Assembly: GCF_900128895.1 (NCBI RefSeq)
Contig: NZ_FSQW01000001.1
Coordinates: 1 to 64,000, forward strand
Origin: Parasphingorhabdus marina DSM 22363
GTDB lineage: Bacteria; Pseudomonadota; Alphaproteobacteria; Sphingomonadales; Sphingomonadaceae
Reading direction: 5' to 3'
Length of the DNA stretch: 64,000 nucleotides
Translations under genes and position numbers: made by a program
Notes under the pieces: generated by a model
The model's input: only the letters and a program-made list of their open reading frames with translations
What the model was told of the DNA's origin: nothing
Databases searched by the model: none
Shown: piece by piece, positions 1 through 64,000 of the stretch
Numbering within the stretch: the stretch's first letter is position 1
Layout of the letters: each line of letters starts with the position of its first letter

Positions 1-336
1 GCGGCGACATCCGTCGCCTTGGCTACGCGCCATAAGGCGCGGCGGCCGGTCGGCCTTGCCTCGCTGCGCTCGGTTCGGTGATCTTTCGATAGGGTACCAA
101 TCCGACGCGTAGCGTCGGCAAGCGCGACCGCGCGCCCGGACCCCGGACTTGATCCGGGGGAGGAAAGCCAAGCGGGCGGATGCCCGCGCCCGGCGCCTGA
201 GGTTAAAAAAAACCGCGCCCGGCGCTTGAGGTTGGAAAAAACTCATCCCGGCACCTGAGGTCAAAATAGCAACTCCGCTCGCAGTCCCAAAAAAGACCCT
301 GTTGTCACGCGCGAAAACCAATGCCAAAGGCTCCCC
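1..336. other. Intergenic region upstream of valS
   Basis: No gene is supported here. Frame 3 is open from the window edge to a TAA at 33-35 and could be the last ten codons of an upstream plus-strand gene, but this is too short to judge. A hairpin with 7-bp arms (CCCCGGA at 141-147, TCCGGGG at 153-159) resembles repeat hairpins common in alphaproteobacterial intergenic DNA. A three-copy 29-bp tandem repeat follows at 186-272. The valS leader is 272-336. Confidence 0.5.
186..272. repeat. 29-bp imperfect tandem repeat, three copies
   Basis: Three head-to-tail units start at 186, 215 and 244. Each has a core close to CCCGGCGCCTGAGGT followed by an A-rich stretch. The third copy is the most diverged. 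The array ends about 65 bp before the valS start, so it could lie in the leader transcript. Its function is unknown. Confidence 0.7.
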
Positions 337-3183
337 ATGACCTTAGACAAAAATTTCGACCCCGCCGGCATTGAAACCCGCTGGTACGAGCATTGGGAAA
401 AAACCGGCCAGTTCCGCCCGGAACGCGGCGATGCCGAGCCCTATACGATCGTCAACCCGCCACCCAATGTCACCGGCAGCCTGCATATCGGCCATGCGCT
501 CGACAACACGCTGCAGGATATCATCATCCGCCACGAGCGGCTGAAGGGCAAGGATGCGCTGTGGGTCGTCGGCATGGACCATGCGGGGATTGCGACGCAG
601 ATGGTGGTCGAACGCCAGATGGCCGAACGCCAGCAGAAGCGCACCGATTTCACGCGCGAAGAATTTGTTGAAAAGGTCTGGGAGTGGAAAGAGGAATCCG
701 GCGGCGCAATCACCAAGCAGCTGCGGCGGCTGGGCTGTTCGATGGACTGGGCGAACGAGCGCTTCACCATGGACGACGGCATGAACGAAGCGGTTCTCAA
801 GGTGTTTGTCGATCTCTATAATGACGGCCTGATCTATCGCGACAAGCGGCTGGTCAACTGGGACCCGAAGCTGAAGACCGCGATCAGCGATCTGGAAGTC
901 GAGACCACCGATATCAGGGGCTCTTTCTGGCATTTCAAATATCCGCTGGCAGATGGCGTGACGCTGGACAGCGGCGAGGATTATATCGCGATTGCCACCA
1001 CCCGGCCGGAAACGATGCTCGCCGACATGGCCGTCGCGGTGCACCCCTCGGACGAACGCTACAAAAGCGTGATCGGCAAGGAAATCGCACAGCCAATTAC
1101 CGGCCGCCGGTTCAGGATCGTCGCCGACGAACATGCCGACCCCGAACTGGGCTCCGGTGCGGTGAAGATCACGCCGGGACATGATTTCAACGACTTTGAA
1201 GTCGGCAAGCGCGCCGGCATTGCCCCGGCAGACATGCTCAACATGCTCGATGGCGAGGCCAATGTCTGCCAGACGGCCGATGGTCTGGTACCCAAGGAGT
1301 TTATCGGCCTGCACCGGTTCAGGCTGGACGGAGTGGACGGTGCCCGCGAGCTGGTCATCAAACAGCTCAAGGACCTGGGCCTGCTCATCCCGCATGTGGT
1401 CGAGAAGGATGGCGAAAAGACCGAGCTCGACGCCGAACCGCGCACCATCGCGACGCCTTTTGGCGATCGCGGCGGTGTTGTCATCGAGCCGTGGCTGACC
1501 GATCAATGGTATGTCGATGCCGAAACCCTCGCCCAGCCCGCGATCAAGGCGGTCCGCGACGGGGATATCGAGATTGTTCCAAAAAGCTGGGAAAAGACCT
1601 GGTTCAACTGGATGGAGAATATCCAGCCCTGGTGCGTCTCCCGCCAGCTCTGGTGGGGGCATCGGATTCCGGCGTGGTTTGGACCCGACATCGACAATCC
1701 CGAAGAAACCAGAATATTCGTTGCAGAGTCGATTGAGGAACTGACACCTCAACTGTTGGAATATTACAGCAAGGCATGGAAAAATGGCGAAGCCATGGCA
1801 GTTGAGGTGTTTGATACCGAGGCTGAGGCACGGACCTACATGTCGGAAACTGATGTCAGGAAATTGGGGGTCTGGCGCGATCCCGACGTCCTCGATACCT
1901 GGTTCTCTTCCGCGCTCTGGCCGTTCGGCACGCTGGGCTGGCCCGAGGAAACGGACGATCTCAAGCGCCATTATCCCAATGACCTGCTGATTTCCGGCTT
2001 TGACATCCTCTTCTTCTGGGACGCCCGCATGGCGATGCAGGGGATCCAGTTCATGAAGGATGTGCCGTGGAAGCGGCTCTATTTGCACGGGCTGGTCCGC
2101 GCGCCGGACGGGCAGAAAATGTCCAAATCCAAGGGCAATGTCGTCGATCCGCTCGGACTGATCGACGAATATGGCGCAGACGCGCTGCGCTTCTTCATGG
2201 CAGCGATGGAAAGCCAGGGCCGCGACATCAAGATGGATGACAAACGCGTCGAGGGCTATCGCAATTTCGCTACCAAGCTGTGGAACGCCGCACGCTTCTG
2301 CGAAGTGAATGATATCGGTGCGAGCCAGACGCTGAGCGCGCCCGAAGCGCGGCTGCCCGTCAACCGCTGGATCATTTCGGAGGTGGTCGAGACGCTGGCC
2401 ACGCTGGACAAGGCACTGACCGACCTGCGCTTTGATGCGGCCGCCAACGCGATCTATCACTTTACCTGGGACCGGTTTTGTGACTGGTATCTCGAGCTGA
2501 TCAAGCCGGTACTGCAGGGCGATGATGCGACAGCCGCCGACGAGACCAGACAGGTAGCCGGTTGGGTACTCGACCAGATCATCGTCATGTTGCATCCGTT
2601 CATGCCCTTCATCACCGAAGAGCTTTGGCACAAGATGGCCGAAGAGCATGGCGGACGAAATTACGACCTGATTGTCGCCAAATGGCCTGCGCCCAAGGTG
2701 GACGTTGATGCGGAAGCCAAGGCCGAGGTCGACTGGCTGATCCGGCTGATTTCGGCAACCCGAACGGCCAAGGTGGAGCTCAACATCCCGCCGGGCACGA
2801 AAATGGCAGCGCATGTCCGTGATGGTGACGATGCGCTCAAGGACCGGATTGCCCGGCAGATGCCGGCACTGGACCGCGTCGGACGGCTGGAGACTGTCTC
2901 GTTCGAGCCGGCACCCGAAGGCGCCTCGGCCCAGATCGTGATCGACGAGGCAACCTATGTCCTGCCGCTCGCCGGGGCGATCGACATCGACGCCGAGAAA
3001 GCCCGCCTGACCAAAGCACTGGAAGCTTCTCAGAAGGAAGCGAAAAGCCTGAATGGCCGACTAGGCAATCCCAATTTTGTCGAGAAAGCCAAGCCGGAAG
3101 CGGTCGAAAAAGCGCGCGCGGATCTCGCTGACAAGGAAGCGGAATCGGAACGGCTGCAAGCGGCACTGGACCGGCTGGGCTGA
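337..3183 (+). CDS. valS: Valine--tRNA ligase
   Basis: Cytoplasmic class I aminoacyl-tRNA synthetase that charges tRNA-Val with valine and edits mischarged threonine. The 948 residues match the family length. Visible motifs are the HIGH signature as HIGH at residues 50-53, preceded by PPPNVTG, and KMSKS at 594-598 in a [14 protein letters not shown] context. The editing (CP1) domain lies between them, with the [10 protein letters not shown] motif near residue 223. A charged helical tail after about residue 880 is the usual C-terminal coiled-coil tRNA-binding arm. The ATG at 337 has an AAAGG ribosome-binding site six bases upstream. It appears monocistronic and is followed by palindromic repeats. 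A long antisense open frame over it is a codon-usage shadow. Confidence 0.98.
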
Positions 3184-3198
3184 CCGTGCCCCTGCGCA

Positions 3199-3256
3199 GG
3201 CAGGAGCCCATCTCCCGATTTACGCAACTGGCATTGTCAGGAGATGGATCCCTGCC
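3199..3256. repeat. REP-like palindromic element downstream of valS (type A)
   Basis: Imperfect inverted repeat with 17-bp arms at 3199-3215 and 3240-3256 (14 of 17 positions pair) around a 24-bp spacer. It starts 15 bases after the valS stop and may act as its terminator. Confidence 0.55.
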
Positions 3257-3300
3257 CCCCGCAAGGATGGAAGACTGGATTCGGGCCTTCCCCCCATATA

Positions 3301-3389
3301 GTCACCCTGAACTTGTTTCAGGGCCCATTTCTGTTTTCGCACGCTGGGCGATCGGGGCACAATGGATCCTGAAACAAGTTCAGGATGAC
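3301..3389. repeat. REP-like palindromic element (type B)
   Basis: Two 25-26 bp arms, 3301-3325 and 3364-3389, are near-perfect reverse complements of each other. Both carry CCTGAACTTGTTTCAGG or its complement, with a spacer of about 38 bp. It lies in the gap between valS and the convergent gene at 3511. A dispersed intergenic repeat is the likeliest explanation. Confidence 0.7.
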
Positions 3390-3510
3390 GAATAGTAACG
3401 CAAATTCCCGACTGACTCCTCATCTTTGTGCCCTCGGGTCTTGCTGCAGGTCCCGGGCCCGGGACGCGGGCCCCCGCATTGCGGGGACAACAGGATGAGC
3501 TGTTATCGGT

Positions 3511-3939
3511 TCAGGTCTTGCCCTGCCGCATTTCTTCGGCGGCGCGGCGCATTTCTTCGGCACCTCTGCGCATTTCCTCGGCTCCGCGGCGCATCTCTGA
3601 GGCTTTTTCCAGCATGTCCTGGGCGGACAGCTCCTTGTCATTCCATTTATTCTGCCTGGCGGCTTCCTGCTCGCGGAATTCCGGATCATTTTCCAGACGC
3701 TCGGCATAGGCCTCCATCTTGTCCGCGCCCCGGAGCATCTTTTCCGCGCCTTTTTCCATGCCGACCGCACCCCTGGCCAGCCCGGCATGGACTTTTGCAT
3801 GGATTTCCCTGGCGAGATTCTCGCTCCATTCCTTGTCAAACTTGTGCTTGCCATCATGCGCCTGTCCGGCTGCGAGCGGCAGCAGGGATGCCGCCAGTCC
3901 GGCAACGGCCGCGGCTCCGATAAAGTGATATTTGTGCAT
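3511..3939 (-). CDS. Secreted protein with C-terminal heptad repeats
   Basis: I do not recognise a named family. The 142-residue product begins MHKYHFIGAAAVAGLAASLL, a clear signal peptide ending near AAGQA, so it is probably periplasmic. The rest is charged and helical. The C-terminus holds tandem 7-residue units of the type RRGAEEM, which should form a coiled coil. The ATG at 3939 is preferred over upstream starts at 3951 and 3975 because GGAG lies seven bases before it. It is transcribed in the same direction as the HerA-like ATPase, but a gap of about 143 bp makes a shared operon uncertain. A periplasmic chaperone-like or structural role is possible but unproven. Confidence 0.7.
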   Translation of the reverse strand: MHKYHFIGAAAVAGLAASLLPLAAGQAHDGKHKFDKEWSENLAREIHAKVHAGLARGAVGMEKGAEKMLRGADKMEAYAERLENDPEFREQEAARQNKWNDKELSAQDMLEKASEMRRGAEEMRRGAEEMRRAAEEMRQGKT

Positions 3940-4082
3940 TTTCTGCTCCATCTGAATCAGCCGCGCCCTGTGCACGGCTTATTGATTACAGATGTAGTCG
4001 CAAGAGCAGATCAGGCCATCGCCATTCGATCAACAGTCGACGGAAAAAGACAAACAGATCACGGGGATGCGCCCCAAAAGGA

Positions 4083-5801
4083 TCAGCGTCCCTGACTTCT
4101 CCAGCGTTTGACGACGCGCTGGATAATCTCTTCCTCGCCGCCATGTTCGCGCCAGAGTTCGGAGAATACCGGGTCTTCGGACGCCGGACGACGTTCCTCG
4201 ATCAATGTGTCGAGCGAGACACGGATCGGAATCGCCACACCCTCGCCGCAACAGATGATCTCGCGGTTGCGCAAAGCGGGAATGGAATCGAGAAAGCCGC
4301 GCGCGCCTTCGGGCATGGCCGCTTTCACAAATGCCTGGTCCCGGTCGTTGTTCAGACGCATGGAGAGGATCGTACCGCATTGTGACAGAACGCCTTCCGC
4401 AAGGTCAGACGGACGCTGGGTGATCAGACCGAGGGAAACACCATATTTACGGCCTTCCTTGGCGATCCGGCTGAGAATGTCGCGAACGCTGCTTTCGCCG
4501 CCCACGTCATCATTCGGAATGTAACGATGCGCCTCCTCACATACCAGCAGGACCGGACGCTTGGGTTCGTTCTTGGCCCAGATCGCATAGTCGAACACCA
4601 GCCGGCTGAGCACGGCCACAACGGTCGGGGTGATCTCGGACGGCATGGCCGACACGTCGATAATCGAAATCGGCTTGCCTTCGGCCGGCAGACGGAAAAT
4701 CTTGGACAGGAAGTCCGCCATCGTGTCGCCGACCAGCATGCCGGAAAACATGAAGCTGTAGCGCGGGTCCGCCTTGATCTCGTCAATCTTGGTCTTGAGC
4801 CGCATATAAGGCGCGCTGTTGGTCGACTTGTCGAGCTTGCCCATCTCGTTCTGGATGATCGTCGTCAGATCGGACAGCAGATAGGGTACCGGGCTGTCGA
4901 CAGTCAGCTTGGCAATGCCCTGCGCAGCCTGGCTCTTGGCCTTGGCGGCAAGCAGACATTTGGCGAGAATATCGCAATCGGTCTGTTTCGCATCACCGGT
5001 CGACTGGACGAAGACTTCGCAATGTTCGCGGAAGTTCATCAGCCAGTAAGGCAGCGCGAGATTGTTTACGTCGAAAAGCTTGCCGTTGCCCTTGAACGCC
5101 GCCGAATACTCGCCGTGCGGGTCAATCATGAGAATGTGACCTTCGGGTGCGAGATCGCAAATCTTGTGCAGGATCAGCGCAGCCGATGTCGATTTACCGG
5201 TACCGGTCGAACCCAGCAGCGCGAAATGCTTGCCCAACATGGCATCGACATAGAGCGCCCCGCGGATATCGTCGGTCGGATAGACCATGCCGATTTCGAC
5301 ATTCGCCCGGCCATCTGACGCATAGACCTGTTTCAGGTCAGCCGTGGTTACCGCATAGGCGACCGATCCGGGAACCGGATAGCGGGTTACACCGCGGCGG
5401 AAATTGTAAATATGTCCGGTCAGACGCTCTTCGTCGCCTTCTCCGAGGAAATCGATTTCGGCGATGATCAGACCCGACTGGCCTTCATAGAGGCGCTGGG
5501 TCCGGATATTGGCCAGCAGCCATGTCGCACCGACGCGGATCTTGATCTGGCTCCCGACCTGACCGGCCATTTTGACCGTCGCATCGTCATGATCCGCGAG
5601 GCTGGCGAGCACCGCCGCGTCGAGGACGATACGCGATGAGGATCCCGCGATTTCAATGACTTCACCAATTTTGTGGCCTTCAGACCTCTTGGGCGTTGAA
5701 GCGGGGCTGGCCGGGGCTTCCGCAACCGGCACTTCCGATTCCTCGTCCACTTCCGGTAGCGGCCGCGCCGCAGGAAAATTATGTGAACCCATATCTGACA
5801 T
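4083..5801 (-). CDS. HerA-like ATP-binding protein (DUF87/FtsK-HerA superfamily)
   Basis: A 572-residue hexameric-ATPase-type protein of the HerA/FtsK superfamily. The N-terminal HAS-barrel region covers about residues 45-175. The Walker A motif GSTGTGKST is at 197-205, followed by LMIDPHGEY at 224-232. Walker B is VLLVCEEAH at 417-425, and TQRPSDL follows at 461-467. HerA proteins are DNA translocases that usually act with the nuclease NurA. No NurA-like gene is beside it, so its partner and substrate are unknown. It is probably cytosolic. The start at 5801 has GGGG about ten bases upstream. An in-frame ATG at 5792 is an alternative. Confidence 0.9.
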   Translation of the reverse strand: MSDMGSHNFPAARPLPEVDEESEVPVAEAPASPASTPKRSEGHKIGEVIEIAGSSSRIVLDAAVLASLADHDDATVKMAGQVGSQIKIRVGATWLLANIRTQRLYEGQSGLIIAEIDFLGEGDEERLTGHIYNFRRGVTRYPVPGSVAYAVTTADLKQVYASDGRANVEIGMVYPTDDIRGALYVDAMLGKHFALLGSTGTGKSTSAALILHKICDLAPEGHILMIDPHGEYSAAFKGNGKLFDVNNLALPYWLMNFREHCEVFVQSTGDAKQTDCDILAKCLLAAKAKSQAAQGIAKLTVDSPVPYLLSDLTTIIQNEMGKLDKSTNSAPYMRLKTKIDEIKADPRYSFMFSGMLVGDTMADFLSKIFRLPAEGKPISIIDVSAMPSEITPTVVAVLSRLVFDYAIWAKNEPKRPVLLVCEEAHRYIPNDDVGGESSVRDILSRIAKEGRKYGVSLGLITQRPSDLAEGVLSQCGTILSMRLNNDRDQAFVKAAMPEGARGFLDSIPALRNREIICCGEGVAIPIRVSLDTLIEERRPASEDPVFSELWREHGGEEEIIQRVVKRWRSQGR

Positions 5802-5896
5802 AAATCGTCACCCCGTTGAATTTCAGAGGGTGTAATAGGCCGTTATAGTTAAGGAATATTTACTGGTCCGGCGGCTTTGCAGACGTGCTGCAAGCG

Positions 5897-6670
5897 CTAG
5901 ATTTTGCGGAAAAGATAGCCCGCTGCCCAGCCCAGTATGACGGATATCAAAACCGCCAATAATCCATAGATAAAGCCGTTTTCCTGCGACAGGTTGGTGA
6001 TGAAGCGTCCCATGCCGATCTTTTCGATCGTGATTTCCTTGATTTCTGCGGCCTCCACCCGTCCGTCGATGATCAGGAATGTCTCAGCGGAATATTCCCC
6101 GACGGGCACGCTGGCGGGCAGATCAATCCGGGCCTGATAGAGCACCGAATCCTCGATACCGACACTCTCGGGCAAGGTCTTGTACAACTGTCCACGGGAA
6201 TTGAGGTCGACCAGCCCCTGCGTGAACCGGCCCAGTTCCTTGCTGTCGATGGTTCCGGCCGGCGACAATTGCAGATGGTCAAGCCCCAGTTCATAGATGT
6301 CCGCCGTCTTGTCATCGACAATCTCTTCAATCGGGCGGGAAGACGCGACCGCGTAATATCCGGGCGCTGACCGGAATTCGCTGCTGGCTGCGTTGATCCA
6401 GATGCCGGCAATCTGCTGTTTTTCCCGGACGACAATGGACTCGGTCGGGCCTTTGAGGACTACAACAATATCCGCCCGGTCCCGGTTGCGCGTTCCTGGT
6501 GGATAGGTGATGGCTCCGAAACACAACAATTGTGCGCCATTGAAATCGCCACGAATGCTGACCTGGTCCGGCGAGCAGTCGGTGACCAGCACCGGCGTAT
6601 TGCCAACCGTGAAAAACAGCACGCACATTCCGGCGAGGATTTTCCAGAAAACGGGCACGGACGGGCTCAT
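5897..6670 (-). CDS. TIGR02186 family membrane-anchored protein
   Basis: The 257 residues match the conserved alphaproteobacterial family TIGR02186 (Alph_Pro_TM). There is an N-terminal hydrophobic segment (about 8-26), a periplasmic region with the motif GAITYPPGTRNRDRADIVVV, and a C-terminal transmembrane helix ending LGWAAGYLFRKI. The function is not established. Its start overlaps the stop of the upstream TauE/SafE permease by four bases (ATGA), which argues for translational coupling and a shared role, plausibly in sulfur-compound or anion export. That role is inferred from the pairing and not from residues. Confidence 0.85.
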   Translation of the reverse strand: MSPSVPVFWKILAGMCVLFFTVGNTPVLVTDCSPDQVSIRGDFNGAQLLCFGAITYPPGTRNRDRADIVVVLKGPTESIVVREKQQIAGIWINAASSEFRSAPGYYAVASSRPIEEIVDDKTADIYELGLDHLQLSPAGTIDSKELGRFTQGLVDLNSRGQLYKTLPESVGIEDSVLYQARIDLPASVPVGEYSAETFLIIDGRVEAAEIKEITIEKIGMGRFITNLSQENGFIYGLLAVLISVILGWAAGYLFRKI

Positions 6671-7581
6671 AGCAGCTGCACCGTGTAGATTTCATCCGGC
6701 TGGAACCCGAGACCGAGCATCATCCGCACCGCGACCAGCAGGACCATGATCGCCAGACACAGGCGCAGATATTCGGGGCGCATGCGCTGGGCAAATTTGG
6801 CACCCAGTTGCGCACCGGTTACGCTGCCGACCAGCAGCAGGGACGCCAGCACTATGTCCACCGCGCGCGTCGTCATGCTGTGCATCATGGTCGAGGCGAT
6901 GGTGACAAACAGGATCTGGAACAGCGATGTCCCCACCACCACCTGCGCGCCCATGCCCAGCAGGTAGAGCATCGCCGGCACCATGATGAAGCCACCGCCG
7001 ACACCCAGAAGCATGGTCAAAATGCCGGTGATCAGGCCGAGCATGAACGGCGCAATCGGCGAGATATAAAGGCCCGAGCGATAGAACCGCCAGCGCATCG
7101 GCAGATTGGCGACCAGTGGATGGTGGCGGCGCTTGCGAGCCGGCAACGGGTTGCCGGAGCGCAACGCCCGCACGCTGGTGAAGGACTCTTTCGCCATCAT
7201 CCCGCCGATTCCGCCCAGCATCAGGACATAGAGGACATTGATCACCGTATCGATCTGGCCCAGCCGCTGCAGGATCTGGAACAGGAAGGTGCCGATAAAG
7301 GTCCCGAATATGCCACCGACGACCAGCACGGCGCCCATCTGGAAATCAACGCCTTTTCGTCGCATGTGCGCGGCAACGCCGGAGATGCTGGCTCCGGTCA
7401 CCTGGGTCGATGCCGAGGCGGCCGCGACGGTGGGCGGGATGCCGTAAAAGATCAGCAGGGGTGTCGTCAGGAAGCCGCCGCCGACACCAAACATGCCCGA
7501 CAGGATACCCACCAGACCGCCAAGCAGGATGATGACGAATGCATCGACCGAAAGGCTGGCTATGGGAAGGTAAATATCCAT
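6667..7581 (-). CDS. Sulfite exporter TauE/SafE family protein
   Basis: A 304-residue inner-membrane permease with about eight hydrophobic segments. It has two copies of the family's glycine-rich motif, GILSGMFGVGGGFLTTPLL near residue 23 and ITMLLGVGGGFIMVPAML-like around 190-215. TauE/SafE proteins export sulfite, sulfoacetate or related small anions. The start at 7581 has GGA five bases upstream. It forms a four-base-overlap operon with the TIGR02186 protein. The cargo cannot be read from the sequence. Confidence 0.9.
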   Translation of the reverse strand: MDIYLPIASLSVDAFVIILLGGLVGILSGMFGVGGGFLTTPLLIFYGIPPTVAAASASTQVTGASISGVAAHMRRKGVDFQMGAVLVVGGIFGTFIGTFLFQILQRLGQIDTVINVLYVLMLGGIGGMMAKESFTSVRALRSGNPLPARKRRHHPLVANLPMRWRFYRSGLYISPIAPFMLGLITGILTMLLGVGGGFIMVPAMLYLLGMGAQVVVGTSLFQILFVTIASTMMHSMTTRAVDIVLASLLLVGSVTGAQLGAKFAQRMRPEYLRLCLAIMVLLVAVRMMLGLGFQPDEIYTVQLL

Positions 7582-7679
7582 GTTTCCAAATGACTAATCT
7601 CTTTTGGTGACAGGATAAAGGGACTTGGCGTGTTGTTCGCAAGAAAACCGTCCGGGCGGAGGCGGTGTTTGCCGGGAAA

Positions 7680-8822
7680 TCAGAAACCGGTGGACAGGGT
7701 CAGGGTCAGGCCCGAACCCGGCCGGGCATTGCCGGCTACCCGCTGTCGCCAGTCGAAATCGAGGCGGGCATGGCCGTCGCCAAGTGGTGCCAGCAGACTG
7801 GCGCGGGGGCCGGCATCCACGCGTGTCGCACCTTTTTGCCCCCCTGCCCAGAGACCGGGCCCGATCGTCAATACGGCGCTTTTCGAACGTGCAATCTCCC
7901 GGCTGAGCGAAGCAGAACCGTCAAAAAACCAGGTTTCGCCATGGCCGAACACATAACCTCCCTGCCCCCAGGATTCGACTGCCAGGCCGGCTGGCAACGG
8001 GTGCGGCCCTGTTCCGCCAGCGAGGAATATGGCCGTGCCCCGCATATCGGCCGACTTCAGATCAAATCTCTGCTCGGCATGAATCGCCAGCGGCACACGG
8101 GCAATCGGCCGGATCCGTCCCCCGATGGCCAGTTCTTCGCCTCCGTCATTTTCCAGCGCAGTGGATGCGCGCAGCGTACCGGCAATGTGCCGCTGGTCAT
8201 CGCCCGTGATCCGATAGGCAAACTGGATTCCAGCCTGGCTGGCCCCATATTGCCCACCAGACAGGCCCCCGGGCAGAACCGGTACCGCGGACAAGGACCG
8301 GGAGCTGCCTTGCCGCAAAAGGATCCACGCGTAGCCGGTGAATCGGCGCGAACTTGCGAATTCCTCCGAAACCGGATGGGACAGTTCCGATGGCTCCCGC
8401 TTGTCCTCCCGGTTGTGCGCGGCGGGACGCTGTGCCGGCATCCGGCCCTGTGCTTCCTGTCCCATGCTGATCGGCACAGTCCGGACCTCAGAAAAAGGCG
8501 CCGTTGCAGCGAACCGGGATGCCCTTGGTCCGCCTGTGTGTTTAGGCGCACCAGCTCTTGCCCCCTGAACCTGGGACACTGACATGTCGGCAGATGATGA
8601 TCTCGACAAATCCCCGGATCGATCCGCTGGCGGCCTTGCGATCGCATTGGAAGCAGTACCGATGGCTTTCACTTCCTCCACCAATCGTGGATATCCCTGC
8701 TCCGCCTCCGGCACCGGTGCGGACAGGTTCCAGACCGTCCGTCCAACGACCCAAAAGGTCATGAACACCAGAAACATTCTGAGTGGTGCGCCGGCGCTTC
8801 GCTTTGGCGCGGCCTCATCCAT
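7680..8822 (-). CDS. NfrA C-terminal-like outer-membrane protein
   Basis: A 380-residue protein with one N-terminal hydrophobic segment (about residues 15-32), a low-complexity linker, and a C-terminal half that looks like a beta-barrel: alternating aromatic and glycine strands and a terminal aromatic residue (LTLTLSTGF). The segment WGQGGYVFGHGETWFFDGSAS resembles the C-terminal domain of phage N4 adsorption protein NfrA. It overlaps the upstream glycosyltransferase, which resembles NfrB, by eight bases, so the two probably form one glycan synthesis and export unit. It is much shorter than E. coli NfrA and lacks the TPR region. ATG at 8822 is chosen over the adjacent GTG at 8825. The family assignment is moderate. 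Confidence 0.6.
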   Translation of the reverse strand: MDEAAPKRSAGAPLRMFLVFMTFWVVGRTVWNLSAPVPEAEQGYPRLVEEVKAIGTASNAIARPPADRSGDLSRSSSADMSVSQVQGARAGAPKHTGGPRASRFAATAPFSEVRTVPISMGQEAQGRMPAQRPAAHNREDKREPSELSHPVSEEFASSRRFTGYAWILLRQGSSRSLSAVPVLPGGLSGGQYGASQAGIQFAYRITGDDQRHIAGTLRASTALENDGGEELAIGGRIRPIARVPLAIHAEQRFDLKSADMRGTAIFLAGGTGPHPLPAGLAVESWGQGGYVFGHGETWFFDGSASLSREIARSKSAVLTIGPGLWAGGQKGATRVDAGPRASLLAPLGDGHARLDFDWRQRVAGNARPGSGLTLTLSTGF

Positions 8823-10269
8823 CACGGAGCTTCGCCGAAGCTGTTGGAACAGTTTTCAGTCGCAAGGCCCGGATCTTCCGGTCAACCGGAAAACTGTGAC
8901 CGGTCTTGTCCCACTCCAGCGGTGCACCGTGAAGGCTTTTGACATACTGGATGATGGCACGCCTGGCGGCCAGAATGTTCACCCAGTTGGCGACCACTGT
9001 CCGCGGTATAGCATAAAGGGCCTCGGAAAAACCGTATACGCGGTAGACAAACCAGGATTTGAACGCCAGGCGCCACGCCAGGAAAAAAGCATTGCACAGC
9101 AGGAGGATCACCAGTGCATCGGAAAGCGGCCGGGGGGAATGGAAACCAGCCAGCTTTGCGAGTTCCAACAGGCCGGTCAACACTACCGCGACATAGGCCA
9201 CGGCGATCACCAGTGCGGCAAAACAAGCCTTGCGGTCACGCCATCGCATCCAGTTTTCGCGCCAGCAATTCTTCCAGCCCATCCGGTCCCAGCCGGACAG
9301 GGCAATGCCGGTAATCCAGCGGCTTTTCTGGCGGACAGCAGCTTCCATGTTGTCCGGGAAAAATTCCTGGGTTGCGACCAGCTCGCCCTGTCGGTCGGAC
9401 AATCGCGCAAAAATGCCTCTCGCCTCGCCGGCCGTCAGATTGAGCCCGAGCTCGTAATCCTCGGTCAGGCTCGCCGCGTCAAATGGCTTGCTGTCCGTCC
9501 GGGATGCCATCCTGCCGAGAGCATCACGCGAAAAAGCGCTGCCCACCCCGGCGGAAGGCAGCGAGACACCCAGCGCTTCCCTGAGCACCATCTGCTTGCC
9601 GTGCAGCTCGGCAAACTCGTCACCATAATGCCCCGCAATCCACCGCGAATTCTCGGCCCGGCGCGGGATAACCGGCAGCTGCACAAGCGAAGCCCGGCTC
9701 GAGAGGTGATCAAACAGGTCCAGTGCCCCAGGGTGAACCAGATCCTCCGCATCCTGCAATACAATCGCCTTGTACCGCATGGATTCCGCGATCTCGTCCG
9801 CACACATGGCCTGCCACAAACGGTTCAGGCAATCGGCCTTGGACGTCGGGCCGTCACGGGCACAGATGACCAGGCGAACCTTGTCACAACCCCCGGCCGC
9901 CCGGGCGGCCGCGGCGACCGTCTCCGGATCATTGGGATAACAACCGACATAGATCCGGTAATCGGGATATTGCCATTGCTCCCGGCAACGCGCGATCATC
10001 GCGCCGATAACCGGTGCTTCCTGCCAGGCTGGCACAAACACGGCCAGCGCACCTCGCGGATTTTCGCCGTCTTCCGGCACCAGCTCCTCGACTGTGGTCC
10101 GCGGGTACCGCAAGTGGATCAGGAGCTTCCGTTTCAGGACATGCCCAATCCACAAGCCGTCAAACGCGGCATCATCCACCGCCCCGATCAGGAAACAGAG
10201 GCTCGCAAACAACAGCAGTTCTCGCTGCAGCAGTTCCAGAACCGGAAAAAAATACGCAACCACAACCAA
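8815..10269 (-). CDS. NfrB-like family 2 glycosyltransferase, membrane-bound
   Basis: A 484-residue inner-membrane glycosyltransferase related to phage N4 adsorption protein NfrB. There is an N-terminal membrane segment (about 10-30), the GT-A core with AVFVPAWQE near 76-84, a DxD-like DAED at 173-176, TED at 269-271 and QKSRW at 314-318, then C-terminal membrane helices (about 340-410). E. coli NfrB is longer and carries a C-terminal MshEN c-di-GMP-binding domain, which this protein lacks. It overlaps the NfrA-like gene. The start is uncertain: the codon at 10269 is TTG and no ATG lies nearby. It probably polymerises or secretes a surface glycan. Confidence 0.8.
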   Translation of the reverse strand: MVVVAYFFPVLELLQRELLLFASLCFLIGAVDDAAFDGLWIGHVLKRKLLIHLRYPRTTVEELVPEDGENPRGALAVFVPAWQEAPVIGAMIARCREQWQYPDYRIYVGCYPNDPETVAAAARAAGGCDKVRLVICARDGPTSKADCLNRLWQAMCADEIAESMRYKAIVLQDAEDLVHPGALDLFDHLSSRASLVQLPVIPRRAENSRWIAGHYGDEFAELHGKQMVLREALGVSLPSAGVGSAFSRDALGRMASRTDSKPFDAASLTEDYELGLNLTAGEARGIFARLSDRQGELVATQEFFPDNMEAAVRQKSRWITGIALSGWDRMGWKNCWRENWMRWRDRKACFAALVIAVAYVAVVLTGLLELAKLAGFHSPRPLSDALVILLLCNAFFLAWRLAFKSWFVYRVYGFSEALYAIPRTVVANWVNILAARRAIIQYVKSLHGAPLEWDKTGHSFPVDRKIRALRLKTVPTASAKLRDG

Positions 10270-10645
10270 ACAAGCCCCCCGGCGAAACCAGACCGGATTC
10301 CGGGCTGTTCGCCTTACTCAATCATTCCTGGGTCGCTTGTTCATGCGATAACAGGAGCTGGCTCTGGTCCAGTTCCGATCATCCATCCGGCCTCCCACAA
10401 TATCTCAACACGGGGCCGGTCGCCTGTCTGCACGACTTGTAAATATCAGTCATGCCAGTGCCTCTGGCAGCCCTTGCAATATGCTTTTGTCAGCAATTTG
10501 TAAACACAGGCCCGGTTCCCGCCACCATCGCCGGTCGTCAAAACCCCCTTCCATCATGGGCAAATTGCAGGGTTTTCGCGAAACGAGGCTGGACTCCCCG
10601 TCACGTTCAGGCCATCACCTCAAAAAAAGCAGTTCAGGAGAAGAT
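10270..10645. other. 376-bp divergent intergenic region
   Basis: It separates the NfrB-like gene (minus) and the MFS gene (plus) and must hold both promoters. I see no convincing gene, RNA or strong dyad in it. The open frames crossing it are extensions of shadow frames. Confidence 0.5.
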
Positions 10646-12070
10646 ATGAGTGCATCCCAGGCAGGAGCCGCGCCGCTCACCAACACCGGCAAGGCTTTCG
10701 GAACGAGCGGCTATCGCAATTATGTCCTGCTGTCGCTGACACTGCTTTACACGCTGAATTTCATCGACCGGGTGCTGATTCAGATTTTGGCCCAGCCGAT
10801 CATCGAGGAATTCCGGCTGGAAGACTGGCAATTCGGTTTGCTGTCCGGCTTTGGCTTTGCCTTCATGTATACTCTGATGGGCATTCCGATTGCCCGGCTC
10901 TCGGAGAAGAGAAACCGCGTCCGGATCATCGCTTTCAGCGTCATACTCTGGTCGGTCATGACCGCTCTGTGCGGTTTTGCCGAAGGATTTCTGTCGCTTC
11001 TGATCTTCCGGATCGGGGTCGGGATCGGGGAAGCCGGCCTGACACCACCGGCCAATTCCATTATCGCCGACTATTTCCCGCCACGCAGCCGCGCCCGGGC
11101 GCTGGCGACCTATACGCTCGGCATCACGCTCGGCGGGGTTCTTGCGGCCGCCTTTGGCGGACCGATTGCCCAGGCCTTTTCCTGGCGGACAGCATTTATC
11201 GTACTGGGTTTGCCGGGCGTAATCATCGGGCTGATATTCCTGTTCACCGTCAAGGAACCGCCGCGCGGATATTCCGATCCGGTGGACACCAAGAAGGTCG
11301 ATGCGCTGGGTCTCAAGGAAACCCTCGCGGAACTGGGTGCCAAGAGAACATTCTGGCTGAACATGGCCGCTGCGGCGCTGGTGGCTTTCGTCGGATATGG
11401 TATCGCCAGTTTTCAGGTGGCCTATTTCCAGCGCGCTTTTGAAATGCCGCTGGCCGAAGTTGCACTATTCATTTCGGTCCCGCTCGGACTGGCAGCATCT
11501 GCCGGTGCTTTCCTCGCCGGCTATCTGACCGAAAAACTGAGCGTCAAACATGAAAATGCGGTGGCGTTGATACCGGGCTGGGGGCTGATCATCAGTGTCC
11601 CCTTTTACTGGTTCGGGTTCGCCACCTCCAATGTGCCGCTCGCCATCGGCCTGCTGCTCATCGGCGCGGTTTTGCACTACACCTATCTGGGCGCGCAATA
11701 TACGCTGTGCCAGGGCGTGGCGAGTGCCCAGTCGCGGGCCACAGCTGTCGCCTTCTTCCTGTTCGCGGTCAATCTGATCGGTTACGGCCTCGGGCCTCTG
11801 GGTGTCGGGATTCTGAGCGATATCTTCATGAACATGAACCTCTCTGGTTCCTCTTTTGGTGCGGAGCTGACGACAGACATGTGCAAGGGCAGACCGGACG
11901 AAATCATTGCAGCCCTTGGCGCCGCCAAAGCGCAGGCTTGCATCGATGCCAGCGCCGCCGGGCTACGCTATTCGATCATGGTTGTGGCAAGCCTGATGGC
12001 AGTTTCCGGACTGCTTTATCTGATGTGCTGCAAGACACTGCAATCCGATCTTGTCGCAAAAATGAAATAA
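10646..12070 (+). CDS. MFS transporter
   Basis: A 474-residue major facilitator superfamily permease with about twelve membrane helices. The loop-2 motif region [16 protein letters not shown] and the motif [20 protein letters not shown] are typical of the spinster-like / aromatic-acid H+ symporter group that is abundant in sphingomonads. The ATG at 10646 has AGGAG seven bases upstream and replaces a longer frame starting further left. The thioesterase gene follows seven bases after the stop, which suggests an operon. The substrate is unknown; an organic acid or acyl compound would fit the neighbours. Confidence 0.9.
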
Positions 12071-12076
12071 GACATC

Positions 12077-12511
12077 ATGGCACGACCCGAATCATGGCAG
12101 CTTGATCCTGCCAGTTATCCCGTATCGCTCGTCACCCAGACCCGGTTTCAGGATATCGATCCCAACCGGCATCTCAACAATGTCGCCTTTGCGACCATGT
12201 TTGAAAATGCGCGGGTGCGATTTAACCGGGCGCTGCGCCCCTGGGCCGACCGGCCGAAAAACGAGCGCAGCATGGTCGCGGCCGTGACGATCAACTATCT
12301 GCGCGAAGGATCCTATCCCGATGATGTCGAGATTGCGTCAGGAGTCAGCAAAATTGGTACGTCCAGCTATGTCATCGCCCAGGCAATGTTCCAGCATGGT
12401 CACTGTATCGCAACCTGCGATTCCGTAATCGTGTGCCGCACCGATGGCGAAGGCAAACCTCTCCGGCAGGCGGTGGTTGAAGAGCTGGAAAAAATGCGGA
12501 CGAAGAACTAG
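12077..12511 (+). CDS. Acyl-CoA thioesterase (4HBT hotdog fold)
   Basis: A 144-residue single hotdog-domain protein. The motif RFQDIDPNRHLNN (residues 23-35) has the aspartate and HxNN arrangement of 4-hydroxybenzoyl-CoA / YbgC-type thioesterases. It would hydrolyse an acyl-CoA in the cytosol. It sits directly behind the MFS gene and converges, with a four-base overlap, on an enoyl-CoA hydratase. This fits a small acyl-CoA catabolic group. Substrate specificity cannot be assigned. Confidence 0.88.
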   Translation: MARPESWQLDPASYPVSLVTQTRFQDIDPNRHLNNVAFATMFENARVRFNRALRPWADRPKNERSMVAAVTINYLREGSYPDDVEIASGVSKIGTSSYVIAQAMFQHGHCIATCDSVIVCRTDGEGKPLRQAVVEELEKMRTKN

Positions 12512-13332
12512 TCGGAAAAATTCGGGGCGCGCTTCTGCATGAACGCCATGACGGCTTCGACCTGGTTGGGAGTCCGGCTGACCTTGTCCTGTTCAACCGA
12601 TTCCATCATCAGGATTTCGTCTTCATTCATGTCCGGCAGCTGATTGATCAGCTTCTTCGCCGCCTGAACCGCCTGCGGGTGCTTGCCGGCAATTTCGGTT
12701 GCGATTTCCATTGCCCGGGCGTGAGGGTCGTCGGAAAGATGTGTGACAAATCCCAGCTCCTTGCCTTCCTCACCCGTGAAAATGCGGTTGGTATAGGTCA
12801 GCTCCCGCAGGATATCGTCGCGCACGAAACTGCGCCATGTGGTGAAGCTGCCCATGTCCGGGATCAGCCCCCAGCGCATTTCCATGATCGACATTTTGGC
12901 ATCGGGTGCCACCACGCGAATGTCGGCCGCACTGGCAAATTGCAGTCCGCCGCCAACACACGGACCATGGATCGCGGCGATCACCGGGGCCTTCAGGCGC
13001 CGCCAAAGCAGGACAATATGCTGAAATTTGTTGGCATTGCCGAACGTCCGTTCGGCCAGCGTGTGGGAGAGCGGTGTCTTGTCCCCGTCATTCGCCGCTT
13101 TTGTCGCCGCAGCCGCCGATGCCGCGAAACTGCCCATGTCCAGCCCGGCACAGAAAGCCTTGCCCTCGCCCGACAGGACGATCGCGCGAATGCCGTCCAT
13201 GGCCGCCAGTTTCTCACCGGCTTCGACGATCCCGTCCATCTGCTCGGCATCCAGCGCGTTCATCTTTTCCGGGCGGTTGAACCGGACATCGGCAATATGA
13301 TTTTCAACCGAAATAGTGACACGTTCTGACAT
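12508..13332 (-). CDS. Enoyl-CoA hydratase/isomerase family protein (crotonase)
   Basis: A 274-residue crotonase-fold protein. The oxyanion-hole segments are AFCAGLDMG near residue 67 and HGPCVGGGLQFASAADIRV near 125. The following SIMEMRWGLIPDMG has glutamate and aspartate at positions used catalytically in the family. It probably acts on an unsaturated acyl-CoA. The ATG at 13332 is preferred over the one at 13353 because AAGGAG lies six bases before it. A type C palindromic repeat lies just upstream. The exact reaction (hydratase, isomerase or dehalogenase) is open. Confidence 0.88.
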   Translation of the reverse strand: MSERVTISVENHIADVRFNRPEKMNALDAEQMDGIVEAGEKLAAMDGIRAIVLSGEGKAFCAGLDMGSFAASAAAATKAANDGDKTPLSHTLAERTFGNANKFQHIVLLWRRLKAPVIAAIHGPCVGGGLQFASAADIRVVAPDAKMSIMEMRWGLIPDMGSFTTWRSFVRDDILRELTYTNRIFTGEEGKELGFVTHLSDDPHARAMEIATEIAGKHPQAVQAAKKLINQLPDMNEDEILMMESVEQDKVSRTPNQVEAVMAFMQKRAPNFSD

Positions 13333-13348
13333 CCTATACTCCTTGTTC

Positions 13349-13435
13349 GTCACCCCAGCGCAGGCTGGGGTCCCGGGCCTCTGGCCGCTATCCTGGTTTC
13401 AACATGCCTGAGATCCCAGCCTCCGCTGGGATGAC
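13349..13435. repeat. REP-like palindromic element, type C copy 1
   Basis: Outer arms 13349-13372 and 13410-13435 are imperfect reverse complements built on GTCACCCCAGC / GCTGGGATGAC, and each arm is itself a small hairpin (CCCCAGC ... GCTGGGG). A closely related copy is at 49135-49207. It fills the gap between the crotonase start and the stop of the next minus-strand gene. Confidence 0.8.
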
Positions 13436-13436
13436 A

Positions 13437-14066
13437 TCATGCTGATTCTTGACCCTGTTTAATCGCCCAATTAACCAGCGGCAACTGGTCATTGCCAAAA
13501 TACATCCGCTCGCCGTCACCGAACGGAACGAAAATGCTGGGGGAACCATAGGACCCGCGGGCAATGGCTTCTTCGGTATTCGCGCGCAACCGGTCCTTGA
13601 CCGCCTGGTCCTGGGTCCGGGCCACCAGTGCCGCGCCATCCATGCCGATTTCGTCGGCAATGGCTGCCAGGACTGCCGGATCGTCAAGATTGCGCTGGTC
13701 AGTATAATAGGCGTTGAAGGCGGCCGTCGCGAACTGGTGCAGTGCGGCCTGATCCTCTTCCAGCGCGCAGCAGACCCGCATCGCATGGACCGATTTCACC
13801 GGGTGATGTTCGCTGGGAAAATTCATCGGCACACCGGCCAGCGCAGCCCAGTCTTTCAGCACCCGGAAGCTGTGGACAGACTTGCGGTGATCGGGATTTT
13901 CCCGTGCGGCATAGACCGTCTGGTTGACCGCATTGAACACGCCGCCGACGAGGAACGGTTTCCAGATGATCTCCGATCCGGTTTCGCGGATGATCGGCTG
14001 GATATTGTGGAACGCGACGCAGGTCCAGGGGCTCGAAAGATCGAAATAGAATTCTACAGTGGTCAT
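13437..14066 (-). CDS. 2-hydroxychromene-2-carboxylate isomerase-like (DsbA/GST-kappa fold)
   Basis: A 209-residue thioredoxin-fold protein of the HCCA isomerase / DsbA family. The N-terminal YFDLSSPW (about 7-14) is the family's active-site region, with serine in place of the DsbA CxxC. The C-terminal GSYGSPSIFV near 170 is the conserved cis-Pro segment. HCCA isomerases act with glutathione in aromatic ring degradation. Its start overlaps the stop of the glutathione S-transferase by one base (TAATG), so both are co-translated and a glutathione-dependent conversion is likely. The substrate is unknown. Confidence 0.87.
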   Translation of the reverse strand: MTTVEFYFDLSSPWTCVAFHNIQPIIRETGSEIIWKPFLVGGVFNAVNQTVYAARENPDHRKSVHSFRVLKDWAALAGVPMNFPSEHHPVKSVHAMRVCCALEEDQAALHQFATAAFNAYYTDQRNLDDPAVLAAIADEIGMDGAALVARTQDQAVKDRLRANTEEAIARGSYGSPSIFVPFGDGERMYFGNDQLPLVNWAIKQGQESA

Positions 14067-14758
14067 TACGCGTCCTTTATCCCGAACAACACCTTGCGCG
14101 TCTGCTCGTCATTTTGCGGATTGCGATTGATCTTGTCACGGCCAACGGCCATCCCCCGGCGCAGACCTTCGCGCTGTTTCAGCTCTTCATACCAGCGCTG
14201 CACCGCCGGAAAATCGGCGAGATCAATTTCCTGGCGCTTGTAGGTCTGTACCCACGGGAAACAGGCCATGTCGGCGATGCTGTAGGTTGCGCCGGCCAGA
14301 TAGTCATGATCCGCCAGCCTGCGGTCCATCACGCCGAACAGACGCAGGACCTCATTGCGATAGCGTTCGGTCGCATAGGCTATGCGCTCGGGGGCATAGA
14401 GTTTGAAATGGCCATGTTGCCCCATCATCGGCCCGAGACCACCCATCTGCCACATCAGCCATTCGGTAGTGGCCGTCCGGCCGCGCAGGTCCGCGGGCAG
14501 AAACTGGCCGGTCTTTTCCGCGAGGTAGAGCAGGATGGCGCCTGTCTCGAACACGCTGACCGGATCGCTGCCGCCGACGGGCTCATGATCGACAATGGCA
14601 GGAATCCGGTTGTTCGGGCTGATGGCGAGAAAATCCGGCTCGAATTGCTCGCCGGCACCGATATTCACCCAGTTGAGGCGATAATCGAGGCCACACTCCT
14701 CCAGCATGACAGAAATTTTCCAGCCATTGGGCGTCGGGGCAAAACACAGGTCAATCAT
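14066..14758 (-). CDS. Glutathione S-transferase family protein
   Basis: A 230-residue cytosolic GST. The N-terminal thioredoxin-like domain has PTPNGWKISVMLEE and the glutathione-binding NNRIPAIVDHE, with SVFETGAILLYLAEKTG near residue 70. An all-helical C-terminal domain follows. It resembles the nu-class / YghU-YfcG group by the PNGWK motif. ATG at 14758 gives the family-typical N-terminus. A TTG at 14797 could add thirteen residues. It is coupled to the HCCA-isomerase-like gene. Confidence 0.9.
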   Translation of the reverse strand: MIDLCFAPTPNGWKISVMLEECGLDYRLNWVNIGAGEQFEPDFLAISPNNRIPAIVDHEPVGGSDPVSVFETGAILLYLAEKTGQFLPADLRGRTATTEWLMWQMGGLGPMMGQHGHFKLYAPERIAYATERYRNEVLRLFGVMDRRLADHDYLAGATYSIADMACFPWVQTYKRQEIDLADFPAVQRWYEELKQREGLRRGMAVGRDKINRNPQNDEQTRKVLFGIKDA

Positions 14759-14892
14759 AGAAACCGGCTTATCCTTATCATGCACATATTCAATCAAGGT
14801 CCGTCGATTTGTTGTGCTAGATCAATGACGGGATCTCCTTGTTATGGGAGGAAGAGGCAACAGGCAAGCGAACACAAAGGAGGAATTGTTCC

Positions 14893-15711
14893 ATGGCCAA
14901 AAAGATACTGATTGCAACCGACCTGACCGCCCGCGGTGACCGACCGATTGACCGGGCACACAAACTCGCCAGGGCGTGGAATGCCGAACGCACGATCGTG
15001 TTTGTCGACGCCGGGAAAAAACCGGTGGAGGAAAAACAGGTGCGCAAATTGCTGGATCGCAATTATGGCGATGATGCGAAGGAGTGCACGCTGGTGATCG
15101 GGAAAGGCAAGGCCCCGAAGGTCATTGCTGAAACTGCCGAGCGGCTGGGCAGCGACTTGATCGTTGTCGGCGCTGCGCGGCACAACAACCTGTCGGATTT
15201 CTTTCTGGGTACCGCCGTCAATCATCTGGTGCATCATGCTTCGGCGCCGGTGCTGATCGTGAAGGAACGCCCGCACGTCAACTACCGCAGCATCCTGGTA
15301 GCCACCGATTTTTCCGACTTTTCGGCTCATGCCCTGCGCAAGGCGCTCGAGTTGTGGCCGGATGCGCAGATCCACCTCGCCCACGCCTTTCACGTTGCCT
15401 ATGAGGCCTGGCTGCGGTCTGACGGGGTTGCCGAGGAAATGCGCGTAGATGCGCAAAAAGAGTTCGACCAGTTCATGGACAGTCTCGTCCTCGATCCCCG
15501 CGATGCCGACCGCATCACCACCCATCTCGTCGAAGGCAGTCTGCATCAGTCCATCTATGAGATGCTCGACGGCGGTGATGTGGACCTGCTCGTCTTGGGC
15601 ACCCATGGCCGGGGCGGGTTTGTCCACGCCACCATTGGCAGCCGCGCCAGCGAAATGCTCGGCTGGTCCCCGGTGGATGTGCTGATGGTGCGCAAACCGG
15701 CCGGCAGCTAA
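14893..15711 (+). CDS. Universal stress protein, tandem UspA domains
   Basis: A 272-residue protein with two UspA domains (about 1-135 and 138-272). The second domain keeps the ATP-binding pattern GTHGRGGFVHATIGSRASE. The first has VVGAARHNNLSDFFLGT, a weaker version. The ATG at 14893 follows GGAGG by eight bases and replaces longer frames. It converges with a four-base overlap on the MFS gene at 15708. It is cytosolic, with a stress or nucleotide-sensing role known only for the family. Confidence 0.92.
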   Translation: MAKKILIATDLTARGDRPIDRAHKLARAWNAERTIVFVDAGKKPVEEKQVRKLLDRNYGDDAKECTLVIGKGKAPKVIAETAERLGSDLIVVGAARHNNLSDFFLGTAVNHLVHHASAPVLIVKERPHVNYRSILVATDFSDFSAHALRKALELWPDAQIHLAHAFHVAYEAWLRSDGVAEEMRVDAQKEFDQFMDSLVLDPRDADRITTHLVEGSLHQSIYEMLDGGDVDLLVLGTHGRGGFVHATIGSRASEMLGWSPVDVLMVRKPAGS

Positions 15712-17012
15712 GCGTCGGCCACCCAGTCTTTGCGCAAGGGTCTTGCCGCCAGCGCCATCAGCAGGGCGGCGAGACCATAGAGCGCGAGCGCATAGAGCAT
15801 CGAATAGCGCAAGGCTTCGTCGCCATAGATCGGCGCCAGCTGATCCGACAGCGCGCCCAGCAGATATATGCCGCCGCCCAGTCCGAGCAGATTGTTGATC
15901 AGCAGGAACAGGGCCGAGGCAGTGGCGCGCGATTCCGGCGTGACCAGATGCTGGATGGCGGAGAGCACCGGACCCAGCCAGACATAGGCGAGTGCCTGCG
16001 GAATCAGGAACAGGACGAATGCCAGCGTCACGCTCCCGGACATGATCCCTCCGGCGAACAGGGGAATGGCAAGCAGAAACGCGATCGCGGGTACCAGCGC
16101 ATAGGCCGCCTTGTCCCGCGTGCCCATCCAGTCTCCCAGCCAGCCACCGGCCAGCACGCCGATAACGCCGCCAGTCAGCAGCACGCCGCCGAAAAACTGT
16201 GACGTTTCAACCAGCGACAATCCGAAACTGCGCTGAAGCAGGCTGGGAAGCCAGAACCCGATGCCATAGCCGAGCATCGAGCTGGAGGCGGCACCGAAAG
16301 CAAGAAACCAGAAGGATTTTTTTCGGGCCAATAACCCGACAATCTTGGAGAACGGAACCCTTTCGGGGGCTGGGTCTGTGGCGACGGGATCGGTTGCGGT
16401 CAGGTCGGCGGGGGATGGTGCGGATTTCCTGTCACGGACCAGAAATTTGAACAGGGGAGCGATCAGGACACCGGCAAGGCCGACCACGAAAAACGCCACC
16501 CGCCAGTCGACCGTCGCCGCGATATAGCCGCCTGCAAGCACGCCGAGAGCCGATCCGAGCGGAATGCCGAGCGAGTAAATCGACAGCGCCCGGGCCCGTT
16601 TTTCGCTCGGGAAATATTCGGAGATCAGCGCATAGGACGGCGCGATGCCGCCGGCCTCGCCAATCCCCACACCGAGACGGGCGAGGAATATCTGCCAGAA
16701 ATTCTGGGCCATGCCGCAAATCGCCGTGAACCCGCTCCAGCAGACCAGCGAAATGGTGATCACCCAGCTTCGGCTGGTGCGATCTGCCAGCCAGGCGAGC
16801 GGCACCGCGAGCGTCGAGTAGAGAAGCGCAAAGGCGATGCCGCCCAGCAGTCCCATTTCGGTGTCGCTGAGTTCGAGATCGGCCTGAATGGGACCCGCCA
16901 GTATCGCCAGGATCTGCCGGTCGACAAAATTGAATATGTAAACCACCAGCAACATGCCGAGGACGACATTCGGCCTGCTGCGCGGCGTCGAGGCGAATGC
17001 GGGACGGGTCAT
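15708..17012 (-). CDS. MFS transporter
   Basis: A 434-residue twelve-helix major facilitator permease with [22 protein letters not shown], the same subgroup signature as the MFS protein at 10646. A charged cytoplasmic loop (RDRKSAPSPAD region, near residue 200) separates the two halves. It abuts an alpha/beta hydrolase gene: that gene's stop (17013-17015) is immediately followed by this start. A shared transcript is therefore likely, pairing import with hydrolysis of an ester or lactone. The substrate is unknown. Confidence 0.9.
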   Translation of the reverse strand: MTRPAFASTPRSRPNVVLGMLLVVYIFNFVDRQILAILAGPIQADLELSDTEMGLLGGIAFALLYSTLAVPLAWLADRTSRSWVITISLVCWSGFTAICGMAQNFWQIFLARLGVGIGEAGGIAPSYALISEYFPSEKRARALSIYSLGIPLGSALGVLAGGYIAATVDWRVAFFVVGLAGVLIAPLFKFLVRDRKSAPSPADLTATDPVATDPAPERVPFSKIVGLLARKKSFWFLAFGAASSSMLGYGIGFWLPSLLQRSFGLSLVETSQFFGGVLLTGGVIGVLAGGWLGDWMGTRDKAAYALVPAIAFLLAIPLFAGGIMSGSVTLAFVLFLIPQALAYVWLGPVLSAIQHLVTPESRATASALFLLINNLLGLGGGIYLLGALSDQLAPIYGDEALRYSMLYALALYGLAALLMALAARPLRKDWVADA

Positions 17013-17885
17013 TCAGGCGGCATGCCGGTTCAGAAAGTCCCGGATTGCAGACAGCGCCTCCGGCTCGTCGAGAATCGGGGCATGTCCGACATAAGGCACG
17101 TTCACGCGCCGAAACCATCCACTGTGCCGGGCTTCCATCTGGGCAGCGGTGTCGGCGGGCAAGATGTCGGAAATGCCGCCGCGGAGAAGCAAAATGGGGA
17201 GGTCCGCGAGCATATCCCACATCGGCCACAGGTCCGGCGGCACCGTCGCCGGCTGGTCGCCTTCCATGCTGCTGGCTATGCCCGGATCATAAGCGGGACG
17301 GACGGTCCCGTTTTCTTCGACACAGGTCCGGCGGGCGAATTCCATCCAGTCGCTGTCCCCAAAGTCAGGAAATGCCGGCCTGTGCACGTCCCGACAGGCC
17401 GCCGCCGCGTCTTCCCAGCTGGCGAGCGGTTCGGCCTGGCCGACATAGGACTGGATCCGCGCAATACCCGCCGGGTCTACCTCCGGACCGATATCATTGA
17501 TGATGATCGCCGGAACACGGTCCGGCTGCATGGCTCCCATGATCATCGCCATCAGGCCGCCCATCGAGGTGCCAATGGCCGTCACCTTGTCTATCCCCAG
17601 TCCATCGAGCAGCGCGAACATGTCGGCGACATAGACCTCCGGCAGATAGTGGACCGGGTCCGGGTCATGGTCCGACCGGCCCCGGCCCCGCTGATCCACC
17701 GAGATCACGCGATAATCGGCATCCAGTCCGGCAATCAAGGGCTCGAAATCGGCGCTGTTCCGGGTCAGCCCGTGCATCATCAGCAAGGTCGGGCCATCAC
17801 CCGGATAATCCCGCGCAAAAAGCTGAAGCCGGTCATCCGCACTGCGGTAGAAATGTTCGGACCACGGTCGTCCGGAATGTGCCAT
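17013..17885 (-). CDS. Alpha/beta hydrolase
   Basis: A 290-residue cytosolic alpha/beta-hydrolase fold enzyme. The nucleophile elbow is GTSMGG with Ser107. The oxyanion region is MMHGLTRNSADF (37-48). DQRGRGRSD (64-72) is the conserved turn, and a C-terminal histidine is in YVGHAPILDEPE. It is probably an ester, lactone or C-C bond hydrolase. It lies upstream of, and directly abuts, an MFS gene, and downstream of the TonB receptor with a 29-bp gap, so receptor, hydrolase and permease may form one operon. Confidence 0.9.
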   Translation of the reverse strand: MAHSGRPWSEHFYRSADDRLQLFARDYPGDGPTLLMMHGLTRNSADFEPLIAGLDADYRVISVDQRGRGRSDHDPDPVHYLPEVYVADMFALLDGLGIDKVTAIGTSMGGLMAMIMGAMQPDRVPAIIINDIGPEVDPAGIARIQSYVGQAEPLASWEDAAAACRDVHRPAFPDFGDSDWMEFARRTCVEENGTVRPAYDPGIASSMEGDQPATVPPDLWPMWDMLADLPILLLRGGISDILPADTAAQMEARHSGWFRRVNVPYVGHAPILDEPEALSAIRDFLNRHAA

Positions 17886-17914
17886 GTCGGTCCTCCCGAT
17901 TGTTCAGACCGCGA

Positions 17915-20275
17915 TCAGAAGCGGATTTCTCCTGTCAGAAAAATCTGCCGGGGATTGCCATAGAAGGCCGACAATGTCCCTTCCGTTCCGAGAGCGGAAA
18001 TCGGCAGACCGTTGGGCCCGCTGGTGATCGCACCGGTCACCGGATCGGCCACAACGAATGTATAGCCCGAGGTGATATATTCCTTATCGGTCAGGTTCTT
18101 GCCATGCACGCCGAGACTCCAGCGACCTTCCGGCGCGGTATAGACAATGCTCGCATCCCACAGCGCAAACCCGCCCTGATCGATAAACGGGTTCGGGATC
18201 TCGAACTGGTTGGTGCTGCTGCGATAGGAGACCGTGGTGCCGAGATAGATATCACCATCCCCCAGCGGCGCCGACCAGGCCAGGGTTCCGCTGGCGGTCC
18301 ATTCCGGTGTATTTTGCACCTCCCGGAATTCGGCGACATCGGTGGGCACACCGCCAATATTGGTGATGAACTGTTTATACTCGGCGTTGATATAGCCCAG
18401 TGCGCCATTGAAGGTCAGGCTGTCACCGCTTGCCGCAAAATCCTGTGCCAGACGGGCATTCATTTCCAGTTCCAGGCCCCAGAACTCGGCCTTGCCGGCG
18501 TTGGAAACAACCCCGCAGAAGGTCGCGATGCCGCCGACATTACAGGCCACCGAGCCGGGGATCTGGACATCGGTATAATCCGCATAGAATCCGGCCAGCG
18601 CGATGTTCAGATCACCGCCGAGCAGACTGCCCTTGTAGCCGACTTCGTAGCTGTCGACCTGTTCGGGGCTGAAGCTCAGGAATGTCGCGATATCCTGATC
18701 GTCCAGCATGCCGTTGCCATTGGCATCGGGGGCATTGACCCCGACACCGCGGGGATCAAACCCGCCGCCCTTGAAGCCCTGCGAATAGCTGGCATAGATA
18801 TTGTGATCAGGCGTTGGCTTGAAGCTCAGCGAAGCGCGAGGCGTGAATTTCTTGAAATCGCGGCTACCCTGGAAATCGGTGCTCGGCCCGCCAAAGGGAA
18901 TGCCGGCGCCGCCAAATACCGGCGAACCGCCGCCGAGAAAGTTCTGGCGCAATATGTCCGCTTCGCGCTCGTCCCAGGTATAGCGGCCACCAAGGGACAG
19001 GCTGATCTGTTCGGAAAAATCATAGGTCACGTCACCGAATATGGCGTATGTCTCGGTATCAACATTGGCCTGGGTGAAGGCCGTAAAGCCCGCAAACGTA
19101 TTGAACAGCCGCACATCAAACAGGGTGTCTGCTGATGCGTCGAGATAGTAGAAGCCGAGCAAGGCATTGAGCGGCCCGTCGCCATAGAGCAACTGCACTT
19201 CCTGGCTGATCTGTTCATTATTGTAGATCGCCGGGACATCGAGATCGACAGCCGGAAGGGCGTCAAAATCGATCGGGGATGCGCTGTCATCCTTTCGCCA
19301 TGCGCTGATCGACCGCAATGTCAGCGTGTCGGTCAGCTCCGCCGTGATGTTCATCGCCACGCCATAGGCTTCAACATCCTGTACCGGGTCATTGAGTGCG
19401 CCGCGTGTGTCAAAGACATCGTCCAGGACCGGTGCACCCGAATCGGCACCGGGGATCAGCCGGTGGCCACCCCGGGGATTGCTTTCGTCCTTTGTATAAT
19501 CGCCGGAAATCCGGATCAGGATCGGCTCGCCATAGCCGCCAATTTCGAGTGAAGCCCGGCCGGCCCAGATATCCTTGTTATAATTTTCGATGCCCAGTGT
19601 GAGATTGTCGCCAAATCCGCCGCGCGACAGCCGTGCCACTGAGCCGCCGACGCGAACCTGATCGCCAAGCGGGCCGGAAACGGTCACCACGCCCTCGGCC
19701 AGATCATCGGTCCCGAACTTGCCGCGCAGTTTCAGCGAGAAATCCTGGGGAAGCGGCTTGGTCACATATTTGACGGCACCGCCAATCGTGTTGCGCCCGT
19801 AGAGCGTACCCTGTGGGCCGCGGAGCACTTCGATCCGTTCTACCTCATAAATATCCAGCACTGCGGCTTGCGGACGGTTGAGATACACATCATCGAGATA
19901 GATCCCGACTCCCTGCTCGAAGCCGGAGACCGGATCCTGTTGTCCAACCCCCCGGATGAACGCGGTCAACGTGGAATTGGTTCCGCGCGAGGGCTCGAGG
20001 GTGGTGTTGGGCGTAATCTGGCCGAGATCGGTAATGTCAATCGCGCCGCGCTGGGTCAGGAGCTCGTCGCTAAAGGTCGACACGGCAATCGGAACGTCAA
20101 GCAACGACTCCTCGCGCCGCCGGGCGGTAACGACGATAACATTGCCTTCTTCTCTATCGGATGCGGTTGCGGATGATTCGGTTTGTGCCTGAGCAGTTTG
20201 CGCTGGCACGAACAGACTGCCGACAAGTGCGGCTGCGGCAAGCGCGGAATGGCTGACGGTTGCAAGCTTTTTCAT
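17915..20275 (-). CDS. TonB-dependent receptor
   Basis: A 786-residue outer-membrane receptor for energised uptake. It starts MKKLATVSHSALAAAALVGS with a signal peptide ending near AQA, then a TonB-box-like EGNVIVVTARRREESLLDVP, a plug domain (about 45-165) and a 22-strand barrel ending in the terminal aromatic residue of FLTGEIRF. The ATG at 20275 is taken because the longer frame to 20527 has no signal peptide at its start. It is divergent from a TetR gene with a dyad between them. The lineage is the catabolic-substrate type common in sphingomonads; the ligand is unknown. Confidence 0.95.
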   Translation of the reverse strand: MKKLATVSHSALAAAALVGSLFVPAQTAQAQTESSATASDREEGNVIVVTARRREESLLDVPIAVSTFSDELLTQRGAIDITDLGQITPNTTLEPSRGTNSTLTAFIRGVGQQDPVSGFEQGVGIYLDDVYLNRPQAAVLDIYEVERIEVLRGPQGTLYGRNTIGGAVKYVTKPLPQDFSLKLRGKFGTDDLAEGVVTVSGPLGDQVRVGGSVARLSRGGFGDNLTLGIENYNKDIWAGRASLEIGGYGEPILIRISGDYTKDESNPRGGHRLIPGADSGAPVLDDVFDTRGALNDPVQDVEAYGVAMNITAELTDTLTLRSISAWRKDDSASPIDFDALPAVDLDVPAIYNNEQISQEVQLLYGDGPLNALLGFYYLDASADTLFDVRLFNTFAGFTAFTQANVDTETYAIFGDVTYDFSEQISLSLGGRYTWDEREADILRQNFLGGGSPVFGGAGIPFGGPSTDFQGSRDFKKFTPRASLSFKPTPDHNIYASYSQGFKGGGFDPRGVGVNAPDANGNGMLDDQDIATFLSFSPEQVDSYEVGYKGSLLGGDLNIALAGFYADYTDVQIPGSVACNVGGIATFCGVVSNAGKAEFWGLELEMNARLAQDFAASGDSLTFNGALGYINAEYKQFITNIGGVPTDVAEFREVQNTPEWTASGTLAWSAPLGDGDIYLGTTVSYRSSTNQFEIPNPFIDQGGFALWDASIVYTAPEGRWSLGVHGKNLTDKEYITSGYTFVVADPVTGAITSGPNGLPISALGTEGTLSAFYGNPRQIFLTGEIRF

Positions 20276-20330
20276 GGCCCTGGAAATCCTCCCGATTGAA
20301 CAGTTTTGTGATTTGATTGCTGCCCCTATA

Positions 20331-20353
20331 TTGAAAGTTGAACCATCTTTCAA
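20331..20353. promoter_or_regulatory. Candidate TetR operator between receptor and regulator genes
   Basis: A perfect inverted repeat, TTGAAAG at 20331-20337 and CTTTCAA at 20347-20353, with a 9-bp spacer. It lies 56 bp before the receptor start and 46 bp before the TetR start, where a divergently acting repressor would bind. Supported by position and symmetry only. Confidence 0.5.
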
Positions 20354-20398
20354 GTTTGATGTTTGCCAAGCCGCCTTTTTCGCGCTAGCCGTGAGGAC

Positions 20399-21019
20399 AT
20401 GGATATCGCCGCCTCGACACCGACGCCGGATAATGCAAGCAAGCGACCACGCACCGAGCGGGGCCGGAAAACGCTCAGAAAACTGCTCGATGCCGCAGCC
20501 ATCGAATTTGGAGAGCGGGGTTTTCACGAAGCGTCAATCAGCGGAATCACTCGTCGTGCGGGAACCGCGCTGGGCAGTTTTTACACCTATTTCGATTCCA
20601 AGGATGAAATTTTCCAGGCGCTGGTCCACGACCTCAGCGGCCGGGTCAAGGCGCATGCTGCTGCCCGACTGGAGGGAGAAAAGGACGCACTGACCGGAGA
20701 ACGGGATGCGCTTTCCGCCTTCCTCGAGTTTGCTCGCGAGCACAAGGAAATTTACCGGATCATCGATGAATCGGAATTTGTCGACCCGGAAAGCTATCGC
20801 AATCACTATGAAAATACTGCTCAGCGCATATTGGAGCGATTGCAGGCTGGCAGTGCAGACGGAGACCTGCGCCCGGACCTTGAAGAAGCCCACGCCTGGG
20901 CGGTCATGGGCATGAATGTTTTTCTCGGCCTCAAATATGCGATCTGGAGCGATAACCGGACCCCCGAAGACATCGCAGACATCGCTTCCGGCATTCTCAA
21001 AAACGGCTTGTCAAAATAG
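20399..21019 (+). CDS. TetR family transcriptional regulator
   Basis: A 206-residue regulator. The N-terminal helix-turn-helix is ISGITRRAGTALGSFYTYFDSKDEIF (about 44-70); the C-terminal ligand domain is helical. The ATG at 20399 is chosen over a TTG at 20363. GAGG lies just before it, with short spacing. It is divergent from the TonB receptor and probably controls it through the dyad at 20331-20353. A methyltransferase gene follows after 16 bp. Confidence 0.9.
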   Translation: MDIAASTPTPDNASKRPRTERGRKTLRKLLDAAAIEFGERGFHEASISGITRRAGTALGSFYTYFDSKDEIFQALVHDLSGRVKAHAAARLEGEKDALTGERDALSAFLEFAREHKEIYRIIDESEFVDPESYRNHYENTAQRILERLQAGSADGDLRPDLEEAHAWAVMGMNVFLGLKYAIWSDNRTPEDIADIASGILKNGLSK

Positions 21020-21035
21020 CCGCTGGCAACCCGCA

Positions 21036-21680
21036 ATGACCATTCCCGCCAACAGGATCGAGCAGGCAAAGGAGGCCACGAAAGGCGTCTACGAACGACA
21101 GGCCGGTTATTGGGACGAAGTCCGGCCCACTTTGCTTTATGAAAAGCCCTGGCTGGATCGCTTCACCGCCAATCTGCCTGCCGGCGGGCGATTGCTGGAT
21201 CTGGGTTGTGGTTCCGGCGTGCCAGTTGCCGGTTATTTTCTGGACGAAGGGTTTACCGTGGTCGGCACGGACTATGCCGAGCCGATGATCGCACTTGCCC
21301 GTCAGCGCTATCCGGCGGCCGAGTGGCATGTGCAGGATATCAACCATCTGACGATCATGGGACAGTTTGATGGCATTTACAGCTGGGACGGGTTCTTTCA
21401 CCTTTCCGTCGCCGAACAGCGCGCCGTTCTGCCGGACCTGTGCCAGCGGATCAAAGAGGGTGGCGCGATGCTGCTGACCGTGGGAACCGGGGAAGGCGAA
21501 GTGACCGGCACCATCGGCGGGGAAACCGTCTATCACGCCAGCCTGTCGCCGGAAGAATATCACAGCCTGCTCCGCGAGAACGGGTTTGAGACCATCACTT
21601 TCGTTCCGGAAGATGACAACTGCCGCGGCCGTTCGGTGTTGCTCGCTACAGGCAGGAGCCGCGATCGGGTACACCGCTGA
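21036..21680 (+). CDS. Class I SAM-dependent methyltransferase
   Basis: A 214-residue methyltransferase with motif I as LLDLGCGSGVPVAGYFLDEG (about 53-72) and motif II region VVGTDYAEPMIALAR. Its size and fold match small Methyltransf_11/25-type enzymes. The start at 21036 leaves a 16-bp gap after tetR, so the two may be cotranscribed. The substrate cannot be assigned. Confidence 0.85.
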   Translation: MTIPANRIEQAKEATKGVYERQAGYWDEVRPTLLYEKPWLDRFTANLPAGGRLLDLGCGSGVPVAGYFLDEGFTVVGTDYAEPMIALARQRYPAAEWHVQDINHLTIMGQFDGIYSWDGFFHLSVAEQRAVLPDLCQRIKEGGAMLLTVGTGEGEVTGTIGGETVYHASLSPEEYHSLLRENGFETITFVPEDDNCRGRSVLLATGRSRDRVHR

Positions 21681-21743
21681 TGATGATTGCCAGTCAGGCT
21701 TTCTTCTGGCACCTCTTTGGGCAGTCTTATGGGGAGGAAAATG

Positions 21744-22913
21744 ATGACAGTTGATCCAGCCGTGCAAGCCGCCCGCATGATCGACGCCCTGGGGCCGGAA
21801 TCGCTCGAAAAAGCCGCAAACTACACCGTGGGCAGCCACTGGTTGCTGCTCTGGGGTCTGGTCGTGTCGGCGCTGGTTACATGGCTTGTCGTGCGCTGGG
21901 GAATTCTCGATAAAATCTGGGCCAGGCTGGACAAACGCAGCTGGGCATTCCGGACATTCACTGTCAGCGCCGCCTTTGCCATCATCTCTTCGATCCTGTT
22001 CCTCCCCTGGACCATCTATACCGACTGGTGGCGGGAATCGGCCTATGAAAGGACCAGCCAGCCGATCGGGGATTTTCTTTCACAAGGGGCCATGGGCACG
22101 GTGATTTCGGCCTTTGTCATGGGCCTGTTTTTTCTCGGCGTTTACGCACTTATTCGCAAATCGGGAAAGCGCTGGTGGCTCTGGTCCGGCGGACTGGCGG
22201 CCTTTGCTATCACCGTCATGCTGCTGATCTCGCCGATCCTGATCGAGCCGCTGTTCAATGAGTTCAAGCCGGTGCCCGAAGGTGAAGTCCGCACTGCGAT
22301 CGAGGCAATGGCCGATGAGGCGGACATTCCGCACGACCGGATCTTCATGTATGACGGGTCACGCCAGTCCAACAATTTCACCGCCAATGTGTCGGGCGTG
22401 TTCGGTTCCGCGCGCATCGCCATTTCGGACGTCGCGCTGAAAGAAGCCTCACTGGATGAAGTCCGGGCGGTGACCGGGCACGAAATCGGTCATTATGTTC
22501 TGAATCATATCTGGCGATCGGTCGCAGTGCTTTCCGTACTGGCGATCATCCTCTTCTTCCTGGCGGACCGGTTGTTTCCCTGGTTTGCCCGCAAATTCGG
22601 CAGCTCCGCCTCCATTGGTGACCCCATCGGCCTGCCCATACTGGTCTTTGTCGTCGGCCTGCTGGGAGGAATGGCTCAGCCGCTGACCAACGGCCTGACA
22701 CGCATCGGCGAACGCGAGGCGGACAATTATTCCCTGCAGACCGTCAATCTGCCGGACGCTCTTGCCGGCGCGCTGATCAAGACCGCGGAATATCGCTACC
22801 CGCGCCCGTCAGCCGTGCAGGAGATGCTTTTCTATACCCATCCCTCGGTGGAATGGCGCGTGCGCAATGCGATGGAGTGGAAGGCGAGCCAGGGTCTACA
22901 AGATTCGAGATAA
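21744..22913 (+). CDS. M48 family zinc metalloprotease (Ste24-like)
   Basis: A 389-residue inner-membrane protease of the Ste24/CAAX protease 1 type. It has an N-terminal multi-helix region (about 33-170), the zinc motif HEIGH at 246-250, further helices (about 260-320), and the third-ligand glutamate in RIGEREADNYSLQ. The family removes damaged membrane proteins or processes C-terminal motifs. The ATG at 21744 has GGAGG six bases upstream. The adjacent ATG at 21741 is also possible. Confidence 0.93.
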   Translation: MTVDPAVQAARMIDALGPESLEKAANYTVGSHWLLLWGLVVSALVTWLVVRWGILDKIWARLDKRSWAFRTFTVSAAFAIISSILFLPWTIYTDWWRESAYERTSQPIGDFLSQGAMGTVISAFVMGLFFLGVYALIRKSGKRWWLWSGGLAAFAITVMLLISPILIEPLFNEFKPVPEGEVRTAIEAMADEADIPHDRIFMYDGSRQSNNFTANVSGVFGSARIAISDVALKEASLDEVRAVTGHEIGHYVLNHIWRSVAVLSVLAIILFFLADRLFPWFARKFGSSASIGDPIGLPILVFVVGLLGGMAQPLTNGLTRIGEREADNYSLQTVNLPDALAGALIKTAEYRYPRPSAVQEMLFYTHPSVEWRVRNAMEWKASQGLQDSR

Positions 22914-23052
22914 AACAGTTGCTTGTGCTACCTCACCCACAAGGAACGTCCCGATATGAAACAAGTGATTCCATTCAGCTGTGCTCAGAACAATATCCTT
23001 GCCTCTTCGACGAGCCAAAGATAGCCTGCAATTGAACCAAACGGGGGCAATC

Positions 23053-23727
23053 ATGAGAAAATTTTGGGCAGCAGCTGTGTCGGCGATCGCCATCGGCAGC
23101 GCATTGGGTGGAGCAACGACCGCATCGGCAGCAATCATCGAATATCAGGTCAGCGGCAACGGCAGCGGCACTCTCGGTGGTGACGCTTTCGACGGCGCAT
23201 TTACGATCACGAGCAGAGCGGACACCGGGTCTCAGCAACCATGTATTTTTGAGGGGATGCCCGTGGCCGGCTGTGCGTTGGTCGTCAATGACAGCGTCGA
23301 ACTGGATATTGCAGGCTTGGGACAGTTCAATCTGACGGGGTTCAACATCAGTTTTGTCAACAATAACGCCAATGTCTTCGGATTCTCAGAACTGATCGGA
23401 CCACCCCCGGGAATCGTCAACAGTTTTGCATTTGTGAACATCACCGGTGAGCCGAGTCCCTTCTCAACCTGGGACGGCATCTCGAACCTCGCGGCATTCG
23501 ACACAAATCTGACGCTGGGGAACTTTTTCGCTCCTTCGGTTCAGACTAATGGCGGCGAGCTCGTCTTCACTAGCCCTCCCATACCAGGTGATGCGCGATT
23601 CTCGGCCTCCATTGTCGCCGCAGCAGTTCCAGAGCCGGCCACATGGGCCATGATGATAGCCGGATTTGGCATGGCCGGCGCGTCACTGCGCAGACGGAAA
23701 AATCGCATCAGGGTGAGTTACGGCTAA
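23053..23727 (+). CDS. PEPxxWA-CTERM sorting domain protein
   Basis: A 224-residue exported protein: signal peptide MRKFWAAAVSAIAIGSALGG with cleavage near ASA, a Gly/Asn-rich beta-type middle with two cysteines, and a C-terminal sorting signal. That signal is VPEPATWAMMIAGFGMAGAS, then RRRK. This is the PEPxxWA-CTERM form typical of sphingomonads and is recognised by an exosortase, which is not in this window. It is probably surface-displayed or secreted. The ATG at 23053 is chosen because it starts the signal peptide. Confidence 0.92.
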   Translation: MRKFWAAAVSAIAIGSALGGATTASAAIIEYQVSGNGSGTLGGDAFDGAFTITSRADTGSQQPCIFEGMPVAGCALVVNDSVELDIAGLGQFNLTGFNISFVNNNANVFGFSELIGPPPGIVNSFAFVNITGEPSPFSTWDGISNLAAFDTNLTLGNFFAPSVQTNGGELVFTSPPIPGDARFSASIVAAAVPEPATWAMMIAGFGMAGASLRRRKNRIRVSYG

Positions 23728-23731
23728 CTTT

Positions 23732-23746
23732 GCCCGAACACCGGGC
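23732..23746. terminator. Small hairpin between convergent genes
   Basis: GCCCG at 23732-23736 and CGGGC at 23742-23746 pair across a five-base loop in the 26-bp gap between convergent stops. There is no T tract, so the call is weak. Confidence 0.3.
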
Positions 23747-23753
23747 CCATCCG

Positions 23754-24932
23754 TCAGCCCTTGCTCAGGAATTTCTTGATGCTGCGCGCCGCCTGGCGGA
23801 TGCGCTGTTCGTTCTCGACCAGTGCCAGCCGAACATAGCCTTCGCCTTCGTCGCCAAAACCCGTTCCCGGGGCGACCGCGACGCCGGCTTCGGCAATCAG
23901 CCGCTTGGAAAATTCCATCGATCCCAGTTCGCGAAACTGTTCCGGCACCGGGGCCCAGGCGAACATGCTGGCTTCCGGAGAAGGGATATCCCATCCGGCC
24001 CGGCCAAAGCTCTCCACCATCACATCGCGGCGACCTTTGTAGAGCGCCCGGTTCTGGTCGATAATATCCTGCGGCCCGTTGAGCGCCGCCGTCGCCGCCA
24101 CCTGAATCGGCGTGAAAGCACCATAATCGAGATAGCTTTTCACCCGGGTCAGCGCGCTGATCAGCTTCTGGTTGCCCACCGCAAATCCCATGCGCCAGCC
24201 GGGCATCGAATAGGTTTTCGACATGCTGGTAAATTCCACCACCCGTTCCTTCGCGCCCTCGATCTGGAGCATGGAAGGCGTCGGCGTGTCGCCATAATAG
24301 ATTTCGGCATAGGCCAGGTCACTGATCACCCACAGCTTGTGCTCTCGCGCGAAATCGACAACCTTTTGATAGAAATCGAGATCAGCGACATAGGCAGTCG
24401 GATTACTGGGATAGCCCATGACCAGGACCGAAGGCTTGGGCACGGAATAGCTCATCGCATATTCCAGACGCGTGAAAAAATCCGGACCGGGCGCGGCAGG
24501 AATTGAACGGATGGCGGCCCCGGCGATGATGAAACCGAATGTGTGAATCGGGTAGGACGGATTGGGTGCCAGCACGACGTCACCGGGAGCGGTAATCGCC
24601 TGCGCCAGATTGGCCAGTCCCTCCTTGGATCCCAGCGTCACGACCACTTCGCTGTCCATGTCGAGATCGACATCAAACCGGCGCTTGTAGTAATTCGCCT
24701 GGGCCAGACGCAGGCCCTTGATGCCTTTGGACGCGCTGTAACGATGCGCAGTCGGGTCATTGGCCACTTCCGACAATTTGTCGATCACATGCTGTGCGGG
24801 TGCCCCGTCGGGATTGCCCATGCCGAGGTCGATAATGTCTTCCCCCCGCGCCCGCGCTTCCGCCTTCATCGCGTTCACTTCAGCGAATACGTAGGGCGGC
24901 AGGCGTTTGATGCGGTAAAATTCTTCAGACAT
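23754..24932 (-). CDS. alaC: Pyridoxal-phosphate aminotransferase, AlaC type
   Basis: A 392-residue class I/II aminotransferase. The PLP lysine is in SMSKTYSMPGWRMG. Other family motifs are LGMGNPDGAPAQHV, APNPSYPIHTFG and SDLAYAEIYY. It is closest in pattern to E. coli AlaC (glutamate-pyruvate transaminase), a group often labelled LL-diaminopimelate aminotransferase. It is cytosolic and would interconvert pyruvate and alanine, or a related pair. A four-base alternative is not evident at the start. It is divergent from the S9 peptidase gene. Confidence 0.85.
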   Translation of the reverse strand: MSEEFYRIKRLPPYVFAEVNAMKAEARARGEDIIDLGMGNPDGAPAQHVIDKLSEVANDPTAHRYSASKGIKGLRLAQANYYKRRFDVDLDMDSEVVVTLGSKEGLANLAQAITAPGDVVLAPNPSYPIHTFGFIIAGAAIRSIPAAPGPDFFTRLEYAMSYSVPKPSVLVMGYPSNPTAYVADLDFYQKVVDFAREHKLWVISDLAYAEIYYGDTPTPSMLQIEGAKERVVEFTSMSKTYSMPGWRMGFAVGNQKLISALTRVKSYLDYGAFTPIQVAATAALNGPQDIIDQNRALYKGRRDVMVESFGRAGWDIPSPEASMFAWAPVPEQFRELGSMEFSKRLIAEAGVAVAPGTGFGDEGEGYVRLALVENEQRIRQAARSIKKFLSKG

Positions 24933-25055
24933 GATCCGGTCTTTTCAAGTGTTGCGGTTTTCGGAATCGCTGCTTTGCGCAATAACGGGGCAAATGTCGA
25001 GCGGTTGTGAAACCCGGATTCATTCCCGCCTGTATGGCTGTTACAAAACCCGGCT

Positions 25056-25094
25056 CTGAAAATCAGAAAACTTGACAAAAAAACTCATTTTCAG
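25056..25094. promoter_or_regulatory. Inverted repeat in divergent promoter region
   Basis: CTGAAAAT at 25056-25063 and ATTTTCAG at 25087-25094 form perfect 8-bp arms around 23 bp that include TTGACA (25072-25077). It lies in the 275-bp AT-rich gap between alaC and the S9 peptidase gene. It may be an operator over a promoter, but no good -10 hexamer follows at normal spacing. Confidence 0.3.
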
Positions 25095-25207
25095 GCTGTC
25101 GGCAAAATCAGCCTTCAAAAACAGTTGCCGCCCCAGTAAATATTTGTTCTATCTCCGGCCAGAAATTGGTCCATTTTCCGGAACTTGTTGAGAGATATTA
25201 TTTTGCC

Positions 25208-27184
25208 ATGAGAATTCTTTTCTGGTCCCTGACGATATTGCTGACTTTCTTACTGTCCGCCCCGGCATTGTCGTCTGCTGTTCAAGCGCAGAACCAGGGA
25301 GACACGCTGCCGCCAAAAGGCGCCCGGCTTCCAGCCCATATTGTCGAAACTTCAATTTTTGCCAATCCGGGACATTTTGGCAGCCCCAGATTATCACCGG
25401 ACGGTGACCAGGTCCTGTTTCGCCAGCAACTCAAGGGCAAGACCTATCTGACTGCCACCGTCCTTTACAAGAATGATACAAAACGCATTGCGATTCCGGA
25501 AAATGTCGACCTGCGCTGGTATCGCTGGGCAGGCGATGGCAAAATCCTGTTCAGCGTCTCGGCGGTGGCGGCGACCCGGTTCGGTGAACGGCGACATACC
25601 GGACTTTATGTCCACAATATCGGGACGGGCGAGACGATGGCCCTGGGACGGAAGGTCCAGGGTTTTGACGGCGACAATGTTCTCTTTGTTGATCCGGCCG
25701 GAACGTACCTGTTGCTGTCGATGCAAAGGTCAGTTTACGACTATCCGGGAGTCTACCGCGTCACTCTGTCCAACAATGAAATCTCTGAAGTTGTGCCCAG
25801 GCAAAAGCGTATCTGGACATGGATTGCTGACAGTGAGGGCGTGGTCAGAATGGGTCTCAGTTACATAAACAGTACATTGAAAATCTATTACCGGCGATCG
25901 TCGTCCGACAAGTTCAAACAGATTGGGAAAATCGGGAAAAAAGACGATCCGAACGAAGCGCTTCTCGACATTTCTCACATCGTCTCTGGCGCCGATCAAG
26001 GATTTGTCCTGTCCAACAAGCAAACCGGCCGCTTCGCACTCTACAAATTCAACTACCTGACCCGCGAAGTGGGCGACATGGTCTATGGCCATGACCAGAA
26101 TGACATTACCGGATTTGACCTGAATCCGGAAGGTACGGCACTGGAGGCGGTTTACTTTACCGACTCCCGGGACAGGAAGCACTGGTTTGATGCCTCTTTT
26201 GCCGCACACCAGAAAAAGCTCAACAAGGCGTTGCCCGGCCAGGAAGCCTGGATTGTTTCAAAAAGCCGCGACGGTTCCCGGATGATTGTGTTCTCAACAT
26301 CTTCCACTGACCCCGGAAGCTATTATCTGTACGAACCGGAAAAAAAGAAACTGGCATGGTTTGCCAGCAAAAATGCAAAGCTCGATATCGAGAAGCTCTC
26401 AACCACGGAATATGTGAGCTACACGGCCCGCGACGGCCTGAAGATTCATGGCTACCTGACTTTGCCCAAACATCGCGAGCCAGAAAACCTGCCCCTGATC
26501 ATATTGCCGCATGGCGGGCCATTCTGGGTGCGTGACACCCTCGACTATGACAATGAAGTCCAGTTTCTGGCCAATCGCGGATATGCGGTGTTGCAGCCTA
26601 ATTTCCGGGGTTCCGACAGTTATGGAGAGGAGTTCCACAAAAAGGGCACTGGCCAGATTGGCAGGGCAATGCAGGATGATCTTGACGACGGCATGGACTG
26701 GCTCGTCGAGCGCGGCATCGTCGACCCACAGAAAGTCTGTATCGTGGGAGCTTCTTATGGCGGATATGCCGCATTGTGGGGCGCGACACGGAATCCCGAG
26801 AGATATCGTTGTGCAGCCAGTTTTGCGGGCGTCACGGACTGGCGAAAACAGCTCAGTTATGACCGCCGTTTTCTGTCGAGCCGCTATGAACGGGAATGGA
26901 AGGAGGAAATCCGTGGCGAAGAGGATTTCGACCTGGATACGGTATCACCAGCCCGGATGGCCGAGAAGCTTTCGCGGCCCGTCATGCTGGCCCATGGCAA
27001 AAAAGACAGCATCGTCCCTTTCAGCCAGTTCAAGATTTATCGATCAGCCCTGAAGAAAGCAGGCAAGCCGGTGAAGCTTGTTGTCTATGAAGACGAAGGT
27101 CACGGATTTTCGGATCCCGAAAACGAAAAAAACTGGCTGGACTCACTCGAGTCTTTTCTGACGGAGCATAATCCGGCCGACTAG
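25208..27184 (+). CDS. S9 family prolyl oligopeptidase-type peptidase, secreted
   Basis: A 658-residue serine peptidase with a signal peptide (MRILFWSLTILLTFLLSAPA, cut near VQA), a beta-propeller N-terminal domain and a C-terminal alpha/beta-hydrolase domain. The catalytic triad is visible: Ser516 in GASYGGY, Asp600 in GKKDS and His632 in DEGHGF. It probably cleaves peptides in the periplasm or outside the cell. The ATG at 25208 begins the signal peptide. Upstream starts would bury it. It converges on phoD with a four-base overlap of the two stops. Confidence 0.93.
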   Translation: MRILFWSLTILLTFLLSAPALSSAVQAQNQGDTLPPKGARLPAHIVETSIFANPGHFGSPRLSPDGDQVLFRQQLKGKTYLTATVLYKNDTKRIAIPENVDLRWYRWAGDGKILFSVSAVAATRFGERRHTGLYVHNIGTGETMALGRKVQGFDGDNVLFVDPAGTYLLLSMQRSVYDYPGVYRVTLSNNEISEVVPRQKRIWTWIADSEGVVRMGLSYINSTLKIYYRRSSSDKFKQIGKIGKKDDPNEALLDISHIVSGADQGFVLSNKQTGRFALYKFNYLTREVGDMVYGHDQNDITGFDLNPEGTALEAVYFTDSRDRKHWFDASFAAHQKKLNKALPGQEAWIVSKSRDGSRMIVFSTSSTDPGSYYLYEPEKKKLAWFASKNAKLDIEKLSTTEYVSYTARDGLKIHGYLTLPKHREPENLPLIILPHGGPFWVRDTLDYDNEVQFLANRGYAVLQPNFRGSDSYGEEFHKKGTGQIGRAMQDDLDDGMDWLVERGIVDPQKVCIVGASYGGYAALWGATRNPERYRCAASFAGVTDWRKQLSYDRRFLSSRYEREWKEEIRGEEDFDLDTVSPARMAEKLSRPVMLAHGKKDSIVPFSQFKIYRSALKKAGKPVKLVVYEDEGHGFSDPENEKNWLDSLESFLTEHNPAD

Positions 27185-28827
27185 ATTCCGGTTTCGAGAG
27201 TTTTCGCTCCGCGCAGGACTGTCTGGCTGACGCTCGATGCCATTCGGGTCGATTTCGCCCGGATGGTATCGAGGAAATGCCATGTCGATGTCGCTTTCTC
27301 CGGAGTCAGCGCCACACTCATATATCCCCGATGCTCGGTGTCCGCCCATTGCAGCTGGTCATTGGTTTCCACCACCGCTTTGGCCACGGTCGCCGGTTTC
27401 ACTCCCTGTGTATAGGCCTCAAAACCAGGCGAGGTGACACTGTGGCCGCCAAATTCGACGCCTGCCGGACCATCGGCTGTTTCGAGATTGAAGGCCCAGC
27501 CATTATGACTGTCGCCGGACAGGACGATCAGATCCGCATCGGCTTCCTGCGCACCGCGCAACAGCCGGTCCCGCGCCACGGGATAGCCATCCCAGCTGTC
27601 AAAATTGATTGGCAGTCCCACCTTCGATGCAAGCGCTCCAACGGCAACCCTGGCCTGGGCAATGGCGGGGGCGTCTTTTGACACCCAGTCGCGCGATTCC
27701 TGCGGTAGCTTCAGCTCTCCCATCACACATTGCTGGGCCAGAACCTGCCATTTGGTCCCCGCCTTGCGCGATGACTGCATTCCGGAGGCCAGCCATTGCT
27801 GTTGTACTGCACCAAGCATTGTCCGTTCCGGATCCTGCCACTCGCCGTCACGGAAAGCCTTGAGCGCGGCTTCGACATTCGCGCCCTGCCCTTTCAGTGC
27901 GGCTTCCAGTTCGGCGGGCTTGCTGCGACCGCCAATCCGGCTTTCGGTCAGGAACAGCGTCGCCAGATCACCAATTTCATATTTGCTCCAGCGTTCGGAC
28001 GCTGTGCCGGAATCGGAGACCGGCATCCATTCGCGGTAGACCTGTTCCGCCACGCGCTTGCGGACTTCCCAGTCCCCTTCCGTTTCAGCCTGATGGTTCT
28101 GGGCGCCATCGCGATAGGCATCATTGGTGAATTCGTGATCATCCCACATCGCCACCATCGGCAGCACCTGGTGGATTCGCTGCAGATCCGGGTCACTGCG
28201 ATAGGCGGCATAGCGCAGGCGATAATCGGCCAGTTGCACCATCTCATGATCCGGCGCGATCATTCGGCCGGGCAAGGCATCCTTGGCGGAGGGATAGGTG
28301 CCCACACCATATTCATACAGATAATCGCCGGTGTGAATGATCAGGTCGAGGTCATTGCGCTGCGCGGCATGGGCATAGGCATTGAAATGCCCGAATGGCA
28401 GGTTGGAACAGCTGAACACGCCGAGAGCGAATTTTCCGACAGGTCCTTCGGGCAATGTGCGCGTCCGGCCGGTGAGTGATTTCTGTCCGTCGGGCGCGAC
28501 AAAGCGATAGAAATACCATTGATCCGGATCGAGATCGCTCACGACATATTTCGCGATATGATCGCGGCTGGCCGAAGCCGTGACTTCGCCAGCCATCCGG
28601 GCATCGGAAAAATCCGCGCTGCGCGCAATTTCCACGGTCACCCGACTGTCAGCACTGCTGACAAAACGCGTCCACAACAAGACCGAGTTTTGCGACGGCT
28701 CGCCACTGGCCACACCGTGGGTAAATCCGGTCTTTCCGGCCAGTGTCGCCGCAGCCGGAACGCTGCCTGCACCCAGGCCAAACGCGCCCAGGGCCATCAG
28801 CTGACGGCGGTCTATTTCAAAGGTCAT
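27181..28827 (-). CDS. Alkaline phosphatase D family protein (PhoD-like), Tat substrate
   Basis: A 548-residue phosphodiesterase/phosphomonoesterase of the PhoD family. It begins with a twin-arginine signal (DRRQLMALGAFGLGAGS), so it is exported folded. Metal and active-site segments are VLLWTRF, FALGVFSCSNLPFGHFNAY, LIIHTGDYLYEYG, MWDDHEFTNDAYRDGAQNH and LSGDSHNGWAF. PhoD enzymes use iron and calcium. It directly follows the DUF3667 gene with a three-base gap, so the two are probably cotranscribed. Confidence 0.92.
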   Translation of the reverse strand: MTFEIDRRQLMALGAFGLGAGSVPAAATLAGKTGFTHGVASGEPSQNSVLLWTRFVSSADSRVTVEIARSADFSDARMAGEVTASASRDHIAKYVVSDLDPDQWYFYRFVAPDGQKSLTGRTRTLPEGPVGKFALGVFSCSNLPFGHFNAYAHAAQRNDLDLIIHTGDYLYEYGVGTYPSAKDALPGRMIAPDHEMVQLADYRLRYAAYRSDPDLQRIHQVLPMVAMWDDHEFTNDAYRDGAQNHQAETEGDWEVRKRVAEQVYREWMPVSDSGTASERWSKYEIGDLATLFLTESRIGGRSKPAELEAALKGQGANVEAALKAFRDGEWQDPERTMLGAVQQQWLASGMQSSRKAGTKWQVLAQQCVMGELKLPQESRDWVSKDAPAIAQARVAVGALASKVGLPINFDSWDGYPVARDRLLRGAQEADADLIVLSGDSHNGWAFNLETADGPAGVEFGGHSVTSPGFEAYTQGVKPATVAKAVVETNDQLQWADTEHRGYMSVALTPEKATSTWHFLDTIRAKSTRMASSVSQTVLRGAKTLETGI

Positions 28828-28830
28828 AAA

Positions 28831-30006
28831 CTATCCCAACAATCCAAGTGCAAGCAATATGGTGAAGAACAATATCAAGCATGTCACCGTGAAAAACAAA
28901 AGGGCCATCAACCGGATCAGCGCTTCCACCCGCGACATCTGATAGGCATGCCGCAATTGCCGGTACATGTGGAAAGGTGGATAGAAGATGAGCAGCACGC
29001 CCCATATCGCGTCGGTCACGCCAAATGTGGCCAGCAAGGCACAGGTGATGAACAGCAGTGACATGAAGCTGATCGAATAGGTGGTGAAAACCGCGTGATC
29101 ATAGAAATGATAGCCCCGACGCCCGATAGTGGTGAGCCAGACAAAGGGCAGCGAAATCGGGATCAGCAGCCAGGCAAATTTATAACCATTGGCCTTGATC
29201 TTGTAGAGCAGCAGGTCGGGGTTCTCGACAACATTATTGAACGTGTCCTTCAGAAAGGCGTCCATTTCCGGTGAACCGGTACTGACATCGCTGTCCGATG
29301 TCAGGATATTGCCTTCCCTGATATCTCCAATCCGTGATTCAATTTCCCGCACTTCTTCCGGCGTGTAATTGCCGATCCGCGCATCGCCGTCCGCCAGACT
29401 CACGTCGGGAAAGGGAAGATCTTCCCCATTCACGGTTGCCATGACATTGCGCGCTTTTTTGAGATCGAGAATTTCCTTTTCCAGCCCCGGCCGGTCTTCC
29501 TCTGATGCCTCGGCCAATTCGGCATTCTTGATGGCGAGCTGTTCTTCCGCGCGTTCCATCTGTTCAGCGATTTCGGCATCAATTGCCTGGTCCGCAACAG
29601 AAATATCATCGCTGCCAAAAGGATCACTGACGAAGGAAAAGACTGCAAACATCATGAACACGGAAAACAGGAACAGCGCCATCGGCGAAATGAAGCGCGC
29701 GCGCTGGCCATGGATATAGCGCCGAGTCAGCTCGCCGGGCCGCCAGGCGAGAAGCGGCAAGGTGCGCCAGAGCTTCCCCTCGAAATGCAGCACGCCGTGC
29801 AGGATATCGTGCCAGAATGCGCCAATCGAACGGTGTACGTGGAGCGGTTGTCCGCACGCGCTGCAATAATTTCCGGTGACCTGGGATCCACAGTTGAGAC
29901 ACGCGCCGGCACCGCCTTCTGCCAAACTGCCCGTATCATCTTCAACGGCCTTGGCCATCGCCGTGCCCGTGACCGCTGCCCCGACTGCTTCTATCTCCTC
30001 CGACAT
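28831..30006 (-). CDS. DUF3667 zinc-ribbon membrane protein
   Basis: A 391-residue protein with an N-terminal zinc ribbon (CLNCG...YCSACGQ, about 38-55) and the HVHRSIGAFWHDILHGVLHF segment typical of DUF3667. A membrane helix (about 110-130), a charged coiled-coil periplasmic or cytosolic stretch (about 145-255) and several C-terminal helices follow. The family function is unknown. The ATG at 30006 is chosen because the upstream extension (to 30309) is Arg/Trp/Pro-rich shadow sequence over the YCII gene. No strong ribosome-binding site is visible. Confidence 0.85.
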   Translation of the reverse strand: MSEEIEAVGAAVTGTAMAKAVEDDTGSLAEGGAGACLNCGSQVTGNYCSACGQPLHVHRSIGAFWHDILHGVLHFEGKLWRTLPLLAWRPGELTRRYIHGQRARFISPMALFLFSVFMMFAVFSFVSDPFGSDDISVADQAIDAEIAEQMERAEEQLAIKNAELAEASEEDRPGLEKEILDLKKARNVMATVNGEDLPFPDVSLADGDARIGNYTPEEVREIESRIGDIREGNILTSDSDVSTGSPEMDAFLKDTFNNVVENPDLLLYKIKANGYKFAWLLIPISLPFVWLTTIGRRGYHFYDHAVFTTYSISFMSLLFITCALLATFGVTDAIWGVLLIFYPPFHMYRQLRHAYQMSRVEALIRLMALLFFTVTCLILFFTILLALGLLG

Positions 30007-30088
30007 GCGGACAAGTCTTCGCCAAATTCCCGGATAAGGCAAGCGGCTTTTTCCCGGCTCCGGCAGAACCACCGGAACCGGCCGGAGT

Positions 30089-30400
30089 CTACATCTCCAT
30101 GGCTTCGGCAACTTCCACAGTGCCGCCACTCGACAGGGCCGGGCAGCCTTTGGCCATCTCCACCGCCGTATCCATGTCGGGCGCCTGGACCAGCGAATAG
30201 CCGGAAATCGGGTTCGATCCGCCATCATCCGCCACGCCACCGGCCGAAACGGTCTTCGAAGGTCCGGCGGGATTTCCCATGTCGAGGGCATCTTCGCCCA
30301 TTCCGCCAAGCCAGCTCATCCACTGCGCCATGACTTTTTCACCTTCTTCCGGCGTCTCCGGCGCACTGCCGCCATGATAGGCATATATATATTTCGGCAT
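30089..30400 (-). CDS. YCII-related (DGPF) domain protein
   Basis: A 103-residue YCII-fold protein with the N-terminal KYIYAYHGG and the C-terminal GYSLVQAPDMDTAVEMAKGCP typical of the DGPF/YCII family. GAGGAG precedes the ATG. It is the third gene behind an ArsR regulator and an SRPBCC protein, a combination often seen in proteobacteria. The reaction is unknown, and the sequence lacks an obvious catalytic His-Asp pair near the start. Confidence 0.88.
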   Translation of the reverse strand: MPKYIYAYHGGSAPETPEEGEKVMAQWMSWLGGMGEDALDMGNPAGPSKTVSAGGVADDGGSNPISGYSLVQAPDMDTAVEMAKGCPALSSGGTVEVAEAMEM

Positions 30401-30429
30401 TTCCGTCTCCTCTGCTGCTTTTGGGTGAG

Positions 30430-30873
30430 TTAACCGTTCTGCTCTCGGGCATAGGCTTCCAGCTTCTGAAAACTTGAGGTCCAGCCGCTGTCATGATTAT
30501 TTGCACTGTCATCGTCGGGCAAACCGCGGTGCAGCATCACGAAGTCTGTTCCGCCATTGCCATCACCGGCCACCGAAAACGTGACTTCACTTTCCGCGCC
30601 TCGCTGATCGTCTTCGTCATGCCAGGCCCAGGTGAAAGTGACGGACTTTCCAGGTTCCACGGAAAGCACTTCACCGGTGACCTTGTAGCGGGCGCCCCCG
30701 CTGCCATGCATGACTGACCCCCAGGGGCCGGGCCGGGAAAAGTCCAGATCATGTTCGCCCAGTTCAATGCCCTCAGGACCCCACCATTTGCTCAGATGTT
30801 CAGCCTGGGAAATGAACGCAAAAACGCGGTCCGGCGGCGCCGCAAAATGTCGTTTGATCTCGAGGTCAGCCAT
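30430..30873 (-). CDS. SRPBCC / AHSA1-type protein
   Basis: A 147-residue START-like fold protein. The N-terminal IKRHFAAPPDRVFAFISQAEHLSKWWGPEG is the family hallmark; TFTWAWHDEDDQ and GGTDFVMLHRGLPDDD follow. Such proteins bind small hydrophobic ligands and are usually paired with ArsR regulators, as here. Its start overlaps the stop of the ArsR gene by eight bases, so the genes are translationally coupled. Confidence 0.9.
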   Translation of the reverse strand: MADLEIKRHFAAPPDRVFAFISQAEHLSKWWGPEGIELGEHDLDFSRPGPWGSVMHGSGGARYKVTGEVLSVEPGKSVTFTWAWHDEDDQRGAESEVTFSVAGDGNGGTDFVMLHRGLPDDDSANNHDSGWTSSFQKLEAYAREQNG

Positions 30874-31195
30874 CGTTTTTCATCTCCTGTTCCAGAGCGG
30901 ATTCGAGCCGGTCGATGCTGGCTTCCCAGAATTCACGATGGCTCAGCGTCCATTCGGAAATCTGGCGAACGGCCTCGGGCCGCACCGAATAGAGCCGGCG
31001 CTGGCGATCGGTGCGCTGCCGGACAAGGCCCGCTTCACGCAATAGTTTGAGATGTCGGGAAAAAGCTGGCGGGGAAATGGTCGCCGTTGCGCTGATCTCG
31101 CCCGCGCTCAGCTCCCCTTCGCGCAACAGGCGGTCGACAATGGCAAAGCGCGTGGGGTCACCCAGCGCGGAAAAAACTGCAGAGAGCTGATCCAT
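30866..31195 (-). CDS. ArsR family winged-helix regulator
   Basis: A 109-residue helix-turn-helix protein with LGDPTRFAIVDRLLREGELSAGEI and the recognition region ISPPAFSRHLKLLREAGLV. There is no metal-binding cysteine pair, so it is not a metal sensor of the classic type; it matches the subgroup paired with AHSA1 proteins. The ATG at 31195 has GGA five bases upstream; 31201 is an alternative. It heads the three-gene operon, and a strong dyad lies directly upstream, which suggests autoregulation. Confidence 0.9.
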   Translation of the reverse strand: MDQLSAVFSALGDPTRFAIVDRLLREGELSAGEISATATISPPAFSRHLKLLREAGLVRQRTDRQRRLYSVRPEAVRQISEWTLSHREFWEASIDRLESALEQEMKNDG

Positions 31196-31203
31196 GAGCA
31201 TCC

Positions 31204-31247
31204 ATTCAATTAACTGATTCGTTATTTAACGTAATTGTTAATTGAAT
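31204..31247. promoter_or_regulatory. AT-rich dyad operator upstream of the ArsR operon
   Basis: Perfect 11-bp arms ATTCAATTAAC (31204-31214) and GTTAATTGAAT (31237-31247) enclose a 22-bp spacer with a nested CGTTA-TT-TAACG palindrome. It starts nine bases before the ArsR ATG and stands out from the GC-rich background. It is a likely site for the ArsR-type repressor. Confidence 0.65.
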
Positions 31248-31304
31248 AGAGTCAACCGGAATGCTGAATTACCCCGCCAATGCCCGGGCAATTGCGGATT
31301 CGGA

Positions 31305-31631
31305 TTAGTTGGGAGCTTTCGGAAGCGCCTGGATATCGATCTTCTCGAATGTGTGCACGCCGAAACGATAGTCCCGCTGCCAGCGCACGACGCCTTCGAA
31401 TTCGCCCAGATCACCGATGGTCACAATGACCGCCTCGCCGACTTCGGGGGGGAAATGACAAGTGGCCTGGAAGCCCCAGATAGACAGGTTTTCAATGCAA
31501 ATCGTTTCCGACATGCCGTTGTCCCGTTCCATCGGAACCTTGAGGCGAATATTGAACCGGGTGTCCCGGGCATGTGTGCGGGGCATACCGAAACCTGCCT
31601 GTCCCGCCTGTGAATCATTCTGTGCGTCCAT
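31305..31631 (-). CDS. PilZ domain protein
   Basis: A 108-residue single-domain PilZ protein. RDTRFNIRLKV (about 22-32) supplies the arginine-rich c-di-GMP-binding start and NLSIWGFQ (48-55) is the (D/N)xSxxG motif. GVVRWQRDYRFGV is the typical barrel end. It probably binds c-di-GMP in the cytosol. No effector gene is adjacent. Confidence 0.88.
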   Translation of the reverse strand: MDAQNDSQAGQAGFGMPRTHARDTRFNIRLKVPMERDNGMSETICIENLSIWGFQATCHFPPEVGEAVIVTIGDLGEFEGVVRWQRDYRFGVHTFEKIDIQALPKAPN

Positions 31632-31754
31632 GGTATCTGGCCCTACCTGTTGCTGCTCAACACTTATGAAAACCGGCGCATAGCGGGCTTTCCTGACGCT
31701 TCCATAAGTCCTGGACCTTAAAATATGGTTGATTGCTTATGAATCGTTATCAGT

Positions 31755-31773
31755 ATATGATGTTATATCATAT
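31755..31773. promoter_or_regulatory. AT-rich inverted repeat upstream of exbD-like gene
   Basis: ATATGAT at 31755-31761 and ATCATAT at 31767-31773 pair across a five-base spacer, 36 bp before the ExbD-like start. It may be an iron-type operator or part of a promoter. The match to a Fur box is poor, so the regulator is left open. Confidence 0.35.
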
Positions 31774-31809
31774 CTATTTGCGGAGTAATTGATTTAACGG
31801 GAGAATATC

Positions 31810-32265
31810 ATGACAGTACATGCTCAAAAGCCACGCGCTCGTCGATTTCGGACCACTGCCAGGTTCGCTGCTACGGACCGGCCCATGTCGCAGCTCAATA
31901 TTACGCCGCTGATCGATGTCCTGCTGGTCCTGCTTGTCATGCTGATGCTCTCCATTCCGGCCGCCCTGCATAAGGTAGAGGTGAATCTGCCCTCCGGCGG
32001 AACCACAACAGAACCCGCCATCATCCACATGTTGCAGCTCAATTCCGCCGGCGAGACTTTGCTCGACGGAGAACGACTTGATGATTTGGCCTTGCGATCC
32101 GCGCTGGGCAAACTGGCGGAAGACCCGACCGGCATCCAGCTGCATTTCGAAACCGACGGCCAGGCGAGATATGAGCGGTTCGATAAGGTGGTCGCCATGA
32201 TCAAGCGCGCGGGTATCCAGAAAATCGGATTTGTCGGCAATCAGCAATTCGCAAGCTGGGATTGA
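31810..32265 (+). CDS. ExbD/TolR family biopolymer transport protein
   Basis: A 151-residue inner-membrane protein. It has a short basic cytosolic N-terminus, then PMSQLNITPLIDVLLVLLVM with the conserved proton-pathway aspartate inside one membrane helix, and a periplasmic domain. ExbD works with ExbB and TonB, but neither gene is nearby, so this is an orphan copy. GGGAG lies six bases before the ATG. It could assist TonB receptors such as the one at 17915. Confidence 0.9.
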   Translation: MTVHAQKPRARRFRTTARFAATDRPMSQLNITPLIDVLLVLLVMLMLSIPAALHKVEVNLPSGGTTTEPAIIHMLQLNSAGETLLDGERLDDLALRSALGKLAEDPTGIQLHFETDGQARYERFDKVVAMIKRAGIQKIGFVGNQQFASWD

Positions 32266-32338
32266 CCCCGGGGTGCTGCCGGGCTTTTGACTCCGACGGT
32301 CCCAGGTGACAGGATGCCGGGGCTATCCGGAGGCAAAA

Positions 32339-32995
32339 ATGATCACCCCTGCCCTGTTCGATTTTCTGCGGGACCTGAAACAGAATAATGATCGCGAGTG
32401 GTTCAAGGCGCAAAAACCGCGCTACGAGGCAGAAGTCGTGGATCCCGTCACCGAATTTATCGCCGGGTTGGTAGAGCCGGTAGCCCGGATAAGCCCACAT
32501 ATCATTGTCGATCCCCGTCCCAATGGCGGCAGCCGGTTCCGCATCTATCGCGACACACGTTTTTCGAAAGACAAAAGCCCCTACAAGACCCAGGTCGGAT
32601 GCCAGTTCCGCCACGAAGCGGGCAAGGATGCCCACGCACCCGGTTTCTATATCCACCTCGCGCCGGGCGAAGTCTTTTTCGGCGGCGGTGTCTGGGGGCC
32701 AAAGGGCGAGGCTTTGCGCCAGATCCGGCAGCGCATTGTCGACAAGCCGGAGCGCTGGCAGGAGGCGACCGGAGCGCTCGAATTGCGCGGTGATCAGCTG
32801 GTCCGCGCGCCCAAGGGATTTGATCCGGAACATCCGCTGATCGAAGACCTGCGCCGCAAAAGCTTCTTCAGCTTTCGCGATGCCGACGAAAAACTGGCTT
32901 GTTCCGACGGTTTTGAAGCCGCGGTCGAGGAGCAGTTTCAGAAAGTGGCGCCGCTGATGAAATTCATTGCCGACGCCCTCTTGCTGGAATTCTAG
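32339..32995 (+). CDS. DUF2461 / TIGR02453 family protein
   Basis: A 218-residue protein with the family start TPALFDFLRDLKQNNDREWF, then DPRPNGGSRFRIYRDTRFSKDKSPYKT and GFYIHLAPGEVFFGGGVW. Function is not established; it is cytosolic by sequence. The ATG at 32339 follows GGAGG by five or six bases, which rules against the GTG at 32306. It converges on a methyltransferase gene with a four-base overlap. Confidence 0.92.
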   Translation: MITPALFDFLRDLKQNNDREWFKAQKPRYEAEVVDPVTEFIAGLVEPVARISPHIIVDPRPNGGSRFRIYRDTRFSKDKSPYKTQVGCQFRHEAGKDAHAPGFYIHLAPGEVFFGGGVWGPKGEALRQIRQRIVDKPERWQEATGALELRGDQLVRAPKGFDPEHPLIEDLRRKSFFSFRDADEKLACSDGFEAAVEEQFQKVAPLMKFIADALLLEF

Positions 32996-33843
32996 GGCAC
33001 GGGTTTGCGCGCCACCAGCAGATGCGCACTTGTCGGTGCGCGCAGCGATCCGTCCTCCTGCACATATTCGCTCACCAAAGCCGCCAGATCAGCGATGATC
33101 GCTTCCACCAGCGCATCGGCGGCCGTGTCTTCGGGATCAACAACCGGCTGAAGGCTCCCGTCCGGCCCGGGGCGACCCAGAAACATCAGGTCGAACAGCA
33201 CAAATTCCCGCACCGGCGGCAGCGATATAGTCAATGTCTCCTTGTCGAGCGATTGCACCTCGAGCCCTGCCTCCGTAGCGACCGATCGCAGCGCCCCGGC
33301 ATCGCCAAAGGAAAAGGGGCCAATCGGCAGCACATCCGCTCCGACGTGGCGCGCGAGAACCTCTTCAAAGGCCGCAAAAACCGGATTGCCATCACCGGCA
33401 AATGTCCAGACCGCCGCCCCCAGCTGGCCGCCCGGCTTCAACACCCGCCGCGCCTCCGACAGTGCCCGCACCCTGTCGGGAAAAAATTGCAGTCCCTGCT
33501 GACAAAAGGCCCTGTCGAAACTGTCTGGAGCAAAGGGCAGATCAAGTGCGCTCGCCTCCAGAAATTCCGCACGCGGAGCCAAGCCCTGTTCCTGCTGTAG
33601 CGTGATAGCCTTGGCGATCATCGGCGGCGCGACATCGATCGCCCTGATCATGTCCACGTCCGCCCGGTCGGACAGGTTCCGCGATATCACGCCCGTGCCA
33701 CAGGCAATGTCGAGACAGGCACCACAAGCGTCCAGCCTGTCCAGCAGCAAGCTTGCCCAGGGCATGAACAGACCCTCAGCCAGGTAGGTTTCATAGAGGT
33801 CCGGTGGTGTACGGTCTGCAATAAACGCGCTCATCAATGTCAT
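32992..33843 (-). CDS. Class I SAM-dependent methyltransferase
   Basis: A 283-residue methyltransferase. Motif I is CLDIACGTGVISRNL (near residue 42), followed by IRAIDVAPPMIAKA, ALDLPFAPDSFDRAFCQQGLQ and EARRVLKPGGQLGAAVW, the Methyltransf_11/UbiE-like pattern. The C-terminal extension is typical of the group. The ATG at 33843 has GGGAG eight bases upstream. The substrate is unknown. Confidence 0.88.
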   Translation of the reverse strand: MTLMSAFIADRTPPDLYETYLAEGLFMPWASLLLDRLDACGACLDIACGTGVISRNLSDRADVDMIRAIDVAPPMIAKAITLQQEQGLAPRAEFLEASALDLPFAPDSFDRAFCQQGLQFFPDRVRALSEARRVLKPGGQLGAAVWTFAGDGNPVFAAFEEVLARHVGADVLPIGPFSFGDAGALRSVATEAGLEVQSLDKETLTISLPPVREFVLFDLMFLGRPGPDGSLQPVVDPEDTAADALVEAIIADLAALVSEYVQEDGSLRAPTSAHLLVARKPVP

Positions 33844-33987
33844 CTTGTCATCTCCCGGCAACCCGGGATCCTCTTACCACATTTCTGGCCCACTGGATTG
33901 CCCCCGATCCCGTCAACAGCCCGAACAGTTTTGTCAGTCGCCCGAATCCCCCCAAATGGCCATTATCAGGCGATCAGGAGAGAATTT

Positions 33988-36126
33988 ATGGCCGTCGAAT
34001 CCAAACGTACCTTTTGCCGTTTCTGTCACGCCAGTTGCGCGATGATTGTTGAAGTGGAGGATGACAAGATCCTGTCCGTCAAAGGCGACAAGGAAGATCA
34101 TCTGTTCCACGGCTATACCTGCATCAAGGGGCGCCAGATGCCGGACATGCACAATCTCGACACGCGCATGATCACCAGCAAGATTCGCCAGCCGGATGGC
34201 AGCTTCAAGGACATCGCGACAGCTGACGCGCTGAAGCTCGCTGGCGAAACGATGAAGAAAATAGTCGAAGAGCATGGCCCGCACAGCGTCGCGGTCTATT
34301 GCGGCACCAATGCGTTTCAGAACAGCGCCGTACTGGGCACGTCCTATGCCTTTGCGCAGGGTGTCGGAACGCGCAACTGGTATACCAGCGTCACCGTCGA
34401 TCAGCCCGCCAAGGTGTTCACGACCGCCCGCTATGGCACCTGGATGGGCGGCGGCAATGCGTTTACCGAATCCGATGTCGCGATGTTTGTCGGAAACAAC
34501 CCGATCGTGTCGCACTATTCTGGCGGAATGCCCACTTCCTCGCCCTCCCGCGGTCTGCGCGATGCGCTCGACCGGGGACTGAAACTGATCGTCGCCGATC
34601 CCCGGGTCAACGAAATGGGCAAGCTGGCCGACATCCATTTGCCGGTCAAACCGGGTGAGGACCCGGCCTTGCTCGCCGGCATGCTCAACGTGATTTTCGC
34701 CGAGAAACTCTATGACCAGAATTTCGTCGCCGCCCATGTCGACGGTGTCGAGGAACTGGAAGCGGCGGTAAAACCGATGACGCCGGATATTGCCGCCAAG
34801 CGGGCAGGAGTCGACAAGGATCAACTGATCGCCGCTGCGCGCATGTTTGCTGGCGCCAACAAGGGCCGGGTCGTGACCGGAACCGGACCCGAAATGGCCG
34901 GCAATGGCACGCTCACCGAATATCTGGTGGCGTCGCTCAACATTCTCTGCGCGCGGTTCAACCAGGAGGGCGAAAAAGTCTCCGCGCCCATGGTTTTCAA
35001 CCCCCTTATGGGTGGTCCGAAAAAGGCCCAGGTTGCGCCCAAAATGCCGACTTTTGGAGAGGGTTTTGCCAAGTCCCGGATTCGCGGGCTGGGTGTGCTC
35101 GGCAAGGAAATGCCATGCAATGTCCTGGCCGATGAAATTCTCACGCCCGGTGATGGCCAGATCAAGGCCTTTATTTCGATCGGCGGCAATCCGGAGATCG
35201 CCTTCCCGGATCAGCAGAAAGTCCGGCGCGCGCTGGAGGAATGCGAGCTCTATATCCAGGTCGACCCCTGGATGTCTGCGAGTGCCAAGCGGGCGGATAT
35301 CATCCTGGCACCGAGCATGTGTCTGGAGCGTGAGGACATCAACAATGTCTCCGATGCGTTCACCGAAGAAGCCTATGCCCATTATACCGAGGCCATGGTG
35401 CCGCCGCCGGGCGATACGATGGACGAATATGAAATGCTCTGGTGGCTCGCCAGGCATATGGGAGTAGAAATGAACTATCCCGGCGGGGCGGCGTCGATGG
35501 ACGAGTGCCCGGACAAGGCGACGATCCTCGACCTGATCTCGGAAGGCTCTCTGGTCAAACCCAGCGAAGCCAAAGCCGATGCGGCGGCACTGGAACGGAA
35601 AGGCGCCGCGATCACCTATGCCGACCGCCATCCGGTCGTCGGGCCAGCTGACCCCGATGCCAGCGAGAAGTTCGATCTCAATGCGGGAGAAATGCCGCAG
35701 AGCCTGACGGAATATGCCGAGAATGATCCGGTTGAAAACGGTTTTGATTTCCGACTGATCTCGCGGCGTTCGAAGCACCGCTACAACAGCAACGGCCATA
35801 CTTTCCCCAAGCTGGTCGAGAAAATGCCGACCAATCCCGCCTTCTTCAATCCGGCAGATCTTGCCAATGCGGGTATCGAGGACGGTGCGATTATCGAGAT
35901 CACTTCGCCGACCGCGTCGATTTTCGGAATGGCCAAGGCGGACGAGAAAGTCCGCCGTGGAGTAATATCGATGAGCCATGCCTTTGGTGATTCCGATGCC
36001 GGCAAGGAGGATGTCATGACCAAGGGTGGGTCCACAAACCGCCTGATTGTCGACGACAGTCATTATGATCCGATCACCGGCCAGGCGGTGCAAAGCGCGA
36101 TCCCGGTCAAGGTCGCCGCGGCCTGA
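33988..36126 (+). CDS. Molybdopterin-dependent oxidoreductase (DMSO reductase family)
   Basis: A 712-residue single-chain enzyme. The N-terminal CRFCHASC with a further cysteine in YTCIKG gives a Cx2Cx3Cx27C [4Fe-4S] site. The molybdopterin-guanine-dinucleotide domains follow: VAVYCGTNAFQN, FVGNNPIVSHYSGG, IVADPRVNEMGKLAD and a C-terminal MopB-CT domain with LISRRSKHRYNSNGH. There is no Tat signal, so it is cytosolic. AGGAG lies eight bases before the ATG. It leads a plus-strand series with a serine hydrolase and a Rieske oxygenase. The substrate is unknown. Confidence 0.9.
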   Translation: MAVESKRTFCRFCHASCAMIVEVEDDKILSVKGDKEDHLFHGYTCIKGRQMPDMHNLDTRMITSKIRQPDGSFKDIATADALKLAGETMKKIVEEHGPHSVAVYCGTNAFQNSAVLGTSYAFAQGVGTRNWYTSVTVDQPAKVFTTARYGTWMGGGNAFTESDVAMFVGNNPIVSHYSGGMPTSSPSRGLRDALDRGLKLIVADPRVNEMGKLADIHLPVKPGEDPALLAGMLNVIFAEKLYDQNFVAAHVDGVEELEAAVKPMTPDIAAKRAGVDKDQLIAAARMFAGANKGRVVTGTGPEMAGNGTLTEYLVASLNILCARFNQEGEKVSAPMVFNPLMGGPKKAQVAPKMPTFGEGFAKSRIRGLGVLGKEMPCNVLADEILTPGDGQIKAFISIGGNPEIAFPDQQKVRRALEECELYIQVDPWMSASAKRADIILAPSMCLEREDINNVSDAFTEEAYAHYTEAMVPPPGDTMDEYEMLWWLARHMGVEMNYPGGAASMDECPDKATILDLISEGSLVKPSEAKADAAALERKGAAITYADRHPVVGPADPDASEKFDLNAGEMPQSLTEYAENDPVENGFDFRLISRRSKHRYNSNGHTFPKLVEKMPTNPAFFNPADLANAGIEDGAIIEITSPTASIFGMAKADEKVRRGVISMSHAFGDSDAGKEDVMTKGGSTNRLIVDDSHYDPITGQAVQSAIPVKVAAA

Positions 36127-36200
36127 TCCCAGCTTTTGGCGATTGCATCCGCGATGCGGCATGCTAGCGTTGCCCTCGCAATATTTCCGAAGGGTAACTC

Positions 36201-37343
36201 ATGACAGAAACGATCATCCACGGCGAAGCACAGGACCGCTTTGCTTCCGTCCGCAATCTCATGGCCGCGAGCGTCAACAGCGGCGAGGATGTCGGACTGT
36301 CCTTCACCGCGACCATCGAGGGCGAAACCGTGGTCGATCTGTGGGGTGGCTGGGCCGATGCAGAAAAAAGCCGGCCGTGGGAACGCGATACGATCGTCAA
36401 TGTCTACTCGACCACCAAGACCATGACCGCACTCACCGCTTTGCTGGTGGCGGATCGCGGCGAACTGGATTTTGACAAGCCGGTCGCGCACTACTGGCCG
36501 GAATTTGCCCAGGGTGGCAAAGAGAATGTGACCGTGGCTCACCTGATGAGCCATGCCTCCGGCCTGTCGGGCTGGGAAGAGTCGCTGACGACCGAGGACC
36601 TCTATGACTGGGAAAAAGCAACATCCCTTCTCGCAGCACAGGAACCATGGTGGGAACCCGGAACGACGCCCGGCTATCATGCGATCACCCAGGGATATCT
36701 GGTCGGTGAGGTTGTCCGCCGGATCACCGGCAAGTCGCTGGGCACGGTATTCCGCGAGGAAATCGCCGAGCCGCTGGATGCCGATTTCCATATCGGTCTG
36801 CCGCCGGAACATGACCACCGCGTTGCCGACCTGATCCCGCCGGAAGCCGGTGTTGGCGACGGCGATTTTTCAAATGATATCCAGCGCAAGACGTTCATCA
36901 ATCCTCCCATCGATCCGCTGTCCACGCGCACCCGGGAATGGCGCGGCGCGGAGATTCCGGCGGCAGGCGGCACCGGCAATGCGCGATCTGTGGCGGAAAT
37001 CCATGCCTTGCTGGCCAATGGCGGTGTCGCCAAAGGCAAGCGGATCCTGTCCGAAGCCGGGTGCCGCAAGGCGCTGGAGCCGCAGATTGAAGGCAATGAC
37101 ATGGTGCTGATGAACCTGCCGATCAAATATGGACTGGGCTTTGGCCTGCCCGGCGAGATGATCCCGCTGCCCAACCCCAATACGATATTCTGGGGCGGTT
37201 ATGGCGGTTCCGTGATCGTTATCGACATGGATAAGCGGACCACCTTTTCCTACGTAATGAACAAGATGAACAATGGCCTTACCGGCGACCCCCGGTCATT
37301 CAATCTGATGGTCGCGATGTGGACCGGCATGGCCGCCGGCTAG
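36201..37343 (+). CDS. Serine hydrolase, beta-lactamase class C / esterase EstB type
   Basis: A 380-residue enzyme of the beta-lactamase fold. The SxxK motif is Ser70-T-T-Lys73 in VYSTTKTM. A tyrosine motif region is GYHAITQGYLVGE. The C-terminal FWGGYGGSVIVID replaces the KTG triad segment, as in the EstB esterases. There is no signal peptide, so a cytosolic esterase or amidase is more likely than a true beta-lactamase. It lies 74 bp after the molybdo-enzyme and 77 bp before the Rieske oxygenase. Confidence 0.9.
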   Translation: MTETIIHGEAQDRFASVRNLMAASVNSGEDVGLSFTATIEGETVVDLWGGWADAEKSRPWERDTIVNVYSTTKTMTALTALLVADRGELDFDKPVAHYWPEFAQGGKENVTVAHLMSHASGLSGWEESLTTEDLYDWEKATSLLAAQEPWWEPGTTPGYHAITQGYLVGEVVRRITGKSLGTVFREEIAEPLDADFHIGLPPEHDHRVADLIPPEAGVGDGDFSNDIQRKTFINPPIDPLSTRTREWRGAEIPAAGGTGNARSVAEIHALLANGGVAKGKRILSEAGCRKALEPQIEGNDMVLMNLPIKYGLGFGLPGEMIPLPNPNTIFWGGYGGSVIVIDMDKRTTFSYVMNKMNNGLTGDPRSFNLMVAMWTGMAAG

Positions 37344-37420
37344 GCCTTTATCAGAATTGCCAATCGACCGGTCTGTTCAGCCCGTGCCATATCGCGACAC
37401 CCGGAGCGGAGGATTGAAGC

Positions 37421-38722
37421 ATGCCGATGGACGCAGCCTATATTGACCGGATGAAGCGCCTGATGGAGTGGGAAGCCACCCGAACCGCTCCGCCTGACGG
37501 ATTTCCGCATCTGCCCGACATGCCTGCGGGCCGCTATACCAGCCAGGAATATTACGACCTCGAACAGCAATATCTGTGGAAGAAAACCTGGTTGTTCGCC
37601 GCCCATATTGACGAAGTGCCGGAACCCGGCTGCTTCATGAAATGGGAAAATATCGGTGATCCGATTATCATCGTGCACGGCATGGACGGCGAGATTCGCG
37701 CCTTTTACAATACCTGCCGTCACCGCGGCGCCCCGGTGGTCACCGAAGAAAAGGGCAAGGCCCCGCGTCTGATGTGCGGATATCACAACTGGACCTACAA
37801 GACCGACGGCAGTCTGGTCGGGGTCCCGGAAAAACAGGATTTCGGACCGGATTTCGACATGTCCTGCCGCAGTCTGATTCCGGTGCGGTGCGAACAGCTG
37901 GGCAATCTGATCTTCATCAACTTCGACGCCGATGCGATGCCGCTGAAAGACTGGCTGGGGCCAGTCTGGGAAGAATGGGAGGAATTCCGGTTCGACAAGG
38001 TCCGGCTGGCCGCCCGTCACAGTTTTGATCTGCAGTGCAACTGGAAGGTCGCGATCGAGGCGAATATGGAGGTCTATCACGTGCCCTTCATCCATCCCGA
38101 CACCGTGGCCCCGCTGGTCGACAGCAAGCGCAATGTGAATACCATCTATCCGAACGGTCATGCGCGAATGCTGGCACCGCCACCGAAACAAACCGATCGC
38201 GAACATGTCCGGGCGGTCGATTCGCCGCCGGAATGGCAACAGATTGAATCGGTTGGCGAATTTGGCCGAACCTGCACCCAAAGCTACACCATGTTTCCCA
38301 ACTGGGTGTCACCGCTGAGCAATTATTTTGTCCCGCCGCTGATCTTCTGGCCGACCAGCCTCAACACCACGAAGCTGGAACTGGTCACGATGGCTCTTGA
38401 CTGGGGTGACGGTCCGGCTCCCGATCTGTGGACCGTGCCCGACGAGACCAAGCCGGGGGGCCGCGACATGAGTCCGATCATTCTGGAAGACACGCAATTT
38501 GGCGAGATGATCCAGAAATCGATGGAGAGCGACGGGTTCAAGAGTGTCCCGCTCAGTTACCAGGAAGCCCGGATCTACAGCTTTCACCAGTCATGCGACA
38601 AGATTATCGGCCTCAACCGGGTGCCGGAAGAACTGGCTGTCGAACAGGTGATTGGCGAGGAATGGGTCTGGCCCAATGATCCGCGGGTCGCGCAAATGGA
38701 ACAGATGGAAGCGGCTGAATAG
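37421..38722 (+). CDS. Rieske 2Fe-2S aromatic ring-hydroxylating oxygenase, alpha subunit
   Basis: A 433-residue oxygenase component. The Rieske site is Cys99-x-His101 and Cys119-x2-His122 (CRHRGAP ... CGYHNW). The catalytic iron site has His220 and His225 in EANMEVYHVPFIHPD. Such enzymes hydroxylate or demethylate aromatic or other hydrophobic compounds and need a ferredoxin and reductase, which are not adjacent. GGAGG precedes the ATG by eight bases. A T-tailed hairpin follows the stop. Confidence 0.93.
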   Translation: MPMDAAYIDRMKRLMEWEATRTAPPDGFPHLPDMPAGRYTSQEYYDLEQQYLWKKTWLFAAHIDEVPEPGCFMKWENIGDPIIIVHGMDGEIRAFYNTCRHRGAPVVTEEKGKAPRLMCGYHNWTYKTDGSLVGVPEKQDFGPDFDMSCRSLIPVRCEQLGNLIFINFDADAMPLKDWLGPVWEEWEEFRFDKVRLAARHSFDLQCNWKVAIEANMEVYHVPFIHPDTVAPLVDSKRNVNTIYPNGHARMLAPPPKQTDREHVRAVDSPPEWQQIESVGEFGRTCTQSYTMFPNWVSPLSNYFVPPLIFWPTSLNTTKLELVTMALDWGDGPAPDLWTVPDETKPGGRDMSPIILEDTQFGEMIQKSMESDGFKSVPLSYQEARIYSFHQSCDKIIGLNRVPEELAVEQVIGEEWVWPNDPRVAQMEQMEAAE

Positions 38723-38748
38723 CATCGCCCGGATGTTTCGCGCGGGTA

Positions 38749-38782
38749 TCCCGGCCGGTCGGGGGCTTCCGGCCGGGATTTT
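38749..38782 (+). terminator. Rho-independent terminator after the Rieske gene
   Basis: TCCCGGCCGG at 38749-38758 and CCGGCCGGGA at 38769-38778 are perfect 10-bp arms, followed by TTTT at 38779-38782. It sits between convergent genes: the Rieske stop at 38722 and the katG stop at 38792. Confidence 0.8.
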
Positions 38783-38791
38783 CACAAGGTC

Positions 38792-43345
<4,554 letters not shown>

Positions 43346-43368
43346 TGGCGGAAATCACCGGATAAGTC

Positions 43369-44298
43369 ATGCGGACCAAACAGACACTGGCCATTACCGG
43401 AGCAACGGGTTTTGTCGGAGAGCATCTGCTCAATCTGGCGGTCCGTGCCGGATTCCCGGTTCGGGCACTCACCCGTCGGCGCCAGGACGACCGGCCGAAT
43501 GTCACCTGGGTTGACGGATCACTGGAAAAACCGGCGAGTCTGGACGAGCTTTGCACTGGTGCCGATGTCGTCATCCACATCGCGGGTGTGGTCAACGCAC
43601 CGGATCGCCAGGGATTCGAAACGGGAAATGTTGCGGGAACACTGGCGATGGTTGAGGCGGCCAAAAAGGCGGGATGCAAGAGGTTCCTGCATGTCTCCTC
43701 GCTCGCCGCCAGGCAACCCGACCTGTCGATATACGGCGAAACGAAAGCCAAAGCGGAAAAGATTGTTGCGACCAGCGGACTCGACTGGACCATCATCCGG
43801 CCACCCGCCGTGTTTGGACCCGGAGACGGCGAGATGCTCGACCTGTTCAAAATGGCAAAGCTGGGCGTGATAACGCTGCCGCCCGATGCCGATGGTGTCT
43901 TGTCGGTTATTCATGTGGATGATCTTGCCCGGGCGCTGATGACGCTGATCCCGGAACATGAAGATCTGACTGCCCGCATATTTGAAGTCGACGACGGCAC
44001 TCCCGGCGGCTGGACACAGATCCAGTTTGCCCGGGAGATCGGCAAGGCGGTCGGCAACAAAAAGGTCCGGACAATCGGCATGCCGCGGGCCTTACTTAAG
44101 TTCGGGGCCAAGGCGGACCGGTTTTTCCGCAAGGACAAGGCCAAGCTCACCGCGGACCGGGTCAGCTATTTCTGCCATGATGACTGGACCATCGATCCGG
44201 CGAAGCGCCTGCCCCACCAGCTTTGGGTTCCCAAAATCGAAACCGAAAAAGGGCTGCGGGACACGGCGCAATGGTACCGCCTTAATGACTGGATGTAG
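43369..44298 (+). CDS. cerR: NAD-dependent epimerase/dehydratase, probable ceramide reductase (CerR-like)
   Basis: A 309-residue extended short-chain dehydrogenase. The Rossmann motif is ITGATGFVGEHLL, and the catalytic pair is in VSSLAARQPDLSIYGETKAKAE (YxxxK). In Caulobacter an SDR of this type beside acp and spt (CerR) reduces the 3-keto group during ceramide synthesis. The position here, 2.5 kb upstream of acp-spt and in the same direction, supports that role. Generic SDR motifs alone would not prove it. The gene may be read from the obg-proB transcript. Confidence 0.75.
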   Translation: MRTKQTLAITGATGFVGEHLLNLAVRAGFPVRALTRRRQDDRPNVTWVDGSLEKPASLDELCTGADVVIHIAGVVNAPDRQGFETGNVAGTLAMVEAAKKAGCKRFLHVSSLAARQPDLSIYGETKAKAEKIVATSGLDWTIIRPPAVFGPGDGEMLDLFKMAKLGVITLPPDADGVLSVIHVDDLARALMTLIPEHEDLTARIFEVDDGTPGGWTQIQFAREIGKAVGNKKVRTIGMPRALLKFGAKADRFFRKDKAKLTADRVSYFCHDDWTIDPAKRLPHQLWVPKIETEKGLRDTAQWYRLNDWM

Positions 44299-44362
44299 CG
44301 CGAAGCATCTGATAGCGTTGAAAAACATGAAGTAGGGTCGCCTTTGAAAAGAGGATACTCGG

Positions 44363-45427
44363 ATGGATGGTTTCGTAGGGAAACACTGGGTTTTGTTGCC
44401 TCGCCTGCTTCTTCTTGTTGCCGGGCTGGCCTGTATCAGCAGCACCCCTGTGCGAGCAAAGGACCGCGTCACACCGCTGTTCGCCAGCGATGAACTTCTC
44501 ACGGTCGAGCTGGCCGGCCCGATCAAGACGATTGCAAAGCGCGCGGCCAAGTCGATCGATCCTCAAGATGCAGTTCTGCAAGCCAATGGCGAAACCCATA
44601 ATATCGCCCTGTCGGCGCGGGGTGTCTCGCGGCGGAAACGCGAGAATTGCGTCTTCCCGCCCCTGCGCATCCGGTTTGCAGAAAAACCATCCAAAGGATC
44701 GCTTTTCCACAAACAGCGCAGCATCAAGCTGGTCACGCACTGCAAGGACAAGGATCGCAACGAGCAGGTGCTCTTGCGCGAATATGCGACCTATCGCCTG
44801 TACAATCTCATGACCCCGGAAAGCCTGAAAGTCCGGCTGGCCAGATTGCGGTACCGCGACGGCGAAACGGTTGTGGCAGAACGATACGGCTTCTTTATTG
44901 AAGATATTGATGATGCCGCGCGGCGATTGGGCGGCAAGGAAATCGACATTCCGCGAACCTCGGTCTCGGCACTCAGCGTTCCTGCAGCAGCGCGCTACAC
45001 GCTGTTCCAGTACATGATCGGCAATACGGACTGGGCCATGATTGCCGGCCCGCCGGGATCCGACTGTTGCCACAATTCCAAACTGGTTGGCCAGAACAAG
45101 GCTGCGCGGTCTGATCTGATCCCGGTTCCCTATGATTTCGACAATGCGGGGATCGTCAATGCCCCCTATGCCGTCCCGGCCGACGTGCTGCCGATCCGGT
45201 CAGTGCGGCAACGCTACTATCGCGGACATTGCCGGATGAACGAAGCGGTGAAACAGGCCGTTCCGGAATTTCTGTCGCGGCGCGCCGCTGTTGAAGGCGA
45301 GATTGCTTCGATCACTGTCCTGAGTGAGGATTCCCGAAAACAGATGCGCGCCTATCTGGGCGAGTTTTTCGATCAGGTGCAAAGCGCGGACTCAATCGAC
45401 AGGAAATTGTTCAAAACCTGTCGGTAG
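44363..45427 (+). CDS. Secreted protein with CotH-like atypical kinase motifs
   Basis: A 354-residue exported protein (signal peptide to about residue 32, STPVRA). I do not recognise a named family. It carries a kinase-like order of motifs: a lysine strand SIKLVTHC (K122), a helix glutamate in LLREYATYRLYN (E140), a catalytic-loop-like IGNTDW (219-224) with Asn238 after it, and a metal-binding-like PYDFDNAG (256-263). This order resembles CotH-type secretory kinases. Several cysteines may form disulfides. GAGGA lies seven bases before the ATG. It lies between cerR and the acp-spt genes. Kinase activity is inference only. Confidence 0.6.
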   Translation: MDGFVGKHWVLLPRLLLLVAGLACISSTPVRAKDRVTPLFASDELLTVELAGPIKTIAKRAAKSIDPQDAVLQANGETHNIALSARGVSRRKRENCVFPPLRIRFAEKPSKGSLFHKQRSIKLVTHCKDKDRNEQVLLREYATYRLYNLMTPESLKVRLARLRYRDGETVVAERYGFFIEDIDDAARRLGGKEIDIPRTSVSALSVPAAARYTLFQYMIGNTDWAMIAGPPGSDCCHNSKLVGQNKAARSDLIPVPYDFDNAGIVNAPYAVPADVLPIRSVRQRYYRGHCRMNEAVKQAVPEFLSRRAAVEGEIASITVLSEDSRKQMRAYLGEFFDQVQSADSIDRKLFKTCR

Positions 45428-45437
45428 GATGCGGCAT

Positions 45438-46028
45438 TCAAAGCAGCGGACCGGCGAGCTTTTCCAGCACATAGACCGCAAAGGTCAGCGTCAGTCCGAT
45501 CAGGAACACCCGGTAAGCCAGGCCCAGATAGCGATATTTCTTGTTCGCAAGCACCATTCCCATCTGGTGGATATCGAGCGACATCGCCCGGTAGACCTCG
45601 TCCTGATCCGAAAGATGACTGTCCACCAGCTTGTCGTAAAAGCTGTCGGCATCAAGTTCGCTAAAATTTCCAAAGAACAGCCAGTTGCGCTGGCCGCTTG
45701 CGGGGGTTCCGGTTTGCGGCAGCACCGCCAGAGCGCCAAAACCCGCAGCGGCGAATGCGGTGCCAGCCAGGATCAGCAAGGGAAGCGAGAAAGCTTCGTT
45801 CGCACCCTGTCCGATCGCGAGCGTGAACACGACAAAAGTCGCACCGATCAGCATATTGGCTTTCTGGTCCGCCATCATGCTCAATTGCACATGATGCTGC
45901 TGTGTCGTGCGCAATAGAGTCACCGCCTCTTTCGGCCACTTCTTCTTTGGGGCCACAGGCGCTTCCGGCTGTTTTGGGCTTACGGATTCTTCCGGCTGCT
46001 GCACAGTGGGCGGGCTCAACGGTTCCAT
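45438..46028 (-). CDS. DUF5706 / Pycsar effector-type membrane protein (copy 1)
   Basis: A 196-residue protein with an N-terminal Pro/Glu/Lys-rich tail, then LRTTQQHHVQLSMMADQKAN and two membrane helices (about 70-118), a helical linker and a C-terminal helix near 170-190. The DxKAN motif before the first helix and this layout match the Pycsar effector (PycTM, DUF5706) family. It is a paralogue of the next gene. The ATG at 46028 follows GGGAG by five bases. No nucleotide cyclase is adjacent, so a defence role is unproven. Confidence 0.78.
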   Translation of the reverse strand: MEPLSPPTVQQPEESVSPKQPEAPVAPKKKWPKEAVTLLRTTQQHHVQLSMMADQKANMLIGATFVVFTLAIGQGANEAFSLPLLILAGTAFAAAGFGALAVLPQTGTPASGQRNWLFFGNFSELDADSFYDKLVDSHLSDQDEVYRAMSLDIHQMGMVLANKKYRYLGLAYRVFLIGLTLTFAVYVLEKLAGPLL

Positions 46029-46079
46029 TATCACTCCCGTATCAATTTGCGGCGACCAGTTCTGCGAAATACTAGGCGA

Positions 46080-46622
46080 TCAGGTCGTCCCAAGCAACGG
46101 CCCGGACACCTGTTCAACCAGATATGTAACAAAAGTCAGCGACAAGCCAATCAGGAACACCCGATAAGCCAGTCCCAGATAGCGATATTTCTTTTTCTCC
46201 AGAACCAGACCCATCTGGTAAATATCGCGCAACATGGTGCGATAGACCTGTTCCTGCTCTCGCAGATTCCGGGCCAGAAGCTGGTCCTTGAACTCCTCTT
46301 CCGACATCTGGGAAAAAGCACCAAAAAATAATATGTTGGGATTTGCGCCTGCTCTGATTTTGGTAGCCGGCATCACCGCAATCGCCGCCAATCCGGCTGC
46401 AGAAAAGGCTGAAATGGCGAGAATCAGCAATGGCAGGGAAAAGCTGCTGACATGGCTCTGGCCAATGGCGAGAGTAAACACGACGAAAGTCGCACCGATA
46501 AGCATGTTGGCCTTGTGATCGGCCATCAGGCTGAGCTGCACATGATGCTGTTGCGTTGTCCGGAGCAGCTGGATGACCTCGGCTGGCCATTCCTGCCCGG
46601 GCGAGTCGCTGTCAGCCGCCAT
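46080..46622 (-). CDS. DUF5706 / Pycsar effector-type membrane protein (copy 2)
   Basis: A 180-residue paralogue of the neighbouring protein: HHVQLSLMADHKANMLIGAT followed by FVVFTLAIGQ is nearly identical, as is the C-terminal KYRYLGLAYRVFLIG. The middle domain has diverged. Two central helices and one C-terminal helix are predicted. The ATG at 46622 has AGGAGG six bases upstream. The 51-bp gap to copy 1 suggests one operon born of tandem duplication. It is divergent from acp. Confidence 0.78.
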   Translation of the reverse strand: MAADSDSPGQEWPAEVIQLLRTTQQHHVQLSLMADHKANMLIGATFVVFTLAIGQSHVSSFSLPLLILAISAFSAAGLAAIAVMPATKIRAGANPNILFFGAFSQMSEEEFKDQLLARNLREQEQVYRTMLRDIYQMGLVLEKKKYRYLGLAYRVFLIGLSLTFVTYLVEQVSGPLLGTT

Positions 46623-46757
46623 AGTTCCCTCCTGCTTCGCCACAAACTCGCACAACTAGCCTAATTGGGCAAGTTGATGCCCCGTTTCCGCCTTATTCCC
46701 TTGCCAATGGGGCGCATGGGTTGGCAAAGGTCAATCACAACAATGCAGGAAACACAC

Positions 46758-47003
46758 ATGGCAAGTCGCGAACAGATAATGGAAAAAGTGGAAGGTCTGA
46801 TCGGTCCTTTCAACAACAAGGGCGTCGAGCTCAAGGAAGAGACCACATTTGCAAATGATCTCGAATGGGACAGCCTGACCGTGATGGATTTCGTGGCCGC
46901 TGTCGAAGACGAGTTTGACATCATCATCACGATGAACATGCAGGCCGAGATCGAGAATGTAGGCCAGCTCGCCGATGCTGTCGCGAAACTGATGGATAAC
47001 TGA
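46758..47003 (+). CDS. acpR: Acyl carrier protein for serine palmitoyltransferase
   Basis: An 81-residue acyl carrier protein. The phosphopantetheine site is Ser39 in EWDSLTVMD. The rest is acidic and helical as expected. A dedicated carrier next to spt is the pattern in Caulobacter (AcpR), where it supplies the acyl chain to the palmitoyltransferase. The ATG at 46758 has AGGA upstream; one at 46743 is less likely. A palindromic repeat lies between it and spt. Confidence 0.9.
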   Translation: MASREQIMEKVEGLIGPFNNKGVELKEETTFANDLEWDSLTVMDFVAAVEDEFDIIITMNMQAEIENVGQLADAVAKLMDN

Positions 47004-47017
47004 ACAGGGAATGATAA

Positions 47018-47098
47018 GCGTCATGCCGGACTATGTTCGGCATCCCGGAGGGCCGGTCGGCCATTCGGGAAGACCCTGAATCACATTCGGGATGACGC
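47018..47098. repeat. REP-like palindromic element between acp and spt (type D)
   Basis: The arm 47018-47046 (with ATGCCG...CGGCAT as an inner hairpin) and the arm 47072-47098 form a loose inverted repeat. Each ends in GCGTCAT or its complement. It fills the intercistronic gap and could affect mRNA stability or partial termination. Confidence 0.6.
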
Positions 47099-47112
47099 AG
47101 GGACGCCAGGAC

Positions 47113-48312
47113 ATGACTGATTTGCTTTCGAAATTTGACCCGCTGATCGAGGAGCGTGAAACCCTTCTCGCGACCGGCGTAAAAGACCCGTTCTCGCTGG
47201 TGATGGAAGAGGTGCTTTCGCCCACTGTGGCGATTTGCAATGGCCGGGAAACCATTTTGCTGGGTACCTATAATTATATGGGCATGACCTTTGACGATGA
47301 CGTCCGGCAAGCCGGGCTCAAGGCACTCGAGGACTTCGGTTCCGGCACCACCGGCAGCCGCGTGCTCAACGGTACCTACAGCCCGCACAAGGATTGCGAA
47401 GAGGCGCTCAAGGAATTTTACGCCATGGATCATGCCATGGTGTTTTCCACCGGCTACCAGGCCAATCTCGGGATCATATCAACGCTGGCCGGGAAGGGCG
47501 ACTATGTCATTCTCGACATCGACAGCCATGCCTCCATCTATGACGGCTGCGCCATGGGCAATGCCGAGATTGTCGCGTTCCGCCACAATGATGCCGAAGC
47601 GCTCGAAAAGCGGCTCAAACGCCTGCCCGCAGAGGCCGGCAAGCTGGTTGTGCTCGAAGGCGTCTATTCGATGCTCGGTGACGTGGCCCCGCTGAAGGAA
47701 ATGATCCGCATCTGCAAGGAAAACGGCGCGATGACACTGGTCGACGAAGCCCACAGCATGGGCTTTATCGGCGAGAATGGTCGCGGCGTGGTTGAAGATC
47801 AGGGCGTGATTGACGATGTCGACTTCATCATCGGCACCTTCTCGAAAAGTGTCGGCACGGTTGGTGGCTTTTGTGTATCCAACCATCCGAAATTCGAGAT
47901 CATGCGGCTGGTCTGCCGGCCCTATGTCTTTACCGCCTCGCTGCCACCCAGCGTGATGGCCACCGCCAGCACCTCGATCCGCAAGCTTATGCATTCGGGG
48001 AACAAGCGTGCACATCTCTGGGAAAACAGCAAGAAACTCCACAAGGGCCTGCGCGATCTGGGATTCGAACTGGGCACGCCGGAAGCACAAAGCGCGATCA
48101 TCGCGGTGATCATGCCCAATCTCGAAAAGGGCGCCATGATGTGGCAGGCGCTGCTCGAGGAAGGACTATACGTCAACCTCGCCCGCCCGCCCGCAACTCC
48201 TGCAAACATGACCCTGCTCCGCTGCTCGCTCTGCGCGGAACATACCAGTGAGCAGGTCGACCAGATCCTCGGCATGTTTGAAGCAGCCGGAAAAGCGGTG
48301 GGCGCGATTTAG
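47113..48312 (+). CDS. spt: Serine palmitoyltransferase
   Basis: A 399-residue soluble PLP enzyme of the alpha-oxoamine synthase family. It condenses serine with an acyl thioester to 3-ketosphinganine, the first sphingolipid step. The PLP lysine is Lys245 in GTFSKSVGTVGGF; the aspartate and histidine of VDEAHSMGF are Asp211 and His214; the ring-stacking histidine is His139 in DSHAS. The sequence closely follows the Sphingomonas paucimobilis enzyme (ILLGTYNYMGMTF, PYVFTASLPPSVMATA). The ATG at 47113 is preceded by AGGA. It is cotranscribed with the crotonase gene, ten bases on. Confidence 0.97.
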   Translation: MTDLLSKFDPLIEERETLLATGVKDPFSLVMEEVLSPTVAICNGRETILLGTYNYMGMTFDDDVRQAGLKALEDFGSGTTGSRVLNGTYSPHKDCEEALKEFYAMDHAMVFSTGYQANLGIISTLAGKGDYVILDIDSHASIYDGCAMGNAEIVAFRHNDAEALEKRLKRLPAEAGKLVVLEGVYSMLGDVAPLKEMIRICKENGAMTLVDEAHSMGFIGENGRGVVEDQGVIDDVDFIIGTFSKSVGTVGGFCVSNHPKFEIMRLVCRPYVFTASLPPSVMATASTSIRKLMHSGNKRAHLWENSKKLHKGLRDLGFELGTPEAQSAIIAVIMPNLEKGAMMWQALLEEGLYVNLARPPATPANMTLLRCSLCAEHTSEQVDQILGMFEAAGKAVGAI

Positions 48313-48322
48313 GGGCGGCTGC

Positions 48323-49126
48323 ATGGATACCAAAAATCCCACATTGCTTGTCGAACAGCGCGGGCCGATTGAAATTCTCTCGCTGAACCGGCCGGACAAG
48401 CTCAACACGATGAACGAAGACATGATCTTCGCATTGCAGGACTATTTTCGCGAATTGCAGAACCGGCATGAGGTGCGGGTCGTGCTGTTCCGCGCCGAGG
48501 GGCGGGCCTTTTGCGCCGGTCTCGACATCGGTGCCTGGCAGAATGACGGGTCCCGCGGGCAGGTCCAGCATGTCTGGCGGACACAGCGCCATATCGCGAC
48601 CGTGATGCAGCTGATGCGACAATGTCCGCAGCCGATCATCGCGCTCGCCCAGGGTGCGGCCTGTGGCGGCGGCTTTTCCCTGCTGCTGGCAAGTGATGTC
48701 CGCTATGGCGCGCCGGACCTGAAAATGAATGCCGCCTATATCAAGATCGGCCTCGGCGGATGTGACATGGGGTCGAGCTATTTCCTGCCCCGTCTGGTCG
48801 GCTCCTCGCTGGCTTCGGAACTGATATTGACCGGCCGGTTCCTGCACGCGGAACGCGCCGGGAAAGCCGGGCTGATCAGCGAAGTGGTGGATGCGGATCA
48901 GCTGCTCTCCACCGGCCTCGCGCTCGCCGAAGAGATGCTCGACACTGCGCCCATGGGCTTGCGCTTGTCCAAGGATGCGCTCAACCGCAATATCGACGCG
49001 CAAAGTTTCGAAGCGGCGCTCGCGATTGAGGACCGGCAGCAGGTGATGCTCAGCATGACCGAGGACAGCCGCGAAGCGGCGAAAGCCTTTTTCGCCAAGC
49101 GGAAGCCGGACTACAAGGACCGGTAG
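48323..49126 (+). CDS. Enoyl-CoA hydratase/isomerase family protein in the spt operon
   Basis: A 267-residue crotonase-fold protein. The oxyanion segments are AFCAGLDIGAW and AQGAACGGGFSLLLASDVRYG; the segment KIGLGGCDMGSSYFLPRLVG follows. The start is ten bases after the spt stop, which argues for one operon. It may act on an acyl-CoA or acyl-ACP that feeds the lipid pathway, or it may be an unrelated fatty acid enzyme. The reaction is not defined. Confidence 0.88.
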   Translation: MDTKNPTLLVEQRGPIEILSLNRPDKLNTMNEDMIFALQDYFRELQNRHEVRVVLFRAEGRAFCAGLDIGAWQNDGSRGQVQHVWRTQRHIATVMQLMRQCPQPIIALAQGAACGGGFSLLLASDVRYGAPDLKMNAAYIKIGLGGCDMGSSYFLPRLVGSSLASELILTGRFLHAERAGKAGLISEVVDADQLLSTGLALAEEMLDTAPMGLRLSKDALNRNIDAQSFEAALAIEDRQQVMLSMTEDSREAAKAFFAKRKPDYKDR

Positions 49127-49134
49127 CTTGTTCC

Positions 49135-49207
49135 GTCACCCCAGCGAAGGCTGGGGTCTCTGGCGTGTTTCAAAGCCGCCTGAGATACCAGCCTTCGCTG
49201 GGGTGAC
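49135..49207. repeat. REP-like palindromic element, type C copy 2
   Basis: Arms 49135-49158 and 49182-49207 are close reverse complements built on GTCACCCCAGCGAAGGC and its complement. It is closely related to the copy at 13349-13435. It lies between convergent stops (49126 and 49211) and could serve as a bidirectional terminator. Confidence 0.85.
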
Positions 49208-49210
49208 GCG

Positions 49211-50131
49211 TTACTTGATCGCGCCGCCCGCAATCAGTCGGGGCAGCATCGTCAGCGCGCCGAGGATTGGCCATTTGCGCTGCCAGGGTTTGATCACATA
49301 GTCGGTCCCCGCATGGCGGTTGATCTTCCAGGCCAGATAATCGATCCCGCCGGCATAGGTCCCCGACGCCTTGGCCAGGCGGGCCAGTGTCAGCAGCTTG
49401 CCATTCCGGCGCAGGGCCTTCCAGCGTTTCTCGGCCGCAGGCGTGGTCAGGTTCAGGGCCTCCGCCGGATCCTGCTGCTGCATCGTGACCATGGTCGCCA
49501 GGCCGATGCGATCATAGCGTCCCGGATCCGCGTCCACGACCGAGCCTGGGCGATTGGCACGTTCTGCACGCAATTCGGCACCATAGGTGAGCTCAAATCC
49601 GTGGCGATAGATACGCTCGGGCGTTTGCGGCTGTGTCCCCAGCACGGGAATGGTCAGCTCGAACAGCGTGATCGACGCCTGTTCGATCGCGGCCACCGCC
49701 TTGTCCCGGGCGACATCGTCGGCGCTCCAGACAAGCCGTGACGGCTGGGCAAAGCGGGCCCAGACGCTGACCGCACTGGCCTCTGGCCGGTTCAGCCGGA
49801 GAAAGTCCGCTTCGCTGAGCACGGCCACCTTGGCGACCAGGCCGTCATGTTCGGCGGGAAACACATTGGGCGGCAGCAGCCGGTTCGCCCCCACCAGCCA
49901 GCTTTTCCCGTATGCGGCTTCATAGCTGGACACGATCAGATAGAAATCGAGCATTTGCCCGTCCAGCTCAGTGGTGCGCAAACAGGAACCATAGAACAGG
50001 ACCGCGCGGGCGGCCTCGCCATATTGCGCAGCAATGTCGGCGGCAAAATCCGACACACGCACATCGACGGGTTCCGCCAGCTCTTCAGTGATCAGGGGTG
50101 TCAGGTCGCTCACGCGAAGGCCCTGGCTCAA
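49211..50131 (-). CDS. Nucleotidyltransferase-like protein beside the lipid kinase
   Basis: A 306-residue protein with an N-terminal segment like a pol-beta-type nucleotidyltransferase: LFYGSCLRTTELDGQMLDFY (residues 45-64), with Gly48-Ser49 and acidic residues Asp57 and Asp62. The C-terminus is basic and hydrophobic. I do not recognise the family. The start is TTG at 50131, which overlaps the kinase stop (TTGA); GTG at 50113 is an alternative. The coupling to a ceramide-kinase-like gene suggests a role in sphingolipid headgroup assembly; this is inference. Confidence 0.65.
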   Translation of the reverse strand: MSQGLRVSDLTPLITEELAEPVDVRVSDFAADIAAQYGEAARAVLFYGSCLRTTELDGQMLDFYLIVSSYEAAYGKSWLVGANRLLPPNVFPAEHDGLVAKVAVLSEADFLRLNRPEASAVSVWARFAQPSRLVWSADDVARDKAVAAIEQASITLFELTIPVLGTQPQTPERIYRHGFELTYGAELRAERANRPGSVVDADPGRYDRIGLATMVTMQQQDPAEALNLTTPAAEKRWKALRRNGKLLTLARLAKASGTYAGGIDYLAWKINRHAGTDYVIKPWQRKWPILGALTMLPRLIAGGAIK

Positions 50132-51102
50132 GCGGCAAGCTTCAGAAAGGAAACCGGCTTGGTCGATTTGAGGACAATCGGACGGCCCTCCTGGGCGCGG
50201 AACAGCTCGCCGTCCATCAGCACATTGCTGTTTTTCCCTTCAATGCGGATCGTGTCACCCTGCTCGAAATGAATGCCCTTCTGTCGCTTCTGTCCGAGGC
50301 GGCCGGATATGACCGCGAACAGGAACCGCAAAATGGCACCCGCCTGCTGATCAATCGCAACCAGCTGCATGCGGCCGCGAATTTTCTTGCTGCGCGCAAA
50401 ACGTCGCATCAGCAGCAATTTCTCAAGAGTGGTTACGATCAGCACCGCAAAATTACCCTGATACTCGCCTTCCCGGATCAGCGAGATCTTCACTGGCGAA
50501 GGCCGGTTGGGCAGGAATTTCGCGCGCAGGCCAAACAGGACTGAAGCCAGCGCGGCAATCGCCGTCAGCACATGTGCCGCCGCATTGGGCAGACCCAGAG
50601 GATAGATTTTATGGCGGCAATAAAGAATGAATTCCGAGAGGCCGGCACCGCCGAGGAACATGCCGAGCACCACCTTGCTGTCCTTGCTGCCGTCCGAAAG
50701 GGCAATCAGCTCGCGATCAACCAGATGCTCGTGCAGGTCATGTTTGGCCATCTCGACAATGCGTTCGAGCGCCTTGAGCGGGTCGCCTTCTGCGCCAAGA
50801 TCGAGCGCGATCAGATTGGTTTTGCCGTTGGGCAGGACCGCCACCGGCGGCGGATTGTCTCCGAAATGGCCGCCCTGATGAAGCTCGGTTAGCGCCGCCT
50901 GAACCGTCCCGTCGCCGCCATTGATGACCAGCACTTTTGGCTTGACCCGGGCAATGGTTTCCAGCGCTCTCGCTATTTCGTCGACTGTATCGACTTCATA
51001 GTGAAATACATCGCTCGTCTTGACACAATAGGAGCGCACCTCGGGCAGAATCGCCCGGTTTCCCGTGGAGTTGGGATTGGAGAGGAGCGCGACATTGGCC
51101 AT
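50128..51102 (-). CDS. cpgB: DAGK-family lipid kinase, probable ceramide kinase (CpgB-like)
   Basis: A 324-residue lipid kinase of the diacylglycerol/sphingosine kinase superfamily. The nucleotide loop is GGDGTVQ (62-68). The second motif is LPNGKTN (90-96) in place of the usual PxGTxN. SNPNSTGN near residue 8 is the conserved start. A DAGK-type ceramide kinase (CpgB) in the Caulobacter sphingolipid locus makes ceramide 1-phosphate for an anionic headgroup; this gene sits in the matching context. The functional assignment is by analogy. Confidence 0.78.
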   Translation of the reverse strand: MANVALLSNPNSTGNRAILPEVRSYCVKTSDVFHYEVDTVDEIARALETIARVKPKVLVINGGDGTVQAALTELHQGGHFGDNPPPVAVLPNGKTNLIALDLGAEGDPLKALERIVEMAKHDLHEHLVDRELIALSDGSKDSKVVLGMFLGGAGLSEFILYCRHKIYPLGLPNAAAHVLTAIAALASVLFGLRAKFLPNRPSPVKISLIREGEYQGNFAVLIVTTLEKLLLMRRFARSKKIRGRMQLVAIDQQAGAILRFLFAVISGRLGQKRQKGIHFEQGDTIRIEGKNSNVLMDGELFRAQEGRPIVLKSTKPVSFLKLAA

Positions 51103-51136
51103 TAGCTGCGGCCTGCCAAACGAGAGAGGGTCTGGA

Positions 51137-51619
51137 TCATCTGTATTTCATCCGGATATTGATGGATTTCACTTCATTGCCGACGGCAAAGGCGGTTTTC
51201 TTGTAGCTTGGCTTGCCAAGATTGAAGATGTTGATGCTGGGGTTATTCGACATTCCGCCACCATCGCTGAAGATGTCAGTCTTGCCATTATTGTTGATAT
51301 CATGGCGAACCGCGACGGCGTAATTTCCTGCAGCTTCAATCGGCAGACAGAATTGCATGTCACCCTTGCGCGCAGGCACTTCGACCCGGTGCAGCCAGGC
51401 GCCTTTCTTGAGCCATTCCGATTTGGTGCCGCGATAGGTCTGCACCCGCATCATGCCGGTTCCGGCCTTGACGCCGCTGATCTTGACCAGCACGGCAGAG
51501 CCGTTGCTGCCATTGCAGCGGCTGAGGTCGTTGTCGATTTTCTGACGACCGGCTTCGGCAGGGGCGGCAGCCACCAGAATCAGGGTTGAAAGGGCAGAAA
51601 CTGCTGCAATTTTCAACAT
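51137..51619 (-). CDS. DUF2141 exported protein
   Basis: A 160-residue secreted protein: signal peptide to about residue 23 (APAEAG), then the DUF2141 domain with VAVRHDINNNGKTDIFSDGG, a pattern that may bind calcium, and two cysteines. It is probably periplasmic. AGGAG lies ten bases before the ATG. It is 34 bp upstream of the lipid kinase in the same direction, so the three minus-strand genes may form one operon. Function unknown. Confidence 0.9.
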   Translation of the reverse strand: MLKIAAVSALSTLILVAAAPAEAGRQKIDNDLSRCNGSNGSAVLVKISGVKAGTGMMRVQTYRGTKSEWLKKGAWLHRVEVPARKGDMQFCLPIEAAGNYAVAVRHDINNNGKTDIFSDGGGMSNNPSINIFNLGKPSYKKTAFAVGNEVKSINIRMKYR

Positions 51620-51744
51620 GACGAGAATACTCCTAGACGTTATACACCCACCTGTACTCCGGCGGGTGATGGTATTTGCCCCTTTAATAGCGATTCATAT
51701 GACCTTGATTTGCGGCAGAAACATGGTGAGAGGGCGACGATAAG

Positions 51745-52956
51745 TTGAAATTGTTCACTTCCACCGACCGCTATATCGCCCGGCTGGTTGCGGTGCCCCT
51801 GTTTGGGACACTGGTTATTGCCGCAATGTTGCTGGTTCTTGAAAAAATGTTGCGTCTGTTCGACTTCGTGGCGGCCGAAGGCGGCCCGGTCAGTGTGGTC
51901 TGGCGGATGCTGGCCAATCTGATCCCGGAATATCTGTCTCTTGGCATTCCGATCGGGCTGCTGCTCGGCATATTGCTGGCTTTTCGCCGGCTGGCGCTGA
52001 GCTCCGAACTCGATGTTTTCCGGGCCGTCGGACAAGGCTATGGCCGGCTGCTCCGGGTTCCCTACATGTTTGCGATCGCACTGGCGCTGGTCAATCTCAC
52101 GCTGGTCGGCTTCATCCAGCCGCTATCCCGCTATTATTACGAAGAATTGCGGTTTGAACTGCGGTCTGGCGCACTGGGTGCCTCGATCAAGGTCGGCGAG
52201 TTTACCAGCCTCGGGCAGCGCATGACCATGCGGATCGAGGAAAGCCGGGACAATGGCACACGGCTCAGCGGCATGTTTGTCCGCGCCGAAAACCGCGAAG
52301 GTCAGATTGTCTCGGTTACCGCGAAAAATGGCCAGTTTCTCGCAACGGATGATCCTGACACGATCATCTTGCGGCTGTCCAATGGTGTCCTGATCCATGA
52401 CGCGCCGAATTATGATCAGCCCAGGGTCCTGAGTTTCAGCAGCCACGACCTGCCCATCGACCTGCCGGACATTGCCGCGTTCCGGCAACGGGGGGAAAAG
52501 AATCTCGAATATACCATCCCCGAACTGGTGCGCGTCGGGCTCGATACCAGCCGGACCGAGACCCAGCGCAATGAATCCCGCGCAAATTTCCATTTCCGCA
52601 TGGTGGAAGTGGTGATGATGCTGCTGATGCCGCTGCTCGCGGTGGCCCTCGCGATTCCGCCCAAAAGATCGAATTCCGCGCTGGGCGTATTTCTGTCGAT
52701 CATCATGATTGTGACCTATCACAAGGTCAATCAATATGGAGAGGATATCGGTGCGCTCGGCATTGTCGATCCGATCATCGCTCTCTGGGTGCCGTTCTTT
52801 GTCTTCTCCGCGCTGATCATATGGATGTATCACATGGTTGCCCATGTCCCCGGTGGTCAGCCGATCGGAGCGCTGGAAAAAGGATTCTCGAAATTCGGCG
52901 GCGTGTTCAAGGGTCTGCTCAATTTCAATCGCAAGCGAGCCAATGTGAATGACTGA
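51745..52956 (+). CDS. lptF: LPS export ABC transporter permease LptF
   Basis: A 403-residue inner-membrane permease of the YjgP/YjgQ family. Three N-terminal helices (about 15-130), a periplasmic beta-jellyroll (about 140-270) and three C-terminal helices (about 285-385) follow the family plan. With LptG and LptB it drives lipid transport across the envelope. The start is TTG at 51745; no ATG lies before the first helix, so the rare start is needed. lptG follows after 33 bp. Confidence 0.92.
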   Translation: MKLFTSTDRYIARLVAVPLFGTLVIAAMLLVLEKMLRLFDFVAAEGGPVSVVWRMLANLIPEYLSLGIPIGLLLGILLAFRRLALSSELDVFRAVGQGYGRLLRVPYMFAIALALVNLTLVGFIQPLSRYYYEELRFELRSGALGASIKVGEFTSLGQRMTMRIEESRDNGTRLSGMFVRAENREGQIVSVTAKNGQFLATDDPDTIILRLSNGVLIHDAPNYDQPRVLSFSSHDLPIDLPDIAAFRQRGEKNLEYTIPELVRVGLDTSRTETQRNESRANFHFRMVEVVMMLLMPLLAVALAIPPKRSNSALGVFLSIIMIVTYHKVNQYGEDIGALGIVDPIIALWVPFFVFSALIIWMYHMVAHVPGGQPIGALEKGFSKFGGVFKGLLNFNRKRANVND

Positions 52957-52989
52957 TCTTTCTTTCCCTGCACGGCGAGGTCGAAGCGC

Positions 52990-54078
52990 ATGAACTTTTT
53001 CCCGTCCCGCACCCTGTCCGTCTACATGGCGCGCATGTTCCTGATCCGGGTGTTCAGCGTTGTCGCCCTGCTCGTCGTCGTCCTGATGTCGCTCGACCTG
53101 CTTGGGCAGAGCGGCAAGATTTTCGCCTATCCGGGCAATGGCGAGGCGGAATTATGGACCTACACATCCTTGCGTCTTCCGCAGATTTTCGCCTTCGCCC
53201 TTCCCTTTTCGGTATTGCTCGGCACCCTGATCACGCTCGCCACGCTCAATCAGAACAGCGAAGTGGTTTCGATGAAGGCTGGCGGCCTGTCCGCCCACCA
53301 GATCCTGGCGCCGTTGATCCTTGCCAGCATGGGAGTGGCGATCGTGTCCTTCCTGTTCAACGAAATTGTGGTCGCGCCGGCTACCGCCCGGCTTTCGGCC
53401 TGGGAGAAAGTGGAATTCGGTCCCATTCCGGAAGCCAGCAACGTCCGGTCGCGGGTCTGGGTGCGTGATGGAAATAATCTGATCAATGCGCGAACTGTAA
53501 TCGGCAACGGCAGGTCGGTTCTCCTGAAGGACATCACGGTCTATAACCGGTCCGAAAGCGGCCTGAGCAGCGTGATACAGGCCGATGAAGGCCGCTATGG
53601 CGGCGATATATGGACGCTTTCGACGGTTACCCGGTTTGATGTCGCCAGCGGCACCGAACAAAAACTGGAAACGCTGGAAATCGGTGGCAACCTGACTCCG
53701 GACCAGTTTACCCTGTCAGATGTCAGCGCGGACGCCCTGTCCTTCCCGGAACTGCGCAGCGCCATCCAGCAGCTCAAGGAAGCCGGCCGACCGACGGCAA
53801 AGCTGGAAGCCAGTCTGTGGCACAAATTGTCGGGACCGCTCTCGGTTGTGCTTATGCCCTTGCTCGGTGCGGTGGCTGCCTTCGGACTGGCCCGGTCGGG
53901 CCAGCTGTTTCTGCGCGCCGTTATTGGCATGGCGCTCGGCTTCACCTATTTCGTGGCGGACAATTTCGCGCTCGCAATGGGGAATATCGGCGCCTACCCG
54001 CCCTTTCTGGCGGCCTGGGCACCGTTCCTGCTGTTTTTCCTGATCGGCGAAACGGTATTGGTTCGCACCGAAGAATAG
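52990..54078 (+). CDS. lptG: LPS export ABC transporter permease LptG
   Basis: A 362-residue partner of LptF with the same layout: N-terminal helices (about 15-130), a periplasmic domain with WVRDGNNLINAR, and C-terminal helices ending before VRTEE. It sits in the inner membrane as an LptF-LptG dimer on LptB. The cargo in a sphingomonad may be glycosphingolipid instead of LPS, given the surrounding ceramide genes. Its stop is seven bases from the convergent desaturase stop. Confidence 0.92.
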   Translation: MNFFPSRTLSVYMARMFLIRVFSVVALLVVVLMSLDLLGQSGKIFAYPGNGEAELWTYTSLRLPQIFAFALPFSVLLGTLITLATLNQNSEVVSMKAGGLSAHQILAPLILASMGVAIVSFLFNEIVVAPATARLSAWEKVEFGPIPEASNVRSRVWVRDGNNLINARTVIGNGRSVLLKDITVYNRSESGLSSVIQADEGRYGGDIWTLSTVTRFDVASGTEQKLETLEIGGNLTPDQFTLSDVSADALSFPELRSAIQQLKEAGRPTAKLEASLWHKLSGPLSVVLMPLLGAVAAFGLARSGQLFLRAVIGMALGFTYFVADNFALAMGNIGAYPPFLAAWAPFLLFFLIGETVLVRTEE

Positions 54079-54084
54079 CCGCGA

Positions 54085-55194
54085 TCAGGCGGACCCGGTG
54101 CGAGCCGATCCGCGGACCAGGCCCATGATCAGCGCCCAAAGGCTTTTGTAGTTGCCCTTTGCATAGGTCGACCCTTCCGGCAGCTCCCGCGCGATCCGGC
54201 GATGGGCTTCGCCCAAGGCGTGGTAAGGCAGGCCCGGCAGGAGGTGATGCAGGGCGTGATAGCGCAGACCAACCGGCGCCCACAGTGCCGGCAGGGTTGC
54301 CGGCGGCGGGACATTGACGCTGTCGAGATATTGCGCGGTAACAGTCATTTCCTCACCGTCATTTTCCCACAGATGCGCAACCAGCGTCCGGATCTGGTTG
54401 AGGACGACACTGCCGGACATCACCAGCAGGAAGATCACAAATGCCCGCACCGGGATGACCTGCAGGGCAACCATGGCCATCAGGGCGATCGCCCAGATGC
54501 TGGCGGCTATTTCGCTGACCAGCCAGCGGCGGCGGAGATCGCCTTCCGGCGGTTTGCGACGAAATTCCGGATTGATGATCAGGCCGGAATAGCGTTCGAC
54601 GACCAGCTTGCGGAGCGGCGGAATCACAAAGGACAGCGGCGTCAGCACACCGAAACGGAACAAGAGCGCGATCGGCGCCAGAGACGCCACGACCACAAAC
54701 AACGGCACGGTCCAGGGCTTCATCAGCGCCAGCGGCAAATATTCCGGATCTTCGATCGTTCCGTATTTTTTGGTCCGGTGATGGATACTGTGCACGCCTT
54801 CATACATGAAGGACGGAATCAGCATCGGCACGCCGAACAGGGCATTCCATGCAAAATGAAAGCCCGGCAGGGCATTGCGGCGGACATGGGTCAGCTCGTG
54901 AATGAAACTGCCCGCACGATAGAGTGCAAGAACGGCAATCAGGCCGGAAAACAGGGCCACAGCGACCGACGGTGCGAAAATCGCAGCGAACAGGGCAGCA
55001 TAGCCGATCCCCGCCGAAAGGAGGAAATCCGTCCAGTAAATGGCGGGTTTTGCGCCATGCAGGTCTCGGGTGACCTTGGCGGCCGTGCGGATGAGATGCG
55101 TGTCTTCGGCCACGCGTGACCGGGCCGCGCCGTCATCGACGGCTCCTGCAGCATATTCGCGGGCATCCTGTGCCGGGGGAAACGAACTGTCCAT
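54085..55194 (-). CDS. Membrane fatty acid desaturase
   Basis: A 369-residue di-iron membrane enzyme. The three histidine boxes are HELTH (99-103), HSIHH (135-139) and HALHH (313-317), with about four membrane helices between. Such enzymes desaturate or hydroxylate acyl or sphingoid chains. The position, divergent from the bCerS-like gene, makes a sphingolipid chain a plausible substrate, but a phospholipid acyl chain is equally possible. Confidence 0.9.
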   Translation of the reverse strand: MDSSFPPAQDAREYAAGAVDDGAARSRVAEDTHLIRTAAKVTRDLHGAKPAIYWTDFLLSAGIGYAALFAAIFAPSVAVALFSGLIAVLALYRAGSFIHELTHVRRNALPGFHFAWNALFGVPMLIPSFMYEGVHSIHHRTKKYGTIEDPEYLPLALMKPWTVPLFVVVASLAPIALLFRFGVLTPLSFVIPPLRKLVVERYSGLIINPEFRRKPPEGDLRRRWLVSEIAASIWAIALMAMVALQVIPVRAFVIFLLVMSGSVVLNQIRTLVAHLWENDGEEMTVTAQYLDSVNVPPPATLPALWAPVGLRYHALHHLLPGLPYHALGEAHRRIARELPEGSTYAKGNYKSLWALIMGLVRGSARTGSA

Positions 55195-55352
55195 ATCTAC
55201 CTGTCTCTGTTACGCGCCGCCTACAGCAGCATATCATGGCACAAAAAAGGCCTGAATATGTTTGCGACGGCGTTTCCTTGCCCGATCCTGCTCTTGACAT
55301 GATCGGGAAATTGTCGCCACAGCCTGCCTGAACGAAAAGGAACGGACATTCC

Positions 55353-56510
55353 GTGGGAACAGCAGACATAGTCATCGAACCGGTCACAACCAAGGCCCAG
55401 ACAAAGCAGTTTGTCGAATGTGCCTATCGGATCAACGCCGATGATCCGCATTGGGTACCGCCCCTGAAATCAGAGGTTTACGCCCTGCTGACCCCTGGAA
55501 AAAACCCGTTTTTCGAACATGCCAGGGTCCAGTTGTATCTGGCCCGGCAGGACGGCAGGGTGACAGGGCGGATCAGCGCGCATATCGACGAACTGGCGCT
55601 CGCCCAGCCCGCGGAACAGGGCATGGGGCCGGGCACCGGAAACTGGGGCATGCTGGAGGCGGAAAGCGAAGCCGTGGCCGTAGCGCTGATCCGGCAGGCA
55701 GAAAGCTGGCTAAAAGAACAGGGCATGCACCGCGTACTGGCGCCCCTCAGCCTGTCTGTCTGGGATGAACCCGGCCTGCTGACCATGGGGCACGACCATC
55801 CGCCGACTGTGATGATGGGCCATAACAAGCCCGACTATCAGGACTGGATCGAGGCCATGTCCTATTCTCCGGCGAAGCTGCTCCATACCTATGCGCTGGA
55901 AGTCAAGGACGGCTTTCCCAGACTGATCGAACGGATTATCGCCTCTGGTGAACGCAATGACAAACTTGTCATCCGGCCGGTCGACAAGAAGCATTTCGAC
56001 CGGGATGCAGCGATCATCATGGGTCTGCTGAACGATGCATGGTCGGCCAACTGGGGCTTCGTTCCCCTGACCGATACCGAAATCGCGCATGTCGGCAAAA
56101 AGCTGAAAGCCATCGTCTATGAAGATCTGATCATGATCGCGGAGCTGGAAGGAGAGCCAGTGGCGTTCATGATGACGCTGCCGGATCTCAACGAGAAGCT
56201 CAAACCGATGAAAGGCAGTTTGCTGCCGTTCAACTGGATCAAACTGCTCTGGTGGCTGAAATTTCCCACAGCGAAAACCATGCGGGTCCCACTGATGGGC
56301 GTGAAGCGGGAGCTGCAGAACAGCCGCCTCGCCAGCCAGCTCGCCTTCATGATGATCGAATATATCCGGCGCAAGGCGGTCGCCAATTTCGGAACCGAGC
56401 AAGCGGAAATCGGCTGGATTCTCGAAGACAATCAGGGGATGGTGGCAATTGCCGACGCCATCAAGTCGGAGATCAACCGGACCTACACACTCTACGAAAA
56501 AAATATTTGA
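55353..56510 (+). CDS. bcerS: GNAT-family N-acyltransferase, probable bacterial ceramide synthase
   Basis: A 385-residue protein with GNAT-type architecture: an N-terminal VECAYRINADDPHWVPPL, ERIIASGERNDKLVIRPVD, and a C-terminal segment with AEIGWILEDNQGMVAIADAI. In Caulobacter a GNAT protein of this size and context (bCerS) N-acylates 3-ketosphinganine. The matching locus supports the same role here. The start codon is GTG at 55353, with GGA about seven bases before it. A hairpin follows the stop. Confidence 0.78.
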   Translation: MGTADIVIEPVTTKAQTKQFVECAYRINADDPHWVPPLKSEVYALLTPGKNPFFEHARVQLYLARQDGRVTGRISAHIDELALAQPAEQGMGPGTGNWGMLEAESEAVAVALIRQAESWLKEQGMHRVLAPLSLSVWDEPGLLTMGHDHPPTVMMGHNKPDYQDWIEAMSYSPAKLLHTYALEVKDGFPRLIERIIASGERNDKLVIRPVDKKHFDRDAAIIMGLLNDAWSANWGFVPLTDTEIAHVGKKLKAIVYEDLIMIAELEGEPVAFMMTLPDLNEKLKPMKGSLLPFNWIKLLWWLKFPTAKTMRVPLMGVKRELQNSRLASQLAFMMIEYIRRKAVANFGTEQAEIGWILEDNQGMVAIADAIKSEINRTYTLYEKNI

Positions 56511-56528
56511 GCGAACAAGTAATGCAGC

Positions 56529-56555
56529 AACGGGAGCGAGCCTTTCCCGCTCCCG
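56529..56555. terminator. Hairpin terminator between convergent genes
   Basis: ACGGGAGCG at 56529-56537 and CGCTCCCGT at 56547-56555 are perfect 9-bp arms around a nine-base loop. It lies between convergent stops (56510 and 56575). There is no clear T tract. Confidence 0.6.
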
Positions 56556-56574
56556 TCAATATTCTCAGTGTTGA

Positions 56575-56994
56575 TCATCCGCGTCCATCGGCAGGAGCAG
56601 CATATCTGACGCCGTGTTCGGCAAGGTCCTCACGATCAATGCGTTCGTGAATCCAGTCCGCAACCTTTTGCCCGTAGCGGGCGATTGAATGCATGTTGAA
56701 AAAGTGCATGAATCCCAGCACCAATATCGCGACCCCGACCTTCCAGGCGAGGAACCGGATAACTTCAACAGCCGTTTGCGGTTCATCTGCGTAGCTCAGG
56801 GCAATAGCGATGAATCCGAGATTCACGAGATAGAACCCCACCACCAGCAAATGATTTACGGACGTGGCCAGTTCCTGATCATGGCCGAAACAGCGCACAA
56901 GGAAAACCAGTCCGTTTCGGGAAAGCGTGTGAGCCACCCAGATCGTCATGCCAATGGCAAGGACAAGGTACAAAGCGTAAGCAATTATCGTCAT
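56575..56994 (-). CDS. Small multi-pass membrane protein
   Basis: A 139-residue protein with three predicted membrane helices (about 5-20, 48-66 and 82-100) and a charged C-terminal tail. I do not recognise the family. GGAG lies six bases before the ATG. A dyad nearly identical to the one at the GbsR-type gene lies 27-50 bp upstream, so it is a likely target of that regulator. Function unknown. Confidence 0.75.
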   Translation of the reverse strand: MTIIAYALYLVLAIGMTIWVAHTLSRNGLVFLVRCFGHDQELATSVNHLLVVGFYLVNLGFIAIALSYADEPQTAVEVIRFLAWKVGVAILVLGFMHFFNMHSIARYGQKVADWIHERIDREDLAEHGVRYAAPADGRG

Positions 56995-57020
56995 GACAAA
57001 CTCCAGTTTTTGTATTTCAT

Positions 57021-57044
57021 TTATTTCTGTAATTTCCGAAATTA
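57021..57044. promoter_or_regulatory. Operator-like motif upstream of the membrane protein gene
   Basis: The 24-bp segment starting TTATTTCTGTA at 57021 matches 21 of 24 bases of the dyad centre at 57655-57678. ATTTC and GAAAT half-sites keep the same spacing. It is probably bound by the same regulator. Confidence 0.6.
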
Positions 57045-57084
57045 ATAGGTGAATGAAAATCCTGTCATATGTTTCTCCTGTTGT

Positions 57085-57648
57085 TCAGTTGTTTGGGGTG
57101 GATGAACCGGGGACGAACCTGGCGACCTTGGAACCCAGCTTCATCAAGGCAATCAACGTGGATTTCTTGAGGCCGCGAACCTGCAGATACCAGCCTGTGA
57201 GTGTCGAAATAAACTCGTGCATCCGGCCAATACGTTGACGGACATGCCCGGGTATTTCTTCGCGGCCGGCCATACGTTCGCTCAGTTCGCCAAGGCGGGC
57301 AATAATCGGGTCGATCTCGCGTCGCTTGCGCTCTGCAACAATGGCCATGAACATGTCCCAGAGATCCAGCTCTGCGACAAAGTGATCGCGGCGATCCCCA
57401 ACCACATGAGTGCGACGTACAATATTATAGCCCTGGAGCTCCTTCAGCGCCGTCGACACGTTGGATCGTGCGAGGGACAGCGATTCACAAATCTCTTCTG
57501 CATGAAGGGGCCGGTCGGACAGATAGAGTAACGCATGAATCTGGGATACAGAGCGGTTCACACCCCAATGACTGCCCATTTCCCCCCAATGGAGAATATA
57601 TTCCTGGGCTTCCGGGATCCTGGTTACGCTCATCGGTCGACTCACCAT
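57085..57648 (-). CDS. GbsR/MarR-type transcriptional regulator
   Basis: A 187-residue regulator with a MarR/GbsR winged helix: SQIHALLYLSDRPLHAEEI then CESLSLARSNVSTALKELQGY (about 36-74). The C-terminal half is helical. The start at 57648 lies inside the left arm of a large dyad, which suggests autorepression; an ATG at 57633 is an alternative. The adjacent membrane protein gene carries the same motif. Confidence 0.88.
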   Translation of the reverse strand: MVSRPMSVTRIPEAQEYILHWGEMGSHWGVNRSVSQIHALLYLSDRPLHAEEICESLSLARSNVSTALKELQGYNIVRRTHVVGDRRDHFVAELDLWDMFMAIVAERKRREIDPIIARLGELSERMAGREEIPGHVRQRIGRMHEFISTLTGWYLQVRGLKKSTLIALMKLGSKVARFVPGSSTPNN

Positions 57649-57689
57649 ATTCCTTTATTTCTGTATTTTCTGAAATAAAGGAATATGGT
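57644..57689. promoter_or_regulatory. Long perfect dyad over the start of the GbsR-type gene
   Basis: Arms 57644-57661 (ACCATATTCCTTTATTTC) and 57672-57689 are perfect 18-bp reverse complements with a 10-bp spacer. The left arm contains the start codon of the regulator gene. It is a very strong candidate for an autoregulatory operator. Confidence 0.75.
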
Positions 57690-57773
57690 TGTTTGTCAAA
57701 TAGTTTTGAACCTAATTGTGACTCGCTTGGGGACAATGGGATCCGCTGCACAATTCTGCGACGATCCGGCTCC

Positions 57774-58613
57774 TTACCGCTGCGTGTCCACCATGCGCAC
57801 GGCTTCTTCGCGGATGATGCGGTCAATGCCGCGTTGCCACAGGTCATTGTGGCCACCATCCCGGATCGGGAAGGCAATTTTGGGTTTGCTGGCGCGGTCA
57901 AACAGCTCCTGCCCCATTGCAAAGGGGATCAGTTCATCCGCCGTACCGTGTATCCAGCTCAGCGGCATGTCGATCCGGTCAATGCGATCGAACGACCGGT
58001 ACCGGTCGCGGGTCAGCCATTTCGCCGGCAATATCGGAAACTGTTGCTGGGCCATGTCATCCATCCCGGTATAGGCGGCTTCGAGGATCAACCCCGCTGC
58101 CGGGTTGCGGGATGCCAGCCAGGTCGCCACACCGGTGCCCAGCGATTGCCCGGCAATAACGATTTTTCGGGGCGCATGACCCTTGGCAACCAGCCAGTCA
58201 TAATGGGCCTGCGCGGCGGCATAAAACTGGTCTTCCGAAGCCTGGCCCGGATTGCCGTTATATCCGGGATAACCGACGGCCAGAAGCCCTGCGCCTTCCA
58301 GAACCAGCGCCCGGTACATGGGCAGCCGGTCCATCACGCCGCCGCCATTGCCGTGAAAATGGATCAAAACCGGGTGCGCCGGAGTTTCCGGAGCCCGCCA
58401 CAGAGAGAGCAGCGCACCGGACTGCTCGATTTCGATGGCAACCGCCGCAAATCCATCTGCGGCCAGTGCCGCCGCTTCCGGTTTCTGCTGTGAGGGGAAG
58501 TAGAGCAGGCTGCGCTGGAACAGAAAGGCCAGCGCTACAAGGATCAGATAGACAAGGGCAGCGAGGCCCAGCGCGGACAGCACAGCCTGCTTCAAAGGTC
58601 GAGTTCGACCCAT
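57774..58613 (-). CDS. Alpha/beta hydrolase, YfhR/BEM46 type
   Basis: A 279-residue protein with an N-terminal membrane anchor (about 8-32). The alpha/beta-hydrolase domain has HFHGNGGG (oxyanion region), the nucleophile elbow GQSLGTG and the acid-residue region IHGTADELIPF. A C-terminal histidine is in DGGHNDLW. The ATG at 58613 overlaps the 3' end of xth by 22 bases. It is likely a membrane-bound esterase or lipase; the substrate is unknown. Confidence 0.88.
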   Translation of the reverse strand: MGRTRPLKQAVLSALGLAALVYLILVALAFLFQRSLLYFPSQQKPEAAALAADGFAAVAIEIEQSGALLSLWRAPETPAHPVLIHFHGNGGGVMDRLPMYRALVLEGAGLLAVGYPGYNGNPGQASEDQFYAAAQAHYDWLVAKGHAPRKIVIAGQSLGTGVATWLASRNPAAGLILEAAYTGMDDMAQQQFPILPAKWLTRDRYRSFDRIDRIDMPLSWIHGTADELIPFAMGQELFDRASKPKIAFPIRDGGHNDLWQRGIDRIIREEAVRMVDTQR

Positions 58614-59380
58614 GTCGGGGCGTGGTCGCTGGCCTTCTCCCGGCCGCGATGTTCCTTGTCCACGCCGCAACGCAGAAGCCGATCGGCAGCTGGCGGACTG
58701 AGCAGCAGATGGTCGATACGAAAACCCTGATCCCGTTGCCAGCCGCCACTGCGATAATCCCAGTAGGTCCAGATCTGACCAGCCGGATATGTCACGCCCA
58801 GCGCGTCCGTCCAGCCATCATGCAACAACCGTTGATAGCCCTGCCGGCTTTCCGGCTGCATCAGAGCATCATTTGCCATGGCTTTGACCGAGAAGACATC
58901 ATTGTCGCGGGGAATGACGTTATAATCCCCGGCGAGGACAGCCGGGGTTTCCTCCTGCCAGAGCTCCGCCGCGCGATTGCGCAGGCGCTTCATCCAGCGC
59001 AGCTTGAAATCAAATTTCGGGCCGGGCTGCGGATTGCCATTGGGCAGGTAAATGCTGGCGACACGCACGTCCGGACCTTCCGGTCTTTTGATACTGGCTT
59101 CCAGATAGCGGCTATGCTCGTCTTCCGGCTCGCCATCGAGCCCGCGTTTTGTTTCTTCCGGCACCTGATCCCGGGCCAGAATGGCCACGCCGTTGAAGCT
59201 TTTCTGGCCATGCCAGATTGCGCCATAGCCGATGTCTTCAAACTTCTCGGCCGGAAAACCTTCATCCTGTGACTTGATTTCCTGCAGGCAGGCAACATCG
59301 GGACGGGTTTCCTCGAGCCATTCCAGAAGCCGCGGCATGCGGGCCTTGATACCGTTGATGTTGAAGCTGGCGATTCGCAC
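58592..59380 (-). CDS. xth: Exodeoxyribonuclease III
   Basis: A 262-residue DNA repair nuclease of the ExoIII/APE family. Motifs are MRIASFNINGIKAR, ACLQEIKSQDEGFP, VAGDYNVIPRDNDVF, WTYWDYR and a C-terminal RIDHLLLSP followed by SDHAPTWVEL. It cuts abasic sites and degrades duplex DNA 3' to 5'. It is nine bases downstream of the erpA stop, so the two are probably cotranscribed. Confidence 0.95.
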   Translation of the reverse strand: MRIASFNINGIKARMPRLLEWLEETRPDVACLQEIKSQDEGFPAEKFEDIGYGAIWHGQKSFNGVAILARDQVPEETKRGLDGEPEDEHSRYLEASIKRPEGPDVRVASIYLPNGNPQPGPKFDFKLRWMKRLRNRAAELWQEETPAVLAGDYNVIPRDNDVFSVKAMANDALMQPESRQGYQRLLHDGWTDALGVTYPAGQIWTYWDYRSGGWQRDQGFRIDHLLLSPPAADRLLRCGVDKEHRGREKASDHAPTWVELDL

Positions 59381-59388
59381 CGGATGGA

Positions 59389-59739
59389 TCAGACCGAGAA
59401 GCTGGAGCCACAGCCGCAGCCGGATGCGGCATTGGGGTTGGTCACCTGAAACGCACTGCCACCCAGAGACTCGACAAAGTCGACGGCGCTGCCGCGCACG
59501 AGATCGAGGCTGATGTCGTCAACAACCAGCGTCACACCGGATTCTTCAACAGCGATATCGTCGGATTCGATCCCATCGGCCAGACCGAAGCGGTACTGGA
59601 ATCCGGAGCAGCCGCCGCCTTCAACGGACAGTCGCAATATCGCGGGCTTGTCCTGCTTTTCCGCAATGGCGGCCACGCGTTTGGCTGCGCTGGGTGTGAG
59701 GATGATATCCTGGCCTGCAATTTCTGCTGTTTCGGTCAT
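59389..59739 (-). CDS. erpA: Iron-sulfur cluster insertion protein ErpA
   Basis: A 116-residue A-type carrier that delivers Fe-S clusters. The three cysteines are visible: one in EGGGCSGFQY and two in SGCGCGSSF. The ATG at 59739 gives the family length; a longer frame to 59829 has no support. It precedes xth in the same direction. Confidence 0.93.
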   Translation of the reverse strand: MTETAEIAGQDIILTPSAAKRVAAIAEKQDKPAILRLSVEGGGCSGFQYRFGLADGIESDDIAVEESGVTLVVDDISLDLVRGSAVDFVESLGGSAFQVTNPNAASGCGCGSSFSV

Positions 59740-59856
59740 GATTATCAGATAGTGATCCCGGACCAGATAGTCAAAAGGGGCGGTACGCTTTTTCAGCAAT
59801 ACCAACCCCTTTTCAGCACCCTCTCCCAAAGGTGTTCGGCAATTTCGCGTACCTGC

Positions 59857-60567
59857 TTACTCCGCAGGACCTCCAAGTGCAACTCCCGGAATGGCTTTCT
59901 GGGCCAGCAGGAAATCGTTGGACTGCATGAACGGCATCGGATTGACGGCCTGTCCTGCGATCCGCACTTCATAATGCAGGTGGCTTCCGGTGGACCGTCC
60001 GGTCGAACCCATGAAACCGATCAGGTCACCCGCCTTGACGCGGGCATTGGCCTTGACGTTGAGCCGCGACATGTGGCCATAACGGGTCTGAATTTCGTTG
60101 CCATGATTGATTTCGATATAGTTGCCATAGCCGCGAACCCATTGCGACCGGCCGACAATTCCGTCGGCTGTGGCATAAATAGGTGTTCCGACCGGGCCAG
60201 CCATGTCGATACCCTTGTGCCGGGCGCGACGTCCTTTGAACGGGTCGGTCCGGAAACCGAAGGTGCTGGTCAGGCGGTAGTTTTTCACCGGCTTGATCGA
60301 CGGGATGGTCAGCTGAACCGTCTTTTTCTTGCCCTCACCGGACAAATTGTTGAACAGCAGGCGAAAGGCCGGGTCTTCATCACCCAGAATGGATGTGCTG
60401 GAAGAGCCGGACAATTTTTCCTTGATGGCATCAAACGGGATGGCCGCATCTGCTTCCGCTTCTGCGGCATGTGCGGCTGGGGAAAAGGCAAAAGCCGTTG
60501 CGGCCAGTGCCAGGGCAGTGATCCTGGTCACAGCCCCTCTAAACAAACTCACTACGCTGTCGGTCAT
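59857..60567 (-). CDS. M23 family metallopeptidase
   Basis: A 236-residue exported protein with a signal peptide (to about residue 35, AAHAA) and a C-terminal LytM/M23 domain. Zinc-site motifs are HKGIDMAG (HxxxD) and HLHYEVR (HxH), with GNYIEINHG and TRYGHMSRL between. It is a periplasmic peptidoglycan endopeptidase or an amidase activator. All metal residues are present, so it is likely active. Confidence 0.92.
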   Translation of the reverse strand: MTDSVVSLFRGAVTRITALALAATAFAFSPAAHAAEAEADAAIPFDAIKEKLSGSSSTSILGDEDPAFRLLFNNLSGEGKKKTVQLTIPSIKPVKNYRLTSTFGFRTDPFKGRRARHKGIDMAGPVGTPIYATADGIVGRSQWVRGYGNYIEINHGNEIQTRYGHMSRLNVKANARVKAGDLIGFMGSTGRSTGSHLHYEVRIAGQAVNPMPFMQSNDFLLAQKAIPGVALGGPAE

Positions 60568-60639
60568 TGAATGATCGACTCCTGTTACTGTCGAGCCACT
60601 GAGCTCTGATTTTTGGCAGAAATTCCGCCCCCGTGTTGA

Positions 60640-60651
60640 TTACACGTGTAA
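60640..60651. promoter_or_regulatory. 12-bp perfect palindrome upstream of the M23 gene
   Basis: TTACACGTGTAA is a perfect palindrome 73 bp before the M23 peptidase start. It may be a transcription factor site. No regulator was identified. Confidence 0.3.
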
Positions 60652-60666
60652 ATTCATAATGCTTAA

Positions 60667-61464
60667 CTATTCAATACCGAGATAATATTCCCGCGTTAAA
60701 CCGGCTGCATGACGCGCTGAGTCGTTAAATGGCGGCTTCAAACCGCCTTTGAAGTGGGTTTTTACAAGATTTTTCCAGTGGCGGTACGGCTCTGATTCTC
60801 GCGCCTTGCACGCCCATTCGAACCATTTTGTGCCGAAGGACACATGTCGGATTTCATCATTATATATGCGATTCAATACCTTGGCTGTCAGTGGATCACC
60901 TTGCTGACGGAACCGTTCCACTGTATCCGGCGTGATATCCAGCCCGCGAGCTTCCAGAACCATCGGCACGATCGCCAGACGGGCGCTGCTGTCATGGGCG
61001 GTGTCCCGGGCCGCGTCCCACAGACCATCATGGGCGGGCAACTGCCCGTAAAAACTGCCCATTTCGCGCAATCGGCGGTCCAGAAGCACAAAATGCATGG
61101 CCTCCTCGGCACCAACCCGGAACCAGTCGTCACAAAATTCGCGCGGAAACTCTTTGCCAAAGCGCGCGATCATGTCGAATGCGAGGTCAATGGCAACAAA
61201 TTCGATATGCGCGAGCGCGTGAATCAGGGCGATTCGGCGCTTGAGCGACGTCCCCTTGCCCCGCCGCGGCATCTGCCCCGGACGCAGCAATTCCGGGTGG
61301 TCCGGACGCGCCGGAACATCCGGCAAATCCTGGACGAAAGCATGTTCCAGCTGGCCCTTGCGCCAGTTTCGCGTCGATTTCCGGGCCCGCATCACCTTTT
61401 GCGCCGGATCGGCTGTCAGCAGGACTTCGCGAGCGGCCAGTCCGGCAGAGGAATGCAAGGTCAT
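60667..61464 (-). CDS. DUF455 ferritin-like protein
   Basis: A 265-residue protein of the DUF455 ferritin-like family. Metal-ligand-type motifs are HALAHIEFVAIDLAFD, GAEEAMHFVLLDRRL, MVLEARGLD and NDEIRHVSFGTKWFEW. It is probably a cytosolic di-iron protein of unknown reaction. The start at 61464 lacks a strong ribosome-binding site. It follows bcp by 20 bp and is probably cotranscribed with it. Confidence 0.88.
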   Translation of the reverse strand: MTLHSSAGLAAREVLLTADPAQKVMRARKSTRNWRKGQLEHAFVQDLPDVPARPDHPELLRPGQMPRRGKGTSLKRRIALIHALAHIEFVAIDLAFDMIARFGKEFPREFCDDWFRVGAEEAMHFVLLDRRLREMGSFYGQLPAHDGLWDAARDTAHDSSARLAIVPMVLEARGLDITPDTVERFRQQGDPLTAKVLNRIYNDEIRHVSFGTKWFEWACKARESEPYRHWKNLVKTHFKGGLKPPFNDSARHAAGLTREYYLGIE

Positions 61465-61484
61465 CAACTGGTCTGTCAGACGGT

Positions 61485-61946
61485 TCAGGCGGCCTGCACC
61501 GCAGCCAGCACTTCCCGGGCATGTCCCTTGACCTTGACCTTGGGCCAGGCCTCCAGAACCGTGCCATCCGGGCCGATCAGAAAAGTCGAACGAATGATGC
61601 CCATATAGGTCTTGCCATACATTTTTTTCTCCGCCCAAACGCCAATTTTCTCCAGAAATTCGGTCGATTCATCGGAGGCAATATCAACGGTCAATTCCTG
61701 CTTGTTGATGAAATTCTGTTGCCGTTTCGGGGAATCAGCGGACATGCCGAGCACGGTGGCACCGGCTTTTTCGAATTCCGGCATCAACGCCGAAAAGTCC
61801 TTTGATTCCGTCGTGCAACCGGGTGTGCTCGCCTTGGGATAGAAAAACAGGACGAGCTTCTTGCCCATATAATCGGACAGTTTCACGGCGGAACCATCTG
61901 GTGCGATCAGGTCTGCGTCCGGCATCTTGTCACCAGCTGCGATCAT
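61485..61946 (-). CDS. bcp: Thioredoxin-dependent thiol peroxidase (Bcp)
   Basis: A 153-residue peroxiredoxin with the peroxidatic cysteine in FYPKASTPGCTTESKDF and SADSPKRQQNF. The resolving cysteine of some Bcp proteins (CxxxxC) is absent: the sequence reads CTTESKD, so it is a 1-Cys-like form. The ATG at 61946 overlaps the glnE stop by four bases (ATGA), with AGGAG seven bases upstream. Confidence 0.93.
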   Translation of the reverse strand: MIAAGDKMPDADLIAPDGSAVKLSDYMGKKLVLFFYPKASTPGCTTESKDFSALMPEFEKAGATVLGMSADSPKRQQNFINKQELTVDIASDESTEFLEKIGVWAEKKMYGKTYMGIIRSTFLIGPDGTVLEAWPKVKVKGHAREVLAAVQAA

Positions 61947-64000
61947 AATATGTCTCCTAATATTTCGTCCGGGTCCGGCCTGAGATGCCGGTTCCACTCT
62001 TCAATAACGCATTGCCGGGCCCTGTCATACCCGTTCAAAAGGGCATGCCAGTCCTCCTGTCCGGCCGCTTTGGCGATCAGGTCGCGGCTGGCCTCGGGCG
62101 GATAATCACAATTGGGTGACATCAGGCGCAGCGCTACCAACAGGCGGGTCATGAGTTCGTGCGCGTCCACCAGCCGCGGGTCGAGATGCCCGGCCCCGGC
62201 CAGCGCGCGCGCTGCCTTCCCCAGCTGAGGATAGAGCGCATCCCCGGTCTTGAGCTGCAGGAAGTGGATGATGAACTCCCAGTCGACCAGACCGCCTTCC
62301 ATCAGCTTGGTATCAAGCGGCCCTTGGGGCGGCTTGTGTTCAACAATATCGAGACGCATTTTGCGCACTTCCTTGCGCAGCCGTTCCGGTTCGCGTTCCT
62401 TGCCCAGCACCGCGCAAATGTCGGCTTGCAGGATTTCGCAAGCTGCAGCGCTGCCATAAACCGGCCGCGCGCGAGTCAGGGCCATATGTTCCCAGGTCCA
62501 GGCATTGTCATTTTGATATTTGCGGAAGCTTTCGAAGCTGACAGCCATCGGACCTTGCTGTCCCGATGGCCGCAACCTGGTGTCCACTTCGTAAAGCGGG
62601 CCCGCAGCGGTCGGGACGGAAAGGGCCGAAACCACCCGCGTTGCCAGGCGATTGAAATACTGGGTTCCGCCCAGCGGCCGGTCCCCGTCGGAATCGGCGC
62701 TGTGATCGCCGGTGAAAAGGAAGATCAGATCCAGATCCGACGCATGGGTCAGTGCCTCCCCGCCCAGCCGGCCAAGCGCGAGGATGATCAGCTCGCTGCC
62801 CGGCACCTTGCCATGGACGGTTTCAAATTCGGCAATCGTGGCGTCTGCCAGAACCCTGATCGCTGCTTCTGAGACCCGGGCATAGCCGCCCGCCACCGCC
62901 AGCGGGTCATGGCGCCCCTCGATCAGCTGGGTGCCGAGAGCAAAGCGCTTTTCGCCAACCCGCGCCCGGACCAGATCAAGCAGGACCTGATAATCATCCC
63001 CGCTTTCGGTGCGCGCAAATTCCTCTGCGAGCACCTCCACATCGGGCGGCAGATCGAGCGCGGTCGCATCGATCAGGCCTTCGAGATATTCGGTCCGCCG
63101 CGCCAGCGCATCCGCCAGCGTGGGGGCGTGGCTCAAAATCCGGCCAAGCAAGTCGCGCAGTCCGGGACGCGCTTCCAGCATGCGAAAGAAGTTGATCGCC
63201 GTCGGCAGTTTGTCGATCAGGCTGTCGAGACGGGACAGCGCCTTGTCCGGATTGGGCGATCCGGCCAGCGTCGCGATCAGCTCCGGCAGCACCGCTTCAA
63301 AAGACTCCAGCGCCGCCGCGCTGCGCAACGCCGTCACCTTGCCGCTGCGCCAGCGCTGAATCCGTTCGGCAAAGAAACCGGGATCCGTGACATCCAGTTT
63401 CTGGCAGGCTTCCTGCAGTTTCCGCTCATCCCGCGGCATCTGGCGGGTCTCGTCTGGATCGATCAGTGTATCATAGATCGTGCCGACCCGGTCGACATGC
63501 GGCGCGAGATGATCGAGCAGGCTGTTTCCGTCTTCGAGGCCGTGCAGCCGCGCCACCCGGTCCAGTCCGTCAGCAGTGTCGGGCAGACTGTGGGTCTGCT
63601 GGTCATTGACCATTTGCAGCCGGTGTTCAATCACCCGGTAGCGATGATAGGCTTGCTTCAGGCTCGCGCTTTTGTCGGGGTCAATCCGTCCGGCCTCTGC
63701 CAGCGCATCCAGCGCATCGCGCGTGGCAGGCGTGCGGAGTTCCGGCTGCCGACCGCCATAGATCAGCTGGTGCATCTGGGCAAAAAATTCCGCTTCCCGG
63801 ATGCCACCCCGGCCTTTTTTCAGATCATAGCCGGGACCAAATTTCTGCCCTGCGCGGAAATGATCCCGGATCTGCTCGGACACCGCACCAATGTTGCGGA
63901 TGGCGCCATAATCGAGTGATCGCCGCCAGATAAAGGGATGGATTGCTTCGAGAAAATTCCCGCCCAGTTGCCGGTCCCCGGCCGCGGCGCGGGACCGGAT
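61943..64000 (-). CDS. glnE: Glutamine synthetase adenylyltransferase/deadenylase, partial
   Basis: The 3' 685 codons of glnE; the 5' end is beyond the window. It has the regulatory GKGRGGIREAEFFAQ-type segment (KKGRGGIREAEF), the second nucleotidyltransferase domain with LGRLGGEALTHASDLDLIFLF, and VDTRLRPSGQQGPMAVS. GlnE adenylylates and deadenylylates glutamine synthetase according to nitrogen status. The frame stays open to base 64000. It is translationally coupled to bcp. Confidence 0.96.
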   Translation of the reverse strand: MRSRAAAGDRQLGGNFLEAIHPFIWRRSLDYGAIRNIGAVSEQIRDHFRAGQKFGPGYDLKKGRGGIREAEFFAQMHQLIYGGRQPELRTPATRDALDALAEAGRIDPDKSASLKQAYHRYRVIEHRLQMVNDQQTHSLPDTADGLDRVARLHGLEDGNSLLDHLAPHVDRVGTIYDTLIDPDETRQMPRDERKLQEACQKLDVTDPGFFAERIQRWRSGKVTALRSAAALESFEAVLPELIATLAGSPNPDKALSRLDSLIDKLPTAINFFRMLEARPGLRDLLGRILSHAPTLADALARRTEYLEGLIDATALDLPPDVEVLAEEFARTESGDDYQVLLDLVRARVGEKRFALGTQLIEGRHDPLAVAGGYARVSEAAIRVLADATIAEFETVHGKVPGSELIILALGRLGGEALTHASDLDLIFLFTGDHSADSDGDRPLGGTQYFNRLATRVVSALSVPTAAGPLYEVDTRLRPSGQQGPMAVSFESFRKYQNDNAWTWEHMALTRARPVYGSAAACEILQADICAVLGKEREPERLRKEVRKMRLDIVEHKPPQGPLDTKLMEGGLVDWEFIIHFLQLKTGDALYPQLGKAARALAGAGHLDPRLVDAHELMTRLLVALRLMSPNCDYPPEASRDLIAKAAGQEDWHALLNGYDRARQCVIEEWNRHLRPDPDEILGDIL

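Follow-up and report, generated by a model that had tools for sequence, protein, structure and literature searches.

A ceramide locus of Parasphingorhabdus marina that probably makes a phosphorylated sphingolipid and may encode part of its Lpt-type exporter

What do the lipid genes clustered around spt in Parasphingorhabdus marina make, and how would their product reach the outer membrane? The window that we analyzed, a stretch of 64,000 nucleotides, had been predicted to contain a nearly complete ceramide and anionic sphingolipid locus at 43369-56510. All seven gene types named in this original prediction are present there as intact reading frames, and the reading as a ceramide and phosphosphingolipid locus of the Caulobacter type holds. 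It had overlooked lptF and lptG (51745-54078), which lie in the middle of the locus and are its most telling genes, and also a tandem of PycTM-like genes (45438-46622) and a CotH-like gene, located between the SDR and ACP genes. We propose that the locus directs the synthesis of a sphingolipid destined for the outer membrane and also encodes the inner-membrane part of the machinery that exports it; the whole proposal, comprising ceramide synthesis, acyl hydroxylation, a phospho-headgroup and sphingolipid export via LptF/LptG, appears likely to us. The gene arrangement itself is already published, for Sphingomonas wittichii and for the Caulobacter region CC_1168-CC_1152.

Spt (47113-48312, forward strand) scored 794.9 bits with the NCBIfam serine palmitoyltransferase equivalog NF047603, for which the cut-off is 670, and the proteins of solved structure most similar to it carry the name serine palmitoyltransferase (PDB 2x8u, which we take to be the S. 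wittichii protein, E 1.4e-209). The gene for the specialised acyl carrier protein AcpR (46758-47003, forward strand; PF00550, with the DS site) lies directly upstream, and an acpR gene adjoins spt in 62 of the 62 named loci of at least 19 kb (18 of the 80 named loci are under 19 kb and were left out of the 62-locus counts). The CerR-like protein (43369-44298, forward strand), an NAD(P)-dependent epimerase/dehydratase of the SDR type (PF01370) and predicted ceramide reductase, has GATGFVG and YxxxK motifs. Its PDB matches include NDUFA9-like chains, and Caulobacter CerR is likewise said to be NDUFA9-like (PMC11087976). SDRs encoded near spt in other families are homologous to it, at 26-39% identity and with scores of up to 192 bits; at a lax limit of E 1e-3, 27 of 30 other-family loci have such a homologue in the DNA fetched around spt, and 46 of the 80 named loci also have one. 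The last of these proteins, a GNAT-family candidate for the ceramide synthase CerS/bCerS (55353-56510, forward strand), scored 20.1 bits with PF00583, just below the cut-off of 20.7; its homologue in the Rhizorhabdus histidinilytica locus (L061) is above it with 24.0 bits, and homologues are present in 19 of the 30 other-family spt stretches. The search of solved structures gave no match for the GNAT protein, and blastn of spt, seeking E. coli ceramide genes as anchors, gave none either. Spt would condense serine with an acyl chain carried on AcpR, the GNAT protein would N-acylate the 3-keto base, and CerR would reduce the acylated 3-keto product to ceramide. It is mainly in Caulobacter that the steps of Spt/AcpR, CerR, ceramide synthase and ceramide kinase have been established; we infer that the proteins encoded here share the activities of their counterparts there.

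The description of the locus as nearly complete needs to be qualified: queries from other-family loci for aasR, a CDP-alcohol transferase, a metallophosphoesterase and a CofC-like protein found no match at E 1e-8 within the 64-kb window, the only DNA searched with them. In Sphingomonadaceae, aasR is reported to be distant from spt (PMC9386255). The Caulobacter crescentus CC_1168-CC_1152 region likewise holds the cerR, acpR, spt, lptF2/lptG2 and cerS types (PMC11324152). The locus here differs by the absence from the window of candidates for aasR, CC_1159, CC_1158 and CC_1153, and by an added desaturase and DUF2141 protein. The split gene order was borne out and resembles that published for S. 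wittichii, in which epi (Swit_3897), acpR (3899), spt (3900) and aca (3908) follow in the same order (PMC9386255). The locus of R. histidinilytica, whose Spt is 99% identical to 2x8u, also has a gene order like that of S. wittichii; compared with the locus here it lacks the CotH-like gene and has an SCS7-like hydroxylase in place of the desaturase and a histidine kinase gene in place of the crotonase. Around spt, various subsets of the genes of our locus recur in 80 loci of named records, nearly all of which are from sphingomonads by title (one is titled Bacillus and is presumably mislabelled), and are also found near spt in other alphaproteobacterial families. Because of this recurrence, we do not consider the clustering to be due to chance. 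In three genomes of the same family spt does not adjoin lptF/lptG (L041-L043).

Crotonase, DUF2141 and desaturase genes had been described as additions to the pathway, but the comparisons do not support this for all three. The crotonase-family gene (48323-49126, forward strand; PF00378) looks incidental and is probably lineage-specific: homologues lie at a distance of some 10 kb from spt in 2 of the 80 named loci and occur in 2 of 34 other loci, and we hold a role as pathway enzyme to be unlikely. Some doubt attaches to this, since in one of these other loci (L059, from another family) the crotonase-family gene adjoins spt. The secreted DUF2141 protein (51137-51619, reverse strand; PF09912, 75.9 bits), which has an N-terminal hydrophobic segment, is not shown to be an extra, as its gene adjoins the kinase gene in 24 of the 25 named loci with a kinase. 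Its predicted fold (AlphaFold2, pLDDT 84.5) had no Foldseek match at E 0.001; DUF2141 genes are reported to adjoin crtG as well (PMC5989583). The CotH-like secreted protein (44387-45427, forward strand; PF08757 with E 0.0018, under the cut-off) has no homologue in any of the 80 named or 34 other loci; we rejected it as part of the system, and its gene is a lineage-specific insertion. The two PycTM-like membrane proteins are encoded on the reverse strand at 45438-46028 (PF18967, 83.1 bits; PADLOC PycTM, E 1.2e-10) and 46083-46622 (84.5 bits; E 1.3e-14), and a homologue of the second occupies the same place in 25 of the 80 named loci. A Pycsar defence system would pair a PycTM effector with an adjacent PycC cyclase; of the genes flanking this tandem, acp and spt are assigned to other families, and the CotH-like gene reaches no cut-off.

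The third supposed addition, a fatty-acid desaturase-family enzyme (54085-55194, reverse strand; PF00487), occupies a conserved slot, and its presence is probably not accidental. Across 33 named loci, this slot contains the desaturase (17 loci), an SCS7-like hydroxylase (15) or neither (1), and never both. The best solved match of the hydroxylase of relatives is the yeast ceramide hydroxylase SCS7 (E 5.4e-8); the desaturase had no match in the solved-structure search. It has the di-iron His boxes HELTH, HSIHH and HALHH, which are common to hydroxylases and desaturases. Within the class, the desaturase is found (E 1e-25) in 8 of 385 genomes, our own included, and all 8 encode Spt, as do 53 of the 385 overall; 5 of the 8 belong to one family. 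We suggest, by analogy, that the enzyme hydroxylates the amide-linked acyl chain in the role of the SCS7-like hydroxylase of relatives. Among 30 Sphingomonadales genomes, partly picked by slot content, 28 have exactly one of the two enzymes, 2 have both and none has neither, and the Caulobacter enzyme CC_0202, a member of the DesA family, is reported to hydroxylate the sphingolipid acyl chain (PMC11324152). Both the slot exchange and CC_0202 speak against a role in which the enzyme would instead desaturate the sphingoid base or the N-acyl chain, without hydroxylation. Such a role is nevertheless a possibility that we entertain, with some doubt, for a member of the FA_desaturase family. The two enzymes coexist in G076 and G093, outside the order, and in G416 and G423, inside it; the hydroxylase of G423 has an internal stop. 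Their coexistence in G076, G093 and G416 means that they may serve separate functions. In S. paucimobilis the fatty-acid alpha-hydroxylase that is known belongs to the P450s (PMC10002949), which leaves room for another function of the desaturase.

The headgroup would be built by two further enzymes with adjoining genes on the reverse strand, a DAGK-type lipid kinase (50128-51102; PF00781, 53.9 bits; GGDG motif), candidate for the ceramide kinase CpgB of the CC_1160 type, and the protein originally described as nucleotidyltransferase-like (49211-50131). The latter gave nothing significant in a sequence search against solved structures, and is predicted to have the fold of the CDP-diacylglycerol synthase Tam41, to which it is 15% identical. 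We favour the Tam41 fold, reject an identity as CpgD and regard the protein as a candidate CpgC of the CC_1161 type. In the Caulobacter region there are likewise a kinase, CC_1160, and a CDP-DAG-synthase-like protein, CC_1161, likened here by description (PMC11324152). The kinase would make ceramide-1-phosphate, and the Tam41-fold enzyme would probably activate it to CDP-ceramide at the expense of CTP, as a step towards a headgroup of the ceramide phosphoglycerate type. With the domain of diacylglycerol kinase and the fold of CDP-diacylglycerol synthase, the two enzymes could act on glycerolipids instead, converting diacylglycerol to CDP-diacylglycerol. This we consider quite improbable, given that both genes recur near spt across families, that the Caulobacter genes in like position are required for ceramide phosphoglycerate (PMC11324152) and that CpgB phosphorylates ceramide (PMC10331486). 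The probable substrate of the Tam41-fold enzyme is ceramide-1-phosphate, in which it would differ from Tam41 itself. Candidates for CpgA and for CC_1153, which Caulobacter requires, together with CpgD, to add a second phosphoglycerate, were not found in the 64-kb window. All 18 genomes with a Tam41-type gene in the fetched spt stretch, of 24 Spt-positive genomes compared, have PF03739 genes. Three genomes (G012, G095 and G163) have a sphingolipid-type LptF/LptG pair but no kinase or Tam41-type gene near spt.

How might such a lipid leave the inner membrane? LptF (51745-52956) and LptG (52990-54078), both encoded on the forward strand, scored 205.2 and 257.2 bits with PF03739, and their genes are the only LptF/LptG genes of the genome. 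LpxC, one marker of lipid A, was found in none of 25 genomes (our own and 24 relatives) in a search whose control was positive in E. coli and Caulobacter. Because the organism lacks LpxC, ordinary lipid A is an unlikely cargo of this pair. Exactly two PF03739 genes are present in 22 of the 25 genomes, the exceptions being relatives with three (G399), four (G401) or none (G406). Caulobacter, by contrast, makes LPS, and its copies LptF2/G2, described as second versions, have already been proposed as sphingolipid exporters (PMC11324152). We tabulated 142 alphaproteobacterial genomes by Spt, LpxC and number of LptF/LptG genes. Genomes with Spt and without LpxC have two such genes in 9 of 11 cases and none in the other 2. 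Among LpxC-positive genomes, four or more are present in 5 of the 7 with Spt, and four in 1 of the 110 without it (Fisher p 7e-7). A second, overlapping set of 23 Spt-positive genomes gave two genes in 14 of 17 without LpxC and four in 5 of 6 with it. The genomes with Spt that lack both LpxC and any LptF/LptG are G066, G280 and G071, the last being 82% complete, and G022 has four copies and no Spt.

Trees of 52 LptF and 52 LptG sequences, taken from 91 loci with both genes, each split 24 to 28 with support of 100/100 (unrooted). The copies within spt loci fall on the 28-row side in 21 of 21 cases in both trees, and all seven genomes with Spt, LpxC and both pairs in the tree (G271, G175, G123, G163, G095, G026 and G124) have one pair on each side. 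Three columns in LptF and three in LptG carry clade-specific residues at a level of at least 75%. The trees left out the named loci except four, the in-locus L044 and L054, the duplicates L200 and L204, L206, and L180 (G027), which has LptF only, with 53 bits compared with 207 for the sphingolipid-type copy of G027; L201, a wrong stretch of G022, and L205 are also outside them, which leaves the four copies of G022 unplaced. Some genomes depart from the pattern: G079 has Spt and LpxC and only the other-clade pair, G341 lacks LpxC and has two pairs of the sphingolipid type, and in G059 and G087, where both LpxC and Spt are missing, the LptF/LptG are of the other clade. By these trees, the LptF/LptG clade of the locus stands clearly apart from that of bacteria that make LPS. 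It shares the PF03739 family with the exporter of the E. coli type, and differs in its place apart from the LptF/LptG of LpxC-positive alphaproteobacteria and in the lack of LpxC; the E. coli proteins themselves are outside the trees.

The comparison with relatives suggests that export proteins usually seen as lipopolysaccharide exporters are here an old branch that serves sphingolipids instead. LptF/LptG would probably lift the completed sphingolipid out of the inner membrane so that it can pass on to the outer one. They could also be chance neighbours of a locus that makes ceramide, carrying some other glycolipid or an LPS-like molecule, and two or more LptF/LptG genes are indeed present in 7 of 14 genomes with neither LpxC nor Spt. 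We think this unlikely, as 17 of 30 other-family loci (18 at a laxer limit) and 35 of 62 named loci have lptF in the DNA fetched around spt, and as both trees unite the in-locus copies and the extra copies of Spt-positive genomes in a single clade. A sphingolipid cargo is the reading that we prefer from these sequence relationships. Taking the evidence together, we lean towards the view that alphaproteobacteria possess two Lpt inner-membrane pairs that diverged long ago, the first serving LPS and the second dedicated to phosphorylated sphingolipids; that sphingomonads and several other lineages lost LPS with its pair, so that their outer membrane runs on the sphingolipid pair alone; and that within the order a desaturase-type enzyme has partly taken the place of the SCS7-type ceramide hydroxylase.

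Two sources describe the route by which sphingolipids get to the outer membrane as unknown (PMC11324152, PMC11087976). That the only LptF/LptG of sphingomonads belong to the sphingolipid-linked clade was not stated among the matches listed in a search of open-licence PubMed Central papers. LPS-free bacteria with their sole LptF/LptG pair in a sphingolipid locus represent a natural experiment: since there is no LPS, the pair could be depleted without a side effect on it, and the question of export would therefore be directly answerable. If our reading is true, the Lpt machine is not reserved for LPS.

The window is the initial 64 kb of contig 2 of the 3.55-Mb genome. Positions 43369-56510 hold, in order, an SDR gene, a secreted gene with weak similarity to CotH, two PycTM-like genes, acpR, spt and a crotonase gene, followed by genes for a nucleotidyltransferase-like protein, a DAGK-type kinase, a DUF2141 protein, LptF, LptG, a fatty-acid desaturase and a GNAT protein. 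The seven gene types claimed in the original prediction were all found within this interval; its gene list left out lptF and lptG, which lie mid-locus. In Caulobacter, the region CC_1168-CC_1152 combines ceramide genes with six ceramide phosphoglycerate headgroup genes and also contains second versions of LptC, LptF and LptG, which the available part of the paper only proposes, without studying them, as sphingolipid exporters (PMC11324152). According to the same text, 16 of the 17 genes have orthologues in S. wittichii, scattered over six distant regions (PMC11324152). S. wittichii shares with the window the order epimerase (Swit_3897), acpR (3899), spt (3900) and acyltransferase (3908), with aasR elsewhere in the genome, away from Swit_3897-3908, according to the available sections of PMC9386255. 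The locus is known in kind, a fresh example of a published arrangement.

We scanned genomes with the solved serine palmitoyltransferase chain 2x8u, presumably that of S. wittichii, and obtained at least 80 loci, nearly all from sphingomonads by record title. Among the matches listed, acpR was present in all 62 loci of at least 19 kb, accompanied by the nucleotidyltransferase-like gene in 47, the SDR gene in 39, lptF and lptG in 35, the GNAT gene in 31, the kinase and DUF2141 genes in 23 each, a PycTM-like gene in 21, the desaturase gene in 17 and the crotonase gene in 2. Thirty stretches of up to 20 kb around spt from other families, some sharing one family, contained at a lax limit (E 1e-3) Spt (30), SDR (27), ACP (25), nucleotidyltransferase-like (21), GNAT (19), kinase (18), lptF and lptG (18 each), DUF2141 (5), crotonase (2) and desaturase (1) genes; cross-matches between LptF and LptG can occur, and by its own match lptF was found in 17 of the 30. 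Three loci of one other family (L028, L044, L047) keep the shared genes in window order, namely SDR-acpR-spt, nucleotidyltransferase-kinase-DUF2141, lptF-lptG and GNAT. In three genomes of the window's own family (L041-L043), only acpR and spt are still together in the stretch, with a PycTM-like gene in two. The CotH-like gene had no homologue in any other locus compared, among the matches listed for the 80 loci and in 34 further loci.

Several neighbors were observed along the way. Between spt and the nucleotidyltransferase gene, 55 of the 56 loci having the latter carry a CHASE3 hybrid histidine kinase gene (among the matches listed; for example L061 11262-13247), a place occupied in the window by the crotonase gene. 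The tandem PycTM-like (PF18967) pair at 45438-46622 is divergent and upstream of acpR; a homologue occurs at the same place in 25 of the 80 loci (among the matches listed), in every case on the strand opposite acpR and some 100-250 bases away from it, and may be a sphingolipid-tied membrane protein rather than a defense effector. The secreted DUF2141 gene (51137-51619) adjoins the kinase gene in 24 of 25 kinase-bearing loci (among the matches listed) and lies between kinase and lptF in another family too (L028, L044, L047); its product could be the exporter's partner in the periplasm. A 503-residue protein of L079 (18009-19520), flippase-like by eye and without Pfam match, has homologues in 8 of the 80 loci (among the matches listed), 5 of them between lptG and GNAT, in 3 loci of another family and none in the window. 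Three loci (L034, L050, L051, from genomes G066, G280, G358) have SDR, acpR, spt and GNAT genes without a nearby nucleotidyltransferase-like gene and kinase.

LpxC catalyzes the committed step in making lipid A. It was not found in the organism's own genome and 24 relatives by a search that was positive in the E. coli and Caulobacter controls. In the organism's genome, the window's lptF and lptG are the only two PF03739 genes; across the same 25 genomes, there were two in 22 and three, four and none in one each. We combined Spt (E 1e-60), LptF/LptG and LpxC searches in 142 class genomes, most of them the single representative of their family. Genomes with Spt and LpxC (7) had four or more LptF/LptG genes in 5 cases and two in 2, one of the latter (G035) with a Spt match of only 34%; those with Spt and without LpxC (11) had exactly two in 9 and none in 2. 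Without Spt, the 110 LpxC-positive genomes had two in 98, four in 1 and none, one or three in 11, and the 14 LpxC-negative genomes none in 6, one in 1, two in 6 and three in 1. Another set of 23 Spt-positive genomes, overlapping with the first, gave two genes in 14, four in one and none in two of the 17 lacking LpxC, and four in 5 and two in one of the 6 with LpxC. By these counts, a second LptF/LptG pair accompanies sphingolipid synthesis in LPS makers, and a single pair is left in most LpxC-lacking sphingolipid makers. Neither LptF/LptG nor LpxC was found in G066 and G280, both of which have an spt locus.

Trees of LptF and of LptG (52 rows each) both split 24 versus 28 with support of 100/100. 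The 28-row side comprises the window, 20 further copies from spt loci and, from six Spt-positive genomes (G163, G095, G027, G175, G058 and, twice, G341), 7 pairs that lie beyond the spt stretch retrieved; the 24 copies opposite lie outside spt loci, 22 from LpxC-positive genomes and two from G059 and G087, which lack both LpxC and Spt. Seven genomes with Spt and LpxC are represented by both of their pairs, one on either side of the split. G341 (L182, L183), without LpxC, has two pairs of the sphingolipid type, one very divergent. Among 24 Spt-positive genomes compared, only G066, G280 and G079 are without a sphingolipid-type pair, and near spt they also miss the kinase and the nucleotidyltransferase-like gene, a joint absence which hints that the exporter's cargo carries the phospho-headgroup; yet G012, G095 and G163 have such a pair without these two genes near spt.

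In the 33 loci with both lptG and GNAT genes, the slot between these two carries a desaturase in 17 cases and a PF04116 hydroxylase in 15, is without either in one, and never holds both, among the matches listed. The hydroxylase has four histidine boxes, and its top solved-structure match (E 5.4e-8) is SCS7, the yeast ceramide fatty-acid hydroxylase. It adjoins the GNAT gene in 14 of 20 GNAT-holding loci of a separate set; L027, from the window's family and one of the six others, has the desaturase in that place. Class-wide, the desaturase (E 1e-25) was found in 8 of 385 genomes, all 8 with Spt. The simplest reading is a swap of two enzymes with one job, ceramide acyl-chain hydroxylation, for which Caulobacter CC_0202 offers a DesA-family precedent in the available text of PMC11324152. 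Alternatively, the desaturase may have another task, as the known alpha-hydroxylase of S. paucimobilis is a P450 in the available part of PMC10002949 and the two enzymes co-occur in some genomes: of 30 Sphingomonadales genomes, partly picked by slot content, 10 have the hydroxylase and 22 the desaturase, every one carries at least one of the enzymes, and 2 have both, one of these with an internal stop in its hydroxylase.

Rhodothalassium salexigens is another alphaproteobacterium that lacks LPS and makes sphingolipids (PMC11762602); the available main text of that paper contains no word starting with lpt or lpx. Overall, our comparison of sequences adds to the published arrangement evidence that the desaturase stands in place of a ceramide hydroxylase, and evidence that the window's LptF/LptG belong to a sphingolipid-linked clade, whose members are the sole pair in most examined genomes with Spt and without LpxC.
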